Shown: positions 1 through 64,000 of the stretch, piece by piece
Numbering within the stretch: position 1 is the first letter of the stretch
Layout of the letters: each line of letters begins with the position of its first letter
From: an uncultured Methanomassiliicoccus sp.
GTDB taxonomy: Archaea > Thermoplasmatota > Thermoplasmata > Methanomassiliicoccales > Methanomassiliicoccaceae
Assembly: GCA_944319735.1 (NCBI GenBank)
Contig: CALUEU010000005.1
Location: forward strand, 1-64,000
Reading direction: 5' to 3'
DNA length: 64,000 nucleotides
Notes under the pieces: model-generated
What the model was told of the DNA's origin: nothing
The model's database searches: none
Seen by the model: the letters and a program-made list of their open reading frames with translations, nothing else
Made by a program: the position numbers and the translations under genes

Positions 1-2804
1 ATTGCGATGATAGCGAGCATTCCGGCAATGAGATATAGAGCGGTGTTGTCGCTGCCGCCTTCTGTGTTGTCACCAGGTGTTGAACTGCCGCCTTCCCAGA
101 CTGCATACAGAGTTAATGTTGGTACTCCATCAACAACATTCAGTGCTTCATACTGTTCTCCGCTGAGAGTAAGTGAAGCACCAAGAGCATAGGAAGTTCC
201 ATTTCCGTCAGGCCTTGTGTTCCAAGACAGTAGTTTCTTTCCGTCATTGGTGAAGAATGCATCTCCATAGAGCTCTACAGTTTCACCAACTTTTCCTTCT
301 TGAGTGACTGGATCAAGATTGGTTCCGCTGTTGTATACAATGTTGAATTTTTTAGGTTCAAAGTTAGCATACAAGCTCATATCACTCTTGAGTTCTTTGA
401 TGTTGACTTTGTCAACGCTGTATACTGTTTTGCCATTAACTATTTTATATGAAATAGTAATCATTGCATTTCCGTCAGCGTCGTTCCACTGCTTGATGTC
501 ATATCCTTTCTTTGAGGCAAAGATTATTTTATCATAAATCTCATCAAATTGAGTTTTTGCTTCACTATCATTGACAGCCTTGTAAAGTTTTCCATCATAC
601 TGGATTCCAACTAAGTTGGTGCGAAGTCCATTTTCACCTTCAAATGATGACACATCAGTGGAGTAATAGAACACACCAACAACATTGCTGCCGTCATAGA
701 ATGTAATTGCATATTTGTACTCATCCCAGACTGCATTGTATGCAACCATTGTATTTTTGATGAAAGTATCTTTCTTATCATCTTCCCAAGTTTGTGTAGT
801 ATTCCATCCGAAGAATAACCAGTGATCTTTAGATGATGATGGAGCATCAGCCTTTGGTATTGAATCTCCGATTTTACCAGTAACGATTATTTTAGTTACA
901 TCTTTGCTTCCGAAGTAAGCGTTAGGGTTGTTGTCATTTCCAACACCTACAGCATCAAATATTGCATATCCAGTTTGGGAATCAGGATAGAAACAAGCAA
1001 CGAATGTCTCAACAACTTTGCTTTTATCTTCTGCTTTAGCTGCACTGTCTTCAATGGATGCTATACCAGAAGTTGTGAAGTTGAATGTAGAAAATTCATA
1101 TTTATCATTTACAACTTTATAGGTAACCCAGTGATCAACAGTCATTCCAGAGATAAGTGTGCATTTGTCAAGAGGATTCTCTCCATAAGCAACAGATACA
1201 ACTTCAAATTTGCCGTTTACCATGAACATGACTTTATACTCATTTAAGCTGACATCCAATGTGACAGCGTTTGAAGCATTCTTGTTGCTTTCAAGATTTC
1301 CTTTTATGCCATCAAATCCAATTACTCTGTAATAATTGTCAGAGGTAACATAGGACTTGTCTGTAGAGTAGGATGAAGACGGTTTTATTCCAAATAACTC
1401 AGAATTAGAACCATCATACTTCTGAAGTGCTTTGAATATCTGAATGTATGTAAAATCATCAGCTGCAGGAGCAAATAATACCACGCCCTCCTCAAACATA
1501 TCTGAGGTCACAGTTATTTTCTGATACAGTGTGGTGTTCATTGTGTATGTAACAGTTAATGAATCGTCAACAGAAAGCACAGTTTCATTTTTAACTTCGT
1601 TTCCATTTGAAGATGTAACTTTCATTGTGTAGATTTCTTCATTCCTCTCATTAACTACATCATATCCCTTTGTGCTTATTCCAGGAAGAGATGTGATTAA
1701 TGCATTTGTTTTGCTAGTAATTGATGCATTCTTTTCAACAAATGCAATCTTTCCATCACTGTTTAAAATGAATGCTTTTACAAAAGTTTTGTCAGTTTTA
1801 ATATCACCGGCAACATTTATTGCAAGCTGTGCATATATATCATCGATAAGAGCCCAGTTGGCTGTAACAGTCATATCTCCAGCGATAACATTCTGAACGT
1901 TTGGAAGGTTTGTTGTGTTCTGATAAGATAAGTTTGTGCTGTCTTTCCAGACATCAAGTGTGTATCCTTCTTTTGCAATAACATCTTTTGCAGCTAATTT
2001 AGATATCAAATACTCAATTGTAACATTTGGTCCGACAACAACTGCGCGTATGTTCTTGTCCTCAGTTAAATACCAGCTTACTTTGTTTAATTCATCAGCA
2101 GGTAATTTTATCTTTGTTTCGTTTAAGCTGATAGCACCGCCTATATCATTCAGAATGAAATCAACATTATATGCATTTGTAGCGTAAGAATAATCAGCGG
2201 TTGCATAATTTTTGTCGTCGGTACCAACTGATACCTTAACAGTGTATGTTCCTTTCTGGTTGTCTTTATCTAATTTAAGTTGATCTGCACTAGTATTATT
2301 AGAAAACGTTCCTAAGTGGAATGATCTCCAGTGTTGTGTAGTCTTATCACTTGAGTTGATTGATTGGTTTGCAAATGTGACATTATTAAGTTCTGTACCA
2401 TTTAATGATACTGTAAATTTCACATCACCAGACACACCTGCATCAACAGTGTAATATACAATCATCCATGGTAGCCCAATAGATTTTGCAACACCTTCAT
2501 CTGTTTTGTCTGTGATTTGGCTTTTTATCCAATCCCAGCTTTGCTCTTTATTACCGTTAGTTACCTTATTAAGATAATCTTCTGGCATGTAATTTTCATA
2601 ACTATACCTGTCATCAATAATTTTGACATCAGTAATTTCTACTCCGCCGACGGACGAATTAGCTCCCAAAGAGGGCGCATCGCCGTTAGAGTTTGTCTGT
2701 CCCCCATCCACGAACAAGTTGCTTGAAGATGCGAGAGGGACAGCTAGCATCATAAGCGCAACTAAGACGCTTAGAGCCATTGTCAGTCTCTTTTCTGTTT
2801 TCAT
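1..2804 (-). CDS. InlB-repeat surface protein (C-terminus off window)
   Basis: The frame is open from an ATG at 2804 to the left edge, so 934 residues are visible. The start is supported by GGTGATTG a few bases upstream. The N-terminus MKTEKRLTMALSVLVALMML is a signal peptide. The body is Asn/Thr/Lys/Asp-rich and holds several units ending in patterns such as MTVTANW, YNAVWDEYKYAITFYDG and LTLYAVWE, which resemble Listeria-Bacteroides (InlB B-type) repeats. A Gly/Ser/Thr-rich spacer and a hydrophobic stretch (ALYLIAGMLAIIA) at the left edge look like the start of a C-terminal membrane anchor. Such proteins in gut Methanomassiliicoccales are presumed adhesins; the ligand is unknown. The length and repeat class are seen; the adhesion role is inference. 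Confidence 0.85.
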   Translation of the reverse strand, partial: MKTEKRLTMALSVLVALMMLAVPLASSSNLFVDGGQTNSNGDAPSLGANSSVGGVEITDVKIIDDRYSYENYMPEDYLNKVTNGNKEQSWDWIKSQITDKTDEGVAKSIGLPWMIVYYTVDAGVSGDVKFTVSLNGTELNNVTFANQSINSSDKTTQHWRSFHLGTFSNNTSADQLKLDKDNQKGTYTVKVSVGTDDKNYATADYSYATNAYNVDFILNDIGGAISLNETKIKLPADELNKVSWYLTEDKNIRAVVVGPNVTIEYLISKLAAKDVIAKEGYTLDVWKDSTNLSYQNTTNLPNVQNVIAGDMTVTANWALIDDIYAQLAINVAGDIKTDKTFVKAFILNSDGKIAFVEKNASITSKTNALITSLPGISTKGYDVVNERNEEIYTMKVTSSNGNEVKNETVLSVDDSLTVTYTMNTTLYQKITVTSDMFEEGVVLFAPAADDFTYIQIFKALQKYDGSNSELFGIKPSSSYSTDKSYVTSDNYYRVIGFDGIKGNLESNKNASNAVTLDVSLNEYKVMFMVNGKFEVVSVAYGENPLDKCTLISGMTVDHWVTYKVVNDKYEFSTFNFTTSGIASIEDSAAKAEDKSKVVETFVACFYPDSQTGYAIFDAVGVGNDNNPNAYFGSKDVTKIIVTGKIGDSIPKADAPSSSKDHWLFFGWNTTQTWEDDKKDTFIKNTMVAYNAVWDEYKYAITFYDGSNVVGVFYYSTDVSSFEGENGLRTNLVGIQYDGKLYKAVNDSEAKTQFDEIYDKIIFASKKGYDIKQWNDADGNAMITISYKIVNGKTVYSVDKVNIKELKSDMSLYANFEPKKFNIVYNSGTNLDPVTQEGKVGETVELYGDAFFTNDGKKLLSWNTRPDGNGTSYALGASLTLSGEQYEALNVVDGVPTLTLYAVWEGGSSTPGDNTEGGSDNTALYLIAGMLAIIA

Positions 2805-3420
2805 TCAATCACCATTTTGCCTTCTCATCTCAAAGACTGAAAAAATCACTTTCAAAAAAAACAGAAAAAAGAAAAAAAAGAAAAACAACTTTTTTCAAAA
2901 CCGCAAAACTGCAAACTCAAACTCGACAACAAACTCAATTTGCAACAAGAATTGCAATCGAATCGCAATCAAACAATATAAAAAGAAAAAACCAGCAATC
3001 AAGAATAACAAAAAGAGAAAGAATAACAAGAACAAAACAAAGAAAACTTAAAACATAAAGTCAAAACAATCAAATCAAAAGCAATCAAAACAAAAGAAAT
3101 ACAAAAATCAAAAGAATCAATAAAACAAAGAACAACAAATCCAAAACACAAAATCAATAACAAGAAACACAAATCAAAAAATCAAATAAACAAATGAAAT
3201 CAAACAATCCAGATATCTCAAAAACAGAAATTCAAAAAATAAAAATAGACAAAAATCAAACAACAATTCAAAATCATCAAAATAAACTTCAATTCATAAA
3301 CTAAATAAAACAAAGCAATCAATATTCAAAAAGTAAATCTCACTTCAAAAACTGCTAAGTTAAGTTTCAAAAACAAATAAAATTTCAAGTTGAAATTAAG
3401 AAGATCAAATTCAAACTCAA
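2805..3420. other. A-rich, G-poor low-complexity tract
   Basis: About 600 bases upstream of the surface-protein gene are extremely skewed: the top strand is mostly A with scattered C and T and almost no G (9 G in the 240 bases from 3061 to 3300). No convincing protein lies here; the open frames in it are low-complexity Lys/Asn/Gln strings. A TATA-like element for the reverse strand lies near 2973-2985, so part of the tract could be the U/G-rich leader of the surface-protein mRNA. Confidence 0.6.
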
Positions 3421-3466
3421 TTACCTTTCAAACTTAAACTTACTTAATCATATCATAATGAAAACT

Positions 3467-3507
3467 GCGCAGGGGAATATGAGTGAGTTGAAGTTGTTCC
3501 CCTGCGC
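3467..3507. repeat. Inverted repeat, 11-bp perfect arms
   Basis: GCGCAGGGGAA (3467-3477) and TTCCCCTGCGC (3497-3507) form perfect arms around a 19-base loop. It is a GC-rich island in an AT-rich stretch and stands between the A-rich tract and a degraded gene. It could be a stem-loop of a lost transcript or an end of an element; no partner copy was seen in the window. Confidence 0.6.
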
Positions 3508-3672
3508 GCCATGAGCTCTCTTAGTTAATCGAATGATTCCATTTGAATATGAGTCTCAGACCTTTTCCTCTCCTCTGATCAATCTGCCCCATTCTTTCAG
3601 AACAGCAAGTTCTAAGCTTAACAATCAGTCATCATGTATGGCTACATACTCATCAAAAATAGAGATCTGTGA

Positions 3673-4042
3673 TGCAAAGTAACCAAGATATCGCCGTTCT
3701 TCAAAAATATGCGTCTTGAGGCACATTTGGCTTCAGTATCATACCTTTCACTTCTCGCCTCAGACGGTGAACGAGCAACTGAGATAACCCACCTCGCCAG
3801 AAAACCTGTCAGCTAGTCTATGGACTATAACAGTTATCTGGAGTACATACCCAGATACAATAACTGGCTGACTGAAATGTATAACTTATGTGATGAATTT
3901 GACAATCTCAATACTGTTGGCATAATCGATTCAGAGCATGTACAGGGATATCTCAACATACACAGCGCAGAATCCTAAAGAAGACCTCTTCAGACCCAAT
4001 GATATTGATTATACAGGACTGGCAGTGGAAGCTTTTTTTTGA
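3673..4042 (+). pseudogene. Degraded gene remnant, family not recognised
   Basis: The codons from 3673, with an ATG at 3709, read as protein-like sequence (LEAHLASVSYLSLLASDGER...) to an in-frame TAG at 3814-3816. They continue in the same frame through NSYLEYIPRYNNWLTEMYN to TAA at 3976. A second protein-like stretch, NPKEDLFRPNDIDYTGLAV, is read one frame over and ends at TGA 4040. The simplest reading is a gene broken by a nonsense codon and a frameshift. Because TAG can encode pyrrolysine in related archaea, the TAG alone would not prove decay, but the frameshift argues for it. On the opposite strand, about 3541-3607, there is another short coding-like tail (LAVLKEWGRLIRGEEKV then stop). 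The family is not recognised; a transposase is possible. Confidence 0.35.
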
Positions 4043-4090
4043 AGTAAAACTCCTTCCAAACCTTTTTTATTTTATTGATACCATAGTAAA

Positions 4091-4104
4091 TTATAAATAA
4101 AATA
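4091..4104 (+). promoter_or_regulatory. TATA box of the PPOX-family gene
   Basis: TTATAAATAAAATA lies about 80 bases before the ATG at 4181. It is a good archaeal TATA match and implies a leader of roughly 50-60 bases. Confidence 0.5.
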
Positions 4105-4180
4105 TTTTCACAAATGCAAGTCTGCTTGAGCGTTACCTCTGAGGAATCAGCATAAATATTCCTTTACCCATTTTAACATC

Positions 4181-4672
4181 ATGCAGCCCAATATGCAGAA
4201 ATATCAACTGAGCCAGGATGAGATGGCCGCGGTCTTGAACAAAACTAAGTATGGCATACTATCTACCATCGGAGAAAATGGGTTCCCTTACGGCGTGCCT
4301 GTAAACTTTGTATATTTGGACAATAAGATTTACATTCACGGCAGAAAAATCGGAGAAAAAGTCAGTAATCTGACAAACAACTGCAAATGCTGCTTTACCG
4401 TTGCCAGAGAATACGGATACGAGTTCACGGGAGAGCATGCCTGCGACACTACCACTGTATATGAGAGTGTAATCATCCGCGGATGCGCCCGCGTTGTAGA
4501 AGACCTAGAAATAAAGAAGAAGGTGCTTTTAGCCACCATTGACAAAATCGTTCCCGGACGTACCAATATGGATGAGAAGAAAGTCTCCCCGACTGGAGTC
4601 TACGAGATAGAAATCAAATCCATGACGGGAAAGTATCACAAAGCCTGTGAAGGCGCCAAAGTAGTTCAGTGA
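4181..4672 (+). CDS. Pyridoxamine 5'-phosphate oxidase-family flavoprotein (NimA-like)
   Basis: The 163-residue protein has the split-barrel flavin-binding pattern of the PPOX/NimA group: KTKYGILSTIGENGFPYGVP near the N-terminus, the strand pair VYLDNKIYIHGRKIGEK, then CCFTVAREYGY and a Ser/Val-rich strand (YESVIIRGCARVV), ending in KSMTGKYHK. NimA relatives reduce nitroimidazoles or act as general FMN/F420-type reductases; the substrate here is unknown. A second Met at residue 5 is an alternative start, and no clear ribosome site decides between them. It is a single gene with its own TATA box and a strong hairpin at its stop codon. The family call is confident; the activity is inferred. Confidence 0.8.
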   Translation: MQPNMQKYQLSQDEMAAVLNKTKYGILSTIGENGFPYGVPVNFVYLDNKIYIHGRKIGEKVSNLTNNCKCCFTVAREYGYEFTGEHACDTTTVYESVIIRGCARVVEDLEIKKKVLLATIDKIVPGRTNMDEKKVSPTGVYEIEIKSMTGKYHKACEGAKVVQ

Positions 4673-4690
4673 ACTACTTTTCTTTTTCTT
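4658..4690 (+). terminator. Hairpin plus T-tract at end of PPOX-family gene
   Basis: AAAGTAGTTCA (4658-4668) and TGAACTACTTT (4670-4680) are perfect 11-bp arms around one base, with the gene's TGA inside the right arm, followed by TCTTTTTCTT. The neighbouring gene converges from the other strand. Confidence 0.7.
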
Positions 4691-5324
4691 AACTAACTCT
4701 GACGCAAGGGCCGTGCCCGACTGCGACAAACTCCGGATCTATCTTCAAAAGTTCGTTTTTCATTGATTTCAGCCTTTCTTCGTTGGGGACGCGGCTCATG
4801 TCGATGTTGTAAACTTCATCTCTCCAGGCGCTTTCTAAAATCTTGCCGTGGCTGTCTCCCAAGCGAAACATCAGATCACTGCTGAAAAGAATCTTGCGGA
4901 CTTCTTCAAAAAACAGCAGGCCGTTCTGTAAATGTACCTCTGAAGGGTAGTCTATAAAACTAAAAAGAAATCCATCGCCTTCCAGGGTGTCCCCGCCTCT
5001 TTTGATTAATGTCTTAACATTATAACCGAAACCGGTCAGCTGTCTGGCGCAGATTTCTGAGCAGATCACAATCACTTCAGGAAAGTGTTCCTTCAAGACA
5101 GGTAAACCGCCGCATTCGTCAGATTCAAAATGGGAGATGAACACATACTTGAGTGGAATTGAATTCAGAATTTCTTTTAACTGAGGAATTATTTTCTCCG
5201 TCTGTCCTGAAGTCCCTGTGTGAATGAGAACAGGTTCCGGAGTCATGAGCAGATATTGATGGATTGAAAGCCTGATCGGCGCAATGTACTCTGTAAATTG
5301 ATATAAATCGTCATAGATGGTCAT
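4689..5324 (-). CDS. Metallo-beta-lactamase-fold (ODP-like) protein with altered metal ligands
   Basis: The 211-residue protein resembles the oxygen-binding diiron (FprA/ODP) branch of the metallo-beta-lactamase fold: PEPVLIHTGTSG, then VFISHFESDECGG where FprA has HxExDHxG, a later SSDLMFRLGD, and VAVGHGPCVRV at the C-terminus. The second metal His of the canonical motif is replaced by Glu, so the diiron site may be altered. No flavodoxin or rubredoxin domain follows. ATG 5324 is preferred because GAGG lies 5 bases upstream; GTG 5333 is the alternative. Stand-alone ODP proteins are often linked to oxygen or redox sensing, but a function cannot be given here. Confidence 0.65.
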   Translation of the reverse strand: MTIYDDLYQFTEYIAPIRLSIHQYLLMTPEPVLIHTGTSGQTEKIIPQLKEILNSIPLKYVFISHFESDECGGLPVLKEHFPEVIVICSEICARQLTGFGYNVKTLIKRGGDTLEGDGFLFSFIDYPSEVHLQNGLLFFEEVRKILFSSDLMFRLGDSHGKILESAWRDEVYNIDMSRVPNEERLKSMKNELLKIDPEFVAVGHGPCVRVS

Positions 5325-5410
5325 GTGCCTCACTATTCAACATTAGCGTCTATTACCTGTTAACCTTTATCCCCGAATATCAGGATATAAGCATTCTTTT
5401 CAAACGGTCA

Positions 5411-5420
5411 TATCTATATA
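5411..5420 (+). promoter_or_regulatory. TATA box of the ACT/UPF0210 operon
   Basis: TATCTATATA lies 43-52 bases before the ATG at 5463. This leaves a short leader of about 20 bases that contains a strong GGAGG site. Confidence 0.5.
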
Positions 5421-5462
5421 CTTCGTTGTTTGTTGGCATCTCAACCGCTTGGAGGACAGCTC

Positions 5463-5735
5463 ATGAAGAAAGTCGTCATCACAGTTGTAGGAAAGGACTG
5501 CGTAGGCATCATCGCAAAGGTATGTACATATTTATCAGAGAATGGAATCAACGTTCTGGATATCTCTCAGACCATTGTACGCGGATACTTCAACATGATG
5601 ATGATTGCAGACATCGACGGCTGTTCCAAGAACTTTCCCAAGATCTCAGAAGAGCTTGATGAAATCGGCAAGAAGATCGGCGTCGTCATCAGAATGCAGC
5701 ACGAAGACATCTTTGACATGATGCACAGAATCTGA
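5463..5735 (+). CDS. ACT domain protein, UPF0237 family
   Basis: The 90-residue protein is a single ACT-type domain: [20 protein letters not shown], then [15 protein letters not shown], ending in an Asp/Met-rich helix. It matches the UPF0237 family, small proteins thought to bind an amino acid and to work with the UPF0210 protein encoded next to them. The start at 5463 is set by GGAGG at 5451-5455; the upstream extension to 5430 lacks a ribosome site and is unlike the family. The next gene follows after 10 bases, so the two form an operon. The regulatory role is inferred from the domain. Confidence 0.9.
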
Positions 5736-5745
5736 GGTGCCCGGC

Positions 5746-7110
5746 ATGATCAATATTTATGAGGTTCTGGAAACCAATGATATGATCCTCCGTGAAAACC
5801 TCGATGTGAGGACGATCACACTTGGAATAAGTCTTCTAGACTGTGCAGACAGCAGTCTGGATAAGCTCAATGACAATATCTACAACAAGATCACCACAAT
5901 CGCCAAGGATTTGGTTTCTGTAGGCGACGACATCGAGCTGGAGTTCGGGGTTCCTGTAGTTAACAAGAGAATTTCAGTTACGCCTATCTCAATCGTGGGA
6001 GCATCGGCCTGCAAAACTCCGGAAGATTTCGTCACCATTGCAGAAACTTTGGACCGAGCGGCAAAGAAAGTAGGCGTAAATTTCCTTGGAGGATATTCAG
6101 CTTTGGTTCCGAAAGGAATGACTAAAGCAGACGAGCTTTTGATACGTTCAATTCCCAAGGCTCTTTCATCAACTGAGAGAGTATGCAGCTCTATTAATCT
6201 GGCATCAACAAAGACAGGAATAAACATGGATGCCGTCAGCCTCATGGGTTCGATTATAAAGGAAACAGCTGAGCTTACAAAGGACAATGATTCAATAGGC
6301 TGCACAAAGCTGGTGGTGTTCTGCAACGCACCTGATGACAACCCCTTCATGGCGGGAGCATTCCACGGCGTTACGGAAGCAGATGCTGTCGTGAATATCG
6401 GAGTCAGCGGTCCAGGGGTGGTGAGAAATGCAGTTTCACAGGTCAAGGGAGCAGACTTTGAGACTTTATGTGAAACTGTCAAAAAGACAGCGTTTAAGAT
6501 CACCAGAGTCGGGCAGTTAGTTGCTAAGGAAGCATCTAAGCGCCTCAACGTGCCTTTCGGCATCATTGATCTTTCACTGGCTCCGACTCCGGCGGTAGGA
6601 GACAGCATAGCAGAGATCTTAGAGGAAATGGGTCTGGAGCGCACAGGCGCACCGGGAACCACTGCGGCTCTGGCAATTCTCAATGATCAGGTGAAGAAAG
6701 GCGGAGTAATGGCATCATCATATGTCGGAGGCTTATCGGGTGCATTCATTCCGGTAAGCGAGGACGGCAGGATGATTGAAGCCGTCACGTGCGGTTCTCT
6801 TACAATTGAAAAACTTGAGGCTATGACCTGTGTCTGCTCTGTTGGTTTAGATATGATAGCTATTCCAGGAAATACTGAAGTCAGTACAATTTCAGGCATA
6901 ATCGCTGATGAGATGGCTATTGGAATGATCAATCAGAAAACTACTGCAGTAAGGATCATTCCCGTTATCGGTAAAGATGTAGGTGAGATGGCTGAATTTG
7001 GAGGTCTGCTGGGATCCGCCCCGGTGATGAAAGTCAACTCTTTCGGCTGCAAAGACTTCGTGAACAGGGGAGGAAGAATTCCTGCGCCGATACACAGTTT
7101 CAAAAACTGA
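5746..7110 (+). CDS. UPF0210 family protein (DUF711)
   Basis: The 454-residue protein begins [19 protein letters not shown], as is usual for UPF0210/DUF711 proteins, and has their typical length of about 450. Conserved stretches include [49 protein letters not shown] and the end [10 protein letters not shown]. The fold is related to glycyl-radical (PFL-like) barrels, but I see no radical Gly motif and the reaction is unknown. ATG 5746 is chosen over GTG 5737 because GAGGTG lies 6 bases before it. It is paired with the ACT protein upstream, a conserved arrangement that suggests amino-acid-dependent regulation. Confidence 0.9.
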
Positions 7111-7300
7111 ACAACTCTTTTTTCAATCACCATCTGGCATTGAAAAATGCCTTAATACGGTGTACCATATTTATTTAATTGACATATTGTAATCAATTAT
7201 ATTTTTTTAGTATTTAGGGGCAGTTGTTTTATACTGCATTGTATTCGCTTGTATTGGGGTTTAACATCCAACTGTCAGAATTAATGGGTGTTTCTGATCC

Positions 7301-7325
7301 ATCCAACTATTGGAATAGGTTGGAT
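7301..7325. repeat. Near-perfect dyad in the leader of the beta-helix surface gene
   Basis: ATCCAACTATT (7301-7311) and AATAGGTTGGAT (7314-7325) pair around GG with one bulged base. It lies 42 bases before the GTG start at 7367. TTTCTGAT is repeated on both sides (about 7291 and 7325). It could be an RNA hairpin or an operator. Confidence 0.5.
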
Positions 7326-7366
7326 TTTCTGATGATTGGAACTTATTAAGTAGTATGGGTGATTAA

Positions 7367-10018
7367 GTGAGAAATGTACGCAGATTGATTATGGCTTGTG
7401 CTATACTCATCGCAGCACTGACTCTGCTTATACCTTTAAACGAGATAGAGCATGGCGACAATTATGCTGATGAGGGTTTAGCAGATGATTCACTAGTTCT
7501 GGGTGAGGAAGAGAATAAGAATACAATTGACTGGAACAACTGTCCTATTAAACTGTCATATAGCTTTGATGAGATAGATTGGATAGAAATTCCTCTTGAA
7601 TATGAAGGATTGTGGTCACCTTCATACATACTTGGTGGAGAGGTTCTTGATCTAAAAAATATGTCCGATGATGATATAATCTACATGAAAGCCGAACCAA
7701 CTTCTGGCTATTCTGCAGTTTCTGGTGAATCAACAATCCAGATTGAGAATTTAGAGGTTGCATGGCAGCACACTTCTTCAGAAGATGTAATTTTACATTA
7801 TGATGCGTTTGTCAAATCCACTAATGATGGATGGACCTGGCAAATTCCAATATCAACTTTAGGAAAATGTGGAGATTACGACTACCCTTTAATTGACTTT
7901 GTCGTTAGCGGTACAGAATGTCTATGCAAATTGTTTAAGAGTGTAGACTATCAAAGAATCAGTTTCTTATCTCTGGATTCACCACGCTCTATTCAATCTG
8001 ATCTAAGTGCACTTGTTGGAACTTATGTCTATGGCGATCAGACAATTCAAATTTATAAAAATGGAGATGAATACGTCAAACGCATAGTTGATGAAATTAG
8101 CAAGGGGCAGCCAGTAGCAAGTAAAATTGGAGATTTGTATTACACTCTTGATGAGAATAATGATATTAAATCATCAGTTCCAGTTGGATATTCCACAAAT
8201 GCATATATGAGTATATATAAAAATTCAGATGTGGTAGTATCATTAACTGCTATTGATGATTACACCTACCACTCTGCAAATTCAAGCGCTGAAATAATCT
8301 CAAAAGGTTCTGTTTTTGAAAGAAAATCAACAGGAATCTCAATAGACGAATTTGAATATCCAGACATACAGACAGCAATTGATTGTGCCAACAAAGACGA
8401 TATTATTGAGCTAGATGTTGGTAAATATCACCTTGATAACTTTATTACAATTGATAAAAACATCACTTTAAAAGGAATTATTGGAGAAACCAAGGAAACT
8501 TCTTCCGTAATCACTGGATTTCAAGGTTCCTCTACTGCTAATCCCGTTGTAAACATCCGTATTGAAAGTTCTGCTACTTTAGACTCAGTTTGGATAGATA
8601 TTGATCCAAATGCAATTGGAGCCAATGGTGACAATCTCAATGGTATGCGTGGTGCGATAGATCTTGGAGATTCTATAACCGCAAAAGTCATGAATTGTAA
8701 GTTTACAAAAGCTACTCCAAGTGAAGCTAACGATCAATCCACAGCAGTCTATGCTGGTTCTGGAAGTTTGATTGAAAATAACTATTTTAGTGGATGGATC
8801 AAAGCCATATATTCTGAAAATAACAACAATTCTAAAACAACGATTATAAAAAATAACATTTTTGAAAGTAACACATATGGAATTCAAATAGCATTGACTC
8901 CTAATTATCAAATAATCAATAACGTTATTTCAGATAGCAATGTATCGATAAGTGGAGAGAATGTGGAGTTTAACAATAATCAATTTTATAATGTAACTTT
9001 AAAAGTTTATTCATCTTCTGTAATAATCTTAAACAATGCATTCATGGACGTTTTTGAAGTAATAAATAAAAACTCTGCAGGAGAACCCATAGACGTTTCT
9101 GGTAATTACTGGGGTGGAGATAAACCTACACTGGACGATTCAAAATTCAAATTTGATTCCTGGTATACTCAGTATGATCCAGAGACTAACACACTCAGCG
9201 GATTAGTGGATGATGACGTTCCAGGGGTCACTCCAGACGTACCCGACGTACCCAGTGTACCTGACGTACCTGATGTTCCCACAACCCCAGAAGTGCCAAC
9301 ACCAGATGAGAATGGGGATGTGAGTGTAGAGATTCCAAAAACCGATATAGATAAAATTGTAGATGATGCAGTATCCTCCGGCTCTAGTTCAGTAACAATC
9401 ACAGACGTTAGTGATGTTGAAAACGTCTCATCAGTCACGATAAGTAAGAACGATCTCCAGAACGTCTTGGATAAGTTAGAATCGGAAGACTCCATTTCAG
9501 AGGCGGTTGTAACTCTTCCTGAAGGTTCAGTCTCAATTGGAAAAGACGTATTATCTTCGATACTTGAAACATCTGGAGAAGAATCAATAACAATCAAAGT
9601 GTCAGACGCCAAGAATGAACTGAATGAAGAGCAGCAGAAGATAGTTGGCGACAGGCCGGTATACAACGTTACCATGATGAGTGGAAGCGAAAAGATAACA
9701 TCTTTTGATGGTAAAACCATTACTATTTCCATACCATACGAACTGAAAGAAAATGAAGATCCAGATAATATTGTGGTCTATTATGTAAAAGATGATGGCA
9801 CCATAGAGAAAATGAACTGCACATATAAGGATGGAAAAGTATCGTTTGAAACCGATCACCTGTCTTATTTTGCAATCTCTTATGAGGTCCCGGAACCAGT
9901 GCCTGAAGAGCCTGTTGCCAGCAACAACGACAATACGATTTACTATGTAATCGCAGCCGTTGTAGTTTTGCTTGCAATAATTGCAGCAGCATACTTCATC
10001 ACAAAGAGAAAGCAATAA
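7367..10018 (+). CDS. Beta-helix surface protein with C-terminal membrane anchor
   Basis: The 883-residue protein has a signal peptide (MACAILIAALTLLIPL, residues about 9-24). A central region (about 330-590) has right-handed beta-helix character, with NNYFSGWIKAIYSENN- and NNIFESNTYGIQIA-type turns ending in GNYWGG. A linker rich in Asp-Val-Pro follows (residues about 620-650, repeated DVPDVP units), then a Ser/Val/Thr-rich module and a C-terminal segment TIYYVIAAVVVLLAIIAAAY with a basic tail. The GTG start at 7367 has GGTGATT just upstream, the same leader word as the surface gene at the left edge. It is probably displayed on the cell surface for attachment or glycan contact. It is a single gene ending at a clear terminator. 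Confidence 0.85.
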   Translation: MRNVRRLIMACAILIAALTLLIPLNEIEHGDNYADEGLADDSLVLGEEENKNTIDWNNCPIKLSYSFDEIDWIEIPLEYEGLWSPSYILGGEVLDLKNMSDDDIIYMKAEPTSGYSAVSGESTIQIENLEVAWQHTSSEDVILHYDAFVKSTNDGWTWQIPISTLGKCGDYDYPLIDFVVSGTECLCKLFKSVDYQRISFLSLDSPRSIQSDLSALVGTYVYGDQTIQIYKNGDEYVKRIVDEISKGQPVASKIGDLYYTLDENNDIKSSVPVGYSTNAYMSIYKNSDVVVSLTAIDDYTYHSANSSAEIISKGSVFERKSTGISIDEFEYPDIQTAIDCANKDDIIELDVGKYHLDNFITIDKNITLKGIIGETKETSSVITGFQGSSTANPVVNIRIESSATLDSVWIDIDPNAIGANGDNLNGMRGAIDLGDSITAKVMNCKFTKATPSEANDQSTAVYAGSGSLIENNYFSGWIKAIYSENNNNSKTTIIKNNIFESNTYGIQIALTPNYQIINNVISDSNVSISGENVEFNNNQFYNVTLKVYSSSVIILNNAFMDVFEVINKNSAGEPIDVSGNYWGGDKPTLDDSKFKFDSWYTQYDPETNTLSGLVDDDVPGVTPDVPDVPSVPDVPDVPTTPEVPTPDENGDVSVEIPKTDIDKIVDDAVSSGSSSVTITDVSDVENVSSVTISKNDLQNVLDKLESEDSISEAVVTLPEGSVSIGKDVLSSILETSGEESITIKVSDAKNELNEEQQKIVGDRPVYNVTMMSGSEKITSFDGKTITISIPYELKENEDPDNIVVYYVKDDGTIEKMNCTYKDGKVSFETDHLSYFAISYEVPEPVPEEPVASNNDNTIYYVIAAVVVLLAIIAAAYFITKRKQ

Positions 10019-10023
10019 CCAAC

Positions 10024-10063
10024 CTGACTTAAATAAAGTCAGCAAACCACTTTCTTTATTTTT
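10024..10063 (+). terminator. Hairpin and T-rich tail after the beta-helix surface gene
   Basis: CTGACTT (10024-10030) and AAGTCAG (10036-10042) enclose AAATA, followed by TTTCTTTATTTTT at 10051-10063. It lies 5 bases after the TAA. Confidence 0.65.
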
Positions 10064-10131
10064 ATAATTAAATTATCATTGTGTCTTCATCTGCGAATAA
10101 CGTTAATACTATGTGAATCATCATATAAGCC

Positions 10132-10656
10132 ATGTCTTTAAAAAACGGTGTAAAAATCGTTGCAGATCTGATGGAAGTAGCTGCCAGGACTGCTCCCAAA
10201 GCTGTAGGCCAGGATTTTATTGAGGTGAAAATTCTGACCGATGAAGAAAAGGAAAAGCTGGGCACTGAAATGGTTGAGATGGCAAAAGAAAAGGGACCTG
10301 GCTATGAAAGAGACGGTAAGAACGTTCTCAATGCTGATGCAGTCGTCTTAATCGGCCTCTTGCCTCATAAGGGCATAGGACTGAACTGCGGAGCCTGTGG
10401 ATGTGACTCATGTTCAGAGTTCAACGAGCACCATACAACAATCGAATTCGACGGCCCGAACTGCGCCCTGAGAATGCTGGATTTAGGCATTGCCTTAGGA
10501 TCAGCAGCTAAAGTGGCTTCAGAATTAAACGTTGACAACCGCATCATGTACCGCATCGGAGCAGCAGCAAAGCGCTTAGGTCTGACGCAGGCAAACATTA
10601 CTCAAGGGATTCCGCTTTCAGCAACTGGCAAGAACATATTCTTTGACAGATCCTGA
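10132..10656 (+). CDS. DUF2148 ferredoxin-domain protein
   Basis: The 174-residue protein matches the DUF2148 family, which carries a ferredoxin-like cysteine cluster. Visible residues are NCGACGCDSC (about residues 83-92) and GPNCALR near 107, four to five cysteines that can bind an Fe-S cluster. The N-terminal helix LKNGVKIVADLMEVAARTAP and the C-terminal AAAKRLGLTQANITQGIPLS fit the family. It is likely a cytoplasmic Fe-S protein; its partner is unknown. It stands alone, with a hairpin 38 bases after the stop. Confidence 0.85.
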   Translation: MSLKNGVKIVADLMEVAARTAPKAVGQDFIEVKILTDEEKEKLGTEMVEMAKEKGPGYERDGKNVLNADAVVLIGLLPHKGIGLNCGACGCDSCSEFNEHHTTIEFDGPNCALRMLDLGIALGSAAKVASELNVDNRIMYRIGAAAKRLGLTQANITQGIPLSATGKNIFFDRS

Positions 10657-10693
10657 AGAAATATTGATTCAGGTGTAAAAAGCGGATCTGATC

Positions 10694-10748
10694 GCTACCC
10701 TCCCACAGATTGTAACTCTGTAGGGAGTGGTAGCCATTCTTTATTTTG
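10694..10748 (+). terminator. Long hairpin with T-rich tail after the DUF2148 gene
   Basis: GCTACCCTCCCACAGA (10694-10709) pairs with TCTGTAGGGAGTGGTAGC (10717-10734) with two small bulges, and CATTCTTTATTTTG follows. The stem is long for a terminator, so it could also be part of a non-coding RNA. Confidence 0.5.
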
Positions 10749-10975
10749 AGTGGGATAGATTCAGCAGCAGTGCTTTGGAAAGCAGGTAATGAAGTAACTA
10801 CTCTAAACAGGAGAAATATTCAGGACGTTGTGTGAAGACACAAAACACCGACAACTGTTCCAGTATGTCGGGAGAACATATGTGCTGAGACCTAAAGACA
10901 GGCAATTCAAGGAAATTCTCGCCTCTGTTGCAATCATACGATTTCCAACCCTTCTTCTTTGAATCTTTTTGTCAA
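10749..10975 (+). other. Coding-like remnants between two genes
   Basis: Two short open stretches look protein-like but have no start or ribosome site: about 10749-10835 (reads LSGIDSAAVLWKAGNEVTTL) and about 10818-10972 (reads LFQYVGRTYVLRPKDRQFKE). They overlap in different frames, and the second runs into the convergent MscS gene. They may be relics of decayed genes or chance. Confidence 0.2.
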
Positions 10976-11806
10976 TGAGATATACATGTCAGTTGTAGCC
11001 GTTTCGCTTTTGGCAGGTCTTCTTATCCATATTCTTACCAGCAGGCTTATGCCGTCGCCGTCAACAGACAAAATCTCGATTTGAGGATCGTAGTTGTCTT
11101 TATCAACTTCCTCATCAGTCAAACTTTGAAAAAAGGTAAAGCCCGGCAGTCTCTTTTTTCTCTGAGTTTTCTTTCCTACTGCATCAGGCATAGTATATGG
11201 ATACTTTTCCGCTTCATCATAGACTATATCAGCAAACCTGTCAAAGTCTTCCAGCACAGCCACTTTAAAGCTCATCTCGATGGCAACAGCCTTTCTTTTG
11301 GAATAATTGATAGTCTTGTTTCTGAAAAGATAGCCGTTAGGGATGTAGACAGTCCTTTTGTTGCGGTCCTCCAAGACTGTATTCACCACGGTAATCTCCC
11401 TGACAATGCACATGCCTGTGTCAGGAATGCCGGAAATCTGCACCCAGTCGTCAACCTCAACCTGTTTTGTTAAAGCGATGATTATGCCAGCAACAGCATT
11501 GGCAAAGAATTCCCGGATGGCAAAAGCAATAGTCACACCCAAAAAGCTCAAAGAAAGCAGCATTGCTGAAAAATCCATCCGCAGGACTTCCCACATCGCT
11601 ATGTAAAGACCTACGGCAATGATGATGTACTCAAAGATTCTGGCATTTTGAATTGCAGAATTTCTTGAAGTTTTCTTGGACAGTTCTTTCCTTATGATAT
11701 AAAAAGCAAATCTGGCTACGGCATAGACAACAATGATTGAAAAAATAAATATGAGTAATTCACGGACTGTGACATTCCCGTAAACTATCTCATCATACCA
11801 AGACAC
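10934..11806 (-). CDS. MscS-family mechanosensitive channel
   Basis: The 290-residue protein has membrane segments at about 14-34 (ELLIFIFSIIVVYAVARFAF) and 50-65, and the Gly/Ala-rich pore helix at about 75-115 (SLSFLGVTIAFAIREFFANAVAGI). A beta domain starting VEVDDWVQISG follows, as in small MscS channels, then a cytoplasmic alpha/beta domain. Such channels open under membrane tension and release solutes on osmotic downshock. A GTG at 11806 is used as start, with no better upstream ATG in frame. It may be co-transcribed with the small membrane protein just upstream (11844-12158). Confidence 0.85.
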   Translation of the reverse strand: MSWYDEIVYGNVTVRELLIFIFSIIVVYAVARFAFYIIRKELSKKTSRNSAIQNARIFEYIIIAVGLYIAMWEVLRMDFSAMLLSLSFLGVTIAFAIREFFANAVAGIIIALTKQVEVDDWVQISGIPDTGMCIVREITVVNTVLEDRNKRTVYIPNGYLFRNKTINYSKRKAVAIEMSFKVAVLEDFDRFADIVYDEAEKYPYTMPDAVGKKTQRKKRLPGFTFFQSLTDEEVDKDNYDPQIEILSVDGDGISLLVRIWIRRPAKSETATTDMYISLTKRFKEEGLEIV

Positions 11807-11843
11807 ATACTCTATTTTGTTAAATCAGCTAAATGAATGTGCG

Positions 11844-12158
11844 TCAAAGCATATTGTGGATTGATATGACTACCATCACGGTGACCATGACCGCAAGGAA
11901 CAGACTTATGACGTAAGATATCTTGGAAAGCGCTTCAAGCGGGGTTCCTTTGTTGCGGTTGAAGTAGATGTATGTAACAGCAAAGGCAATCCAGAGCACA
12001 ATTATTGATGCAGCCATGTATATGAGACGGTTGTCTTCGAAACCGATTGCGAACATGAACAGCATCAGACCTATGACGTTTAGGAAAACTGAGCTCATGC
12101 GCCACTTGTTATACATGACCTGGGAATGCACTGATCTTTTCTTTGTCGAATATGACAT
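11844..12158 (-). CDS. Small membrane protein, unknown function
   Basis: The 104-residue protein has three predicted membrane segments: FLNVIGLMLFMFAIGF (about 25-40), LIYMAASIIVLWIAFAVTYI (about 45-65) and ISYVISLFLAVMVTVMVV (about 80-98). A basic N-terminus precedes them. I recognise no family motif. It lies 37 bases upstream of the MscS gene on the same strand and may share its transcript. Confidence 0.6.
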   Translation of the reverse strand: MSYSTKKRSVHSQVMYNKWRMSSVFLNVIGLMLFMFAIGFEDNRLIYMAASIIVLWIAFAVTYIYFNRNKGTPLEALSKISYVISLFLAVMVTVMVVISIHNML

Positions 12159-12240
12159 TGAGATGCTGCATGCTTATGCGCCTAATAAGATTTATGCGCA
12201 AGAATGTTTAAAATCAAAACAGCATAAATGCTAAAGATGT

Positions 12241-12264
12241 AAAAAATAGAGGCGGCTGGCGCCT
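12241..12264 (-). terminator. Terminator of the membrane protein gene at 12276
   Basis: On the reverse strand AGGCG-ccagc-CGCCT (12264-12250) is followed by CTATTTTTT, 12 bases after the stop of the gene at 12276-12671. Confidence 0.6.
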
Positions 12265-12275
12265 GTTTTTGTTGT

Positions 12276-12671
12276 TTAGTTTGCGACTTTTCTTCCAGAG
12301 GCGAAGTTGTCTGTTTTCTTGCTCATCAGCATTACAGAGACACCGAGCCAGATCAGGGCGAGTGCGAGTAATATGATCTCATTGCCTGGCCAGACGTAAT
12401 TTGCAATGAACAATATTCCTACAACAGACAGCAGACTTCCTACAAAGAGGATCTTGCCTGTCTTCTTCTCTGCGGCATTCCAGTTGTTTTTATTCTTTCC
12501 CAGAATGCCAACGGCAACCATTACATAGGCGCCTATTACCAAAAGCGCAATCGGCACGATTAGCAGCATACTTGCGTCAAAGTACGTCACTAAAAGAACC
12601 GCTAAGCCTATGGCAATTATTGAAAAGCCAATGGCTTGGATAAGCTGGTTTCTTTTCCCATCCGGTGACAT
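12276..12671 (-). CDS. Four-segment membrane protein, unknown function
   Basis: The predicted protein has 131 residues and four hydrophobic segments (IGFSIIAIGLAVLLVTYF, LLIVPIALLVIGAYVMVAVG, ILFVGSLLSVVGILFIANYV, IILLALALIWLGVSVMLM) and a basic tail. The frame is open upstream to 12830, but a TATA-like ATATTTATTAAG lies at 12695-12706 on this strand, about 26 bases before the ATG at 12671, which suggests a leaderless start there. No family was recognised. Confidence 0.6.
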   Translation of the reverse strand: MSPDGKRNQLIQAIGFSIIAIGLAVLLVTYFDASMLLIVPIALLVIGAYVMVAVGILGKNKNNWNAAEKKTGKILFVGSLLSVVGILFIANYVWPGNEIILLALALIWLGVSVMLMSKKTDNFASGRKVAN

Positions 12672-12796
12672 AATATAACGCATGTAATTTCTGCTTAATA
12701 AATATGTCTGACAATTGACAGACAAATAATGCAAAACAGCAGACAAATATGGCACTTTACCTTCGTTTTTCAGAATATCGGCAGCCTGCGGGAGGG

Positions 12797-12840
12797 GAGG
12801 TACTTTCACTCCCACACGAGGTACTTTCACCGACCCCCCT
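12797..12840 (+). promoter_or_regulatory. Repeated promoter element upstream of the zinc-PLC-like gene
   Basis: AGGTACTTTCACCGACCCC at 12819-12837 recurs exactly, on the other strand, at 25014-25032 before the RPA operon. A partial copy, GAGGTACTTTCACT, lies at 12797-12810. The full copy ends 13 bases before the TATA box at 12851, in the same orientation relative to its promoter as the RPA copy. It is probably a transcription-factor site. Confidence 0.6.
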
Positions 12841-12850
12841 CAGTTTGAGT

Positions 12851-12858
12851 TATATAAA
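12851..12858 (+). promoter_or_regulatory. TATA box of the zinc-PLC-like gene
   Basis: TATATAAA at 12851-12858 would place the transcript start near 12880, just before the ATG at 12886. This argues for a nearly leaderless mRNA and against the upstream ATG at 12868. Confidence 0.55.
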
Positions 12859-12885
12859 TCCCGGGAGATGAACAACAGGAATGGG

Positions 12886-13638
12886 ATGAAATGGAAGAGC
12901 CACACAGCAATCGCCAGGGCAATCGCCGAGGAAGCTAACATTCACGGGGAATGCAGGCAGGCGCTGTATCAGGGAGTGATTGATCCGGACCGCTCTCCGG
13001 ACTATCACCGCAATCAATCGACAAATGGCATAAACACCTTCAGCAGGGCGGCTCACCACCATCCCTCCACATCTATGGTCATGTCATATGTCTGGGAAGC
13101 AAGAAAGGCCTACTTGGAAAATGATGACGTGGCGGCGATGAGAAGCATCGGCAGGGCCCTTCACTATATTCAGGACAAATCAGTTTCAAGAGGATTCAGA
13201 GGCTGGACTCATGACAGGAGAGAAGAGGCGATCAGTAAATTAGAAGCTCCGGCAGAAGAAGTCAAACGCGGATTCAGCGAGGCGCAGTCTTCTCCTGATT
13301 TTGTAAGAGAGTGCATCGTAGCAGTGAAAAATAAAAAGAATCCGCATAAGGCACTGAAAGAAGGCACATACTATTCTGCTTTGATCTTCGCTTCAGTTTT
13401 TTCGCCTGCAGAAAACAGCTGCGAGATGAGAGATAAAAGTCTCAGACAGTACAAACATAGAAAAATCCTGCTCGGCGTAAGCATTATGACCGCAGCATTG
13501 GCGGCTGTCAGCCTGTTTTTTGAAATATATCCACTCACAGCAGCAGGTGCTTTGGCCGCAGCGATTATGTTTGCAGAAAACAGACATTACAAAGATGTTA
13601 AAAGAAAAGCCTCTTGGTACGGAACTCGTAAGTCCTGA
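12886..13638 (+). CDS. Zinc-dependent phospholipase C-like protein with membrane tail
   Basis: The 250-residue protein begins KWKSHTAIARAIAEE, the typical N-terminus of the zinc-dependent phospholipase C / S1-P1 nuclease-like group. Further candidate metal ligands follow: the PDRSPDYH block, AAHHHPSTSM and GRALHYIQDKS. Two hydrophobic segments near the C-terminus (ILLGVSIMTAALAAVSLFF, TAAGALAAAIMF) suggest a membrane-anchored enzyme; a signal peptide is not evident. ATG 12886 is preferred because of the TATA position; 12868 is the alternative and adds six residues. The real substrate is unknown. It shares an exact 19-bp upstream element with the RPA operon. Confidence 0.65.
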   Translation: MKWKSHTAIARAIAEEANIHGECRQALYQGVIDPDRSPDYHRNQSTNGINTFSRAAHHHPSTSMVMSYVWEARKAYLENDDVAAMRSIGRALHYIQDKSVSRGFRGWTHDRREEAISKLEAPAEEVKRGFSEAQSSPDFVRECIVAVKNKKNPHKALKEGTYYSALIFASVFSPAENSCEMRDKSLRQYKHRKILLGVSIMTAALAAVSLFFEIYPLTAAGALAAAIMFAENRHYKDVKRKASWYGTRKS

Positions 13639-13691
13639 GTTATTCCTGCGAACACTTTATCAACCCCATGGGATATTAAGGAACTGATAGC

Positions 13692-14084
13692 ATGTCTAAC
13701 GTAAAAAAATATATGTCGATCAAAAGGGAAGTTGTATCTCCTGACGACTCAGTACAAAGCGCAATAGAACTGATGGTGGATCACGATCAGGGAAGCGTAA
13801 TCGTAGTCAACGACGCAGAGCATGTTCTGGGGATATTCACAGAGCGTGACGTGTTACGCCATTATCTCACACATCAGACTAAGTTCCTGTACTTGAAAGT
13901 CTCAGAGGTCATGAGTACGCCGGTGGCTACAGTTTCTGAGGACACGCCTATCCAAGAAGCTCTGGAAATGATGATGTCTAAAAACATACGCCGTCTTCCA
14001 GTAGTAGACTCTGAAGGAAAGATGGTTGGTTTTCTGTCCTGGAAAGAGTTGTTTGCTAAGTTCCAGAAAGAACACTCAGCCTAA
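13692..14084 (+). CDS. CBS-domain pair protein
   Basis: The 130-residue protein consists of two CBS domains: residues about 5-65 (REVVSPDDSVQSAIELMVDH, GIFTERDVLRHYL) and about 75-128 (STPVATVSEDTPIQEALEMM, RRLPVVDSEGKMVGFLSWKE). Paired CBS domains bind adenine nucleotides and usually regulate a partner; with no catalytic domain attached, the target cannot be named. It is a single gene between the PLC-like gene and a convergent ATPase. Confidence 0.9.
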   Translation: MSNVKKYMSIKREVVSPDDSVQSAIELMVDHDQGSVIVVNDAEHVLGIFTERDVLRHYLTHQTKFLYLKVSEVMSTPVATVSEDTPIQEALEMMMSKNIRRLPVVDSEGKMVGFLSWKELFAKFQKEHSA

Positions 14085-14168
14085 ACCCTTTTAGAATTTT
14101 ATCTTGTTTTATTACATTTTTAAGCTTATCATTTTGTCTGCTTTTGCTAATTTATTTGGTAATGATTC

Positions 14169-15422
14169 TCAAATCATCCATACCGGAACATACCAATTGT
14201 CTTTATCAGCGGGAAGGAGGTCATTTGCCATACAGATGATGCTTCCAGTTCCGATATCTACCCTCAGGTCGCTGAATTCACCAAATTTTTCCGGAGATTC
14301 AAGTGGTTCGAGAACATGAAAATTCTTAATTGCGGCTTTTCCCGGAGATGCTGATTTTTTAATCTCGATTGGATAAACAGTTCTGTTTTGATACAGTAAT
14401 AAATCAATCTCCTTCTGATCTTTGTCTCTGTAATAAAAGATAGGCGGATCCCTGCCGGAGTTAAGATAACTTTTATATATCTCTGAAAATACAAAACTTT
14501 CAAAGAAAGCGCCGGACATAGCTCCTTTTTCTAGGGCTTCAGGATTTCCCCATTTCAGGAGATATGCTGCCAGACCCGTATCTAAAAAGTGCATCAGCGG
14601 CATTTTCACAACTCTTTTTAGAATATTATTGTAGTATGGTTGTACCAATGCGACAATGTGTGAAGAGACAAGAATGGAAAGCCATTTTTTTGCAGTTGGA
14701 GCAGATATGCCGGAAGCTTTAGCCAGTTCTTCATAAATCACTGGTTTAGAAGTATTGGCTGCCACGACAGTCATAAAATTGTAAAACTGCATTTCATCTG
14801 CAACCTGTGCTAAATCCCTAATGTCTCTTTGGAGATAAGTACTCACATATGAACGATAGTAAGTTTCCCAGTCAATTGATTCTTCAGCATATAACTCCGG
14901 CATTGAACCTTTGAAAATCCGTGCATATATTTCGTTAAGATTTTTTGCTTCTGTGCTATGCAGACGTTTCATCAATCTTTCTGGATCAGTGTTAAAAGGC
15001 TCGTTGGCATAGCCGTAGATCTCCGCATTGGAAAGTCCCAATAGGTTAATAATTCCTACGCGGCCAGCGAGACTCTCACTTACATCTTTCATCAGGCGAA
15101 AAACTTGGGAGCCAGTAATCCAAAAATCACCTTTTTTCTTAGATGAGTCCACACTCATTTTTATGTATGGCAACAGCTCTGTTGCATACTGGATTTCATC
15201 TATCAGTACTGGTGGGGTGTAGCGCTGCATAAATAAAGCAGGATCATTTTTGGCCAGATACCGCACATCTGGATCATCTAGAGTGACATACTTTCTCTGT
15301 GGTTCCATTAACTGCTGTAGTAGAGTTGTTTTTCCAACTTGACGGGGGCCTGTAACAAGTAGAACTGGAAAAGTCTGGGATACTTTGATAATTGTTTCTT
15401 CTACAGCTCGTTTTATGTACAT
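14169..15422 (-). CDS. AAA ATPase with DUF4143 C-terminal domain
   Basis: The 417-residue protein has a Walker A motif GPRQVGKTTLLQQL (about residues 21-34), Walker B PPVLIDEIQYA (about 70), and a sensor region WITGSQVFRLM. A DUF4143 region (YRSYVSTYLQRDIRDLAQV onward) follows, with a C-terminal nuclease-like fold in which EIDLLLYQNRTVYPIEIKKS carries an Asp...Glu-x-Lys pattern. These archaeal/bacterial ATPases are common accessory genes of unclear role, possibly linked to toxin-antitoxin or nucleic acid processing. The start MYIKRAVEE at 15422 fits family members; the extension to 15500 starts with TTG and is atypical. An imperfect 17-bp palindrome lies upstream. Confidence 0.85.
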   Translation of the reverse strand: MYIKRAVEETIIKVSQTFPVLLVTGPRQVGKTTLLQQLMEPQRKYVTLDDPDVRYLAKNDPALFMQRYTPPVLIDEIQYATELLPYIKMSVDSSKKKGDFWITGSQVFRLMKDVSESLAGRVGIINLLGLSNAEIYGYANEPFNTDPERLMKRLHSTEAKNLNEIYARIFKGSMPELYAEESIDWETYYRSYVSTYLQRDIRDLAQVADEMQFYNFMTVVAANTSKPVIYEELAKASGISAPTAKKWLSILVSSHIVALVQPYYNNILKRVVKMPLMHFLDTGLAAYLLKWGNPEALEKGAMSGAFFESFVFSEIYKSYLNSGRDPPIFYYRDKDQKEIDLLLYQNRTVYPIEIKKSASPGKAAIKNFHVLEPLESPEKFGEFSDLRVDIGTGSIICMANDLLPADKDNWYVPVWMI

Positions 15423-15464
15423 AGCTTCACTCTTTACAACAATATGCATTAACAAGTTAAAAAC

Positions 15465-15501
15465 CTTGGCTAAACTAAACTGTGAGTTTAGAATAGCCAA
15501 G
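15465..15501. repeat. 17-bp imperfect palindrome upstream of the DUF4143 ATPase
   Basis: CTTGGCTAAACTAAACT (15465-15481) and AGTTTAGAATAGCCAAG (15485-15501) match at 15 of 17 positions around GTG. It lies 43-79 bases before the ATPase start, between it and the divergent MarR gene, so it could be an operator for either. Confidence 0.5.
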
Positions 15502-15629
15502 ATTTACACTTTTTTTGTCTAATCCCTAAGCGAATATGCATATTCTTACATGAGTATCGGCATTTTTCAGAAAGGTTTATCGAACGATAACTGCTTGATA
15601 AATCCATTAATTACGGCAGGAGGTGTTTC

Positions 15630-16100
15630 ATGGTTTCCGATGCTTTACAGTTTGGTGGGTATTTTTCTATCCTGTGCACGCAGGAGCAGAATCATATGGA
15701 GCCTATCATGCAGAAATATGGATTGAATTCATTCACTTATCCGATTCTTGTTTATCTATCCCGCAATGAAGGCTTGAACCAGAAGAATCTGTATAGAATG
15801 TTCTTGCTTAATGAGTCACTCGCTACCCGCACCATGAGAACACTGGAGGCTGAGGGCTTTATTTTCAGGGAGAGAGATGCAGAAGATAAGCGCTCGTACA
15901 TTCTACGTTTGACAAACAAAGGCAAAGATATCGCTGTTGTGCTGGCAGACGAGTTAGACAAATGGTGGTCTGATGTTCTTCAGCCGCTCAATGAAAATGC
16001 TACTGCTATTCTTGCAGCACAGATGCTTAAAATTTCGCAGCGATCAATCGATCTCAATCAGGCTACAATCGATTCAAAAAAGTGGATAAATAATTCCTAA
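15630..16100 (+). CDS. MarR-family transcriptional regulator
   Basis: The 156-residue protein has the winged-helix arrangement of MarR proteins: FTYPILVYLSRNEGLNQKNL (helices before the recognition helix), LNESLATRTMRTLEAEGFIF (recognition helix) and the wing RERDAEDKRSYILRLTNKGK with the usual D-x-R-S core. A long C-terminal helix would form the dimer interface. AGGAGGTG about 7 bases before the ATG sets the start. The target is unknown; it is divergent from the DUF4143 ATPase across a 207-base region holding a palindrome. Confidence 0.9.
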   Translation: MVSDALQFGGYFSILCTQEQNHMEPIMQKYGLNSFTYPILVYLSRNEGLNQKNLYRMFLLNESLATRTMRTLEAEGFIFRERDAEDKRSYILRLTNKGKDIAVVLADELDKWWSDVLQPLNENATAILAAQMLKISQRSIDLNQATIDSKKWINNS

Positions 16101-16114
16101 AAAAATAATAAGCA

Positions 16115-17056
16115 TCAGACGACATTTTGAGGGCGGCCGTCTAACCAGAGGCGGACGTTCTCCATGGCGATCTCTGCTCTTTTCTGCATTGACTCTTCAG
16201 TTGCAAATGCAACGTGGGGAGTAGCAATTACATTGGGAGCGTTCAAAAGCGGATGGTCTGAAGCAATCGGCGGCTCCGTTTCAAAAACATCAATTCCGGC
16301 ACCTGCCAGGCGACCTTCTCTCAAAGCTTCTGCCAGAGCGCACGAATCAACTATGGAACCTCTGGCAGTGTTTATAAAAACAGCTGAAGGCTTCATGAGT
16401 GCAATCTTGCTTTTATCTATCAGATTTTTAGTTTCAGGAGTAGAAGGCAGATGAAGTGATATTATGTCACATGTTGAAAGTAGATACTCAAGGCTGACAA
16501 ATGAAACACAGGGAAGATCCTTCACACTGCGGTTATAGGCATAGACTTCACATCCAAAAGCGTCTGCAATCTTGGCAACCCTGCTTCCGATGGCTCCTGC
16601 TCCGATAACTCCGAATTTCTTACCTTTAAGTTCATGTCCGACAAGGCCGCTTTTTGTGCCTCCTTCTCTTACAGTGTCATTGCAATCGATTATCTTTCTA
16701 TAGATGTCAATAACCATTCCAAAAACCAGATCAGCAACTGCGGCTGTAGAATATCCGGCGCAGTTGCACACCAGAATGTCTTTTTTCTTGCAGTAGTCTA
16801 TATCCACATGATCTGTGCCAGTGAAGGCTACGCAGATCATTTTCAGATCTGGACATCTTTCTATGACTTCTTTTCTGTAGGGAAAGTTCGAGAGAACAAC
16901 AGCGTCTGCATCCTTGGAACGTTCTATCAGTGTTTCAGTATCTTCCTTTCTATCATCATATGCTGTTATTTCCATTCTGTCCTGAACGGCAGATTCTGCC
17001 AGATTCAGCAGGATTTCTTTAGAGATTCCCAGCGGTTCCAAAATTACCAGTTTCAT
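16115..17056 (-). CDS. D-isomer-specific 2-hydroxyacid dehydrogenase
   Basis: The 313-residue protein has the NAD-binding motif KFGVIGAGAIGSRVAKIADA (about residues 142-161), the catalytic Arg in INTARGSIVD, Glu in FETEPP and His in ATPHVAFAT. It fits the phosphoglycerate/glycerate/hydroxypyruvate reductase group but has no ACT domain. The real substrate cannot be told from sequence, and serA is elsewhere in the window. ATG 17056 follows CAGGAGAG and is preferred over the upstream frame start at 17083. Hairpins and a palindrome occupy the region upstream. Confidence 0.9.
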   Translation of the reverse strand: MKLVILEPLGISKEILLNLAESAVQDRMEITAYDDRKEDTETLIERSKDADAVVLSNFPYRKEVIERCPDLKMICVAFTGTDHVDIDYCKKKDILVCNCAGYSTAAVADLVFGMVIDIYRKIIDCNDTVREGGTKSGLVGHELKGKKFGVIGAGAIGSRVAKIADAFGCEVYAYNRSVKDLPCVSFVSLEYLLSTCDIISLHLPSTPETKNLIDKSKIALMKPSAVFINTARGSIVDSCALAEALREGRLAGAGIDVFETEPPIASDHPLLNAPNVIATPHVAFATEESMQKRAEIAMENVRLWLDGRPQNVV

Positions 17057-17123
17057 CGTTCTCTCCTGAAAAACATACTGCATCGATAGCTAATCTAAAT
17101 TTTCTAAGAATGAAAAACTGAAA

Positions 17124-17158
17124 GGGGGAAACTTCCCCATTTCTCTGAGGAAATGGGG
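17124..17158. repeat. Overlapping alternative hairpins upstream of the hydroxyacid dehydrogenase
   Basis: CCCCATTTC (17135-17143) pairs perfectly with GAAATGGGG (17150-17158). The same CCCC can instead pair with GGGG at 17124-17128. The two stems exclude each other. The region is 70-100 bases upstream of the gene starting at 17056. Confidence 0.45.
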
Positions 17159-17181
17159 CGGAGTTGACTTAATGAGCGATT

Positions 17182-17206
17182 AATATTGGATGTAATATCC
17201 AATATT
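17182..17206. promoter_or_regulatory. Palindrome of two ATCCAATATT half-sites
   Basis: AATATTGGAT (17182-17191) and ATCCAATATT (17197-17206) are perfect 10-bp arms around GTAAT. The same 10-mer occurs in the control regions of cbiD/cbiL and cbiM. Here it lies between the divergent genes starting at 17056 and 17369. Confidence 0.5.
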
Positions 17207-17368
17207 TATATCTGCTTATAGACTTTTACCTTAACCACCATATTTTTCCATGGCAGGTTACAATTCTCAATTACTGATTAATATTCCTTCCATTCATATG
17301 TGATGCAGGTAAAGACAAAGTAATGTTTGAGTTCGAATCATTTATTGGTTTCTATTGGGAGGTATAAT

Positions 17369-17770
17369 ATGAGTTATGATCTGATGGTATTCGAAATATC
17401 AAAAGCTCCGAAGACTAAGGAAGAATTCATGGCTTGGTATGAACAGCAGACTCAGTGGTCAGAGGGCCACGGTTATAACGACCCAAACGTCGCATCTCCA
17501 GCCTTGAAAAGCTGGTATGAAAAAATGAAAAAGACCTTCCTGCCGATGAATGAGAATGATGCAGTGGAAGAAAACCTAGACGAAGATGAAGAGTCATATC
17601 TGACAGATTATTCAATCAGCAGCAGCGTGATTTATGCTGCATTCTCATGGTCAAAGGCTGAGGAAGCTTATGCATTGACTACAGAACTGGCACAGAAATG
17701 CAATGTAGGCTTCTTCGATGTCAGCGGAGACGGGGACATAGTTCTCCCGGACGGAACTGAGATTAACTGA
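17369..17770 (+). CDS. Acidic conserved hypothetical protein
   Basis: The 133-residue protein begins MSYDLMVFEISKAPKTKEEF and contains EWSEGHGYNDP-like and YSISSSVIYAAFSWSKAEEA blocks, ending in VGFFDVSGDGDIVLPDG. Similar small acidic proteins occur widely in gut Firmicutes; I recall no firm function. The start at 17369 follows GGGAGG, and the upstream frame to 17327 lacks a site. The DUF4261-type gene follows after 2 bases, so the two were probably acquired together. A link to toxin immunity is possible but only a guess. Confidence 0.7.
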   Translation: MSYDLMVFEISKAPKTKEEFMAWYEQQTQWSEGHGYNDPNVASPALKSWYEKMKKTFLPMNENDAVEENLDEDEESYLTDYSISSSVIYAAFSWSKAEEAYALTTELAQKCNVGFFDVSGDGDIVLPDGTEIN

Positions 17771-17772
17771 GG

Positions 17773-18651
17773 ATGCTGATGAAACAAGAGGCTCTTAAGC
17801 AGAATCTTCATGAGAAAGCTGAATTCCAGCGCATCTTCTGGATGCTTCTTCTTTTTGAAGAAAAGGGCGTCAAACCTTCAACAGAAAAAATTTCCGAAGA
17901 GACAGAGAAAACTTTTGGCAAAATTGATTCAATTGCTTCGGAAGGACTCACTACCTTTGGCATCTGGAAGTATCCTGTTGAATATAAAGATCATCAGACG
18001 GTGCCGGCTCAGGTGCTTGTCTCAGATTTTGAACCGTTCGACGGAAGCAGCATAACCACGCTGGAAAAAAGCCAGCTCTGAGACTGTCCTGATGCTGAGG
18101 CTCTGCTGGATAAATGCAGATATAAGGTGATGCTGTCTGACTTCATGGCATCAGGACTTGACTATAAGCCCAGATGTGAAATGCTGGCAGACTGGCTGGA
18201 AACAGCTTTGAGGCTATTTCCCGACTGCACTGCAGTCTGGGTTCCTTCAAGCGGCAAACTTCTCAGCCGGGAACAGATTTTGGAAAATCCTGCAGAAGGT
18301 GCACAAAGATTCCTTTACTTTGGTGTAAACGCCAGATTCTTCAATATAGAGGGCACGAATGACATGCTGGTAGACACTCTGGGCCTCTATGCGATCGGAC
18401 TTCCTGACGTGCAGTATCATTTTCACAGCTTGGATCCCAACAAGGTTGTAACACATGCTTACAGCGTAGCTTCTTACATTTTTGAAAACAATGCACCGAT
18501 CAAGAGCGGTGAGACGATAGATGGTATTTCTGAAACTGGAATTGACCGCAGTATAAGATGGAAATGTCAGTATGAAATGGGGCTGATCCAGCCTTCAAGA
18601 GAAGTGATGGACATCTGCCCTGGAGAATATGCTTCAGGAACTAGAGAATAA
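17773..18651 (+). pseudogene. DUF4261-type protein interrupted by in-frame TGA
   Basis: Two open stretches in the same frame, 17773-18081 and 18082-18651, join across one TGA at 18079-18081 (context KSQL-stop-DCPDAEALLDKC). Together they make about 292 residues with the layout of DUF4261 proteins: an N-terminal alpha/beta part (FGIWKYPVEYKDHQ) and a C-terminal part with FPDCTAVWVPSSGKLL, VNARFFNIEGTNDMLVDTLG and LPDVQYHFHSLDP. Family members often have Trp near the break, so a TGG-to-TGA change is plausible. Selenocysteine is unlikely: no SECIS-like structure or Sec gene was noted. A strong GAGG site precedes 17773. It may be a recent nonsense mutation or a sequencing error. Confidence 0.7.
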
Positions 18652-18663
18652 AAATTAAAAAGT

Positions 18664-18682
18664 TAGAGGACTCAGTCCTCTA
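18664..18682. terminator. Bidirectional hairpin between convergent genes
   Basis: TAGAGGACT (18664-18672) and AGTCCTCTA (18674-18682) pair perfectly around one base. The arms overlap the stop codon of the reverse-strand synthetase and lie 12 bases after the DUF4261 gene. Confidence 0.6.
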
Positions 18683-20390
18683 GTGTTGAAAGGTCGCCTA
18701 CCGGCTGTCCAAGTTCTTGAGCTTTGAGAACTCTACGCATGATCTTGCCGCTGCGGGTCTTGGGCAGAGTGGTTACAAAGTCCATTTCTCTTGGGTATGC
18801 GTAGTATGCAAGGCGGGTTTTGACGAAGTTGGTAATTTCTTTCTTCAGTTCGTCACTTTCCTCATAGCCTGGGCGGAGCATGACGAAAGCTTTTACAATC
18901 TCTCCCCTGAGAGCGTCAGGCTTTCCGATTACTCCGGCTTCTGCCACAGCAGGATGTTCAATGAGGGCAGATTCAACTTCGAATGGACCTACACGTTCAC
19001 CAGAGGTCTTGATGACATCATCAGACCTGCCGAGGAACCAGAAGTATCCGTCTTCGTCTTTGAATGCTAAGTCTCCCGAGATGTACCATCCTGGAACTCT
19101 GAAATATTCTTTGAATTTTGGAGTGTTGCGCCAGATTCCCAGCATCATCGAAGGCCAGCCAGGTCTGACTGCAAGGTAACCTTCAGTCTTCGGAGGCACT
19201 TCATTACCGTTTTCATCAACTACAGAGGCTGTGACTCCGGGAATGGGTTTACCCATGGAACCTGGTTTGATAGCCATGCAAGGATAGTTGCAGACCATGT
19301 GAGCACCTGTCTCCGTCTGCCACCACGTATCATGGATACGATGATTCAGAACCCTGTCTCCCCATTTTACTACTTCAGCATTGAGGGGTTCTCCGACAGA
19401 GCAGATGTGTCTGAGGCGGGAAAGGTCGTATTTTTCAACGATTTCGTCGCCTGCATTCATCAGCATTCTTAAGGCTGTCGGGGCGGTATACCAGACTGTA
19501 ATGCCATATTTTTCAATCAGGCTGTACCAGACATCAGCATCAAAGCGGCCTTCATATGATACAATTGTAACGCCGAGATACCATGGAGCTAAAATACCAT
19601 ATGATGTACCCGTGACCCAACCCGGATCGGCCGTACACCAGTAAGTGTCTTCTTCATTGAGATCCAGGATATTCTTGGCAGTGTATGCCTGCTGAATCAT
19701 GGCTTTATGGCCGTGAAGAACTCCTTTCGGCTTTCCGGTTGATCCAGATGTATAGTGGATGACATACGGATCCGAAGGCTGCATAGACACTGTTTTAAAA
19801 CACGACTCTCCTGAAGCTACGACATCATCGAACTTTACAGTCAGATCTCCAAGATCCGCATTGTCTCCGACGATGATGATTTTCTCAATATCAACAAGAT
19901 CATCCAGTACTGGCTCTATCCTCTTGTAGAGATATGGAGATGTGATGACGTATTTGGCTCCACTATCTAATGCACGGTCTTTGAAAGCTTCTGGACCAAG
20001 TGCTGAAAATAAGGGGCTTGCCATTGCACCCATCTTGGTGATGCCGATCAGAGAAATATACAGCTCTGATGTACGGTCAAGATAGATGAAGATACGATCA
20101 CCTACCTCAGCACCAAGCTTGGTGAGACCTGAAGCCAGCTTGCTACTTATCTCAGCTATTTCGCCAAAAGTATACTTGCGTACTTCGTTATTGGCAGTAA
20201 TCGAATAGAGCGCAATCTTGTTCTTTCTCCAGTTAGATGCATGCCTGTCAATGGCTTCATGGGCTACGTTGTAGACTCCTCCTTCCGACCAGCTAAATTC
20301 TTTGTCGACGGAGGCCCATGCAAACTCTTTGCAGGCAGTCTCATAATCTTCGAGATTACCAATGTTTCTGGGCGGTATGGTCCCTTCCAT
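18672..20390 (-). CDS. AMP-forming acetyl-CoA synthetase-like acyl-CoA ligase
   Basis: The 572-residue protein carries the ANL-family motifs: the P-loop YTSGSTGKPKGVLHG (about residue 211), CTADPGWVTGTSYGI, the A5 motif IHDTWWQTETGAHM, A7 YISGDLAF near 416, the hinge GRSDDVIKTSGERVGPFEVE and the acetylatable Lys in KTRSGKIMRR. It activates a short carboxylic acid (acetate most likely) with ATP and CoA. ATG 20390 is chosen because GGAGAG lies 6 bases before it and a TATA box sits near 20431-20440. The frame extends to 20477 without such support. Confidence 0.9.
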   Translation of the reverse strand: MEGTIPPRNIGNLEDYETACKEFAWASVDKEFSWSEGGVYNVAHEAIDRHASNWRKNKIALYSITANNEVRKYTFGEIAEISSKLASGLTKLGAEVGDRIFIYLDRTSELYISLIGITKMGAMASPLFSALGPEAFKDRALDSGAKYVITSPYLYKRIEPVLDDLVDIEKIIIVGDNADLGDLTVKFDDVVASGESCFKTVSMQPSDPYVIHYTSGSTGKPKGVLHGHKAMIQQAYTAKNILDLNEEDTYWCTADPGWVTGTSYGILAPWYLGVTIVSYEGRFDADVWYSLIEKYGITVWYTAPTALRMLMNAGDEIVEKYDLSRLRHICSVGEPLNAEVVKWGDRVLNHRIHDTWWQTETGAHMVCNYPCMAIKPGSMGKPIPGVTASVVDENGNEVPPKTEGYLAVRPGWPSMMLGIWRNTPKFKEYFRVPGWYISGDLAFKDEDGYFWFLGRSDDVIKTSGERVGPFEVESALIEHPAVAEAGVIGKPDALRGEIVKAFVMLRPGYEESDELKKEITNFVKTRLAYYAYPREMDFVTTLPKTRSGKIMRRVLKAQELGQPVGDLSTLED

Positions 20391-20429
20391 GCCAATTCTC
20401 TCCATTATATACTTCCAATGAAAAGACAC

Positions 20430-20440
20430 ACAATATAAAG
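20430..20440 (-). promoter_or_regulatory. TATA box of the acyl-CoA synthetase gene
   Basis: On the reverse strand CTTTATATTG at 20440-20431 lies about 45 bases before the ATG at 20390. A dyad TATATC-TGC-GATATA at 20492-20506 lies further upstream and may be an operator. Confidence 0.5.
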
Positions 20441-20708
20441 TATTATCGAATTCCGTGTTCGACAATCGTAGAATCATTCACATTAAGTGGTTATATCTGC
20501 GATATACCTCAGTTATTTGTACAATTCGTAGAGATTTTCATCACAATTCTCAAACACTGCAAGCGGAAGGCTTATCTTCATCCCAATATTTCGGGTGTTT
20601 ACAAACCCTAGTCATACCTATAAAAGAAGGACAAAGGTGAGTTAAAGCAAAAAGAGTTGAGAAGTATGTCAATATCTAACTGTGGCGCTTTCGTTGCCTT
20701 TCGAAATG

Positions 20709-20716
20709 TTTATAAA
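20709..20716 (+). promoter_or_regulatory. TATA box of rpoK-rpsB
   Basis: TTTATAAA at 20709-20716 is about 40 bases before the rpoK ATG at 20754. It supports that start over upstream ones. A second TATA-like CTATAAAAG lies near 20619. The 360 bases between the synthetase and rpoK otherwise hold no gene I can support. Confidence 0.5.
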
Positions 20717-20753
20717 GGAACTAATAGTACACGCTACCCCACGTGGTGAGTAC

Positions 20754-20927
20754 ATGAAGTACACTAGATTTGAAAAGGCGCGTATCATTGGTGCCAGGTC
20801 ATTACAGGTTTCTCTTGGTGCGCCAGTTCTTATCGACATTCCTGAAAGCATGATAGATCCAGTAGAGATTGCCATGCGCGAATATGATATGGATATGATC
20901 CCTATCACCGTAAAAAGAGATACATGA
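20754..20927 (+). CDS. rpoK: DNA-directed RNA polymerase subunit K (Rpb6 homologue)
   Basis: The 57-residue protein reads [18 protein letters not shown], then [11 protein letters not shown] and [20 protein letters not shown], the conserved core of archaeal RpoK and eukaryotic Rpb6. It is a small stabilising subunit of RNA polymerase. GGTGAG 4-9 bases before the ATG and the TATA position fix the start; the longer frame to 20682 would run through the promoter. rpsB follows after 9 bases, as in many archaea. Confidence 0.95.
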
Positions 20928-20936
20928 GGTTTTTAA

Positions 20937-21548
20937 ATGAGTGAGGAAATTAACGCCGATTTATTGGTTCCTGAGGATATCTATCTTACTTCTGGTGTCC
21001 ATATCGGTACCCAGCAAAAAAGTGCTGACATGAAGAAATTCATCTTCAAAGTCAGGTCTGATGGATTGTATGTAATGGATGTCAAGCAGACTGACGCTCG
21101 TATCAGGGCAGCAGCTAAATTCTTAGCTAGGTTCCCTGCAGATCGTATTTTAGTCTCATCTGCAAGACAGTATGGACAAAAACCAGCCAAGATCTTTGGA
21201 AAGACACTTGGATGCAAAGTTTTTGCTGGAAGGTTCGTTCCCGGTACACTCACAAATCCTATACTGCCTGAGTTCATTGAACCCGCAGCTCTCCTGGTAA
21301 CAGATCCAGCTGCAGATCAGCAGGCTATCGCCGAAGCTCTTAACGTTGGAATCCCAATCGTTGCTCTCTGCGATGCTAACAATGAAACAAGGAATGTTGA
21401 TTTAGTCATCCCAACAAACAACAAAGGACGCCGTGCTCTTGCATGCGTTTACTGGCTCCTCACCCGTGAGATTCTCAAAGAAAAGGGAATCATCAGCAGC
21501 GATGATGAGTTCAAACTCACAATGGATGACTTTGAAGCAAGCCTTTAA
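20937..21548 (+). CDS. rpsB: 30S ribosomal protein S2
   Basis: The 203-residue protein has archaeal S2 hallmarks: [39 protein letters not shown], the [11 protein letters not shown] block, [19 protein letters not shown] and [19 protein letters not shown], with the usual C-terminal helix. It is part of the small ribosomal subunit. It is co-transcribed with rpoK. In many archaea enolase lies between these two genes; it is absent here. A hairpin with T-run follows the stop. Confidence 0.97.
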
Positions 21549-21562
21549 AGTTATACTACAAC

Positions 21563-21602
21563 GGTCAAGACTCACATCTTGACCTCAAAAAATTCTTTTT
21601 TT
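21563..21602 (+). terminator. Terminator after rpsB
   Basis: GGTCAAGA (21563-21570) and TCTTGACC (21577-21584) form a perfect 8-bp stem with a 6-base loop, followed by a T-run near 21595-21602. The next gene starts 208 bases later. Confidence 0.65.
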
Positions 21603-21810
21603 ACAGACTTACACTCATCTAAAGAAACCTTGGTTTTTGATGATTTTTTCATTACACTATCTGCCAGAACACGTTGCTCATATGTATTGTGATATGCAAC
21701 GATAACTCTGCCAGGCACGATTTTATTAGCTATTTATCTATACTTTGATTTTTTTAGAATACACTCATCCTGAGCAAACTAAAAATATGATTTGAAGGGA
21801 TTAAGAAGCT

Positions 21811-22623
21811 ATGAGATATCCTGCAGTAGCCGGATCTTTTTATCCCAAACATGAAGATGATTTAAAGGATGAAATTGAACGTTCATTTAAATCCAAGTTT
21901 GGACCAGGTTTCATTCCTACATTAGATCCAGAGGGTCCGAGAGCTATTGGAGCTGCAGTAAATCCTCATGCAGGCTACATGTATTCAGGACCAATAGCTG
22001 CACACACATTTGCGGCTATGGCTAAAGACAGATTCCCAGAGACTTTTGTAATCTTAGGCCCCAATCATCATGCTTTAGGGCCTTTGGTAGCTACTACTGA
22101 CCAGGATTTCTTGATGCCGATGGGAAAGGTAGAAGTTGACAAGGAACTTTTAGATAGAATCGGATCGGCAATCCCAAAAAGCCATGATGCCCACAGACTT
22201 GAACACTCTATTGAAGTTCAGCTTCCATTTATACAATATTTCTGTCCGGAAGCCAAGATCCTGCCGATTGTAATGATAGATCAGACTTATGAGACAGCAA
22301 TGAATCTGGCTGAAATTCTATCAGATGCATGCAAAGGAAAAGATGTAGTCTTCTTAGCAAGCTCTGATTTTTCTCATTATGTTCCTCCAGATGTAGCTAA
22401 GGTTCAGGATAGAAAAGTTATAGACCGCATTCTCAGCATGAATGTTCCAGAAGTTATTGATACAGTCTTGAGATACAAAATAACAATGTGCGGATACGGC
22501 CCAGTAATGACTGCCATGCTGGCTTCGGGAGCGCAGAGCGCAGGTCTGCTGGCATACGGCACATCCGGCGATGCCTGCGAAATGAAAGATGTTGTAGGCT
22601 ATGCATCAATAATAATGACTTGA
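21811..22623 (+). CDS. MEMO1-family protein (AmmeMemoRadiSam protein B)
   Basis: The 270-residue protein begins MRYPAVAGSFYPKHEDDL and carries the conserved blocks VNPHAGYMYSGPIAAHTF, VILGPNHHALGP, AHRLEHSIEVQLPFIQY, LASSDFSHYVP and GYGPVMTAML of the MEMO family. Members share a fold with class III nonhaem-iron dioxygenases and in archaea often neighbour an AMMECR1 protein and a radical SAM enzyme; neither is adjacent here. The catalytic role is uncertain. It follows rpoK-rpsB, an order conserved in archaea. Confidence 0.92.
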   Translation: MRYPAVAGSFYPKHEDDLKDEIERSFKSKFGPGFIPTLDPEGPRAIGAAVNPHAGYMYSGPIAAHTFAAMAKDRFPETFVILGPNHHALGPLVATTDQDFLMPMGKVEVDKELLDRIGSAIPKSHDAHRLEHSIEVQLPFIQYFCPEAKILPIVMIDQTYETAMNLAEILSDACKGKDVVFLASSDFSHYVPPDVAKVQDRKVIDRILSMNVPEVIDTVLRYKITMCGYGPVMTAMLASGAQSAGLLAYGTSGDACEMKDVVGYASIIMT

Positions 22624-22643
22624 AGCCGGGAAAGTCCCGGCTT
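22623..22643. terminator. Bidirectional terminator between MEMO and RPA operon
   Basis: AAGCCGGGA (22623-22631) and TCCCGGCTT (22635-22643) are perfect 9-bp arms around AAG. The arms overlap the end of both convergent genes. Confidence 0.65.
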
Positions 22644-23607
22644 AAATGCGTTTCATCTTGCCGATAGTCGGCTCGTAGACCAGACCTTTATCCAGCAGAG
22701 AATTGGTAATTTCTTCCAATTCTGACTCACCTATATTGGATTTGGCAGCTTCTCGGGCAAGCTCTGTCAGCGGAGCACCTTTTTTTGTGGTATCCAGTGT
22801 ATCTATGAGCTTGAGAATCAGCTCTTCCTTCTGGTCATCATCCAACTGCGCCGGCGGAATCTCTGATTCCTCAGCTTTAGCTTGCGGAGGGATGATCTCT
22901 TCTTCTGCAGGAATCAGCTCATCATCATCGATTTCAAACTCTTCTGGAGCTGAAAACATCTGATCTCCGGTGGGCATAGCCATTCCTTCATCGGAGGTAA
23001 CTTGTCCCAAGACTTCCAGCAGCATGCCGCGGTAGCGGTTTGTATCGATTTTCCCGTAGTGGCTTATTGCTTGGGATATGCCGTCTGCCATGTTCAGGCT
23101 GAATCCGTGAATTCTCAGGTCATCTTTGGAAGGAGTGTCTATTTCCAGTGCCTCTTCGGTAAGCTCTATTCTTTTTAGAGTGGACTTTGCAGTTTCAACA
23201 ATCCAGTAATCTCTGATTTCCGGACTGACTTCAATGATCTGTTCAGGTCTGAGGGAAACATACATGTTGCCTCCCTGAGGTGTGTATGTCCTGCACTTGC
23301 CGATGATTGCCACTATGCATGGAGTCTGAAGGTTTGAGATTATCTGCACAGCTTCAGGAGAAAATTTCCCGGCGTAGATATAGAATCTATCAGTTCCATC
23401 GGAAAGTAAAGCTCTCCACATTGGTTCAGTCTCAGTACCCACGTTTTGTTTGTCCGTCAGTACTCCCACGACCATGATGCGGTTGACTTTTGCACCAAGG
23501 GGTGTAATCACATACGAAGGCGCTCTTTCCCCCTCTCCTTTGACATCAAGGGTTGAAGCGTTGTATTCAGATGCGAAGATTCTCCATGCTACTTCTCTTG
23601 ATATCAT
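22642..23607 (-). CDS. RPA-associated OB-fold protein (COG3390-like)
   Basis: The 321-residue protein has an N-terminal OB-fold-like region (KVNRIMVVGVLTDKQNVGTE, WRALLSDGTDRFYIYAGKFS), an acidic linker at about 215-250 and a C-terminal winged-helix-like segment (LIDTLDTTKKGAPLTELARE). Its ATG overlaps the TGA of the RPA large subunit, the usual pairing of euryarchaeal RPA with its associated protein. It probably binds single-stranded DNA or stabilises RPA during replication and repair. The name rests on the fold and this gene pairing. Confidence 0.75.
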   Translation of the reverse strand: MISREVAWRIFASEYNASTLDVKGEGERAPSYVITPLGAKVNRIMVVGVLTDKQNVGTETEPMWRALLSDGTDRFYIYAGKFSPEAVQIISNLQTPCIVAIIGKCRTYTPQGGNMYVSLRPEQIIEVSPEIRDYWIVETAKSTLKRIELTEEALEIDTPSKDDLRIHGFSLNMADGISQAISHYGKIDTNRYRGMLLEVLGQVTSDEGMAMPTGDQMFSAPEEFEIDDDELIPAEEEIIPPQAKAEESEIPPAQLDDDQKEELILKLIDTLDTTKKGAPLTELAREAAKSNIGESELEEITNSLLDKGLVYEPTIGKMKRI

Positions 23608-24950
23608 CAGAATCCCTCCACTTTTGAAATGAGATCTTCAGCTTCTTTGGCAATATCCAGATTAACAAGACTAACCTCATGCACTGTCATGGTAAGGCCG
23701 TATTCATCGGAAGTAACTCTTCCTCTTACCTCTATGGGCTGAGCTAGAAGCTTTTTCTCAAATCTTGGACCTAGAAAATCAAAATCCATAATTGATTTTC
23801 CCTCTTCAAGCGCATCAGCCAGGGTAATGCCAGTGAGCTTTTCAGTAAGCTCTTTTCCCAACACTGCCATCATTGAACCGGTGCCGTCGTCAAGGATAGC
23901 CTTGATCCTTAAATCTGGTACTGGAGTAACCTGACCATGTGTCTGGCATACGCCTTTCATGACCGGGCGGTGACATTCCGGGCACCTGAACAGGATTCCT
24001 GATCCAGGTTTAACATCGATAACGCTTCCGATGATTACAGCATCAGCGGCACCGCCGATTCTTTCAATGTCTTCAATGGTGCATTTTGTTCCCTTGTCCA
24101 GAGTGTTCCTGTCTGGAAAATCAATCTCCGGGCGTGTAACAGAGGCTTTTTCTCCGAAAGTCAACTGGGGAATTCCTTTCCACCCTCTGGTGTACGCTCC
24201 GACAATCGTGATTACCTCATCTTCTTCCAGTTTGAAGTCATGCCAGGCAGAGAAGTCGATTTTTCCAGTCTCATCAGCCAAAATTCCTGAGAATACGGTT
24301 TTCGTCTCTCCATTGGCTTCTACTTCTCTTGGTCTCACAGATAAAATTCTTCCAGTAATCTTCAACCCGATCATGTTCTCTTTCAGGTCTCCAATCTGAG
24401 CGTTTACGGGCTGGGAAATTATCTGTTTTGGTTCTGGCACGGTTCCATCCGGGAGGTTAACAGCATCTTTGTTCTGTTTTTCAATTACAGCTCTGACACC
24501 GATATTGAGTTTAGGCTGACCACTCCATTCTTTGGTATATGCATGCCTGATAAGGTAGACTTCTCCGGGAGTCATATCACACTTGTCTTTTTCCCAGAGG
24601 GTGTATTGTATGCTGCCCGTTTCATCTGCAACTATGCCGTAAATGATGGTCTTTTCAGTGCCGTCATTCTGTTTGACTTCTCTTTCATTGGCTGAAATTA
24701 CTTTAACAAGAATATCTACAGTCTGCTCGCTTGTGCCCAGGGTTGAAACCATTCTCCTGATGCCCTTTGTGAGCTTATTTGGATCTCCTCCATATTTTCT
24801 CACAATGTGCCTCTTTGAAGCTTCCAGAGACATTCTGTATGTGTTCAAATATGTGCTAAGGTCGTTTTCGATCTTCTCTTCTGTAAGTTTTCCGTCCAGC
24901 ACCCTTACGATCTCTAAAACATGGGGTGCGATTTCTTCTTTCGTCATCAT
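23607..24950 (-). CDS. Replication factor A (single-stranded DNA-binding protein)
   Basis: The 447-residue protein has repeated OB folds (blocks at about 75-160, 185-265 and 290-400, each with strand patterns such as KTIIYGIVADETGSIQYTLW and KTVFSGILADETGKIDFSAW). The third OB-fold region contains a zinc finger, CPECHRPVMKGVCQTHGQ. This is the archaeal RPA large subunit that coats single-stranded DNA in replication, recombination and repair. The start ATG 24950 follows GGTGA. The promoter carries an exact 19-bp element shared with the gene at 12886. Confidence 0.9.
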   Translation of the reverse strand: MMTKEEIAPHVLEIVRVLDGKLTEEKIENDLSTYLNTYRMSLEASKRHIVRKYGGDPNKLTKGIRRMVSTLGTSEQTVDILVKVISANEREVKQNDGTEKTIIYGIVADETGSIQYTLWEKDKCDMTPGEVYLIRHAYTKEWSGQPKLNIGVRAVIEKQNKDAVNLPDGTVPEPKQIISQPVNAQIGDLKENMIGLKITGRILSVRPREVEANGETKTVFSGILADETGKIDFSAWHDFKLEEDEVITIVGAYTRGWKGIPQLTFGEKASVTRPEIDFPDRNTLDKGTKCTIEDIERIGGAADAVIIGSVIDVKPGSGILFRCPECHRPVMKGVCQTHGQVTPVPDLRIKAILDDGTGSMMAVLGKELTEKLTGITLADALEEGKSIMDFDFLGPRFEKKLLAQPIEVRGRVTSDEYGLTMTVHEVSLVNLDIAKEAEDLISKVEGF

Positions 24951-24994
24951 TTCTTTTCACCTTGTGATGAGTTTATTCTTTTGATACCCTAGAG

Positions 24995-25006
24995 AATATT
25001 TAATAT
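24995..25006 (-). promoter_or_regulatory. TATA box of the RPA operon
   Basis: On the reverse strand ATATTAAATATT (25006-24995) lies about 45 bases before the ATG at 24950 and 7 bases downstream of the shared 19-bp element. Confidence 0.5.
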
Positions 25007-25013
25007 GTTTCGA

Positions 25014-25032
25014 GGGGTCGGTGAAAGTACCT
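25014..25032 (-). promoter_or_regulatory. Repeated 19-bp promoter element before the RPA operon
   Basis: The reverse strand reads AGGTACTTTCACCGACCCC, identical over 19 bases to 12819-12837. It lies just upstream of the RPA TATA box and could also affect the divergent gene at 25120. Confidence 0.6.
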
Positions 25033-25119
25033 ACCCATACTTGCAGCAGATATAATGAAGCAAAAGTATTTTATAAGGTGCACCATGAGTTAGAAAGATG
25101 TCTGTAGGAGGATACACCA

Positions 25120-25656
25120 TTGGTCTTTGAAGACCTGATGAATTATCTTGGGTCTTTGGGAGGCGACCCAGTCACTTACTGTATTTTCCTATTCATTTAT
25201 GTTATTTTAGCGGCAGTAATTCTTCCGCTGCCTGTTGAAATTGCTTTATTTCTTTCGGCGGGAACGCCGTTTATCGTCAAGGCGCTGATCATCAGCTTAG
25301 GAAAGATGATCGGCGGAGTAATAGCTTTCCAGGTCGGAGGAGCCCTTGACGGCGTAATTAAAAAATATACCAAATGGAAATGGTTCAATTACATCTACAG
25401 AGCGTGTTACTGGCTGGTATCTAAATTCGGCTATGTCGGTCTTTATATTATCCTCAGTATTCCATTCATGTCTGACACAGTCCCGCTGTATCTATTCTCC
25501 ATATTCAAGGATGAAAGCAACATGACCACTAGGGGATTTGCCATAACCTGCTTCCTTGCTGCATTAACCAGGTCATTAATCGTCTATGTAGCCGCTACGT
25601 TCTTCGGAATTAAGCTCTATGAAGCACCGCAGGGAACTGAGCTCACGCTCATCTAA
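25120..25656 (+). CDS. VTT/DedA-like membrane protein
   Basis: The 178-residue protein has four to five hydrophobic segments: FLFIYVILAAVILPLPVEIA (a re-entrant-like Pro-Leu-Pro), LIISLGKMIGGVIAF with a Gly-rich turn, FGYVGLYIILSIPFMSD, and a final helix near 145-165. The layout recalls the DedA/VTT family of membrane proteins, some of which move lipids. A TTG at 25120 follows AGGAGG with good spacing; no ATG in frame fits. Substrate and role are unknown. A TATAA-like element lies near 25070. Confidence 0.55.
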   Translation: MVFEDLMNYLGSLGGDPVTYCIFLFIYVILAAVILPLPVEIALFLSAGTPFIVKALIISLGKMIGGVIAFQVGGALDGVIKKYTKWKWFNYIYRACYWLVSKFGYVGLYIILSIPFMSDTVPLYLFSIFKDESNMTTRGFAITCFLAALTRSLIVYVAATFFGIKLYEAPQGTELTLI

Positions 25657-25667
25657 GCGTGAACTCA
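25638..25667 (+). terminator. Hairpin at the end of the VTT-like gene
   Basis: TGAGCTCACGCT (25638-25649) and AGCGTGAACTCA (25656-25667) pair at 11 of 12 positions around a 6-base loop and include the stop codon. No long T-run follows before purP at 25691. Confidence 0.4.
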
Positions 25668-25690
25668 ATCAGAAGGCTTATTAGAAAGAT

Positions 25691-26779
25691 ATGAAATTTG
25701 ACGTTATGGTTCCTAAGAACAGAATTCAAGAAATTCTCAGCGGATATGATCCTGAAGAGATCACCATCGCTACCTTATGCTCACATACTGCTTTACAAAT
25801 TTTTCACGGTGCCAGAAAAGAAGGATTCAAGACTCTTGGTTTGGCTGTAAACCAGAATACAAAATTCTATGATGCTTTTCCTCTTGCGAAGCCTGATGAG
25901 ATTCTCAGATTCAACAACTATGATGAATTCGTCACGAAATCTAAAGAACTCACAGACAGAAATGTGATCATCATTCCCCATGGATCATTTGTGGAATACA
26001 TGGGAACAAAGCGCTTTGAAGAGATGGAAGTGCCCACCTTTGGCAGCAGACAGGTGTTGAAATGGGAAGAAAGCCGCGACAGCCAGAGAGAATGGTTAGA
26101 GGGTGCAGGAATTTCCATGCCCAGAAGAATTGCAGATGCCAGAGATATCGATGAGCCTGTACTTGTCAAGTATAACGGTGCCAAAGGCGGCCGCGGATTC
26201 TTCATCGCCAAAGATTATATGGAATTCAAGATGGGAATTGACTTAAGTGAAGAATCTTACACAATTCAGGAATATGTTCTTGGTACCAGGTACTACCTTC
26301 ATTACTTCTATTCACCGATCAGACAGTCTGGATACAGAGTCGGCGACGGATCCCTCGAGCTGATGTCGATGGATCGCAGAGATGAAAGCAACATCGATGA
26401 ACTGTATAAGCTGGGATCAACAGAAGAACTGAAGAAGCACGGTATGTTCCCTTCGCTGGTCGTTACGGGAAATATTCCGGTAGTTATCAGGGAAAGCCTC
26501 CTCGCCAAAGTGTTCGAAATGGGAGAAAACGTTATCAAGAGAAGTTATGAGCTCTTTGGCGGATTAATTGGACCTTTCTGTCTGGAATCCATCGTCACCG
26601 ACCATCTGGACTTCAAAGTCTTTGAAATTTCCTGCCGTATTGTAGCTGGAACAAATCCATTCACAAGCGGATCTTCCTATTCCGACATGATTGAGCCGGG
26701 CATGAGCACCGGACGCAGAATTGCAAGGGAGATCAAAGATGCTATCGCAGCTGGAAAGCTCAGCGAAGTGGTGTCTTGA
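25691..26779 (+). CDS. purP: FAICAR synthetase PurP (ATP-grasp, archaeal purine synthesis)
   Basis: The 362-residue protein matches archaeal 5-formaminoimidazole-4-carboxamide ribonucleotide synthetase, which formylates AICAR with formate and ATP. Signature stretches are [50 protein letters not shown] (nucleotide loop), [18 protein letters not shown] and [17 protein letters not shown]. It is a cytoplasmic enzyme of IMP synthesis. The nep1 frame starts within its stop codon (TTGA overlap), so the two are translationally coupled. Confidence 0.95.
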
Positions 26780-27339
26780 AACTGACAATTGTCTTTGCAG
26801 ATGCAGAAATAGAAAAGTCGCCGAAGGGAGGAGCAGTCTCCCTTCTGGACGCTTATTTCCATCCTGATGTCAAAGGCAGACGTGGAAGACCTGATATTGC
26901 ACACAACGCTCTGACGATATTGCACAGCTCACCGGCCTGGAACCATATAGATGTAGCAGTGTGTACACGACACGGCGAGGTAATAATTCCTGAAAAGAAT
27001 GAGTTTGTTCAGAACTATTTCGACTTCATATCTCAGGTCTCTTCCCTTTTGTCTGGTGAAAGAGCAGAAGGCTACAAGCTTATCAAAATTAATTTTCTAG
27101 ATTTTATTAAGTATCTGAATGCAGACAAAGTTGTAGCACTGTCCCCAGAAGGAGGCAAAACTCCTTTGAAGAATGAAATTCTGCAAGACGGTCACACAGT
27201 CTTGATAATCGGCGCTTTTTCTGACGGAGATTACTTCAGTCCTGTTTATGACATCTGTGATTCTGCGATTTCTATAAGTGATCAGATACTGACAGTACCA
27301 GAAGTCGTCATGTTTGTTTTACGTGAATTAGATTTTTGA
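26776..27339 (+). CDS. nep1: Ribosome biogenesis methyltransferase Nep1/Emg1
   Basis: The 187-residue protein starts with TTG at 26776, overlapping the purP TGA. It has the SPOUT-fold pattern of Nep1: LTIVFADAEIEKSP, the substrate motif RRGRPDIAH (near residue 36), HIDVAVCTRHGEVII, and the C-terminal SAM-binding knot region LIIGAFSDGDYFSP and SISDQILTVPEVVMFVLREL. Nep1 methylates a pseudouridine of 16S rRNA and helps small-subunit assembly. It is somewhat shorter than eukaryotic homologues but normal for archaea. Confidence 0.8.
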   Translation: MKLTIVFADAEIEKSPKGGAVSLLDAYFHPDVKGRRGRPDIAHNALTILHSSPAWNHIDVAVCTRHGEVIIPEKNEFVQNYFDFISQVSSLLSGERAEGYKLIKINFLDFIKYLNADKVVALSPEGGKTPLKNEILQDGHTVLIIGAFSDGDYFSPVYDICDSAISISDQILTVPEVVMFVLRELDF

Positions 27340-27347
27340 GTGGGAGC

Positions 27348-27911
27348 ATGGAATACAGTATTCTTCAGGTGTCTGATAGAAAAGAATTAAGAAACTGGCT
27401 ATTTGAAAACTGCAGATGTGAGAAGTTCTGCTGGATCTGCGTATCTATGAAGCCATCTGTGGATACAATCTATTATCTGGATGCTGTTGAAGAATGCCTG
27501 TGCTTTGGTTGGATTGACACCACAAGAAAAAAACTGCCTGACGGAAGATTAATTCAAAAACTGACACCAAGGGCTAAAAACAGCAAATGGTCCGAATTGA
27601 ATAAAGAAAGAGTAAGAAGGCTTGAAAAACTAGGCCTCATGACTGATGAAGGCAGAAACTGTCTTCCTGACATGTCTTTAGATTTTGTAATCGATAATCT
27701 CATTCTCGAAGCGTTACAGAGCGATGAAGAGATATACGCTAACTTTCTAGAATTTCCAGATTTGTATAAGAGAGTTAGAATTAACACCATTCAGATAAAA
27801 AAGAACCAGCCGCAGCTGTTTCAAAGCCGTTTAGAAAAATTCATTCAAAATACAAAGCTAAACAAGATGTACGGCAACTGGAATGATAACGGCAGGCTGT
27901 TAGATTATTGA
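27348..27911 (+). CDS. YdeI/OmpD-associated family protein
   Basis: The 187-residue protein shows the YdeI/OmdA pattern: CWICVSMKP, YLDAVEECLCFGWIDTTRKK, LIQKLTPRAKNSKWSELNKE and RVRRLEKLGLMT. The family is known from bacteria, with one member linked to antimicrobial peptide resistance, but the mechanism is unclear. ATG 27348 has GTGGGAG just before it; a TTG at 27336 overlapping nep1 is the alternative. Its presence next to nep1 may reflect acquisition from bacteria. Confidence 0.8.
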   Translation: MEYSILQVSDRKELRNWLFENCRCEKFCWICVSMKPSVDTIYYLDAVEECLCFGWIDTTRKKLPDGRLIQKLTPRAKNSKWSELNKERVRRLEKLGLMTDEGRNCLPDMSLDFVIDNLILEALQSDEEIYANFLEFPDLYKRVRINTIQIKKNQPQLFQSRLEKFIQNTKLNKMYGNWNDNGRLLDY

Positions 27912-28072
27912 ATTGGGTGATTTTCAGACTGATTCGGCAAATTATAAATTAGTTTTTCATCATCAATAAATGAAAAATAAAAATCATGAATTGTAAAACA
28001 TACTTTTTTAGAAATGTAATAAAACAGTATCTGGAAAATATTCCAGATTAGACTGACATTAAATGATATAAT

Positions 28073-28097
28073 ATGAAAAAAGAGGATTGCTCCTCTT
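28073..28097 (-). terminator. Terminator of pdxS
   Basis: On the reverse strand AAGAGGA-GCAA-TCCTCTT followed by TTTTCAT, a GNRA-type loop and short U-run, begins 4 bases after the pdxS stop. Confidence 0.7.
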
Positions 28098-28100
28098 AGT

Positions 28101-29009
28101 TTACCAGCCTCTTTCCTGAAGCCTTTCTTCTGGAGAAATTGTAGCGATCTCGATACCTTTCATGGCATCTCCGAGACCTTTTGAAACTTCAGCAATGATC
28201 TTAGGATCATCAAAGTGGGTTACAGCCTCGACAATGGCTTTTGCCCTCTTGGCTGGATCATCAGACTTAAAGATTCCAGAACCTACAAACACTCCGTCAG
28301 AGCCGAGCTGCATCATGAGGGCAGCATCTGCAGGAGTAGCTATTCCGCCGGCAGCAAAGTTGATGACCGGCATTCTCTGAAGCTTTGCTACTTCTTTAAC
28401 AAGTTCGTATGAAGCCTGGATCTCTCTTGCTACAGCGCGGAGTTCCATTTCATCTTTGTTCTGAAGTTCGCGGACTTTTCCCATAATCACTTTCTGGTGA
28501 CGAACGGCTTCAATGACATTTCCTGTTCCAGCTTCTCCTTTGGTTCTTATCATTGCAGCACCTTCATCGATACGGCGGAGAGCTTCTCCAAGATCACGGG
28601 CACCGCATACAAACGGAACGGTGAATTTTTTCTTCTCAACATGGTAAAACGGATCTGCTGGAGTAAGGACTTCAGACTCATCGATCATATCTACCCCGAG
28701 TGATTCCAAAACCTGTGCTTCTACGAAGTGTCCTATTCTGCACTTAGCCATTACTGGTATGGAAACTGCATCTATGATTTCCTCGATCATGCGAGGGTCT
28801 GACATCCTTGCAACTCCACCTTGAGCTCTGATGTCAGCAGGAACTCTTTCAAGGGCCATTACGGCAACAGCACCAGCTTCTTCTGCGATTGCGGCCTGGT
28901 CGGCGTTAGTCACATCCATGATAACTCCACCCTGCTGCATCTTTGCGAATCCTCTTTTTATGAGGTCGGTTCCATAACGAAGCTTGGCCATGTCCAATTC
29001 AAAAGGCAT
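28101..29009 (-). CDS. pdxS: Pyridoxal 5'-phosphate synthase subunit PdxS
   Basis: The 302-residue protein is a PdxS/Pdx1 (alpha/beta)8 barrel: [76 protein letters not shown] (Asp and Lys of the active site), the KGEAGTGNV phosphate loop, and [20 protein letters not shown]. With PdxT glutaminase it makes PLP from pentose and triose phosphates. pdxT is not in this window. The start follows GGTGA. Confidence 0.97.
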
Positions 29010-29177
29010 TTCAATTCACCTTACCCTCGTTATCCATGTCTGATATATCAATCTTTCAGGATTGTTTAGGCATTTCGACAGCAGTTCTTCAGTTTACGTA
29101 TTTTTGCGGTATATTCTGCACGAAATCGATACTATTCTTGGAAAGCGTTATGTACATCCCCATTTATTTTCTGCAAG

Positions 29178-30338
29178 ATGTCCGCAAGGCGCCTAAGCAG
29201 AGTACCCGAATCAGGAACTGTAAAAATCGCAAATGCTGTAAGTAAGCTCAAAAGCGAAGGTGTCGACATAATCTCATTCTCCACCGGAGAACCAGATTTC
29301 TCAACTCCTGACAACATTACTCAAGCATGTGTAGATTCATTAAACAAGCATTTTACTCACTACACTCCGTCTGTGGGTATACCAGAACTTAGAAAAGCCG
29401 TTGCGGAAAAGTGCCGAAATGAAAACAACATCCCATGCGATGCATCTAACGTTCTCATAACACCTTCTAAGCAGGCAATCTTCATGACTGCCTTGTCTCT
29501 GATAGACGAAGGGGATGAAGTCATTCTTCCAGATCCGTCATGGGTAACTTATGATGCTTGTATTCGTCTTGCTGGCGGAATTCCAAAGTATGTCAAAGTG
29601 CTGCCGGAAAACGAATACCGGATGACTCCTGAGGAAGTAGCGGAATTGGTTTCTCCAGCTACAAAAATGATCTTCCTCAACACTCCTGCTAATCCTACCG
29701 GTGCGGTTGCCACGGAAGAAGACATCAAAGGAATCGCAGACATTGCGATCGACAACGATCTCTATGTGATGAGCGACGAAGTGTATGAGAAAATTATCTT
29801 TGAAGGCAAGCACATATCCATAGCTTCTTTGCCCGGCATGTTTGAAAGAACAATCACCATCAACGGCATGTCAAAAGTATATGCAATGACTGGCTGGAGA
29901 ATAGGCTGGGCCGTTGCACCTCCAGATATATTCAAGATACTCAACATTCTGCAGACACACTCAGTAACATGCTGTACCTCTTTTGCTCAGCAGGCTGGAG
30001 TAGAAGCATTAAACGGACCGCAGGATTCTGTAAAAAATATGGTTGACGAGTTCAGGGTCCGCCGTGAAATCGTCATGGAAGAGATGGAAAAGATCCCGAC
30101 CCTGCATGCACCTAAACCAAAAGGCGCATTCTATGTGTTTCCTGAATATGATCATAAGATAAGCTCTGTGGATCTGACAGAATATCTTCTTATGAATGCC
30201 CATGTGGCTGTTACTCCCGGGTCAGCATTTGGTCCCAGCAGCGACGGGCATATCAGAATATCTTATGCCTGTTCCAGAGATGATATAAGAGAGGGATTAA
30301 GAAGAATTGGAGAAGCTCTGTCTAAATTAGACAGATGA
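29178..30338 (+). CDS. PLP-dependent aminotransferase class I (aspartate-type)
   Basis: The 386-residue protein has the class I/II features: DIISFSTGEPDFSTPDNI, FLNTPANPTGAVATEEDI (Asn for PLP), DLYVMSDEVYEKIIFEG (Asp and Tyr), the Schiff-base Lys in TINGMSKVYAMTGWRIGW, and the C-terminal Arg in HIRISYACSRDDIREGL. It resembles archaeal aspartate or broad-range aminotransferases; exact substrate is not predictable. ATG 29178 is used; no strong ribosome site is seen. It diverges from pdxS. Confidence 0.9.
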   Translation: MSARRLSRVPESGTVKIANAVSKLKSEGVDIISFSTGEPDFSTPDNITQACVDSLNKHFTHYTPSVGIPELRKAVAEKCRNENNIPCDASNVLITPSKQAIFMTALSLIDEGDEVILPDPSWVTYDACIRLAGGIPKYVKVLPENEYRMTPEEVAELVSPATKMIFLNTPANPTGAVATEEDIKGIADIAIDNDLYVMSDEVYEKIIFEGKHISIASLPGMFERTITINGMSKVYAMTGWRIGWAVAPPDIFKILNILQTHSVTCCTSFAQQAGVEALNGPQDSVKNMVDEFRVRREIVMEEMEKIPTLHAPKPKGAFYVFPEYDHKISSVDLTEYLLMNAHVAVTPGSAFGPSSDGHIRISYACSRDDIREGLRRIGEALSKLDR

Positions 30339-30342
30339 TCTC

Positions 30343-30999
30343 TCAGTTTTTTATTCCAAGAGTTTGAAGAAGCTCTTCTAATCCCTCATTTGTTTTTGCA
30401 CAGGTTTTAATAAGTTTTTTGCCGCCGGTTACAGTCGCATAATCCTTGTCAAGAAGGCTGATGTCGATGTCCATGTAAGGGGCGATGTCCATCTTGTTTA
30501 GTACTGTTATATCTGATGAAGAAAAGATCATCGGCTGTTTTCTGACCATATCATCTCCTTCAGTAACAGAAATAACAACCACTCTCTTGTCCGTTCCTAA
30601 AGGAAAATCTGCAGGACATACTAGATTTCCTACATTCTCAATAAACAAAAAGTCAATAGAATCTAAGTCAAGATCATCTAAGGCATGATCAACCATGTGG
30701 GCATCCAGATGGCATTCTTTTCCTGTATTGAGGTTCAATGCGGGAATTCCTGCAGCCGTAAAACGGTCATAATCATCTTGGCCTACCAAATCACCTGCGA
30801 TTACAGCCGGCTTGAAGCCTTTCTCTTTCATTAAAACTGCAAGTTTTGTAATCAGAAGAGTTTTACCTGAACCGATGGCACCCATAAAATCTACAGATGT
30901 TATGCCTTTAGAATGAAGGCGATTCAGATTGTCTTCGCCTATCTTTTTATTACAAGCTAAAATGTCAGCTTCTACAGAGATATCTGCAATTTTGTGCAC
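30343..30999 (-). CDS. hypB: Hydrogenase nickel-insertion GTPase HypB
   Basis: The 218-residue protein has the P-loop GAIGSGKT (about residues 40-47), VIAGDLVGQDD, the metal-site GKECHLDAHMVDHAL, ENVGNLVCPADF and TVLNKMDIAPYM (NKxD). It delivers nickel to NiFe hydrogenases using GTP. It lacks the His-rich N-terminal tract seen in many HypB proteins. The neighbouring upstream gene encodes a small protein with a Cys/His-rich tail that could supply that function. GTG 30999 is the start. Confidence 0.92.
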   Translation of the reverse strand: MHKIADISVEADILACNKKIGEDNLNRLHSKGITSVDFMGAIGSGKTLLITKLAVLMKEKGFKPAVIAGDLVGQDDYDRFTAAGIPALNLNTGKECHLDAHMVDHALDDLDLDSIDFLFIENVGNLVCPADFPLGTDKRVVVISVTEGDDMVRKQPMIFSSSDITVLNKMDIAPYMDIDISLLDKDYATVTGGKKLIKTCAKTNEGLEELLQTLGIKN

Positions 31000-31040
31000 A
31001 ATCTCTGAGAAGCTTTGTAGGTTCTTAACAGTAACGCCGT

Positions 31041-31313
31041 TTATTCATGCTTGTGCTCTTCATGCTCTTCAGAGCAGCACTCGCACTCACATTCTTCGTC
31101 ATCAAATTCAACAGGGCTGAGAAAATCAACCAAGAATGCATTCATTTCTTCAATGAGCTTCTTTGCATCGCTGACTCTCCCCTCATCTAAGAGGCCCATG
31201 ATTGTTTCTAGATCTTCCTGCATTGCTGACAGGTCTTCTTCAAGGTCGTCCAACAGGATGTAGAATAGATCAATCTTATTCATCATATTTGGAAGATAGG
31301 TGACATACGTCAT
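31041..31313 (-). CDS. Small acidic protein with Cys/His-rich tail next to hypB
   Basis: The predicted protein has 90 residues: an acidic helical body (FYILLDDLEEDLSAMQEDLE, LLDEGRVSDAKKLIEEMNAF) and a tail that carries CECECC followed by HEEHKHE. This tail has four Cys and several His/Glu residues, a likely metal-binding site. It lies 41 bases upstream of hypB on the same strand. ATG 31313 has a TATA-like element about 40 bases before it; internal Met codons at 31286 and 31283 are alternatives. I recognise no family; a nickel-handling role is inferred only from the tail and neighbour. Confidence 0.65.
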   Translation of the reverse strand: MTYVTYLPNMMNKIDLFYILLDDLEEDLSAMQEDLETIMGLLDEGRVSDAKKLIEEMNAFLVDFLSPVEFDDEECECECCSEEHEEHKHE

Positions 31314-31443
31314 TAAGATTCCGCAATTTTTAGGCGCTTACTCGTCTTTTTTTAAATAAAATTGATAAATCGTTTAGTTCAGATATGTTTAGTAATTATT
31401 ATTGAACACTCTTTATGGATAAGTCTCATTGAGATTAGAGAAA

Positions 31444-31527
31444 ATCAAACATCTATCGTAGATTCACGGCAGATGCACTCATCTTTCACTTATGAGTTAT
31501 TCACAATTCGTAAAACAGATGTTTGAT
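31444..31527. repeat. Inverted repeat upstream of the paaK-like gene
   Basis: ATCAAACATCT (31444-31454) and AGATGTTTGAT (31517-31527) are perfect 11-bp arms separated by 62 bases, about 100 bases before the ligase start. The 310 bases between hypB's neighbour and the ligase hold no gene I can support. Confidence 0.45.
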
Positions 31528-31623
31528 GTTAAGTTTTAAGGGCAAGCTTCAAGTTGCTTCATGCTATCAGGTATCACGCCGAGATGCGTTATAGACACTT
31601 CGGGCTTAGAGGAGAAATTTCAA

Positions 31624-32928
31624 ATGGCCTATTGGAACAAAGATGTTGAAACTATGCCAGCTGAAGAGTTGGAGGCTCTTCAGTACCAGCTTTTGAAAAA
31701 GTTAGTCATCAGGCTTTATGATTCTTCAGAGTTCTATCATGGACGAATGAAGGAAGCAGGAGTTCTGCCTCAGGACATTACCTGTCTGGAGGATATCCGC
31801 AAGCTGCCTTTCATGAAAAAGAAAGATCTGCGTGACGGCTATCCCGATAAGACCTTTGCTGTTCCAAAGAAAGAAGTCATCAGATACCACGCATCTTCTG
31901 GGACGACTGGAAAGCCAACAGTCGTGGGATACACAAAAAATGATATTGAAATGTGGACAACCTCATTAGCAAGAGCAATGCGATCAATGGGTCTGGGAGA
32001 AAATGATGTAGTTCAGGTGAGCAACACCTATGGACTTTTCACCGGCGGACTTGGATTTCACTATGCGGCAGAGATGATCGGTGCTGCCGCTGTACCGGCT
32101 TCTACAGGAAACACTGAAAGGCAGATTGAGCTGATACAGGATCTAGGTGTAACGGCAATGGCCTGCACCCCTTCCTACTTGCTTCACATTGGAGAAGTTG
32201 CTGAAAAGAAGGGGATTTCAATCAAAAATGATACAAATCTCAAAATAGGGCTTTTAGGCGGTGAACCCTGGTCTGACAAAATGAGAGAAAGGATTCAGGA
32301 ATGGCTTGGAGTCAAAGGACAAAACTGCTATGGAACCTCCGAACTCTCTGGACCGATGTTTTCAGAATGTTCTGAGCAAGACGGAGTTCACATCTGGGGA
32401 GATTTAGCATACATCGAAATTCTCGACACTGAAACAGGAGAACCGGTAGCTCCTGGTGAAAAAGGAGAGATGGTCATCACCATGCTTCAGAAAGAAGCCT
32501 TGCCTATAATTAGATACAAAATCGGAGACATCACTTCTCTCTACGAAGAGCAGTGTCCGTGTGGAAGAACGCACCCCAGAATACACAGGATTTCTGGAAG
32601 AGTTGATGATATGCTGGTCATCAGGGGAATTAATGTATTTCCCTCACAGGTGCAGCATACCCTCATGGGCATACCGGAGGTCGGAGAGCATTTCCAGATT
32701 GTTGTTGATAGGAAAGGCGTTTTAGACACTATGCTTGTAAGAGTGGAACTTAACGAACAGTCCTTTACAGATAACATCGTGAAACTCATGGAAATCAGAG
32801 AAAACATATCTTACCGCCTCAAGAATGCCTTGAACATTGGTTCAGCAGTGGAGCTTGTGGCACCGGGAACTCTGCCCCGATATGAAGGAAAAACTAAATT
32901 TGTAGTTGATAAAAGAGGTGAATTCTGA
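31624..32928 (+). CDS. paaK: Phenylacetate-CoA ligase-family protein
   Basis: The 434-residue protein has PaaK hallmarks: FMKKKDLRDGYP, the P-loop YHASSGTTGKPTVVGYT, TYGLFTGGLGFHY, GLLGGEPWSD, CYGTSELSGPMFSEC, YKIGDITSLYEE with CPCGRTHPRI, and the C-terminal GRVDDMLVIRGINVFPSQV. It activates an aryl acid to its CoA thioester, possibly for recycling aryl acids to aromatic amino acids. ATG 31624 follows GAGGAG; the upstream frame to 31561 is not supported. It is coupled to the ACT-domain gene that begins at its stop. Confidence 0.93.
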   Translation: MAYWNKDVETMPAEELEALQYQLLKKLVIRLYDSSEFYHGRMKEAGVLPQDITCLEDIRKLPFMKKKDLRDGYPDKTFAVPKKEVIRYHASSGTTGKPTVVGYTKNDIEMWTTSLARAMRSMGLGENDVVQVSNTYGLFTGGLGFHYAAEMIGAAAVPASTGNTERQIELIQDLGVTAMACTPSYLLHIGEVAEKKGISIKNDTNLKIGLLGGEPWSDKMRERIQEWLGVKGQNCYGTSELSGPMFSECSEQDGVHIWGDLAYIEILDTETGEPVAPGEKGEMVITMLQKEALPIIRYKIGDITSLYEEQCPCGRTHPRIHRISGRVDDMLVIRGINVFPSQVQHTLMGIPEVGEHFQIVVDRKGVLDTMLVRVELNEQSFTDNIVKLMEIRENISYRLKNALNIGSAVELVAPGTLPRYEGKTKFVVDKRGEF

Positions 32929-33359
32929 TGTATGAAAAATATTACCTGAAGCAGCTTTCTATATTCTCTGAGAACCAGCCAGGTAAGTTGGCCAGAGCTG
33001 CAAAAGCTATGAAGGATGTGGGTGTCAACATATATGCATTTACTATCGCGGAAGGAGCTGGATACGGTGTCATTCGCATGCTCGTCAATGATCATGAAGC
33101 CGCTAAAGATGCTCTTCAGAAAGCAGGCTTCATGGTAACATACACAGACGTTCTGGCTCTCAAAATGGAAGATAAACCTGGCGGCCTTTATGATGTTATA
33201 AAATCATTCTGCAAATCAAACATCAATATCGAGTATTCATATGCGTTCGAAGGCAGAAATGGGGATGTCTTGATAATAAGAGTGGAAGATCCAGAGCTTG
33301 CTGCAAAGAAGCTTCTGGATTCCGGAATGGAACTTTACGACATCACTTATTTTGAGTGA
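32928..33359 (+). CDS. Tandem ACT-domain protein
   Basis: The 143-residue protein consists of two ACT-like domains: LKQLSIFSENQPGKLARAAK to VIRMLVNDHEAAKDAL, and YTDVLALKMEDKPGGLYDVI to VLIIRVEDPELAAKKL. The ATG at 32928 overlaps the A of the ligase stop. This ACT protein plus paaK-like ligase pairing is common in methanogens and suggests that an amino acid, perhaps aromatic, regulates the ligase. Confidence 0.92.
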   Translation: MYEKYYLKQLSIFSENQPGKLARAAKAMKDVGVNIYAFTIAEGAGYGVIRMLVNDHEAAKDALQKAGFMVTYTDVLALKMEDKPGGLYDVIKSFCKSNINIEYSYAFEGRNGDVLIIRVEDPELAAKKLLDSGMELYDITYFE

Positions 33360-33983
33360 TTATTCTTTGTAGTACAACATCGCATTGCAGATTGTTGCGG
33401 CGATGTTGCTGCCACCCTTTCTTCCTTTTGGAATAATATATGGAGTATTGGTCTCCATTATCAGTTCTTTCGCTTCTACAACATTCACGAAACCTACTGG
33501 AGCTCCGATGATCAGTGTGGGTCTTAGGCCGATTTTAATAAGTTCGTAAAGCCTCACCAGTGCAGTAGGAGCATTCCCGATTGCAAAGATCACTTCTCCT
33601 CGGATTTCAGCTCCCTTTTCCATGCAAACAGTAGCTCTTGTACAGCCTCGGTTTACAGCTTCTTCTGCTACATCAGCATCTTTCATGAAACAGTAGACTT
33701 TGCCGCCATACTCTTGCATCTTCTTCTTGTTGATACCTGCAGCCGCCATTTCAGTATCAGTTACGATGGATGCACCGTTGCGTAATGCTTTGATACCGAT
33801 TTCGGCAGCTCTCTCGGAGAAACACAAGTTATCGGCATAATCAAAATCCGCAGAGGTGTGAATACATCTTTTGATGATGGAGAACTGAGGTTCAGGCCAG
33901 GTTCGACCATTGAGTTCACTTGTAATAATCTCCATACTTCTTTTCTCAATATCTTCTGGCTTTACAATTTGAAGTCTGCCCAT
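33360..33983 (-). CDS. cbiC: Cobalt-precorrin-8 methylmutase
   Basis: The 207-residue protein has KRCIHTSADFDYADNLCFSE with the His thought to act in the methyl shift, GASIVTDTEMAAAGI, and GAPVGFVNVVEAKELIM near the end. CbiC/CobH moves a methyl group from C11 to C12 to give cobyrinate. The ATG follows GAGGTGA. It is the last gene of the reverse-strand cbiL-F-H-C set. Confidence 0.95.
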   Translation of the reverse strand: MGRLQIVKPEDIEKRSMEIITSELNGRTWPEPQFSIIKRCIHTSADFDYADNLCFSERAAEIGIKALRNGASIVTDTEMAAAGINKKKMQEYGGKVYCFMKDADVAEEAVNRGCTRATVCMEKGAEIRGEVIFAIGNAPTALVRLYELIKIGLRPTLIIGAPVGFVNVVEAKELIMETNTPYIIPKGRKGGSNIAATICNAMLYYKE

Positions 33984-33992
33984 AAATTCACC

Positions 33993-34724
33993 TCATATAT
34001 TGTAACCTCTGGGGGTTATCATTCGTCCATTGGACGTGTATGTCTGTGAGTTTCCTATGATTACAATGCAGAACATGTCGACGTCTGCGGTTTTCAGCTC
34101 TCCAAGGGTAGTGATGAGCTTAGACTCGTCTTTTCTACCGGCATTTCTGACTATTCCTACTGGAGTTTCCGGTTTACGATATTTCATAAGAATGTCTGCA
34201 GCCTGTTCAAGATAATCTGTACGTTTTTTGCTCTTGGGGTTATATAAACATACGATCATGTCACCAATGCCCGCGCAGTCTACTCTTTTCATTATCAGAT
34301 CCAGCGGAGTCATGAGGTCGCTGAGGCTGATGATGGAGAGATCATGCATTAGCGGAGCCCCCAGTACGGAAGCTGCAGAGCTGGCGGCAGTGACTCCCGG
34401 TACAGTTTCAATCTCAATCTCTGCGTTGAGTTCCTCCGCTACCTGATAAATAATCCCTGCCATTCCATATATGCCAGAGTCGCCACTGCTTACCATTGCC
34501 ACAGTCTTGTTTTTCATGGCCTCTTCTACAGCAATTTTACAGCGTTCCACTTCCCTCATCATTGGTGTGGCAATATAGTTTTTATTAGGAAAATATTCTT
34601 TTAAAATGTCAATGTATGTTGTATAGCCTGTGACAACGTCTGCATTTTCAATCACATCAACGGCCTTCAGCGTCATGTGTTCTTTTCCACCAGGCCCAAA
34701 TCCTACGACGTAAAGTTTTCCCAT
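33993..34724 (-). CDS. cbiH: Cobalt-precorrin-3 C17-methyltransferase
   Basis: The 243-residue protein starts MGKLYVVGFGPGGKEHMTLK, the SAM-binding loop of tetrapyrrole methyltransferases. MVSSGDSGIYGMAG, ETVPGVTAASSAAS and GIVRNAGRKDESKLITTLGE follow and point to CbiH/CobJ. It methylates C17 with ring contraction. ATG 34724 is used; GTG 34733 overlaps cbiF. The next gene cbiC begins 9 bases after its stop. Confidence 0.93.
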   Translation of the reverse strand: MGKLYVVGFGPGGKEHMTLKAVDVIENADVVTGYTTYIDILKEYFPNKNYIATPMMREVERCKIAVEEAMKNKTVAMVSSGDSGIYGMAGIIYQVAEELNAEIEIETVPGVTAASSAASVLGAPLMHDLSIISLSDLMTPLDLIMKRVDCAGIGDMIVCLYNPKSKKRTDYLEQAADILMKYRKPETPVGIVRNAGRKDESKLITTLGELKTADVDMFCIVIIGNSQTYTSNGRMITPRGYNI

Positions 34725-34725
34725 T

Positions 34726-35481
34726 TTACTCACTCACGCCCTGACGGAACTCATGTGTAAACGTCTTGTCATATAACTTGGAAAGTTCATACTCGTCTCC
34801 TAAGAAATCGCCTACAACAGTAAGAGCAGTTTTCTTTATTCCTGCTTCTCTGACCTTGTCAGCAATATCATCAAGTTTGCCGATGACAATCTTCTGATCT
34901 TCCCAGGTTGCTTTGTAAACAACAGCTACTGGGGTAGTCGGTTCATACCCTTCTTTCAAAGCTTCAACAACCTCATCCATCATACCTATGCTGAGGAAGA
35001 TGATCATTGTGGAATGATGTTTTGAGAGGGAAGCTATGCTTTCTTTAGAGGGCATCGGCGTGCGGCCTTCCATTCTTGTAATGATGACGGTCTGACTCAC
35101 TCCCGGCAGAGTATACTCTTTCTTGAGTACGGCAGCGGTAGCAAGGAAAGAGCTTACACCCGGAATTACTTCATATTTTATTCCTAATTTATCTAAATTA
35201 TCCATCTGTTCACGATGTGCCCCGTATATTGCCGGATCTCCTGTGTGGACCCTCACAACCTTCAGGCCTTTTTCCTCTCCGTCTTTCATCACACCTATGA
35301 CTTCTTCCAGAGTCATAGATGCACTGTTGTAAATCTTTGCAGATTCTTTAGCTCCAGAAAGAACTTCCGGGTTGACTAGTGAACCGGCATAGATGATGAC
35401 ATCTGCATTCTCTATCAGTTTTCTTCCTTTTACTGTAATAAGGTCAGGATCTCCTGGTCCGGCGCCTATAAATGATATCAT
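34726..35481 (-). CDS. cbiF: Cobalt-precorrin-4 C11-methyltransferase
   Basis: The 251-residue protein has ISFIGAGPGDPDLITVKGRK, VVRVHTGDPAIYGAHREQMD, GVSSFLATAAVLKKEYTLPG and SKHHSTMIIFLSIGMM, which match CbiF/CobM. It methylates C11 in the anaerobic corrin pathway. GAGGA precedes the ATG. It lies between cbiL and cbiH in a tightly packed set. Confidence 0.95.
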   Translation of the reverse strand: MISFIGAGPGDPDLITVKGRKLIENADVIIYAGSLVNPEVLSGAKESAKIYNSASMTLEEVIGVMKDGEEKGLKVVRVHTGDPAIYGAHREQMDNLDKLGIKYEVIPGVSSFLATAAVLKKEYTLPGVSQTVIITRMEGRTPMPSKESIASLSKHHSTMIIFLSIGMMDEVVEALKEGYEPTTPVAVVYKATWEDQKIVIGKLDDIADKVREAGIKKTALTVVGDFLGDEYELSKLYDKTFTHEFRQGVSE

Positions 35482-35490
35482 TGTCAGTCC

Positions 35491-36189
35491 TCATTTTTTC
35501 TTGATAATTACTGTTGTAAGGTAGTTGTATTCCTTGGAAAGGTCAATGGGGCCAATGTATTCCCCTTCAAGCCCTATTCTGCTAAGGACAGTGGCTTTTG
35601 AAATGTCTATGCCTTTTTCGGACATGATGTCCACAAGCTTCTGCATGCTGCTGCCACCTACTTTCATAACAACTATGTTTTCAAACATGCCCAGAGAATT
35701 GGAAAGTAAAGCTCTGTCCTGCGTTGACGGGATCACCACCAGCGACTCACGCCCCTCCATCAATGGAATCTTGGCAAGTGCTGCACCGCTGCAGAATGAG
35801 GGAATTCCCGGAATGATCTCAGTCTCAAAACCAGACTCTTCTATAAACTGGTTTATATACATATATGTGGAGTAAATAGAAACATCTCCAAGTGTGATCA
35901 TGGCGATGTCTCTTCCTTTTTCTAGTTCGTCAATGAGCAGTTTGCCGGCTTCAGCCCTGCACTGCACGCGGACCTCATCGTCTGGGTTCATACTGAAGAG
36001 GACTTCAATTACCTTTTTGCCAGAAACATCAACAACTTGCTCAACGATATCCATTGCGACACTGTGTTCACCTAGAACTTTGACCGGTATTGCGATAACT
36101 TCAGAGCTTTCCAATATCTTTTTTGCTTTAAGTGTGAGTAGTTCAGGATCTCCTGGCCCTACTCCAATTCCATATAATTTCCCCGTCAT
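35491..36189 (-). CDS. cbiL: Cobalt-precorrin-2 C20-methyltransferase
   Basis: The 232-residue protein has GKLYGIGVGPGDPELLTLKA, ALVAIPVKVL-like early sequence, MITLGDVSIYSTYMYINQF and EIIPGIPSFCSGAALAKIPL, as in CbiL/CobI. It adds the C20 methyl to cobalt-precorrin-2. ATG 36189 follows GGAGAC; TTG 36204 is the alternative. It is the promoter-proximal gene of the reverse set and diverges from cbiD across a 155-base control region with an ATCCAATATT element. Confidence 0.93.
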   Translation of the reverse strand: MTGKLYGIGVGPGDPELLTLKAKKILESSEVIAIPVKVLGEHSVAMDIVEQVVDVSGKKVIEVLFSMNPDDEVRVQCRAEAGKLLIDELEKGRDIAMITLGDVSIYSTYMYINQFIEESGFETEIIPGIPSFCSGAALAKIPLMEGRESLVVIPSTQDRALLSNSLGMFENIVVMKVGGSSMQKLVDIMSEKGIDISKATVLSRIGLEGEYIGPIDLSKEYNYLTTVIIKKK

Positions 36190-36261
36190 AGCAGTTGTCT
36201 CCAAGTTATGAAATTTTTATCGTATCTATCTTTAGCTTAGCGCCGTAATGAAATGCTAAGT

Positions 36262-36328
36262 ATTATAAATTTGGCACATATATCCAATATTGTACTATAG
36301 CTAGATTATTAATCTGTAACCATAGTAC
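36262..36328. promoter_or_regulatory. Divergent cbiL/cbiD control region with ATCCAATATT element
   Basis: A TATA-like ATTATAAATTTG at 36262-36273 can serve either strand. ATATCCAATATT (36280-36291) follows it. A looser dyad GTACTAT (36292-36298) / ATAGTAC (36322-36328) and an inner dyad AGATTA-T-TAATCT lie downstream. The element falls between TATA box and expected start for cbiD, the position expected of a repressor site. Confidence 0.5.
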
Positions 36329-36344
36329 TAGAGATAATGTAGGT

Positions 36345-37499
36345 ATGGACATGGAATCTGAATCCAGCGGAGAACTTTATGTATACAGAAACAACCAGCG
36401 TCTGCGATGTGGCCATACTACAGGATCTTGCGCTACCGCCGCGGCTAAGGCGGCAACATTGATGCTGCTTTCAAGAAAATCAATCAATGAAATATCAATT
36501 ACGACTACAAAGGGGACTGTTCTTAACCTTCCAGTTTTGGATGTTAAAATTTCTGAGAACTCTGCATCATGCGCCGTTAAAAAAGATGGTGGGGACGATA
36601 TCGATGCTACACACGGAGCATTAGTCTACGCGGAAATCTCTCTTACTGATGGAGGATTGGAAATCGACGGAGGGGAAGGCGTAGGGAGAGTAACTAAAAA
36701 AGGACTGGACCAGCCAGTAGGCAATGCCGCCATAAACAGTGTACCGAGACAGACAATCTCTCAGGCTGTGAAAGACGCCTGCAATCTCCATGGATATGAT
36801 GGAGGAATTAAAGTAACAATCTCAGTGCCCGAGGGTGAGCAGATTGCAGAGAAGACTTTCAATCCAAGGCTCGGCATCGTCGGCGGAATCTCAATCATCG
36901 GTACCAGTGGAATTGTGGAGCCCATGAGCCAGGAAGCTTTGGTGGAGACAATCAGAACAGAAATGAAGATGAGAATTGCTAACGGCTCGTCTGTAATTCT
37001 GGCAGTTCCTGGAAACTACGGTGAAGATTTCTCTCAGACGATCTGCTCTGTTCCAACAGGACAGATGGTGAAATGCAGCAATTTTATCGGAGAGACTATT
37101 GATGGTGCAGTAGAGTTTGGTGCAGAAGGTTTGCTTTTTATCTCTAATATCGGCAAATTCGTAAAAGTAGCCGGCGGGATTATGAACACTCATTCTAAAA
37201 ATGCAGACTCCAGAATGGAAATTCTCACTGCCCATGCAGCGCTGGCAGATGCAGATAACGACATCCTGCTGAAAATTATGAATTCTGTGACAACTGAGGA
37301 TGCTTTAGACATTCTCAGTGAAAATGATTTACTTCAACCAGTGATGAGGTCAATCACCGACAAAATTAACTTTTATCTGAATAACCGAGCCAAAGGGCAG
37401 ATTTTAACAGGTGCAATAATATTCTCCTCCAACTATGGTTTGTTAGGAGAAACTGAAAATGCAGGAAAACTCCTGAAAATTTTGGAGGACAGTTTGTGA
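36345..37499 (+). CDS. cbiD: Cobalt-precorrin-5B C1-methyltransferase
   Basis: The 384-residue protein has RCGHTTGSCATAAAKAATLM, CAVKKDGGDDIDATHGALVY, EGVGRVTKKGLDQPVGNAAI, GIVGGISIIGTSGIVEPMSQ and AVPGNYGEDFS, all CbiD hallmarks. It methylates C1. ATG 36345 and ATG 36351 are both possible. cbiG starts inside its last codons (GTGA overlap). Confidence 0.96.
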   Translation: MDMESESSGELYVYRNNQRLRCGHTTGSCATAAAKAATLMLLSRKSINEISITTTKGTVLNLPVLDVKISENSASCAVKKDGGDDIDATHGALVYAEISLTDGGLEIDGGEGVGRVTKKGLDQPVGNAAINSVPRQTISQAVKDACNLHGYDGGIKVTISVPEGEQIAEKTFNPRLGIVGGISIIGTSGIVEPMSQEALVETIRTEMKMRIANGSSVILAVPGNYGEDFSQTICSVPTGQMVKCSNFIGETIDGAVEFGAEGLLFISNIGKFVKVAGGIMNTHSKNADSRMEILTAHAALADADNDILLKIMNSVTTEDALDILSENDLLQPVMRSITDKINFYLNNRAKGQILTGAIIFSSNYGLLGETENAGKLLKILEDSL

Positions 37500-38533
37500 A
37501 AATAAAGCTCATCGGGTTTTCCAGCACTGGCTGCTCACTGGCGGAAAGAATATCTGAAATTTTATCATCAAAAGACAATGATTGTGAAGTATACGGCAAA
37601 TGTACGTTCGTTTCAGAATCTAATGTTACTCCAGTTACTCAACCTCTTCATGAATGGACTGAAAAAGCATTTCAAGAATCAGATGCCATAATATTTGTTG
37701 GTGCAGTTGGAATAGCTGTCCGCGCTATAGCGCCGTTCGTTAAGACAAAGGTGGCGGATCCTGCAGTTATTGTTTTAGACGAAAAGGGAACTTATTCCAT
37801 ACCGCTGCTGTCTGGACACATAGGCGGAGCAAACAATCTTGCTAAAGTCATAGCAGAAGCAACAGGAGCTGAAGCAGTCATCACAACTGCAACAGACATT
37901 AACGGAAAGTTTTCTGTAGACTCATTTGCTGAAGAACATGGCATGTACATCAGCAGCATGCTGTATGCAAAAGATGTCTCCGCCTACATTCTGGAAAAGG
38001 GATGCGTTGGATTCAAAAGTGATTTTTCAGTCGAAGGCCAGTTGCCAGACGGGTTAGCCTATGCGGAAGATGGAGACATCGGCGTACACATAACTTCCAG
38101 TGATCTGAAAGGTCCATTCTCTAAAACATTGAATTTAATTCCAAAAACAGTAATAATCGGACTAGGCTGCAAAAAAGATACGCCGTCTGAAAAAATTGAA
38201 GAGCTTATTCTTAAAGTTCTGAAAAGTAATGAATTATCGATCCACAGTGTGAAAGCAGTAGCCAGCATTGACATTAAAATGAATGAGCCTGGCATCTTAA
38301 ATTTTTGTAAAAAATACGGACTAAAAGCATCATTCTTCTCCAAGGAAGCACTGGAAGGAATAGAGGGAGACTTCTCAGAATCTTCTTTCGTTAAAAGCAT
38401 AACTGGGATTGGTAACGTATGCGAAAGGGCAGCTTTGAAAGCATCCGACAACGGCAGACTTATACAGAAAAAAGTCGCAGAAGACGGAGTCACGGTTGCA
38501 ATCGCATCTGAATCATTTATTGTTCATTTATAG
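37496..38533 (+). CDS. cbiG: Cobalt-precorrin-5A hydrolase
   Basis: The 345-residue protein has AIIFVGAVGIAVRAIAPFVK, DPAVIVLDEKGTYSIPLLSG, HIGGANNLAKVIAEATGAEA and a C-terminal CobE-like domain (IIGLGCKKDTPSEKIEELIL, SIDIKMNEPGI). It opens the delta-lactone and releases acetaldehyde. GTG 37496 overlaps cbiD. The stop is TAG, followed by AAG TGA, so reading through would add only two residues. Confidence 0.95.
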   Translation: MKIKLIGFSSTGCSLAERISEILSSKDNDCEVYGKCTFVSESNVTPVTQPLHEWTEKAFQESDAIIFVGAVGIAVRAIAPFVKTKVADPAVIVLDEKGTYSIPLLSGHIGGANNLAKVIAEATGAEAVITTATDINGKFSVDSFAEEHGMYISSMLYAKDVSAYILEKGCVGFKSDFSVEGQLPDGLAYAEDGDIGVHITSSDLKGPFSKTLNLIPKTVIIGLGCKKDTPSEKIEELILKVLKSNELSIHSVKAVASIDIKMNEPGILNFCKKYGLKASFFSKEALEGIEGDFSESSFVKSITGIGNVCERAALKASDNGRLIQKKVAEDGVTVAIASESFIVHL

Positions 38534-38543
38534 AAGTGATCAC

Positions 38544-40547
38544 ATGTCTGAAAAAATTCTCATATTTGCAGGGACCACAGAAGGCAGACAATTGGCCGAA
38601 TATCTGGGCTCCCAGGGCATTTCTGCACACGTCTGTGTCGCAACAGAGTACGGAGAGCAGCTTGTTAAGAAAAGTGATACTGTGACCGTCACTGCTGGAA
38701 GACTGGATTGTGAAGGGATGCAGGATCTTATCAAAGAAGGTTTTTCGCTGGTAATCGATGCCACTCATCCATATGCTGTGATCGTATCTTCTAACATCAA
38801 AGAGGCGTGTAGCAAGGCTGGAGTCGAATATATGAGACTCCTGAGGCATGAAGGCTCCCGTCAAGGTGATTTGGTTGAAGTTCCAAGTGTGGAAGATGCT
38901 GTAAGGTATCTTCAGAATACTGAAGGGAACATTCTCGTGGCTACAGGCAGCAAAGAGATTGCCAAATTCACTGCCTTGGATAACTACAAGGAGAGAGTTT
39001 TTGCCAGGGTTCTCTCCACCGCATCGGTTGCCAAAGCCTGCTCGGATCTCGGCTTTGAGGGAAAGAATCTGATCTGCATGCAAGGTCCATTCTGTGAAGA
39101 GTTGAACTACGGGATGCTTAAGCAGATCTCTGCAAAATATATGGTTACTAAAGATTCAGGTAAAGTTGGCGGGTTTGAAGACAAAATCCGTGCCGCGAAG
39201 AGGGCTGGAGTCCAAGTCGTTTTGGTCGGAAGACCTCAGGGCGACGAGGGAAGATCTTATGATGAAGTTATCAAGGAATTAAATTCGCGATTTGGCATAA
39301 GCACCCCTTTAAAAGAAGCTCCTAAATCAAAAAGAAAAGTAACTCTTGTGGGCATAGGCATGGGGGACTCCAGCCAGCTCACATTAGAAGCTGTAGATGC
39401 CTGTCAAAATGCTGATGTAATCATCGGTGCTGAGAGAATGCTCTCTTCTGTAAAGATGCATTGCAGCAATACTTTCAATGCATATCTCTCGGATGAAATC
39501 ATAGGTTTCATAAAATCTCATGAGGAGTATTGCAACATTGTTGTAGCGCTTTCAGGTGATGTAGGATTTTACAGCGCTGCAAAGAAACTGATTGACGCGA
39601 TAGAGAAAGAAGGCTACGAACTGAAGCTGGTGTGCGGAATATCTTCAGTAGTTTACTTGTGCTCCAAACTGAAAACATCCTGGGAAGACATCAATCTCCT
39701 GAGTGCTCATGGTAGGGATGCAAACATCATTGCTTCAGTGAAGTCACACAAGAAAACCTTTGCACTTCTTAGCGGATCAGACGTCGTGCGTAGCATCTGC
39801 GATTCTCTTATTGCAGCAGGTTTGAATGATGTCATATTACACATAGGTGAGAACCTATCATACAGCAATGAACTGATTACTTCCGGGCAGCCCGCGGACT
39901 TAAAAAACCAGGACTTCGGAAAGCTGTGTGTGGTTTTAATCACCAATGAAAAAGCAGATTCCACAAATCCTCTGGGCATAGATGATGAAAATTTTATCAG
40001 AGGAACTGCCCCCATGACTAAAAGTGAGGTTAGGACTCTGGCAATAACTAAACTTAAACTGAAGCAGGACTCGGTCATATATGATATCGGAGCTGGAACC
40101 GGTTCGGTCTCCATAGAAATGGCATTGGCAGTTCCAGATGGTACCGTTTATGCAATCGAAAAGGAGAATGAAGCAGTAGACTTAATCAGACAGAATAAAG
40201 CCAAGTTTGGAACTTTCAATCTTGAAATAATTCACGGAACTGCTCCAGATGCGATTAGAGAGCTTCCCGAACCCACACACGCATTCATCGGGGGTTCTTC
40301 TGGAAACCTGAATGATATCATGCAGACATTGCTGTCAAAAAATAAGGACATGCGGATAGTGATCACCGCAGTAACCTTAGAAACAGTCTCAGAAGCATTG
40401 TCATGTATGACCAACTTTGGTTTCAAACATCGTGATATTATGCAGCTATCAGTGTCAAAATCAAGAGAGATTGGAAGTTACAACCTAATGACTGCTCAAA
40501 ACCCTGTTTATATGTTTACATTAGGTGAGGCCAGCAGACGTAATTAA
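38544..40547 (+). CDS. Fused CbiJ-CbiE-CbiT (precorrin-6A reductase / C5,C15-methyltransferase / decarboxylase)
   Basis: The 667-residue protein joins three enzymes. CbiJ spans residues about 1-255 (EKILIFAGTTEGRQLAEYLG, ATHPYAVIVSSNIKEA, TKDSGKVGGFEDKIRAAKRA). CbiE spans about 265-470 (GIGMGDSSQLTLEAVDACQ, VALSGDVGFYSAAKKLI). CbiT starts near 480, with GTAPMTKSEVRTLAITKL, YDIGAGTGSVSIEMAL and HAFIGGSSGNLNDI. It would reduce cobalt-precorrin-6A, methylate C5 and C15 and decarboxylate. ATG 38544 follows GTGAT and is 10 bases after cbiG. CbiE-CbiT fusions (CobL) are common; the three-way fusion is less so. It completes cbiD-G-JET. Confidence 0.92.
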   Translation: MSEKILIFAGTTEGRQLAEYLGSQGISAHVCVATEYGEQLVKKSDTVTVTAGRLDCEGMQDLIKEGFSLVIDATHPYAVIVSSNIKEACSKAGVEYMRLLRHEGSRQGDLVEVPSVEDAVRYLQNTEGNILVATGSKEIAKFTALDNYKERVFARVLSTASVAKACSDLGFEGKNLICMQGPFCEELNYGMLKQISAKYMVTKDSGKVGGFEDKIRAAKRAGVQVVLVGRPQGDEGRSYDEVIKELNSRFGISTPLKEAPKSKRKVTLVGIGMGDSSQLTLEAVDACQNADVIIGAERMLSSVKMHCSNTFNAYLSDEIIGFIKSHEEYCNIVVALSGDVGFYSAAKKLIDAIEKEGYELKLVCGISSVVYLCSKLKTSWEDINLLSAHGRDANIIASVKSHKKTFALLSGSDVVRSICDSLIAAGLNDVILHIGENLSYSNELITSGQPADLKNQDFGKLCVVLITNEKADSTNPLGIDDENFIRGTAPMTKSEVRTLAITKLKLKQDSVIYDIGAGTGSVSIEMALAVPDGTVYAIEKENEAVDLIRQNKAKFGTFNLEIIHGTAPDAIRELPEPTHAFIGGSSGNLNDIMQTLLSKNKDMRIVITAVTLETVSEALSCMTNFGFKHRDIMQLSVSKSREIGSYNLMTAQNPVYMFTLGEASRRN

Positions 40548-40618
40548 GCACACTCTGCTCCTAATCACATTTCTATTTTTGTTGGAATTCCACCATATCC
40601 TTTTAATAATACATTATG

Positions 40619-40638
40619 TATCCAAGTAATATTGGATA
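40619..40638. promoter_or_regulatory. ATCCAATATT-type palindrome upstream of cbiM
   Basis: TATCCAA (40619-40625) and TTGGATA (40632-40638) enclose GTAATA. AATATTGGAT at 40628-40637 is an exact copy of the 10-mer at cbiD. A TATA-like TTTTAATAAT lies at 40601-40610, so the site again sits just downstream of the TATA box. It is a candidate cobalt- or cobalamin-responsive operator. Confidence 0.5.
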
Positions 40639-40700
40639 TATTGTCCATCAATACGATTGATATGACATATACATCACACCATCAGACCACAAGGGGTGAC

Positions 40701-40778
40701 ATGTCTGATTCTGTGTATGAAAGGAATCATCATACAATTGGAGACGATCCAGAAGATGACAGTCATAGATGCGTTTGA
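40701..40778 (+). CDS. 25-residue leader ORF upstream of cbiM, His/Asp/Cys-rich
   Basis: ATG 40701 has GGGGTGA a few bases upstream and opens a frame of 25 codons to TGA 40776. It reads MSDSVYERNHHTIGD then a DPEDDSHRC end. Adjacent His, several Asp/Glu and a Cys could bind a metal. The stop is 18 bases before the cbiM start, and the cbiM ribosome site AAGGAGG lies at 40780-40786. The good ribosome site suggests it is translated. A role in cobalt-dependent control of cbiM is inference; a chance ORF is possible. Confidence 0.45.
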   Translation: MSDSVYERNHHTIGDDPEDDSHRCV

Positions 40779-40796
40779 TAAGGAGGATAGAAACAA

Positions 40797-41489
40797 ATGC
40801 ACATAATGGAAGGATATTTGCCTGCTTCATGGGCAGCTTTGTGGTACATCATAGCGATGCCTATTGTCGCTTATGGGGCCATTAAGCTCATAAAGCTCCT
40901 GAGAGAAAAACCTGAACTGAAAATAACTGTAGCACTTTCTGGAGCATTTATTTTCGTTCTGTCTGCTTTGAAACTGCCATCGCTTGTCGGAGGATCGTCA
41001 TCCCATCCGACTGGTACCGGACTTTCAAGTGCCTTGTATGGTCCGGCGATAACTGCCGTATTGTCTACCATTGTTTTGTTATTCCAGGCCCTTCTGCTGG
41101 CTCATGGTGGAATCACGTCCCTGGGAGCTAATGTATTTTCAATGGGTATTGCAGGACCAGCTGTCGGATATGTGGTGTATAAAACAATGAGAAAGGCCAA
41201 ATTTGGCATAGCGCCTTCAATGTTCGCTACCGCAGCTTTGGCAGATCTTGTAACTTATATAGTCACTTCAATGCAGCTGGCATTGGCTTTCCCCGCAGAT
41301 GTCGGAGGCTTCTTAGCTTCATTCGTCGATTATCTGGGAATATTCGCAGCAGTACAGATTCCACTGGCAATAATCGAAGGAATAATCTTCGCAATCTTTG
41401 CAGACTATCTGATGTCTGTAAGGCCAGAATCTTTCGAGAACTGCAAAATCCGCTTAAGGCGGAAAAAATCAGCACCGGAGAGTGACTGA
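40797..41489 (+). CDS. cbiM: Cobalt ECF transporter substrate-binding component CbiM
   Basis: The 230-residue protein begins MHIMEGYLPASWAALWYIIA; the conserved N-terminal Met-His and the next His/Glu bind cobalt in this family. SLVGGSSSHPTGTGLSSALY and LLLAHGGITSLGANVFSMGI are further hallmarks, with about six membrane helices. It is the cobalt-specific membrane subunit. AAGGAGG is 10 bases upstream. cbiN, cbiQ and cbiO follow with almost no gaps. Confidence 0.96.
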   Translation: MHIMEGYLPASWAALWYIIAMPIVAYGAIKLIKLLREKPELKITVALSGAFIFVLSALKLPSLVGGSSSHPTGTGLSSALYGPAITAVLSTIVLLFQALLLAHGGITSLGANVFSMGIAGPAVGYVVYKTMRKAKFGIAPSMFATAALADLVTYIVTSMQLALAFPADVGGFLASFVDYLGIFAAVQIPLAIIEGIIFAIFADYLMSVRPESFENCKIRLRRKKSAPESD

Positions 41490-41490
41490 G

Positions 41491-41802
41491 ATGGAAAAAA
41501 AGTATTGGTATCTGATTGGAGTCGGCTTGATTATAATGCTGTGCGTAGTGCCTTTCATAGTCAACCCCGATGCTGAATATGGTGGAGCAGACGATGCAGC
41601 CGGGGAGATGATCGAAGAGACTGGATATACGCCATGGTTCGAAAGCATCTTTGGTGACCTTCCGTCAGAGACAGAATCAATGCTGTTTGCTCTCCAGGCT
41701 GCAATTGGAGCGCTCATAATCGGCTTTGTTCTGGGAAGAGTGACAAAAAAGACGCCTTCTGCAGACAAAGCAGAAATATCTCAGAATAATGCAGACAACT
41801 GA
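41491..41802 (+). CDS. cbiN: Cobalt transport protein CbiN
   Basis: The 103-residue protein has two membrane helices: WYLIGVGLIIMLCVVPFI and MLFALQAAIGALIIGFVLG. Between them lies the extracytoplasmic loop with GADDAAGEMIEETGYTPWFE and IFGDLPSETE typical of CbiN. It helps load cobalt into CbiM. ATG 41491 is one base after the cbiM stop. Confidence 0.94.
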   Translation: MEKKYWYLIGVGLIIMLCVVPFIVNPDAEYGGADDAAGEMIEETGYTPWFESIFGDLPSETESMLFALQAAIGALIIGFVLGRVTKKTPSADKAEISQNNADN

Positions 41803-41816
41803 ACTTGGGCGGTCCG

Positions 41817-42611
41817 ATGCACAATCACAACATAGATGAAGTCGTTTACAATTCCAGGATGCTGAACTGGTCGCCTCTGGGAAAATTCATTTTAGTAATT
41901 TTCCTACTGGTAGCTTCACTTTTGGCAGACAGCTTAGTTGTCCCTATAGTTGTGTTTGTCATCGGCGCATCTCTTCTTTTTTATTCTACTAATTTTAAAA
42001 TCCCTAAAATTGTCGGTTTAGCACTTGGAGGTGCTGCCCTTACAATCTTTGTGGGCTGTATCGTAATTTTATTTGTTACAGCTGGAGAGAACATGTTGTT
42101 CCAAGGAACCTTTTTAGGAATAGGTTACAGCATAACAGACGGAGGACTCAGACTAGCTACGCTGGTTCTTGTGAGATCTATTGCAGGCATGACTGTAATG
42201 CTGTCTTTTGCAACCTCTACGCCTGTGCCTTATCTGGCTCATGCAATGCGTCAGGTTCACATTCCCAAGGAGCTTTCAGAACTTGTAATTCTGATATATA
42301 GATACTCATTCCTTCTTTTAGAAGAACTCCACACCATGTGGACTGCAGCCTCCTGCCGCTTGGGATTCCACGGCCTTAAGAACAGGTTCAGAACTACAAG
42401 CAAAATCGCAGTGGGGCTGTTCATAAGATCTATCGACATCACAGATAGAGCACAGATTGCTCTTCAATGCAGGAATTTCAATGGCGAATTCCCTTCATAC
42501 AGACTTCCTAAAAATATCTCAGCTGTATGGATTGCCGTTCCAATTTTGTCGTTTATTCTTTTATATTTATTAAATATCTGCACACGCGGATGGATCATAA
42601 TAGGTGCATGA
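41817..42611 (+). CDS. cbiQ: Cobalt ECF transporter T component CbiQ
   Basis: The 264-residue protein has about five membrane helices and the cytoplasmic coupling helices with Ala-Arg-Gly-type motif regions around MWTAASCRLGFHG and RAQIALQCRNFNGEFP. HNIDEVVYNSRMLNWSPLGK is the usual start of CbiQ. It couples the ATPase to CbiM. ATG 41817 follows GGCGGT; TTG 41805 is less likely. Its stop overlaps the cbiO start region. Confidence 0.92.
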   Translation: MHNHNIDEVVYNSRMLNWSPLGKFILVIFLLVASLLADSLVVPIVVFVIGASLLFYSTNFKIPKIVGLALGGAALTIFVGCIVILFVTAGENMLFQGTFLGIGYSITDGGLRLATLVLVRSIAGMTVMLSFATSTPVPYLAHAMRQVHIPKELSELVILIYRYSFLLLEELHTMWTAASCRLGFHGLKNRFRTTSKIAVGLFIRSIDITDRAQIALQCRNFNGEFPSYRLPKNISAVWIAVPILSFILLYLLNICTRGWIIIGA

Positions 42612-42612
42612 C

Positions 42613-43770
42613 ATGGACCCGGAAATAATCTTGGAAACACAGAATCTTGAATACTCATACCATAACAAAGACCTCGCTCTCAGAGATGTCTCTATAAAAA
42701 TTCCAAAAGGTAAAAAAACTATACTTCTCGGAGCAAACGGTACTGGTAAATCTACATTATTCCTGCATTTCAACGGGGTCCTGAAACCTAAAAAAGGCAA
42801 AGTGCTCTACGATGGAAAAGAGTTAGACTACTCATCAAAAGGACTTTCAAAACTTCGTTCAAAGATAGCGGTGGTTCTGCAGAATCCAGATGATCAAATT
42901 TTCTCTACAACTGTTGAAGAAGATGTGGCCTTTGGACCTATGAATCTGGGACTGCCAAGGGAAGAAGTGGAGAAAAGGGTAGAAGAGGCGCTGTTCTTAG
43001 TGAATATGACTGAGTATAGGTCAAGACCGTCACAGCAACTTTCTTTCGGCCAGAGAAAAAGGGTAGCATTCGCCGGAGCGCTGGCAATGAAGCCTGAAGT
43101 TCTCATCATGGATGAGCCGACAGCCGGCTTAGATCCTCAGATGACTCATGAACTGATGGAACTGACCGATGAGCTAGTTCATTTAGGAACCACGGTAATC
43201 ATTTCAACTCACGATGTGGCTATGGCATATTCTTGGGCTGAAGAACTGCATGTCCTTCAGAACGGAAGACTGGTATTTTCAGGTAATTCGGAGGAGTTCT
43301 TCATCGACCCTGTGAAAGTACACTTAGCAGGACTTTCCCAGCCAGTACTCTTTGAAATAAATGCACATCTGGAATCTCTTGGCAAAGGAAAGCAAGATCC
43401 ATACCCAAGGAATATAACGCAGTTCATTAGTAAACTGGCACCCAGTGGAACTGCACCAGGAACTCTGCATCTCCTTCCTGTCAACGGTACTCTGAAACAA
43501 GAGTGGATAGATTCCATAATCAAAAAATGCAGTAATAAAGCAAGAGTGGGAATCAGTGGGACAGGAGCCAGAATTGCGGCTTCTGTTGGAATGGTTTCCG
43601 CAGATTATGTCTTTAACTCCATTGAAAATTGCCTGACCGAAGCGATTTTGGGATATGATGCCGTAATCTGCTATGATGAATGTCTAGAAGGGATCATCCG
43701 TGAAAAAATTTCCAATCTGTCGAAAAATTTCGGTATGGATATCAAAATTGTGAAAGAAGTTTCCTCTTGA
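42613..43770 (+). CDS. cbiO: Cobalt ECF transporter ATPase CbiO with C-terminal extension
   Basis: The 385-residue protein has Walker A LLGANGTGKSTLF (about residue 41), a Q-loop VVLQNPDDQIFS, signature QLSFGQRKRVAF, Walker B VLIMDEPTAGLDPQ and the H-loop STHDVAMAY. Ordinary CbiO ATPases end near residue 280. Here about 100 more residues follow (TLHLLPVNGTLKQEW, GISGTGARIAASVGMVSAD, GYDAVICYDECLEGII), a domain I cannot name. It powers cobalt uptake by CbiM. ATG 42613 has GGTG upstream. Confidence 0.93.
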   Translation: MDPEIILETQNLEYSYHNKDLALRDVSIKIPKGKKTILLGANGTGKSTLFLHFNGVLKPKKGKVLYDGKELDYSSKGLSKLRSKIAVVLQNPDDQIFSTTVEEDVAFGPMNLGLPREEVEKRVEEALFLVNMTEYRSRPSQQLSFGQRKRVAFAGALAMKPEVLIMDEPTAGLDPQMTHELMELTDELVHLGTTVIISTHDVAMAYSWAEELHVLQNGRLVFSGNSEEFFIDPVKVHLAGLSQPVLFEINAHLESLGKGKQDPYPRNITQFISKLAPSGTAPGTLHLLPVNGTLKQEWIDSIIKKCSNKARVGISGTGARIAASVGMVSADYVFNSIENCLTEAILGYDAVICYDECLEGIIREKISNLSKNFGMDIKIVKEVSS

Positions 43771-43823
43771 AGTAAATATTGCTCAAAGGTATACATTGTG
43801 CCATAATAGCACGTAGCAATATG

Positions 43824-43844
43824 CATATATACACAATCCAATAT
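43824..43844 (+). promoter_or_regulatory. TATA box and AATCCAATAT site before the symporter operon
   Basis: CATATATAC at 43824-43832 is a TATA candidate. AATCCAATAT (43835-43844), which matches ATCCAATATT at 9 of 10 positions, follows immediately. The arrangement resembles the cbi control regions. Confidence 0.4.
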
Positions 43845-43884
43845 CCCAACGCGCAGCCTATATGCTGTTATGAGTTGATGAACC

Positions 43885-44001
43885 GTGTTGGGCATTGAAG
43901 ATCCTTGGATATTGACTGCATACACCCTGATGTTTCTATCAGCAGCAATCTGCATAGTCTATCCGCTGCTGAGGAAAAACAAAAAGGAGGATGAGGAATG
44001 A
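43885..44001 (+). CDS. Symporter small accessory protein
   Basis: This 38-residue ORF reads MLGIEDPWILTAYTLMFLSA, then a continuing hydrophobic helix and a charged tail KNKKEDEE. The start GTG-TTG-GGC-ATT and the IEDPWI motif match the small single-helix proteins encoded just before SSS-family symporters. Its TGA overlaps the symporter ATG (ATGA), and the symporter ribosome site AAGGAGG lies inside it. It probably associates with the symporter in the membrane. Confidence 0.8.
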   Translation: MLGIEDPWILTAYTLMFLSAAICIVYPLLRKNKKEDEE

Positions 44002-45611
44002 ACACTACCGCGTTTGCTGTTCTCACAGTCCTCTATATCATAGCTGTCATCTATCTGGGTTATCTAGGCTGGAAAAAAACTCGTGGGTCTGAAGACTATA
44101 TGCTTGCGGGTAGAAAGCTGAGCCCATGGGTTATCGGTCTTTCATACGGTGCGACATTTATCAGCGTTTCAGCCATTATCGGATTCGGCGGTCAGAGTGC
44201 CAAACTGGGAATGGGTTTGGTATTTCTGGCAATGTTGAATATTGCGGTAGGAGTGCTGCTTGCATTCATCGTCTTCGGTGGAAGAACCAGAAAGATGGCT
44301 AAGAAACTGAATGCAGTTACATTTCCTGATTTGCTGGGAAAATGCTACAATTCAAATGTAATCCACTTAATCACTGGAATAACCATTCTAGTGGCTATGC
44401 CCCTGTATGCGGCTGCAGTTTTGATCGGGGGATCTGAATTTTTATCTATCACTCTGGGACTGAGTTATAATTCAGCACTTGTCATATTCACTGTAGTAAC
44501 AGCAGTTTATGTCATTTTAGGCGGGCTGATCGCCGTCATGTACACTGAAGCTATGCAGGGTGTAATCATGATCGGTGGAATGGTTGTGCTGTTCATCTTG
44601 ACATATGCACTGTTCCCTGATGCAGGAGGCCTCACAGGCATAAATGATGCCTTATCCAATCTGACTCCTCCACCAGATCTGGTCAGCCAGGGTATGACTG
44701 GATGGACTTCAATGCCGTCTTTTGGAAGTCCAATTTGGTACACATTGGTTACTACTATGATTCTTGGAGTCGGTATAGGTGTGCTAGCGCAGCCTCAGTT
44801 AGTAGTGCGCTTTATGACTGCCAAGGATGAAAAGACTCTCAGAAGGTCAATTCCCGTAGGCGGAATATTCATTCTTCTGACTGCTGGAATAATATATACA
44901 GTCGGACCGATAAGCAACCTATGGTTTAACGATACTTTTGGAACAGATGCCTGGTCATACTTACACAATGTAGATCAGATTATTCCGGCATTTATCGACG
45001 GAGCATTCTCTGATTCTCTGTTCGGCCTCTTTGTTCCAATATTCATGATAGTCCTTCTGTCTGCAGCAATGTCAACACTGAGCTCTGTATTCCATTCTCT
45101 GGGAACTTCTGCCGGGTTTGATATCTATAAATCAGTGCAGAAAATCAGACATCCAGATGTTGAACCTAAAACCTCAATGAGACTTACAAAATACGCAATG
45201 ATCGTGATGATTGTTCTCAGCCTGGCACTGGCATTCTGTATGCCCGCAAATATCATTGCAAGGGCCACAGCAATGTATATGGGACTATGTGCATGCGCTC
45301 TGCTTCCAGCTTTCTGCATGGCACTATTCTGCAAAAGGCCTATGGCAAAGCCTGCATTGTGGAGCATCCTTTCAGGTGTTGTTTCTTGGTTCATCTGGAC
45401 CGTATTTGTGCATATTGCCGAGTCTTCCCAACTTGGAATCTGCAGAGCGATCTTTGGAGTCGACGCCCTGCTAGGACAGCCCTGGCAACTCATCGACCCG
45501 CTGCTGATAGCACTGCCGATTTCAACCGCTGTAATGATCATCGGCTGGGCAATCTGCAGAAACAGCTCTGATGTGTCCTTAACCTCCCGAGAACTGAGCG
45601 GAAAAGAATAA
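43998..45611 (+). CDS. Sodium/solute symporter (SSS family)
   Basis: The 537-residue protein has about thirteen membrane helices and SSS features: YLGYLGWKKTRGSEDYMLAG, SYGATFISVSAIIGFGGQSA, VYVILGGLIAVMYTEAMQGV and LLSAAMSTLSSVFHSLGTSA (sodium-site Ser residues). Homologues carry proline, pantothenate or other small solutes with Na+. The substrate is unknown here; nearby genes do not settle it. It is coupled to the small accessory protein upstream and followed by two paralogous small proteins. Confidence 0.92.
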   Translation: MNTTAFAVLTVLYIIAVIYLGYLGWKKTRGSEDYMLAGRKLSPWVIGLSYGATFISVSAIIGFGGQSAKLGMGLVFLAMLNIAVGVLLAFIVFGGRTRKMAKKLNAVTFPDLLGKCYNSNVIHLITGITILVAMPLYAAAVLIGGSEFLSITLGLSYNSALVIFTVVTAVYVILGGLIAVMYTEAMQGVIMIGGMVVLFILTYALFPDAGGLTGINDALSNLTPPPDLVSQGMTGWTSMPSFGSPIWYTLVTTMILGVGIGVLAQPQLVVRFMTAKDEKTLRRSIPVGGIFILLTAGIIYTVGPISNLWFNDTFGTDAWSYLHNVDQIIPAFIDGAFSDSLFGLFVPIFMIVLLSAAMSTLSSVFHSLGTSAGFDIYKSVQKIRHPDVEPKTSMRLTKYAMIVMIVLSLALAFCMPANIIARATAMYMGLCACALLPAFCMALFCKRPMAKPALWSILSGVVSWFIWTVFVHIAESSQLGICRAIFGVDALLGQPWQLIDPLLIALPISTAVMIIGWAICRNSSDVSLTSRELSGKE

Positions 45612-45638
45612 AATCCGCTTCGCTCAGACTTGGAAACT

Positions 45639-45977
45639 ATGGAACAATACCTCGTCATGTTTAAACTGAGAGAAGAATCATACGGCGGCTCAGAAGAAGA
45701 AGCCGCCTTCATGCTTTCTGATCAGATAATTCCGTCACTGGAACGTCTTTCTGAAATCGAAAACGACAATAAAGTAATGGGTGGATTCATAGAAGGGCAG
45801 CGTTCTGGCGCCTTTGTTTTTTCTGTAACTGACTATGTAGAACTGGACAAGACCCTGGTGTCTCTGCCGATTATGAATGTATATGATGTTGATGTGGCCC
45901 CTCTGCAGACAATCTCTTCAGCTCTTGAACGTGATCGCAATATCGTTGGAGAAGTCAAGAAGGCTGCTGGACTGTAG
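45639..45977 (+). CDS. Small alpha/beta-barrel protein (muconolactone-isomerase-like), copy 1
   Basis: The 112-residue protein reads EQYLVMFKLREESYGGSEEE, IIPSLERLSEIENDNKVMGG, EGQRSGAFVFSV and YDVDVAPLQTISSALERD. It is a paralogue of the next gene. The pattern of a first strand, long helix, GGF/GQRS strand, and final ADV-PL strand suggests the dimeric ferredoxin-like barrel of muconolactone isomerase or YciI proteins. The stop is TAG, rare here; reading through would end at a TGA overlapping the next gene's ATG. Function unknown. Confidence 0.6.
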   Translation: MEQYLVMFKLREESYGGSEEEAAFMLSDQIIPSLERLSEIENDNKVMGGFIEGQRSGAFVFSVTDYVELDKTLVSLPIMNVYDVDVAPLQTISSALERDRNIVGEVKKAAGL

Positions 45978-46012
45978 AAAGGATTATTCAGTCTGTTGAC
46001 ATGTGGTGTTCT

Positions 46013-46345
46013 ATGAAATTTCTTGCACTTATGAAAATTAACAATGATGGGATAGGAGACAACGATGAAGAGAATCGTAAGATTCTGACGGAAAAGATCA
46101 TCCCTGGTTTGAAAATCTTAAAATCATGGGAGGCTGACGGAAAGCTTGATGGTGGTTTTTTCCATGGTCAGAGGTCTGCTGTTATTATCGTAGAAGCCGA
46201 ATCACTGGAGAAATTGGACAGTATGATGGATACCCTGCACCTTAACGGGGCTTTTGATGCAGATATCATAGAGTTGCAGCCAATCGGCGATGCATTAGAA
46301 AAGGATGAAGAAACACTGAAAACGTTAGATTCTTCCGATGCCTGA
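46013..46345 (+). CDS. Small alpha/beta-barrel protein (muconolactone-isomerase-like), copy 2
   Basis: The 110-residue protein begins MKFLALMKINNDGIGDNDEE and has IIPGLKILKSWEADGKLDGG, FFHGQRSAVIIVEA and FDADIIELQPIGDALEKDEE, aligning along its whole length with the preceding gene. ATG 46013 is used; ATG 46001 adds four residues. It lies in the same transcript direction as the symporter and may share its operon. The fold is inferred from the strand/helix pattern; the function is unknown. Confidence 0.6.
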   Translation: MKFLALMKINNDGIGDNDEENRKILTEKIIPGLKILKSWEADGKLDGGFFHGQRSAVIIVEAESLEKLDSMMDTLHLNGAFDADIIELQPIGDALEKDEETLKTLDSSDA

Positions 46346-46488
46346 TATTGTAAGCTATGAAATTTCCGAATAACGAAACCCGTCTCATAATATATACAAA
46401 TCCGAGCATTTATGCTAAAAAAAGTTCTTGTATTAGAACCGCAACTCACTCAGCGAATCTACTGTTTGACAGAAAAATAATGTCTTGC

Positions 46489-46498
46489 AAAATATAAG
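46489..46498 (+). promoter_or_regulatory. TATA box of the aminotransferase-serA operon
   Basis: AAATATAAGT near 46489-46498 would start a transcript near 46520, about 200 bases before the preferred start at 46724. Confidence 0.4.
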
Positions 46499-46519
46499 TG
46501 GTACAAGCCCTGATTGCAA

Positions 46520-46697
46520 GTCCTGCTATGATACAAATCATAGCAACTGTCAAATTGAACCTGCCCGATACTGAAAAAATGCTGCAGGTGCATGTTCCAT
46601 ACCGGATAACTCCATATCCGCGGGACAGAAAGCGCTGAGAGCATGAGAGTATCAAAAGAGACTATATGCGAAAGTCGATATAGCCACAAGCGCTTAA
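46520..46697 (+). ncRNA. Possible structured leader of the aminotransferase-serA mRNA
   Basis: Several hairpins follow each other. TGCTATGAT-ACAA-ATCATAGCA lies at 46524-46545. CGGATA-ACTCCA-TATCCG lies at 46603-46620. CTATAT / ATATAG (46662-46667, 46678-46683) has a GAAA-type loop and is enclosed by AGCGCT arms at 46631-46636 and 46689-46694. No long ORF explains the first half. It may be a regulatory leader or a set of chance stems. Confidence 0.35.
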
Positions 46698-46723
46698 TGA
46701 CTGCGGAATTGAGAGGGGATAGT

Positions 46724-47788
46724 TTGAATCGCACGCTTTTTACAGTTGGTCCAGTCGAGGTCCGGAAAGAAGTCCTCGAAGCCATGACAAAACCGATGAT
46801 AACTCATCGTGGCAAAGACTACGAACAGCTCCAGGCAAATATAGTTGAAAAACTGCACAAGACTCTGGACACCGACATGAACATAATAATGTCCCCTTCT
46901 TCAGCCTCAGGACTTCTCGAAGCCTGTGTAAGATGTGGCGTTAACTCCAGCATGGTCGGAATTTCAAACGGATCATTTGGAAACCGCTGGCAAAGCATTG
47001 GAAAAGACAATGGCAAAAATGTCAAGAAAATCAATGTGGAATGGGGCAAAGCCGTCAGGGCAGAGCATGTGGAAGGGCAGATCGATGATACGATTGAAGC
47101 CGTTACCATGATTGCCAATGAAAGTTCCACAGGAGTCTTAAATCCTGTAAAAGAAGTAAGTGATGAAATCCGCAGCAAACATGATCCCTTGATATTCATC
47201 GATGCTGTTACCGCAGCTTACGGGAGCGATATGCACTTGAAAGAGCTGGATGCGGATGCAGTAGTATTCGGTACTCAAAAAGCTCTGGCACTGCCACCAG
47301 GCTTGGCAGTTATTTGCTGCTCAGATCGTCTGCTGAAAAAGGCAGAAAGTGTTCCCAACAGGGGTTATTACTTCGATCTTATTCAAATGAAAAAAATGGC
47401 GGACAAAAGTTTTTCACTGACCACTCCGCCGGTATCTTTGTTATATGGTCTGGACTTCCAGCTTGACAGGATTCTGAAAGAAGGTGTTAAAAACAGATAT
47501 GCCCGTCATCAGGAGATGGCAGATACTGTGCATGCATGGGCTGAGAAAAATCTCGGTCTTTTTGCAGAAGCTGAATTCAGATCAAAAACAATATCAGTTA
47601 TACTCAAGAAAAATATTGAATTTAGCAAACTCCAAAGCAAACTCAACGAACGCGGATTTGAAATCTCCAATGGATATGGAGACGTCAAAGAGACAACATT
47701 CCGCATTGGTCACATGGGAGATCTCACCGTTCCTGAAGTAAAGGGTCTTCTCAAAAATATTGATGAAATCTTAGAGGAATTGCAATGA
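46724..47788 (+). CDS. Class V aminotransferase (serine pathway, alanine-glyoxylate type)
   Basis: The predicted protein has 354 residues: LFTVGPVEVRKEVLEAMTKP, PMITHRGKDYEQL, IIMSPSSASGLLEACVRCG, IANESSTGVLNPVKEVSDEI, FIDAVTAAYGSDM and the PLP Lys in VVFGTQKALALPPGLAVIC. Archaea often use such a class V enzyme as phosphoserine or serine/alanine:glyoxylate aminotransferase. TTG 46724 has GAGGGG upstream and fits family starts; ATG 46697 and ATG 46643 are in frame upstream. serA overlaps its stop (ATGA), so the pair probably makes phosphoserine from 3-phosphoglycerate. Confidence 0.88.
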   Translation: MNRTLFTVGPVEVRKEVLEAMTKPMITHRGKDYEQLQANIVEKLHKTLDTDMNIIMSPSSASGLLEACVRCGVNSSMVGISNGSFGNRWQSIGKDNGKNVKKINVEWGKAVRAEHVEGQIDDTIEAVTMIANESSTGVLNPVKEVSDEIRSKHDPLIFIDAVTAAYGSDMHLKELDADAVVFGTQKALALPPGLAVICCSDRLLKKAESVPNRGYYFDLIQMKKMADKSFSLTTPPVSLLYGLDFQLDRILKEGVKNRYARHQEMADTVHAWAEKNLGLFAEAEFRSKTISVILKKNIEFSKLQSKLNERGFEISNGYGDVKETTFRIGHMGDLTVPEVKGLLKNIDEILEELQ

Positions 47789-49395
47789 TAAAGCTATTAG
47801 TTAGTGACGAGCTCTCTCAAGAGGGTCTGGATATGCTGAGGAAGGGAGGCGCCGTAGAAGTTGACGCCAAACCAAACATTCCTCACGATGAGCTAGTAAA
47901 AATCATAGGCGACTATGATGCTCTCGTAATCAGGTCTGGTACTAAAGTAACAGAGGATGTAATCGAGGCCGGTAAAAAGTTAAAAGTAGTGGGAAGAGCA
48001 GGCGTAGGTGTAGATAACGTAGACGTCAATGCTGCCACTAAAAAAGGAATTTTAGTAATGAATACTCCGGCAGCAAACATCATTTCTGCTGCAGAGCACA
48101 CCATGGCTATGATGTTGTCTTTAGCACGCAATATTGTTCCTGCAAATGTTTCTCTCAAAGCTGGAGAATGGAAGCGTTCCAAATTTACCGGCATAGAGCT
48201 GAATGGTAAAACGTTAGGAATCATCGGAATAGGCCGTGTTGGAGGAGAGGTGGCAAAACGTTCCAAATCCTTCGGTATGAAGCTTATCGGTTATGATCCG
48301 TACATTCCTCCGGAAGTCGCTGTCAAGTTAGGCGTACGTCTAATGTCCTTAGAAGAAGTGGTCGAACAGGCAGATATAATCACAATCCATGCAGCTCTGA
48401 CTCCAGGAACATTCCATCTGGTCAATAAAGATCTAATCTCTAAAATGAAGCCGACAGCCATGATTTTGAATGTGGCTAGGGGAGAGCTCATTGACAGTCA
48501 GGCTCTCTATGATGCTTTGAAAGAAAAGAAGATCGCAGGAGCCGCAATCGATGTGTTTGAACAGGAACCCCCAACAGGATCTCCTCTGCTTACACTGGAC
48601 AACATTGTTGTCACTCCTCACTTAGGAGCCTCTACCAAAGAAGCTCAGGAAAAAGTGTCTGTAGAGATGGCTGAGGCAGTCATGTCCTTCTTAGTCGATC
48701 ATAAGATCAAGAATGCCATCAATGCTCCAGTCCGCGGTATGGATCCGAAAGTACTGCCCTTCATCTCAGTTGCTGAGAGGCTTGGAGCATTTGCAGTACA
48801 GCTGGTTGATGCTCCTGTTTCTAAGGTAAACGTTACAGTATATGGTGATCTAGCTTCTGTAGACACAAAGATGGTTACTGTATCCGCTTTAATGGGAGTT
48901 CTTTCAAATCTGTCAACTGAGTCTCCAAACATCATCAATGCAAGCTATATTGCTAAGGAAAAGGGCATACAGGTTATGGAATCAAAGGTTGAGGATTCTA
49001 AACGTTACATCAACATGATTTCTGTATCCATTGAGTCAGAAAACTGCAAGAGAGAAGTCCGTGGAACAGCGTTTCCAGAATCTGAGCCTCGTCTGTTAGG
49101 CATTGATGACTTCGATCTCGACATCCCATTAGAGGGAGATTTCCTGCTTTCTGCCCATGCAGATGTACCAGGAATCATCGGTCGTGTAGGTGCCATTCTT
49201 GGGGACAAGGGAATAAACATTGCGAGGATGGGACTGGGAAGAAAAGACAAAGGCGGAAATGCACTTCTCCTGATTTCTGTAGACACACCTGTCAGCTTAG
49301 AACTTGTAAAAGAGATGAACCAGGTGAAGGATTTCAAAGAAGTCCGCACAATCAAACTCAGTGGTTTAGACTCAAGGGAATACCTTCAGTTCTAA
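47785..49395 (+). CDS. serA: D-3-phosphoglycerate dehydrogenase
   Basis: The 536-residue protein has the hydroxyacid dehydrogenase core (GRAGVGVDNVDVNAATKKGI, KTLGIIGIGRVGGEVAKRSK, LNVARGELIDS, HLGASTKEAQ), the intervening allosteric domain at about 320-445, and a C-terminal ACT domain (DVPGIIGRVGAILGDKGINI). It oxidises 3-phosphoglycerate in serine synthesis and is probably inhibited by serine through the ACT domain. It overlaps the aminotransferase stop by four bases. Confidence 0.96.
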   Translation: MIKLLVSDELSQEGLDMLRKGGAVEVDAKPNIPHDELVKIIGDYDALVIRSGTKVTEDVIEAGKKLKVVGRAGVGVDNVDVNAATKKGILVMNTPAANIISAAEHTMAMMLSLARNIVPANVSLKAGEWKRSKFTGIELNGKTLGIIGIGRVGGEVAKRSKSFGMKLIGYDPYIPPEVAVKLGVRLMSLEEVVEQADIITIHAALTPGTFHLVNKDLISKMKPTAMILNVARGELIDSQALYDALKEKKIAGAAIDVFEQEPPTGSPLLTLDNIVVTPHLGASTKEAQEKVSVEMAEAVMSFLVDHKIKNAINAPVRGMDPKVLPFISVAERLGAFAVQLVDAPVSKVNVTVYGDLASVDTKMVTVSALMGVLSNLSTESPNIINASYIAKEKGIQVMESKVEDSKRYINMISVSIESENCKREVRGTAFPESEPRLLGIDDFDLDIPLEGDFLLSAHADVPGIIGRVGAILGDKGINIARMGLGRKDKGGNALLLISVDTPVSLELVKEMNQVKDFKEVRTIKLSGLDSREYLQF

Positions 49396-49772
49396 ACAAA
49401 CCACTTTTTATTTATTTTCTAAAAAATATTTTTTATGACATTCAAACTCACAAGCATCCTGTTAGATGTCTTCGAATGCCTGGTACATCATTAAATCTGA
49501 TAGATTACTTGCATTTACACTCATCATCGCCACAAATGCAAAAAATAGATAACCTCAACAAAACGGATCATTGACAAATTTCATTTGATATATGCTCATA
49601 CTTATGTAAATAAAGGTATGGACATACCTTTATGTCTATTGTAATATGGACTACATAACATATATAGACACTATTCTAGATTGTGATAACCAACACTAAA
49701 TTGCTATATAGGTAAGTTTAGAAAGTTGAAAAGAAGAGTGAAGGTTAAAGCCATCACCGAAGGGGTGTAGGT
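49396..49772. other. Intergenic region with an 11-bp palindrome
   Basis: The 377 bases between serA and the next gene hold no ORF I can support. They contain ATAAAGGTATG-GA-CATACCTTTAT (49610-49633), a perfect 11-bp dyad that looks like an operator. A TATATA near 49704-49710 is the likely promoter for the gene at 49773. Confidence 0.5.
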
Positions 49773-50201
49773 ATGACATCAAAATCAAAAATGGACATGG
49801 AGAGCGTTTTAACTCTCGAAAACTTAACAATTGCTATCAGGAACGGCATAGACAGGGAAGGTATGCCTGAAGAGCAAGCAAAGGAGATGGCTCAGCATAT
49901 TCTAAATTTCTTTGGATATAGTGAACGCATGATCGACAACGTCCTTGAGCCCGAAGACCGTGATGCTTTCTACATGTTGGAAGACACTGGGATTTTGACT
50001 ACAGAGCGTGAGGAAACAACCCTCTATGACGGAAGAGAATGGAGAATCCATTACTGGCTTTTCCGCAAAGAGCGTATTCTCGAGCTTGTATGCGGTTACG
50101 ATATGAAAGGTGAAGATTCTGATTCAGATGTCTCCATCTATGAAGAGTTAGAAGACGGTGTCTGGGACACTCTCAAAAATCCCGGCGCAAGCAGTTTTTA
50201 A
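49773..50201 (+). CDS. Conserved archaeal protein, unknown function
   Basis: The 142-residue protein is acidic: LTLENLTIAIRNGIDREGMP, EEQAKEMAQHILNFFGYSER, a DVLEPEDRDAFYMLEDTG-like block, and a beta part TLYDGREWRIHYWLFRKERI. The first half looks like helix-turn-helix-sized bundles, the second a beta sheet. GGGGTGTAGGT precedes the ATG. I recognise no named family. It lies 27 bases before the XPD-like helicase, and the two may be co-transcribed. Confidence 0.65.
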   Translation: MTSKSKMDMESVLTLENLTIAIRNGIDREGMPEEQAKEMAQHILNFFGYSERMIDNVLEPEDRDAFYMLEDTGILTTEREETTLYDGREWRIHYWLFRKERILELVCGYDMKGEDSDSDVSIYEELEDGVWDTLKNPGASSF

Positions 50202-50228
50202 GGGGCATTAGCTCCTTATCTTGTGCTA

Positions 50229-52118
50229 ATGGGACTCTTTCCCTATAAATTTCGTAAGTTCCAGGAAGAGCTGGTCGAATCAATTTCTCTTTCGACCTCT
50301 TCCTCTTCCCATCTTGTTCTTGAATCAGGAACGGGAACCGGCAAGACAGTATGTGCTTTAGCCGGTACTCTGGAGACTGCCCTGAAAACTGATAAAAAAG
50401 TTCTATACTTGACAAGAACAAACTCTCAGCAGCACCAGGTGATGGTGGAACTTAGAAAGATAAATGAGACCACGCCTGTTTTTGGAGTTGCTATTCAGGG
50501 CCGACAGAATACTTGCCCTCTAGTGCAGCGTGATCCAGACTTGAGATCTGGCACTCCAGAAGAACTTTCCAAACTCTGTGCGGAAAAGAAAGCTAGAGCA
50601 ATTTCAGACAGTGAGGGAGGCTGCAGATTTTATCAGAAAACAATTACTTCTGATTTTGAAGAAGTGGAAAAATATTGCAGAGAAAAACTACCTTCGGTGG
50701 AGGAATTCTCAGATTACTGTGACAAAAGAGGAATGTGTCCGCATGAGCTTACAAAAGATCTGCTTTCCCATGCGACACTTGTGGCTGCACCGTATGTTTA
50801 TTTTTTCTCGCCGTTCATAAGGCAAAGACTTCTGGATTGGATGAATATTTCAGAAGCAGACTTGATCATTATAATTGATGAGGCACACAATCTTCCAGAA
50901 TATGCTAGGGAGATAAAGTCATTCAAACTGTCTGCAAAAGTTCTTGAGTTGGTGAATAAAGAACTAGATGATTTTGGAAGTCCAGAAGTTCTGCAGGGAA
51001 TAACCATTCGGGATTTTGTAAAACAGATTGACATTCTTTTGAAAAAAGCTCTTGAAGAATACCTCATCGAAGATGACGGCATAATTCCTCCAGATTTTCT
51101 TGAAGCAGGCCTGATGTCATCATTTTTCATTACATCTCATGCCTTAGAAGCGGCAGGAGAAAACATCTCAGAATTTGGAGACACAATACGAGATGCCAAA
51201 CGAAAAAGAGGCAGGCTGCCAAGATCATACATTTATTCTCTAGGAAACTTTCTGCAGCTTTGGATGGATACTTATGAAGAGTTTTACGTCAAACTGATAA
51301 TCGGAGGAGAAAACCCAGCTTTTGAAGCATATTGCATGGATCCTTCTATAGCATGTCTGCCTGTTTTCAAATGTCATTCTTCTCTTCACATGTCTGGAAC
51401 ATTATCACCTTTAAACGAATACAGAGCATCAATTGGAATACCAAAAGAGTCTAATTCCATCATTTTTCCATCTCCGTTTGATCCTTCAAAACGTTCTGTA
51501 ATTTATGCTGATGATGTAACGACAAAATACGAAGAGCTGCTGAAGGATGAAGAAATCATCAAAAAAATGGAAGATTATACCGTTTCAGTATGCAACACAT
51601 GCAACCGGAATACAGCCGTATTTTTTTCTTCTTATACACTAATGGATAAATTTATCGAAGACAAGATTCTTATCAGAATCAGAAACAAGGTCTACATGGA
51701 AAGAAAAGGCATGCAGCAACATGAGCTCATGGAAGAGGTAAAGGGCTTCAAAACCTCAAAACCGGCAGTGATTTTTGCAGTAATGGGTGGAAGAGTCAGT
51801 GAAGGAATAGACTTTCCAGGTGATGAACTGGAGGTTGAGATTTTAGAAGGTATACCTTATCCAAAGCCCAACGCTAAACAGCGGGCATTGCTGCATTATT
51901 ATGAAATTAAATTTGGAAGAGGGTGGGAGTACACAGTCAAAGCACCCGTCACAAGAAGACTGCTGCAGACTCTGGGAAGGCTCATCCGTACAGAAGAGGA
52001 TACAGGAATAGCACTGATCCTCGACAAACGGGCAGTTCAGTTTTCAGACAGTTTTAAATCTCAGCTGTCGGAAACGCCCGTAAATGATATTCTTAACTTT
52101 TTTACAGACCGCCGATGA
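50229..52118 (+). CDS. XPD/DinG-family ATP-dependent DNA helicase
   Basis: The 629-residue protein has Walker A ESGTGTGKTVCALAG (about residue 35), the motif Ia YLTRTNSQQHQVM, an Fe-S domain with cysteines in NTCPLV, KLCAEKK, GGCRFYQK and MCPHEL, the DEAH box IIDEAHNLPEYA, and C-terminal motifs FAVMGGRVSEGIDFPGDELE and QTLGRLIRTEEDTG. This is the archaeal XPD arrangement, a 5'-3' helicase in repair. ATG 50229 is used; GTG 50223 adds two residues. Confidence 0.9.
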   Translation: MGLFPYKFRKFQEELVESISLSTSSSSHLVLESGTGTGKTVCALAGTLETALKTDKKVLYLTRTNSQQHQVMVELRKINETTPVFGVAIQGRQNTCPLVQRDPDLRSGTPEELSKLCAEKKARAISDSEGGCRFYQKTITSDFEEVEKYCREKLPSVEEFSDYCDKRGMCPHELTKDLLSHATLVAAPYVYFFSPFIRQRLLDWMNISEADLIIIIDEAHNLPEYAREIKSFKLSAKVLELVNKELDDFGSPEVLQGITIRDFVKQIDILLKKALEEYLIEDDGIIPPDFLEAGLMSSFFITSHALEAAGENISEFGDTIRDAKRKRGRLPRSYIYSLGNFLQLWMDTYEEFYVKLIIGGENPAFEAYCMDPSIACLPVFKCHSSLHMSGTLSPLNEYRASIGIPKESNSIIFPSPFDPSKRSVIYADDVTTKYEELLKDEEIIKKMEDYTVSVCNTCNRNTAVFFSSYTLMDKFIEDKILIRIRNKVYMERKGMQQHELMEEVKGFKTSKPAVIFAVMGGRVSEGIDFPGDELEVEILEGIPYPKPNAKQRALLHYYEIKFGRGWEYTVKAPVTRRLLQTLGRLIRTEEDTGIALILDKRAVQFSDSFKSQLSETPVNDILNFFTDRR

Positions 52119-52119
52119 A

Positions 52120-52131
52120 AGAAATATTTAA
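52120..52131 (+). promoter_or_regulatory. TATA box of carS
   Basis: GAAATATTTAAC at 52120-52131 lies about 26-30 bases before the ATG at 52155, which would make the carS mRNA nearly leaderless. Confidence 0.5.
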
Positions 52132-52154
52132 CCCCCTTGAACTATCCCTTCTCA

Positions 52155-52727
52155 ATGGACGTCTCAGAAGTTCTCGTGGCTATTGTTCTCGGCATCTTCC
52201 TGTTTCTGCCGGCCCTGGTGCCAAATTCAGCAGCTGTGCTTTTCGGTGGCGGAACGCCGATAGATTTTGGAAAGACTTGGAGAGGGAAGCGCATTCTGGG
52301 CGACGGCAAAACCTGGGGAGGGCTTATTGGAGGAGTAATCTCTGGAACAGCTCTTGGAATACTCCTCATTGCCATTGCATACTTCTTTGATCCTGTGGAC
52401 TTCTGGGGATACGGATCTTTCCCGCAGAATGTAGGAATTGTTTTCACACTTGCACTCGGATCTTTACTGGGAGACATGTGCGGTGCTTTCATTAAACGCA
52501 GATTGGGCATGGAAAGAGGTCAGAAAGCTCCGGTGCTGGATCAATATGACTTTGTAGCCGGTGCAATGCTTGTAACTTGCCTATTCTTCCCTGACTGGTT
52601 CATATCCACGTATATTTCTGGAACAGGACTGATTTCATTAGCTACTGTCTTAGTTTTAGTGCCGGTTCTACACCGCTCTGTAAACATCATTGGTTTTAAA
52701 ATGGGAAAGAAAAAGGAGCCTTGGTAA
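52155..52727 (+). CDS. carS: CDP-archaeol synthase
   Basis: The 190-residue protein has about five membrane helices and the family pattern LFLPALVPNSAAVLFGGGTP, IDFGKTWRGKRILGDGKTWG (substrate loop), GSLLGDMCGAFIKRRLGMER and APVLDQYDFVAGAM. It transfers CMP to digeranylgeranylglyceryl phosphate in archaeal membrane lipid synthesis. The ATG at 52155 sits a TATA-length downstream of AATATTTAA; the frame start at 52137 is less likely. pyrE begins 2 bases after its stop. Confidence 0.93.
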   Translation: MDVSEVLVAIVLGIFLFLPALVPNSAAVLFGGGTPIDFGKTWRGKRILGDGKTWGGLIGGVISGTALGILLIAIAYFFDPVDFWGYGSFPQNVGIVFTLALGSLLGDMCGAFIKRRLGMERGQKAPVLDQYDFVAGAMLVTCLFFPDWFISTYISGTGLISLATVLVLVPVLHRSVNIIGFKMGKKKEPW

Positions 52728-52729
52728 TT

Positions 52730-53260
52730 ATGAATGATCGAGTTAAAAAAGCGCTTATGGACTGCAATGCCCTAGCTTATGGGGAATTCACACTTGCTTC
52801 TGGAAAAAAAAGTGAGTATTACATAGACATCAAAAAAGCCAGCACAGATCCTTATGTTCTTGAGGCAATTGCAGATGAGATGGCCAAAAGCATCGCCGCC
52901 ATGGGATTAAAGTTCGATTTAATCGGTGGAGTGGCTCTTGGTTCTGTACCACTGGCTGTAGCTCTTTCTCTGAGAACTAAGATTCCATACATAATGGTGC
53001 GAAAAGAGAAGAAAGATCACGGCACGCAGAAACTGATTGAAGGAACTATGGCCGAAGGCTCTAAGATCCTGATGGTGGAAGATGTAGTCACTTCTGCAGG
53101 CTCAGTTTCAACAGCCGTTGATGTGGTGAGAAATGCCGGAGGCGTTATTGAAAACGTATTCTGTGTCGTTGACAGGCAGTCTGGTGGATCTGAATTGTTA
53201 AAAGAAAAGGGAGTTGAACTCCTTTCTCTGATAACTGCAGAGGATGTGTTGAAACGATGA
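52730..53260 (+). CDS. pyrE: Orotate phosphoribosyltransferase
   Basis: The 176-residue protein has NALAYGEFTLASGKKSEYYI, KFDLIGGVALGSVPLAVALS, YIMVRKEKKDHGTQKLIEG and the PRPP-binding motif ILMVEDVVTSAGSVSTAVDV. It makes OMP from orotate and PRPP in pyrimidine synthesis. ATG 52730 follows the carS stop. The uracil-DNA glycosylase overlaps its end by four bases. Confidence 0.95.
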   Translation: MNDRVKKALMDCNALAYGEFTLASGKKSEYYIDIKKASTDPYVLEAIADEMAKSIAAMGLKFDLIGGVALGSVPLAVALSLRTKIPYIMVRKEKKDHGTQKLIEGTMAEGSKILMVEDVVTSAGSVSTAVDVVRNAGGVIENVFCVVDRQSGGSELLKEKGVELLSLITAEDVLKR

Positions 53261-53784
53261 TTTCATGCCAAGACTGCCCTCTCTGCGAAGGCAGACAGAA
53301 TATAGTCATGCCAGATGGAGACCCAAAATCTCCCGTTGCCTTTGTAGGAGAAGCTCCTGGAGCAGATGAAGACAGATTGGGAAAGCCGTTTGTAGGAAAA
53401 TCTGGAAAGGTGCTGAGCCGACTTATGGAAGAAGTCGGTCTTGTTAGGAGTACTGTATTCATCACCAATACAGTAAAATGCAGACCGCCCAACAACAGAG
53501 ATCCAACAGCAAAAGAGATGGAAGCATGCTACCCGCGACTGGAGCAGGAGCTGAAAGACCGAAAGTTAATCATTGCACTGGGAAGATCCGCTGCAAAAGA
53601 TTTAATTGGAAGAGATGTTAAAATGGGCTCGGAAGCAAATACCATTGTTCCAGTCAAAATCGCAGGCAATGAAATCAAAGTTCTGATTGCATATCACCCA
53701 GCTGCGACATTTTATAGTAAAAAAGCTCTTGAAAGTCTGAAAAATTCTATTGAGATTGCTAAAGAATATATGATGAGCAAATAA
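53257..53784 (+). CDS. Family-4 uracil-DNA glycosylase (Fe-S)
   Basis: The 175-residue protein has Fe-S cysteines in CQDCPLC and later in TVKCRPP and MEACYPRL, the catalytic-loop motif FVGEAPGADEDRLGKPFVG, and the C-terminal YHPAATFYSKKALESLK. It removes uracil from DNA formed by cytosine deamination. It overlaps pyrE by ATGA. Confidence 0.93.
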   Translation: MISCQDCPLCEGRQNIVMPDGDPKSPVAFVGEAPGADEDRLGKPFVGKSGKVLSRLMEEVGLVRSTVFITNTVKCRPPNNRDPTAKEMEACYPRLEQELKDRKLIIALGRSAAKDLIGRDVKMGSEANTIVPVKIAGNEIKVLIAYHPAATFYSKKALESLKNSIEIAKEYMMSK

Positions 53785-53857
53785 TTTTCATATCTGGCAG
53801 ACCGTAAGAGCTATTTATAGGTACAATTATGAGTTTAAAAATCGGAGACTGTACATC

Positions 53858-54802
53858 ATGTCTTTAACAATCACCCCAGATGAGCTTATTAAGACACATG
53901 GTAAGCTTTTCTGCCAAGGTTTCTATACCTTAGTCGATGAAAAAAATAACATCGCTACGCTGATTGAATGCTGCGATGTCAAAGGCGCAATGGAATGGGA
54001 TATCGCCAACAGGAAACGTAGCGGTGGCGTTCTCAAAAGCATACGCACTGACGGCAACATGCTCGTTATGGAAGCAGACCTTGGAGAAGGTGAAGTTAAT
54101 TTTGGACCTGCAGCAAAAGGCATAGGAGCTTCTGCTCTGAAAGCCGTCAATGTGGAAGGAGATCTTGTAAAAACAACATGGATAGGTCTGGCAGGTGCAA
54201 GTGTTGGAATAGGTGTCTGCTTAGCTCAAGGACCTGGCGTAATAAAGGCGGAGTATCCTGAAGGTTTTAAGGTAGGAGGAGCCAACAGAGTTCTTGTAAA
54301 CATCTACACTCCTAAACTGGTGCGTGTAGTGTATGCTGCAGACGATACGGACACCAAAGAGAAAGGAGCTTCATGGGTATTAATGCTGAAAATGGCTAAG
54401 TCAGCACCATATGGTAAATTCCTTGAACACAAAATCACGCAGCTTAATCCAAACGTTCCTGAAAAAACAACTAACTGTGCTGCTGTGGGTGTATCATTTG
54501 CCGTAAAGGAAGATGAAGTTGAGAAGCTCACAGAATATGTGATAAATTATCTTCGTGAGAATACATATTCTTCAGAAACAACACTGGCAGTTTATCAGGG
54601 TCTTAAAATCCCCCAGGAGCTCTCTGAATATGGATTGAGAGCTAAAAAAGAAATTCTCACTGTGGATGACGCCAAAAAGGCAGCTGCCGAAGGGGGAGCG
54701 AAAATTATAAAAATCACCGGTGAAAACGGAACTATAGGGGCTGTTGCTGCTATAGGCTGCTTTGACATGGGTCTTATGGCTGCAGACATTCTCGATGAAT
54801 GA
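53858..54802 (+). CDS. Methanogenesis marker protein 11-like
   Basis: The 314-residue protein has the feature VVYAADDTDTKEKGASWVLM (the DDTD motif shared with TiaS-like proteins), PEKTTNCAAVGVSFAV, TLAVYQGLKIPQELSEYGLR and the end TIGAVAAIGCFDMGLMAADI. This matches my recollection of methanogenesis marker protein 11, which is found across methanogens; the function is unknown. A TATA-like CTATTTATAG lies at 53811-53820. Confidence 0.75.
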   Translation: MSLTITPDELIKTHGKLFCQGFYTLVDEKNNIATLIECCDVKGAMEWDIANRKRSGGVLKSIRTDGNMLVMEADLGEGEVNFGPAAKGIGASALKAVNVEGDLVKTTWIGLAGASVGIGVCLAQGPGVIKAEYPEGFKVGGANRVLVNIYTPKLVRVVYAADDTDTKEKGASWVLMLKMAKSAPYGKFLEHKITQLNPNVPEKTTNCAAVGVSFAVKEDEVEKLTEYVINYLRENTYSSETTLAVYQGLKIPQELSEYGLRAKKEILTVDDAKKAAAEGGAKIIKITGENGTIGAVAAIGCFDMGLMAADILDE

Positions 54803-54827
54803 TAACCATCGGGATATTGGTGAGGTA

Positions 54828-55610
54828 ATGAAACAAGAAATCTCTAAAGCGATCTCAAGCACGGCATACCAGGCTTATGAGAAACTTCTCTTCAAAGAGG
54901 TTTCAGAAGGTGTAATTCCGCATCACATTGCCGTCATCATGGATGGCAATCGCCGTTTTGCCAAAGAGCTGGGGATTTCTTCTACCGAAGGGCATATAAA
55001 AGGTAAAGACAAACTTGAGGAAGTCTTGGAATGGTGTATGGAGCTTGACATCAAGGTCCTGACAGTGTATGCCTTTTCTACAGAAAACGGAAAGCGCAGC
55101 ATCGAAGAAGTATCCGACCTCATGGATCTTTTTGAAGACAACTTTATAAAGCTGGCTGATGACGACAGAGTACACAGATATGGAATAAAAGTTAAAGTCT
55201 TAGGACAGAGGGAGTTAATTCCAGCAAATGTTTTAGAGGCCATAGAAGTCGCCGAAGAGAAAACAAAAGACTATTCAGATCATTATTACAATATTGCACT
55301 GGCATACGGTTCTCGTCAGGAAATCATACACGCTATCAAGCAGATTGCACAGAAAGTAAAAGACGGAGAAATGGAAATAGAAGATATTTGCGAAGACACA
55401 GTCTCTACCTACCTGTACACCGCTGACTTTCCAGATCCTGATCTGGTTCTCAGAACATCAGGAGAAGAAAGAGTTTCCAATTTCCTGCTGTGGCAGCTTG
55501 CATATTCTGAATTATACTTTACAGATGTGTACTGGCCTGGTTTCAGGAAAATTGATTTTCTCCGTGCTATCCGTTCATATCAGCTGCGTCAAAGACGCTT
55601 TGGGACCTGA
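54828..55610 (+). CDS. uppS: Polyprenyl diphosphate synthase, cis type (UppS)
   Basis: The 260-residue protein has the conserved VIPHHIAVIMDGNRRFAKEL (catalytic Asp), GHIKGKDKLEEVLEWCMELD, TVYAFSTENGKRS, YGSRQEIIHAIKQIA and DPDLVLRTSGEERVSNFLLW with YTDVYWPGF-type end. It makes the lipid carrier for cell-surface glycan assembly. GGTGAGG precedes ATG 54828; upstream in-frame Met codons overlap the marker-11 gene. Confidence 0.94.
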   Translation: MKQEISKAISSTAYQAYEKLLFKEVSEGVIPHHIAVIMDGNRRFAKELGISSTEGHIKGKDKLEEVLEWCMELDIKVLTVYAFSTENGKRSIEEVSDLMDLFEDNFIKLADDDRVHRYGIKVKVLGQRELIPANVLEAIEVAEEKTKDYSDHYYNIALAYGSRQEIIHAIKQIAQKVKDGEMEIEDICEDTVSTYLYTADFPDPDLVLRTSGEERVSNFLLWQLAYSELYFTDVYWPGFRKIDFLRAIRSYQLRQRRFGT

Positions 55611-55951
55611 TCTTATTCTATTTCTTTAGTATTGTAAACAATAGCCTTCAAAATCCTTATTTTCTGCTAACCAATAGCTGTCCAAAGTGCTCTGGGATGG
55701 ACAAGGCATCATAGATAGCATGTAATAATATTTCTTTTAGACCATTGTATATACTTTACTGCATATACCTTTAAATCCTATTCAAATTTAAACTAAACCT
55801 AAATACAATATGTAGATACATATACCATATATTTTCTATTTAATGTATATAGAATATCTCGAAAACTTTCATATCCAGACACCTCGAGATGCCCACATGA
55901 GCACGTGAAAACATTTTTCTAGAGTGTATCTGCTGAGGGTTGGAACAGATC
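55611..55951. other. Intergenic region with dyads upstream of the radical SAM gene
   Basis: No ORF can be supported. Dyads are TGTCCA/TGGACA near 55680-55705, ATATGTA-GA-TACATAT (55808-55823) and ATCTCGA (55856-55862) / TCGAGAT (55884-55890). A TATATA near 55845 is the likely promoter. Confidence 0.45.
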
Positions 55952-57673
55952 ATGGCTAAATACGACTTAGTTTTCATCCACGCTCCCAGCGTATATGATT
56001 TTAGAAAGGAGTCTATGTTCTATGGACCAGTCAGTGACTTGGTTCCTTCGACTCCTGTTTTTGAAATGTATCCATTTGGTTTCACTACAATGGCCGCTCA
56101 TCTCAGCAAAGCTGGCTATAAAGTCAGAATCATAAATCTGGCCAGTATGATGCTGAATGACAGCAAACTGGACGTGGAATCGTTTCTGTCAAAGATCGAC
56201 TCAGACGTATTCGGTATTGATCTTCACTGGCTTCCGCATGCTCATGGTTCTCTTGCAGTTGCAGAAATCATCAAAAAACTACATCCAGAATCAAAAGTCC
56301 TGTTTGGGGGATTCTCTTCATCATACTTCCAGAAAGAGTTGATCCAGTATCCTCAGGTAGATTTAGTTCTCAGGGGAGACTCAGTAGAGCAGCCCATAGT
56401 TACTTTAATGGATACTTTGAGTAAAGCTGGAGATCTGTCTAGCGTGCCTAATTTGACTTGGAAAAAGGATGGTAAAATCACAGTAAACGATATGACTTTT
56501 GTACCAGATGATTTAGACTATCTGGACATTGATTATGCCTGGATCATAAAGTCAGTCATTAAGAATATGGATCTGGAAGGGGCAAAACCCTTCAAAGACT
56601 GGGATCGGTATCCGCTCACAGTATCTTTTACTGTCAGAGGATGTGCTCACCGCTGTGCAGTATGCGGAGGCAGCTGTGGAGCAAATAAGATTGTATTATC
56701 ACGCTCTAAACCAGCGTTCAGGAGTCCTGAGAAAGTTGCAGAGGACATCAGCAATGTGGAGAATTATCTGAAAGCCCCAGTTTTTGTGGTCGGGGACTTG
56801 AGGCAACATGGAGAAAGTTATGCTGAGCGCTTCTTCAAAGAATGTAAACGGTTAGATATTGACACTCATGTAATTCTAGAATACTTTGTACCTCCGCCAG
56901 AGTCATTTTTTAAATCTGCAGACTCAACGTTCAGCAGATATTCGATCCAGTTTTCACCTGACTCTCATGAAGAGAATGTACGTTATGCTCTGGGAAGAAG
57001 GTTTGACAATCATTCTATGAATAAAAGCATTGGATTTGCTCTGCAAAACAACTGTCAGAGATTTGATATGTTTTTCATGATCGGCCTGCCGGAACAGACT
57101 CCAGAATCTGCTATCAGTTCAGCACAATACACTAAGGATCTGTACAGCAACAACAACAATGACAGCAGACTGCACATCTATACTTCACCTCTAGCTCCTT
57201 TCTTGGATCCTGGAAGCTTTGCTTTTGAAGAGCCTGAAAAATATGGCTACAAGCTGTTGGCACACACTCTTGAAGAGCACAGAATCAGGCTTACAAATCC
57301 CAGCTGGAAAGATGTCCTGTCATATGAAACAAAGTGGATGACGCGTGATCAAATTGCCCAGACTTCATACGATGCAGCGGATCTGCTCAGCAAGGTGAGG
57401 CTTGAGGTAGGACACATTGATCAGAATGAATATGATGAGATCACTTCCAGGTCTAAAGAAGCCAGAGCACTGCTGGATGAAGTAGAAGCTGCTACAAAGC
57501 TTTCTAACCCTGAAGATCGCAGAGCTGCTTTGGACGCTCTCAGAGGCAGAGGAATGGAACTGATGGAGTCGACAATCTGTCAGAAAAGAGAACTAGAATG
57601 GGACAGCCAAAGCGTATTCCGCAGTGCACCCAGAGTAGTTAAGGGTTTGATATTTAAAAAGAAGAAGAGATGA
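55952..57673 (+). CDS. B12-binding radical SAM protein (Ta0216 family)
   Basis: The 573-residue protein has an N-terminal B12-binding-like Rossmann domain (YPFGFTTMAAHLSKAGYKVR, VFGIDLHWLPHAHGS) and a radical SAM core with CAHRCAVC (about residue 231, three cysteines for the [4Fe-4S] cluster) and GLPEQTPESAISS. It resembles the Ta0216 family found in Thermoplasmata. The product is unknown; methylation or a rearrangement is possible. ATG 55952 is used; TTG 55940 is in frame. Confidence 0.85.
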   Translation: MAKYDLVFIHAPSVYDFRKESMFYGPVSDLVPSTPVFEMYPFGFTTMAAHLSKAGYKVRIINLASMMLNDSKLDVESFLSKIDSDVFGIDLHWLPHAHGSLAVAEIIKKLHPESKVLFGGFSSSYFQKELIQYPQVDLVLRGDSVEQPIVTLMDTLSKAGDLSSVPNLTWKKDGKITVNDMTFVPDDLDYLDIDYAWIIKSVIKNMDLEGAKPFKDWDRYPLTVSFTVRGCAHRCAVCGGSCGANKIVLSRSKPAFRSPEKVAEDISNVENYLKAPVFVVGDLRQHGESYAERFFKECKRLDIDTHVILEYFVPPPESFFKSADSTFSRYSIQFSPDSHEENVRYALGRRFDNHSMNKSIGFALQNNCQRFDMFFMIGLPEQTPESAISSAQYTKDLYSNNNNDSRLHIYTSPLAPFLDPGSFAFEEPEKYGYKLLAHTLEEHRIRLTNPSWKDVLSYETKWMTRDQIAQTSYDAADLLSKVRLEVGHIDQNEYDEITSRSKEARALLDEVEAATKLSNPEDRRAALDALRGRGMELMESTICQKRELEWDSQSVFRSAPRVVKGLIFKKKKR

Positions 57674-57677
57674 GGGC

Positions 57678-58487
57678 TTAATTTTTGCCCAGCTCTTTAG
57701 ACCTTTCAGTTGCTGCCAGAACCGCGTCGATAAAGGCTCCTCTCACAGCTGAATTCTCAAGAATGCGCATTCCCTCAATGGTTGTTCCGGCAGGTGATGT
57801 AACCATATCCTTTGCCTGGCCAGGATGCATTTTTGTTTCCAGTATTGTTTTTGCGGCACCCAGAACAGTCTGTGCAGCCAATGCAGTCGAGACATCTCTT
57901 GGCAGGCCGGCCATTACTCCGCCGTCTGACAAAGCTTCGATCACCAGATAGATGTACGCAGGACCAGATCCGCTCAGACCGGTTACTGCATCGAGCTGCT
58001 TTTCTTCCATCGGGTAAGCAATTCCTACAGCTTCCAGCATTTTTTGAACTAATGCCTTATCCTCATCCGTTGCATATTTTCCAAGAGCAAAAGCAGAGGC
58101 AGAGGCACTGACCAAACAAGGCTGGTTGGGCATAACCCTTATGACTCTGACACCTTCGTTGAGATGTGACTCAATGGATGAGATTTTCACACCAGCAGCT
58201 ATAGATACAATCAAATGATCTTTAGTCAACTCAGACCTCAACTCATCCAGCACTGTAGCAACAACATTTGGTTTTACTGCCAGTACAATCACTTTAGCTT
58301 CTTTTATCACATCTTTGTTGTTGGCAGTCACATCTACGCCCAGATTTTTTACTATGTACTCTCTTCTGGGAGCAAAAACTTCACTGGCAATAAGTTCCTC
58401 AATAGTTGTGAGCTGTCCGTTGATCAATCCCTTCATCAATGCCTCGGCCATGTTGCCTGCGCCAATAAATCCAAATTTTTTACTCAT
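57678..58487 (-). CDS. proC: Pyrroline-5-carboxylate reductase
   Basis: The 269-residue protein has [20 protein letters not shown] (NADPH loop), [60 protein letters not shown] and [20 protein letters not shown]. It makes proline from P5C. ATG 58487 follows GGTG. It converges with the radical SAM gene 5 bases away. Confidence 0.95.
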
Positions 58488-58673
58488 AATATACACCGTT
58501 ACTTTTGCAAATTAAATGTAAGTTAAACGCCTAACTGCTCAAATGATTCTTGAATCTTCCCTTTGATTCTTACAACCTTTGTATTATATACCCCTGAAGA
58601 CTTTAGTGATAAACAATGGTTTAATACCAGATAAATGCCAGACACTGGCTGTATAATTATTACTTCGACAATG

Positions 58674-58682
58674 TATTTATAG
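58674..58682 (+). promoter_or_regulatory. TATA box of the fpo operon (leaderless start)
   Basis: TATTTATAG at 58674-58682 centres about 26 bases before the fpoA ATG at 58704, so the mRNA probably begins at or near that ATG. No ribosome site precedes fpoA. Confidence 0.55.
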
Positions 58683-58703
58683 AGGCATCATATTGTCCAT
58701 CCA

Positions 58704-59063
58704 ATGCTCTGGGATACCTATTTGCCGGTCGCAATCTTTACAGTGGTTGCGTTGGGATTTCCGATATTGGCATTCTACGTCTCAAGGTTTTTCCGTCCTA
58801 CTCGAGTGACGCCCCTTAAGCGTGAGACTTATGAATGCGGTGAGGTTCCAATCGGTGGTGCACAGATCCAGTTCCATTTCCAATTCTATATGTTTGCAAT
58901 TATTTTCGTCGTTTTCGATGTAGTTACAATCTTTTTGATGATCTGGGCACTCTCGTTTGATTATCTCATGTTCGATGCTAAACTAATGATGTTGGCGTTC
59001 TTTGCACTGCTCTTAGTTGGTGTATATTACGCCCTCAAGAAGGAGGAGAAGCTATGGATTTGA
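58704..59063 (+). CDS. fpoA: F420H2 dehydrogenase-like subunit FpoA (NuoA)
   Basis: The 119-residue protein has three membrane helices ([60 protein letters not shown]) and the conserved [20 protein letters not shown] loop of NuoA/FpoA. It is a membrane-arm subunit of the proton-pumping complex. fpoB starts inside its last codons. Confidence 0.95.
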
Positions 59064-59617
59064 GTCTATTTCCAAATGCCATTGCCATGACCATTGACGA
59101 GTTTAAAGCTTGGTCTCATGAGGTCGTCGATGAACTCGGCAGATCTAGTGGGATAAAGAGACTTGTCGATAAGGCAACCGCTCCAATCTGGAGTTGGGCA
59201 CAGAGAAATTCTCTGCACCCTCTGCACTTTGGTATTGCATGCTGTGCTCTGGAGATGGCTGCTGCGTCTGCCCCTAGATTCGATGCAGAAAGGGTCGGTG
59301 TCGTGTACCGTTCTTCACCAAGACAGACTGATGTTCTTCTTGTGAATGGATGGGTAACAAAGAAACTTCGTCCTGCTCTTCGTCGTCTCTATGAGGAAAT
59401 ACCCGATCCAAAGTGGGTCGTGGCTATGGGAGAATGCGCAATTTCAGGTGGACCCTGGTATGATTCATACAATGTTGTGCAAGGTGTCGATACATTCATT
59501 CCAGTCGACATTTACATCCCCGGATGCCCGTCTAGGCCAGAAGCCATGATTGATGGTTTCTTGAAGCTGCAAGAGAAGATCAAGGTAGAACAGCAAGGTA
59601 CTTTCTTGGATGACTGA
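59054..59617 (+). CDS. fpoB: F420H2 dehydrogenase-like subunit FpoB (NuoB)
   Basis: The 187-residue protein has the N2-cluster pattern [14 protein letters not shown], then [20 protein letters not shown] and [20 protein letters not shown]; the four cysteines hold the terminal [4Fe-4S] cluster. AGGAGG precedes the ATG. It is in the peripheral arm. It overlaps fpoA and fpoC. Confidence 0.97.
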
Positions 59618-60089
59618 GGTGACATATTTGACTGATGCGTTTACAATTGACCAAGTCAAGGAAAAGATCACTTCAGAATTCTCATCAGATGAAGTAAAAA
59701 TCCTTGATAAAAATAAACCACGCAGAATTTATTGTACTGCGGATAAAGACTCAATTCTAAAACTCTGCACGTTCCTTAAAGACGCGCTTAATTTTGAACA
59801 TTGCTCATGTGTATCTGGAGTAGATCGCATTGATTGCTTCCAGGTAGTCTACCACATCACATCATATGCAAACAGAATCACAATCGAAATCGTTGTTGAT
59901 TTGCCTCATGACAATCCAGAAGTGGATTCCATCACTCCTTTGTGGGGCGGTGCCAATTGGCATGAGAGAGAAGCCTATGATATGTTTGGTATAATTTTCA
60001 AGAATCATCCAAAACTTGCGAGGATTCTGTTGGATGAGGATGTTCAGTTCTTCCCGATGAGGAAGGATTTCAAGAGTGGAGGTCTCTGA
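59610..60089 (+). CDS. fpoC: F420H2 dehydrogenase-like subunit FpoC (NuoC)
   Basis: The 159-residue protein has [60 protein letters not shown] and [20 protein letters not shown], the NuoC 30-kDa-type signature. It is a structural subunit of the peripheral arm. The ATG overlaps the fpoB stop. Confidence 0.95.
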
Positions 60090-60090
60090 A

Positions 60091-61173
60091 ATGGCAAAGA
60101 TGTGGATTAACATGGGTCCTCAGCACCCTATGACACACGGTCTCTGGAATCTTCGTATTGAAGTAGATGGAGAAACCGTTACAAACTCTGAGCCAGTTAT
60201 TGGATATCTTCACCGCGGGTGGGAAAAGATGGTGGAGGACAGAACCTACCCCCAGATTATTCCCATGGCCGACAGACTTTGCTATGGTTCATCATACACA
60301 TGGAGCCACGTATATTGTTTAGCTGTAGAAGATCTCATGGAATTAGAAGTTCCTGAGCGTGCTAAATACATCCGTGTTATTGCTGACGAACTGCAAAGAA
60401 TAGCCTCACATCTGATGTGGTTGGCTGCTATCGGTCCAGACCTTGGTAACCTGACTATTTTCCTATATGCAATGAGGGAAAGAGAGCTTTTCATGGATCT
60501 TTTCCAGTCATTGTGCGGTGCGAGAATGACATATAATTATACTCGTATCGGCGGTGTCAGAAACGACACTACACCAGAATGGGAAAGAGACCTTGTTAGA
60601 ACTCTAGACTTTTTTGAAAAGCGTATGGTTGAATACGAAGACCTCGTCGATCGTAACGTTGTTTTCAGAATGAGAATGGAAGGTCTAGCGCCTCTCTCTG
60701 CAGCAGACGCCATTAACCTCGGCGTTACAGGACCAAGCCTGCGTGGAAGCGGTGTGGACTTTGATGTCCGCCAAGATGATCCATATGAAGTCTATGAAAA
60801 CTTAGACTGGCATCCATGCGTACAGCCCGACTGTGATGTTTACGCAAGGTATAGAGTTAGAATGGACGAAATGAGGATGTCCGTCCAGATTATTCGCGAC
60901 GCTCTCAAAAAGATGCCTAAGGGTCCTGTTAGAGTAAAGCCACCGCGCTATGCTCCAGAAGGCACAGGTATGGCCAGAATGGAAGACCCTCGTGGAGAGA
61001 GTCTGATGTATGTTATAGGTGATGGAACAGAGAAGCCATTCAGATTGAAGGTAAGAAGTCCTTTCTTCGTAACGCTTTCTGCCGCACCTGTCATGGTTAA
61101 CGGATGCAAAGTCGCAGATGTCCCGTCCATTATGGGTATGATTGACGTCTGTATGGGTGAAACGGACAGGTGA
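60091..61173 (+). CDS. fpoD: F420H2 dehydrogenase-like subunit FpoD (NuoD)
   Basis: The 360-residue protein starts AKMWINMGPQHPMTHGLWNL and has GYLHRGWEKMVEDRTYPQII, the ELQRIASHLMWLAAIGPDLG block and PRGESLMYVIGDGTEKPFRL. It is the 49-kDa-type subunit that lies at the quinone/methanophenazine site. GGAGG lies before ATG 60091. A single base separates it from the fpoC stop. Confidence 0.97.
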   Translation: MAKMWINMGPQHPMTHGLWNLRIEVDGETVTNSEPVIGYLHRGWEKMVEDRTYPQIIPMADRLCYGSSYTWSHVYCLAVEDLMELEVPERAKYIRVIADELQRIASHLMWLAAIGPDLGNLTIFLYAMRERELFMDLFQSLCGARMTYNYTRIGGVRNDTTPEWERDLVRTLDFFEKRMVEYEDLVDRNVVFRMRMEGLAPLSAADAINLGVTGPSLRGSGVDFDVRQDDPYEVYENLDWHPCVQPDCDVYARYRVRMDEMRMSVQIIRDALKKMPKGPVRVKPPRYAPEGTGMARMEDPRGESLMYVIGDGTEKPFRLKVRSPFFVTLSAAPVMVNGCKVADVPSIMGMIDVCMGETDR

Positions 61174-61178
61174 TTTAG

Positions 61179-62264
61179 ATGACGTCTATTGATTTATGGG
61201 GCGGAATGGATGCCTTAACAAACTGGTTGATGGATGACGTTTTAGGCGCTCTCTTCAACTGGCTTGGTCTTCACGGACTCGCAGACTTCCTTATGAGCGA
61301 TACCTTGGGAACAGTAATTATGCTGCTGCTCATTGGTATCTTTGTCTTCATTGTCGGATTCCTTGTTGACATTACAATGATCTGGCAAGAACGTAAGATG
61401 TTAGGAAGGCTGATGGATCGTAGAGGTACAATGGTTGGTCCTTTGGGTTATTTCCAAAACATCGCTGATGGTTTGAAGACCTTCTTGAAGGAGACAATTA
61501 TTCCTGAAAATGCTGATGAAGGCGTTTTCAACTTAGTGCCTGTTCTTTACATTGGAACATCTGTACTTTTGTTAGGTACTCTTCCTCTGAGTACACAGTG
61601 GTACATGTCCAACTCTGAACTGGGTGTGCTTCTGACTTTTGCAATCTTCTGTATTGCACCGTTCGTTATTCTGCTCGGTGGGTGGGCTTCAAACAACAAG
61701 TATACCCTCATCGGTGGAATGCGTGCAGCCGCACAGATTATCTCTTATGAAATCCCGTTGTTCTTGGCAGTAGTGTCAGTAATCATTCTGACTGGAAGCA
61801 TGAACTATGGTGATATCGTAGCCTGGCAGCAGGCCAATGTGTGGCTAGGAATACCATTGATCATTGGTTTCATAGTATTCTTCATAGGAATTATCGCTGA
61901 AGCAGAAAGGGTTCCTTTCGATCTTCCTGAAGCAGAAGCTGAACTTGTAGAAGGATGGGGTACAGAATACGGTGGTTTCAGATTCGGTTTAATGATGCTT
62001 ACTGATTACTTCCGAGGTTATGCCGGTTGTGCAGTAGTTGTCTTATTATTCCTCGGTGGATGGGACGGACCAGGCTTCATTCCAGAAGAAATATGGTTCT
62101 TACTCAAAGCATTCATCGTGTTTGCCGTTATGATCTGGGTAAGAGGTGCTCTGCCTCGTGTCAGGACCGATCAGATCCTGAGCATCGGGTGGAAGAGACT
62201 GTTGCCTCTAGCTGCAATCAACGTTTTCATTGCAATCGCATTAAAAGCACTGGGAGTGTTCTAA
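61179..62264 (+). CDS. fpoH: F420H2 dehydrogenase-like subunit FpoH (NuoH)
   Basis: The 361-residue protein has eight or nine membrane helices and the NuoH motifs ITMIWQERKMLGRLMDRRGT, VGPLGYFQNIADGLKTFLKE, AEAERVPFDLPEAEAELVEG and YGGFRFGLMMLTDYFRG. It joins the peripheral and membrane arms. fpoI follows after one base. Confidence 0.97.
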   Translation: MTSIDLWGGMDALTNWLMDDVLGALFNWLGLHGLADFLMSDTLGTVIMLLLIGIFVFIVGFLVDITMIWQERKMLGRLMDRRGTMVGPLGYFQNIADGLKTFLKETIIPENADEGVFNLVPVLYIGTSVLLLGTLPLSTQWYMSNSELGVLLTFAIFCIAPFVILLGGWASNNKYTLIGGMRAAAQIISYEIPLFLAVVSVIILTGSMNYGDIVAWQQANVWLGIPLIIGFIVFFIGIIAEAERVPFDLPEAEAELVEGWGTEYGGFRFGLMMLTDYFRGYAGCAVVVLLFLGGWDGPGFIPEEIWFLLKAFIVFAVMIWVRGALPRVRTDQILSIGWKRLLPLAAINVFIAIALKALGVF

Positions 62265-62265
62265 A

Positions 62266-63024
62266 ATGGCTGAAGCAATAAGATCCAATAAGCAGAGGTC
62301 TAAAGAGCTAGGCCTGACTGGTTTCATCCTAAAGCCTCTTGCCCTTACATTAAAACAAACTCTCAAATCTACGGTCCACAAGCCGACCACTGTCTTGTAT
62401 CCTTGGGAGAAACTAGTTCTACCCGACGTATATCGTGGCCGCCCAGGACTCAGGTTTGACAAGTGCATCGGTTGCGGCGTATGCATGCGCATCTGCCCTA
62501 ACAGGTGTATTGATATGATGGAAGTCGACGATCTTCCTAAAGAAGGCGTTGAGACTCCTAAGAAAGTAAAGAGACCGAGAGTAAATGTCGGACGCTGCAT
62601 GATGTGTGGCTACTGTGCGGAATACTGTCCCACAGATGCTATGATCGTCACGCCTGAATATGAATTAGCCTCATTTACCCGCGGAGCATTGATTTATGAT
62701 CCTTATCAGTTGCAATATGATGGGGTGCCAGGAAACGAAGTTCACATTTTGGAAGTATTGCCAGCAGAACTTCATACCGGAGCAGCTCCCAGACCTGCAT
62801 TAGAGAACAAGGATCTACCATCTCTTGAAGACAGCAAGTGCATTGGATGCACAAAGTGTGCAAAAGCATGCCCTGTTGACGCTGTTGAAATGAAGGAGAT
62901 GGGTGTAAATGAAAAAGGTCGTCCAATTAAGAGGCCTGTTTTCGATAATGATAAGTGCGTATCTTGTGAAAACTGCGTAGAAGTTTGCCCCAAGAGCGCG
63001 CTCTGTATGAAGGAGGTGCAGTAA
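62266..63024 (+). CDS. fpoI: FpoI (NuoI) ferredoxin subunit with four [4Fe-4S] motifs
   Basis: The 252-residue protein has the expected two clusters, CIGCGVCMRICPNRC (residues 67-81) and CMMCGYCAEYCPTDA (111-125). A C-terminal extension then holds two more: CIGCTKCAKACPVDA (192-206) and CVSCENCVEVCPKSA (231-245). Standard FpoI/NuoI is about 140-180 residues with two. The extension may take electrons from ferredoxin or another donor if, as in relatives, FpoF is missing. FpoJ overlaps its stop. Confidence 0.94.
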   Translation: MAEAIRSNKQRSKELGLTGFILKPLALTLKQTLKSTVHKPTTVLYPWEKLVLPDVYRGRPGLRFDKCIGCGVCMRICPNRCIDMMEVDDLPKEGVETPKKVKRPRVNVGRCMMCGYCAEYCPTDAMIVTPEYELASFTRGALIYDPYQLQYDGVPGNEVHILEVLPAELHTGAAPRPALENKDLPSLEDSKCIGCTKCAKACPVDAVEMKEMGVNEKGRPIKRPVFDNDKCVSCENCVEVCPKSALCMKEVQ

Positions 63025-63317
63025 TGGCCTGGGAGATTCTAGGAGCATCCATAGGCTGGGACGAATTCTTCTTCCTATTCTTTGCTATAGTGACAATCGC
63101 TGGAGCAATATTGGTGTTGTATTCCAAAGAAATTGTACGTAGCGTTATGTGGCTCGCTTTGGCGTTCATGGGTGTAGCGTTTACTTACATCTTCTTAGGA
63201 GCTGAATTCCTTGCGTTGATTCAGATTTTGATTTATGTCGGAGCAGTTTCAGTTCTGATGCTGTTCGGTATCATGCTGACAAAGCGCAAACTGTTGGGCG
63301 GTGATCGCGGTGAATAA
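63024..63317 (+). CDS. FpoJ N-terminal part (NuoJ)
   Basis: The 97-residue protein has three membrane helices (FFFLFFAIVTIAGAILVLYS, VMWLALAFMGVAFTYIFLGA, IQILIYVGAVSVLMLFGIML) matching the first half of NuoJ. In methanogen fpo operons NuoJ is often split in two; the second part follows. GGAGGTG precedes ATG 63024. Confidence 0.92.
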   Translation: MAWEILGASIGWDEFFFLFFAIVTIAGAILVLYSKEIVRSVMWLALAFMGVAFTYIFLGAEFLALIQILIYVGAVSVLMLFGIMLTKRKLLGGDRGE

Positions 63318-63561
63318 GCGTGTAGTATACTCAGTCGTGATGGTGCTCGTCGGAGTGCTGTTCTTATCAGTATTGCTGTGGCCTATTCTAACAGGCGATT
63401 TTTCAACAGGATATACTCAGCAGAATACTGACACATATGAGCTTGGTCAACTGATGTTTGATAACTACGGACTAGCTCTGATTGGAGTAGGAATTGTGTT
63501 ATTCGTCTCTATGCTTGGAGGCGTATATCTTGCAAAAGAAGAGGAGGAGGATAAGGAATGA
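63310..63561 (+). CDS. FpoJ C-terminal part (NuoJ)
   Basis: The 83-residue protein has two membrane helices ([40 protein letters not shown]) and a middle [17 protein letters not shown] typical of the NuoJ second half. GTG 63310 follows GGTGAT and overlaps the first part; GTG 63301 is the alternative. fpoK overlaps its stop. Confidence 0.88.
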
Positions 63562-63860
63562 TCCCGTTAGAATGGTTCCTCTGTCTTTCAGCAATTCTCT
63601 TCGTAATTGGGGCAGTAGGAGTCCTCACAAAAAGAAATGCAATCATCGTACTGATGTGTGTTGAACTTATGCTAAATGCAGCCAACATAAACTTTGTCGC
63701 ATTCTCTTCATACACTGGAGGATTGACAGGACAGGTGTTTGCAGTGTTTGCTATTGCTATAGCTGCAGCTGAAGTAGCAGTAGGTCTTGCTATTGTAATG
63801 ACCTTGTACAAAGCCAGGGACACCGTCAACGTTGACGAAGTCAAACTCTTGAGGTGGTAA
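63558..63860 (+). CDS. fpoK: F420H2 dehydrogenase-like subunit FpoK (NuoK)
   Basis: The 100-residue protein has three membrane helices and the conserved Glu-containing pattern [20 protein letters not shown] and [20 protein letters not shown]. It is the antiporter-like small subunit next to FpoJ. The ATG overlaps the fpoJ stop (ATGA). fpoL starts 1 base after its stop. Confidence 0.96.
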
Positions 63861-63861
63861 A

Positions 63862-64000
63862 GTGTTCGCTGAATATGCCTGGTTAATTCCCATCTTTCCA
63901 TTGATTGCGTTTGTAATCGTTGGTTTCTTGGGAAACAAATTGTTTAAAAAAGCGGAAGGAGGAGCACCAATCGCAATCATCATGGCTGCGATCTCCTGTG
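63862..64000 (+). CDS. fpoL: FpoL (NuoL), N-terminus only
   Basis: GTG 63862, with GAGGTGG upstream, opens a frame to the right edge. It reads FAEYAWLIPIFPLIAFVIVG then a turn and another hydrophobic stretch, as at the start of NuoL/FpoL. Only 46 residues are in the window. Confidence 0.85.
   Translation, partial: MFAEYAWLIPIFPLIAFVIVGFLGNKLFKKAEGGAPIAIIMAAISC

What the first reader, a model, noticed from the sequence alone, without database searches (positions are those of the whole stretch)
36280..40638. ATCCAATATT operator candidate at the cobalamin control regions
The 10-mer ATCCAATATT (or its reverse complement) occurs exactly at 36282-36291 (cbiL/cbiD), 40628-40637 (cbiM) and twice as a palindrome at 17182-17206, with a 9 of 10 match at 43835-43844 before the symporter. 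All lie in intergenic DNA, and three sit just downstream of a TATA-like box, where a repressor would act. A nickel/cobalt or B12-responsive factor is plausible.
Basis: partly seen in the sequence, partly recalled or inferred. Interest (0 to 1): 0.6.

Follow-up and report, generated by a model that had tools for sequence, protein, structure and literature searches.

The report
Order-wide B12 operator in methanogens
A short mirror-image DNA sequence that looks like a repressor landing site sits at the promoters of vitamin B12 synthesis, cobalt-uptake and B12-uptake genes across a whole order of methane-making archaea; the 10-letter motif first noticed is one half of it, and the protein that reads it is still unknown.

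Summary
Genome-wide it is only about 1.5 times background (15 copies, about 10 expected), and 10 of the 15 have no dyad. The real element is the 17-bp palindrome TTGGAT-N5-ATCCAA, of which the 10-mer is a half-site plus flank. In the window it lies at 17186-17202 (perfect), 36271-36287 (cbiD, 10/12) and 40632-40648 (cbiM, 10/12). The symporter site (9/12) is rejected.

Relatives support function: 70 of 76 genomes of the order carry it (396 copies), against 7 copies in 81 genomes of sister families. It sits at TATA/start-site positions before BtuF-type transporters, CobB/CbiA, CobN, CobT, cbi operons, corrinoid proteins and cbiM. Upstream of cbiD, 7 of 11 orthologues carry it (shuffles: mean 0.19, maximum 3). 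This cbiD nests within Clostridia, one of which keeps a cobalamin riboswitch there; the archaea have the palindrome instead.

Best reading: operator of a dimeric repressor of an order-wide B12/cobalt regulon. The nearby MarR is not the common regulator; Fur is disfavoured (own box, not found here); NikR is not supported. Regulator and effector are unidentified.

The parts
36271..36287 (+).
   Evidence: same layout in G023, G037 and G026
36261..36269 (+). TATA-like box TATTATAAA abutting the cbiD operator
   Evidence: sequence; TATTATAA abutting TTGGC also in G023 and UBA328
36345..37499 (+). cbiD, bacterial-type (nests within Clostridia)
   Evidence: TIGR00312 E 7e-126; tree
35491..36204 (-). 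cbiL, divergent from cbiD across the same control region
   Evidence: TIGR01467
40632..40648 (+). Operator at the cbiM promoter, TTGGATATATTGTCCAT (10/12); an inverted extra half-site ATCCAA lies at 40620-40625
40601..40609 (+). TATA-like box TTTTAATAA about 22 bp upstream of the cbiM operator
   Evidence: sequence
40797..41489 (+). cbiM, first gene of the ECF cobalt transporter operon
   Evidence: TIGR00123 E 6.5e-86
17186..17202 (.). Perfect operator TTGGATGTAATATCCAA (25-bp dyad 17182-17206 with flanks)
17203..17212 (-). TATA-like box GATATAAATA (minus strand) abutting the perfect operator, pointing at the 2-hydroxyacid dehydrogenase gene 16115-17083
   Evidence: sequence

Best explanation
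ATCCAATATT is one arm plus flank of a 17- to 19-bp palindromic operator (consensus RTTGGATGWWWCATCCAAY) that controls an order-wide corrinoid regulon in Methanomassiliicoccales. A homodimeric DNA-binding protein, not yet identified, binds the dyad at or just downstream of the TATA box, so that bound protein would block TBP/TFB or RNA polymerase (repression). It most likely leaves the DNA when corrinoid, or cobalt as its proxy, is scarce, switching on B12 synthesis, cobalt import (CbiMNQO), B12 import (BtuFCD-type) and some corrinoid proteins together. Shown here: the motif, its spacing preference, its restriction to this order, its target genes and its promoter position. Inferred: dimeric protein, repression, corrinoid/cobalt as the signal.
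For: Spacing: over spacers 0-30, spacer 5 takes 6 of 17 TTGGAT..ATCCAA pairs in this genome, one of them a tRNA-Ser arm. Clade: 396 exact sites in 76 genomes of the order against 7 in 81 genomes of other families of the class (sums mine). Targets: BtuF-type binding proteins as first gene in 12 genomes, CobB/CbiA, CobT, CobN, chelatase, CbiC, cbiD/cbiL, corrinoid proteins, cobopeptide radical-SAM enzyme CbpB. Orthologous promoters: 7 of 11 cbiD upstream regions have a site >=10/12, shuffles mean 0.19, max 3 of 2000. cbiM: site in this genome, G003, G006, G010. Position: median 22 bp before the start codon, AT-rich zone 20-30 bp upstream with most of the TATA-like matches at -30. No cobalamin riboswitch in the window or the archaeal loci searched.
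Against: The two cbi sites in this window are 10/12, and such matches occur about 5 times per 64 kb by chance; they rest on position and conservation. Four of 11 cbiD upstream regions lack a site at that level. Some perfect sites in this genome precede genes with no known B12 role (2-hydroxyacid dehydrogenase, FtsZ-like protein, flavodoxins). No regulator was identified and no expression or binding data exist here.
Confidence: 0.8

Rival explanations
1. NikR, the nickel-responsive repressor, binds the motif to control nickel/cobalt uptake.
For: NikR-type proteins occur in every genome of the order, including this one; cbiM-type transporters can carry Ni or Co (general knowledge).
Against: They are equally present in genomes without the palindrome (G019, G022), and G005, G013, G015 and G074 have 5-11 sites but only weak NikR_C matches (E 1e-8 to 1e-14). 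The NikR loci read here have no palindrome (>=11/12) and no B12 genes; the second, ~130-aa family sits beside metal ABC transporters or a heavy-metal ATPase. NikR sites are known for much longer spacing between arms (general knowledge). Targets are B12 genes.
Confidence: 0.05
2. A Fur-family protein, encoded next to cbiM in many relatives, binds the palindrome as a cobalt or nickel sensor.
For: fur directly precedes cbiM in f3 and several f1 genomes, and in G002, G009 and G011 a perfect site lies between fur and cbiA.
Against: No match in this genome or in most f2 genomes, including G062 with 19 sites. These fur genes have a different box, TAGTAATNATTACTA or GATAATGATAATCATTA type, just upstream. 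Where fur directly precedes cbiM the TTGGAT site is absent from the f3 cbiM promoters.
Confidence: 0.05
3. The MarR protein at 15630-16100 in the window is the common regulator.
For: It is a MarR-family winged helix 1.1 kb from the perfect palindrome; MarR proteins often bind dyads of this size (general knowledge).
Against: Only 46 of 76 genomes have any match, outside this genome at E 5e-13 or weaker (about 20-44% identity), i.e. paralogues; none in f1 g3 or f3 g6, which carry sites.
Confidence: 0.02
4. The DUF4443 winged-helix protein is the regulator.
For: Present in all 76 genomes; in this genome an extra copy lies in an operon with an 11/12 site near a BtuFCD-type operon, and in G017 a perfect site lies just downstream of the gene.
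Against: Also present in genomes without sites; in the loci read it lies next to S-adenosylmethionine synthetase, and no site was found in those 30 loci.
Confidence: 0.12
5. The motif is a chance repeat of AT-rich DNA.
For: The bare 10-mer is only about 1.5 times its expected number genome-wide and most copies are outside dyads.
Against: The 17-bp dyad is enriched at one spacing, confined to this order, and recurs at orthologous B12 promoters.
Confidence: 0.02

Closest known systems
CBL-box of a hypothetical archaeal B12 regulator (Rodionov et al. 2003, J Biol Chem; recalled from memory, paper not held)
   Same: A proposed DNA operator for an unidentified B12 regulator at cobalamin genes of some archaea.
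   Different: I cannot recall or check its consensus; that work predates genomes of this order, and the present motif is essentially confined to this order among the genomes searched.
Cobalamin riboswitch (RF00174)
   Same: Controls the same kinds of genes (cbi, btu, cobalt transport) in bacteria.
   Different: RNA element; none found in the window or archaeal loci, while a clostridial relative has one before cbiD.
TrmB control of cobalamin genes in Halobacterium (PMC3794607)
   Same: Archaeal transcriptional control of cob/cbi genes, with a further regulator inferred.
   Different: Glucose-responsive, in a haloarchaeon; no such operator was mentioned in the passages read.
NikR and Fur metal repressors
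   Same: Metal-uptake control by dimeric or tetrameric repressors binding palindromes near promoters.
   Different: Distribution and box sequence do not match.

Membership tests
Palindromic transcription-factor operator | Two-fold symmetric site enriched at one spacing | tested here: met
   Spacing 5 takes 6 of 17 pairs over spacings 0-30; symmetric consensus from 161 sites (arms fixed by the search, so only spacer and flanks are independent)
Palindromic transcription-factor operator | Recurs at orthologous promoters of functionally linked genes | tested here: met
Palindromic transcription-factor operator | Bound by a specific protein | not testable with these tools
   no binding data; regulator unidentified
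NikR operator | Regulator distribution tracks the sites | tested here: not met
Fur box | Fur present where the sites are | tested here: not met
   Fur not found in this genome or in most f2 genomes with sites
Fur box | Fur-type sequence, as found before the fur genes of this order | tested here: not met
   fur genes carry TAGTAATNATTACTA-type boxes instead
Cobalamin riboswitch (RF00174) | Match to the covariance model at Rfam's threshold | tested here: not met
Archaeal CBL-box (Rodionov 2003) | Same consensus sequence | not testable with these tools
   paper not held

The most novel reading that the evidence does not exclude
An undescribed archaeal transcription factor of Methanomassiliicoccales senses corrinoid (or cobalt) directly and, through this operator, forms an order-wide B12 regulon that took over from riboswitch control of a cbi operon acquired from Clostridia.
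Probability: 0.4. Interest if true: 0.75.

Novelty: new member of a known kind. Interest (0 to 1): 0.58.

Why it matters
Methanomassiliicoccales make methane through corrinoid-dependent methyltransferases and are marked out by many B12 transporters; PMC10804542 reports higher expression of their B12 and cobalt transport genes in low-methane sheep. An order-wide operator shows which genes are likely to respond together, gives a bait to isolate an archaeal corrinoid or cobalt regulator, and shows how a bacterial operon often under riboswitch control can come under an archaeal DNA operator.

Tried and rejected
Bare 10-mer as the operator (near background genome-wide). Symporter site (9/12). MarR, Fur, a double-Lrp protein divergent from a B12-type operon in G027 (not found in this genome or most f2 genomes), NikR and a second NikR-like family as the common regulator; DUF4443 left as a weak candidate. 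TrmB, TetR, ArsR and AsnC genes near single sites were not operator-proximal or occurred near sites in one genome only, and were not pursued. The 'pattern read backwards' control was not relied on for 2-mismatch counts because it creates CTAG-rich strings; spacing and clade controls were used instead. Literature searches found no description of this motif in the open-licence library.

Full report
Observation. The four exact 10-mers are present, and 0.36 would be expected in 64 kb. In the whole genome there are 15, about 1.5 times background, and only the four window copies and one at C3:122477 belong to a dyad.

The element. Two of the copies form AATATTGGAT-N5-ATCCAATATT at 17182-17206. The core TTGGAT-N5-ATCCAA occurs exactly six times in the genome, one of them in a tRNA-Ser gene. 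Over spacings 0-30, spacing 5 has 6 of 17 hits. The cbiD and cbiM copies are 10/12 members of the same dyad, at 36271-36287 and 40632-40648; matches of that quality are expected about 5 times per window by chance, so their meaning rests on position and conservation.

Distribution. Exact sites occur in 70 of 76 genomes of the order, 396 in total (my sum), while 81 genomes of other families in the same class have 7 (my count). In the rest of the phylum the listed hits are scattered and few per genome, and a number of them are TTGGATTGCTAATCCAA, the same 17-mer as in the tRNA-Ser gene found here. 161 distinct sites give the symmetric consensus RTTGGATGWWWCATCCAAY (the arms were fixed by the search, the spacer and flanks were not). 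The order is taken to be Methanomassiliicoccales because the named record L364 (Methanomassiliicoccaceae archaeon UBA328) falls inside the cbiD clade of these genomes.

Targets. In loci from relatives of families f1 and f4, and in further f2 and f3 genomes, sites lie directly before BtuF-type binding proteins (12 genomes as first gene), CobB/CbiA, CobT, CobN, chelatase subunits, CbiC, cbiD, cbiL, corrinoid proteins, and a cobopeptide radical-SAM enzyme CbpB. In this genome a dockerin-bearing surface protein at C1:58568 has two sites 20 bp apart; its cluster follows a site in five genomes, and proteins of this look lead ABC-transporter operons in relatives. Sites that could be oriented lie a median 22 bp before the start codon, with an AT-rich zone 20-30 bp upstream. 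At cbiD the TATA box abuts the operator, and the layout TATTATAA, TTGGC, ATCC is shared with G023 and UBA328.

Orthologous promoters. Of 11 cbiD orthologues of this type, 7 have a site at >=10/12 within 200 bp upstream (shuffles: mean 0.19, maximum 3 of 2000). For cbiM the site is present in this genome, G003, G006 and G010, and absent in the f3 genomes, where fur directly precedes cbiM.

History. The nearest cbiD relatives outside the order are Clostridia (up to 59% identity). In the tree 12 archaeal rows form a clade inside Clostridia, apart from a divergent cbiD in other members of the order. One of 11 clostridial loci searched has a cobalamin riboswitch before cbiD at Rfam's threshold; the archaeal loci have none. 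The 32 bacterial loci lack the palindrome apart from one 11/12 match. The other type of cbi cluster, in G027, also starts with two perfect sites, so the same operator serves both.

Regulator. MarR (15630-16100), Fur, the double-Lrp protein and two NikR-like families were checked by distribution and neighbourhood, and none fits. DUF4443 is universal but in the loci read is linked to S-adenosylmethionine synthetase. The regulator is unidentified.

Mechanism. A dimer on a one-turn dyad overlapping the TATA/start region would repress; joint control of synthesis and uptake points to corrinoid or cobalt shortage as the inducing state. This is inference from anatomy and gene content, not shown.

Novelty. 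The kind (DNA operator read by a transcription factor) is known, and a hypothetical archaeal B12 operator was proposed before (from memory, not checked). No paper in the library searched describes this motif.

Noticed in passing
window 17115-17186 (minus direction) and L019:1517-1620: The perfect operators at 17186 and at C3:122466 are each followed within about 25-55 nt by a stem CCCATTTC..GAAATGGG, found nowhere else in 360 fetched loci; a small operator-controlled RNA is possible.
   Followed up: partly
L103:4001, L113:4001, L128:4001, L148:4001: In four f1 genomes a perfect operator with a TATA box lies between convergent mevalonate kinase and FAD-reductase (geranylgeranyl reductase-like) genes, with no obvious gene behind it; possible non-coding RNA.
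   Followed up: no
L159-L176: fur genes next to cbiM carry their own Fur-type box, suggesting a second, alternative control of the cobalt transporter in these archaea.
   Followed up: partly
L270, L280, L286, L289, L291, L296: In f2 genomes the operator precedes roughly 700-aa NifH-NifD-like fusion proteins (closest model CfbC) often near BtuFCD-type genes; role unknown.
   Followed up: no
L140:6019-7418 (C3:302031): An operon of a zinc-ribbon protein and an extra DUF4443 winged-helix protein follows an 11/12 site next to a BtuFCD-type operon in this genome.
   Followed up: partly
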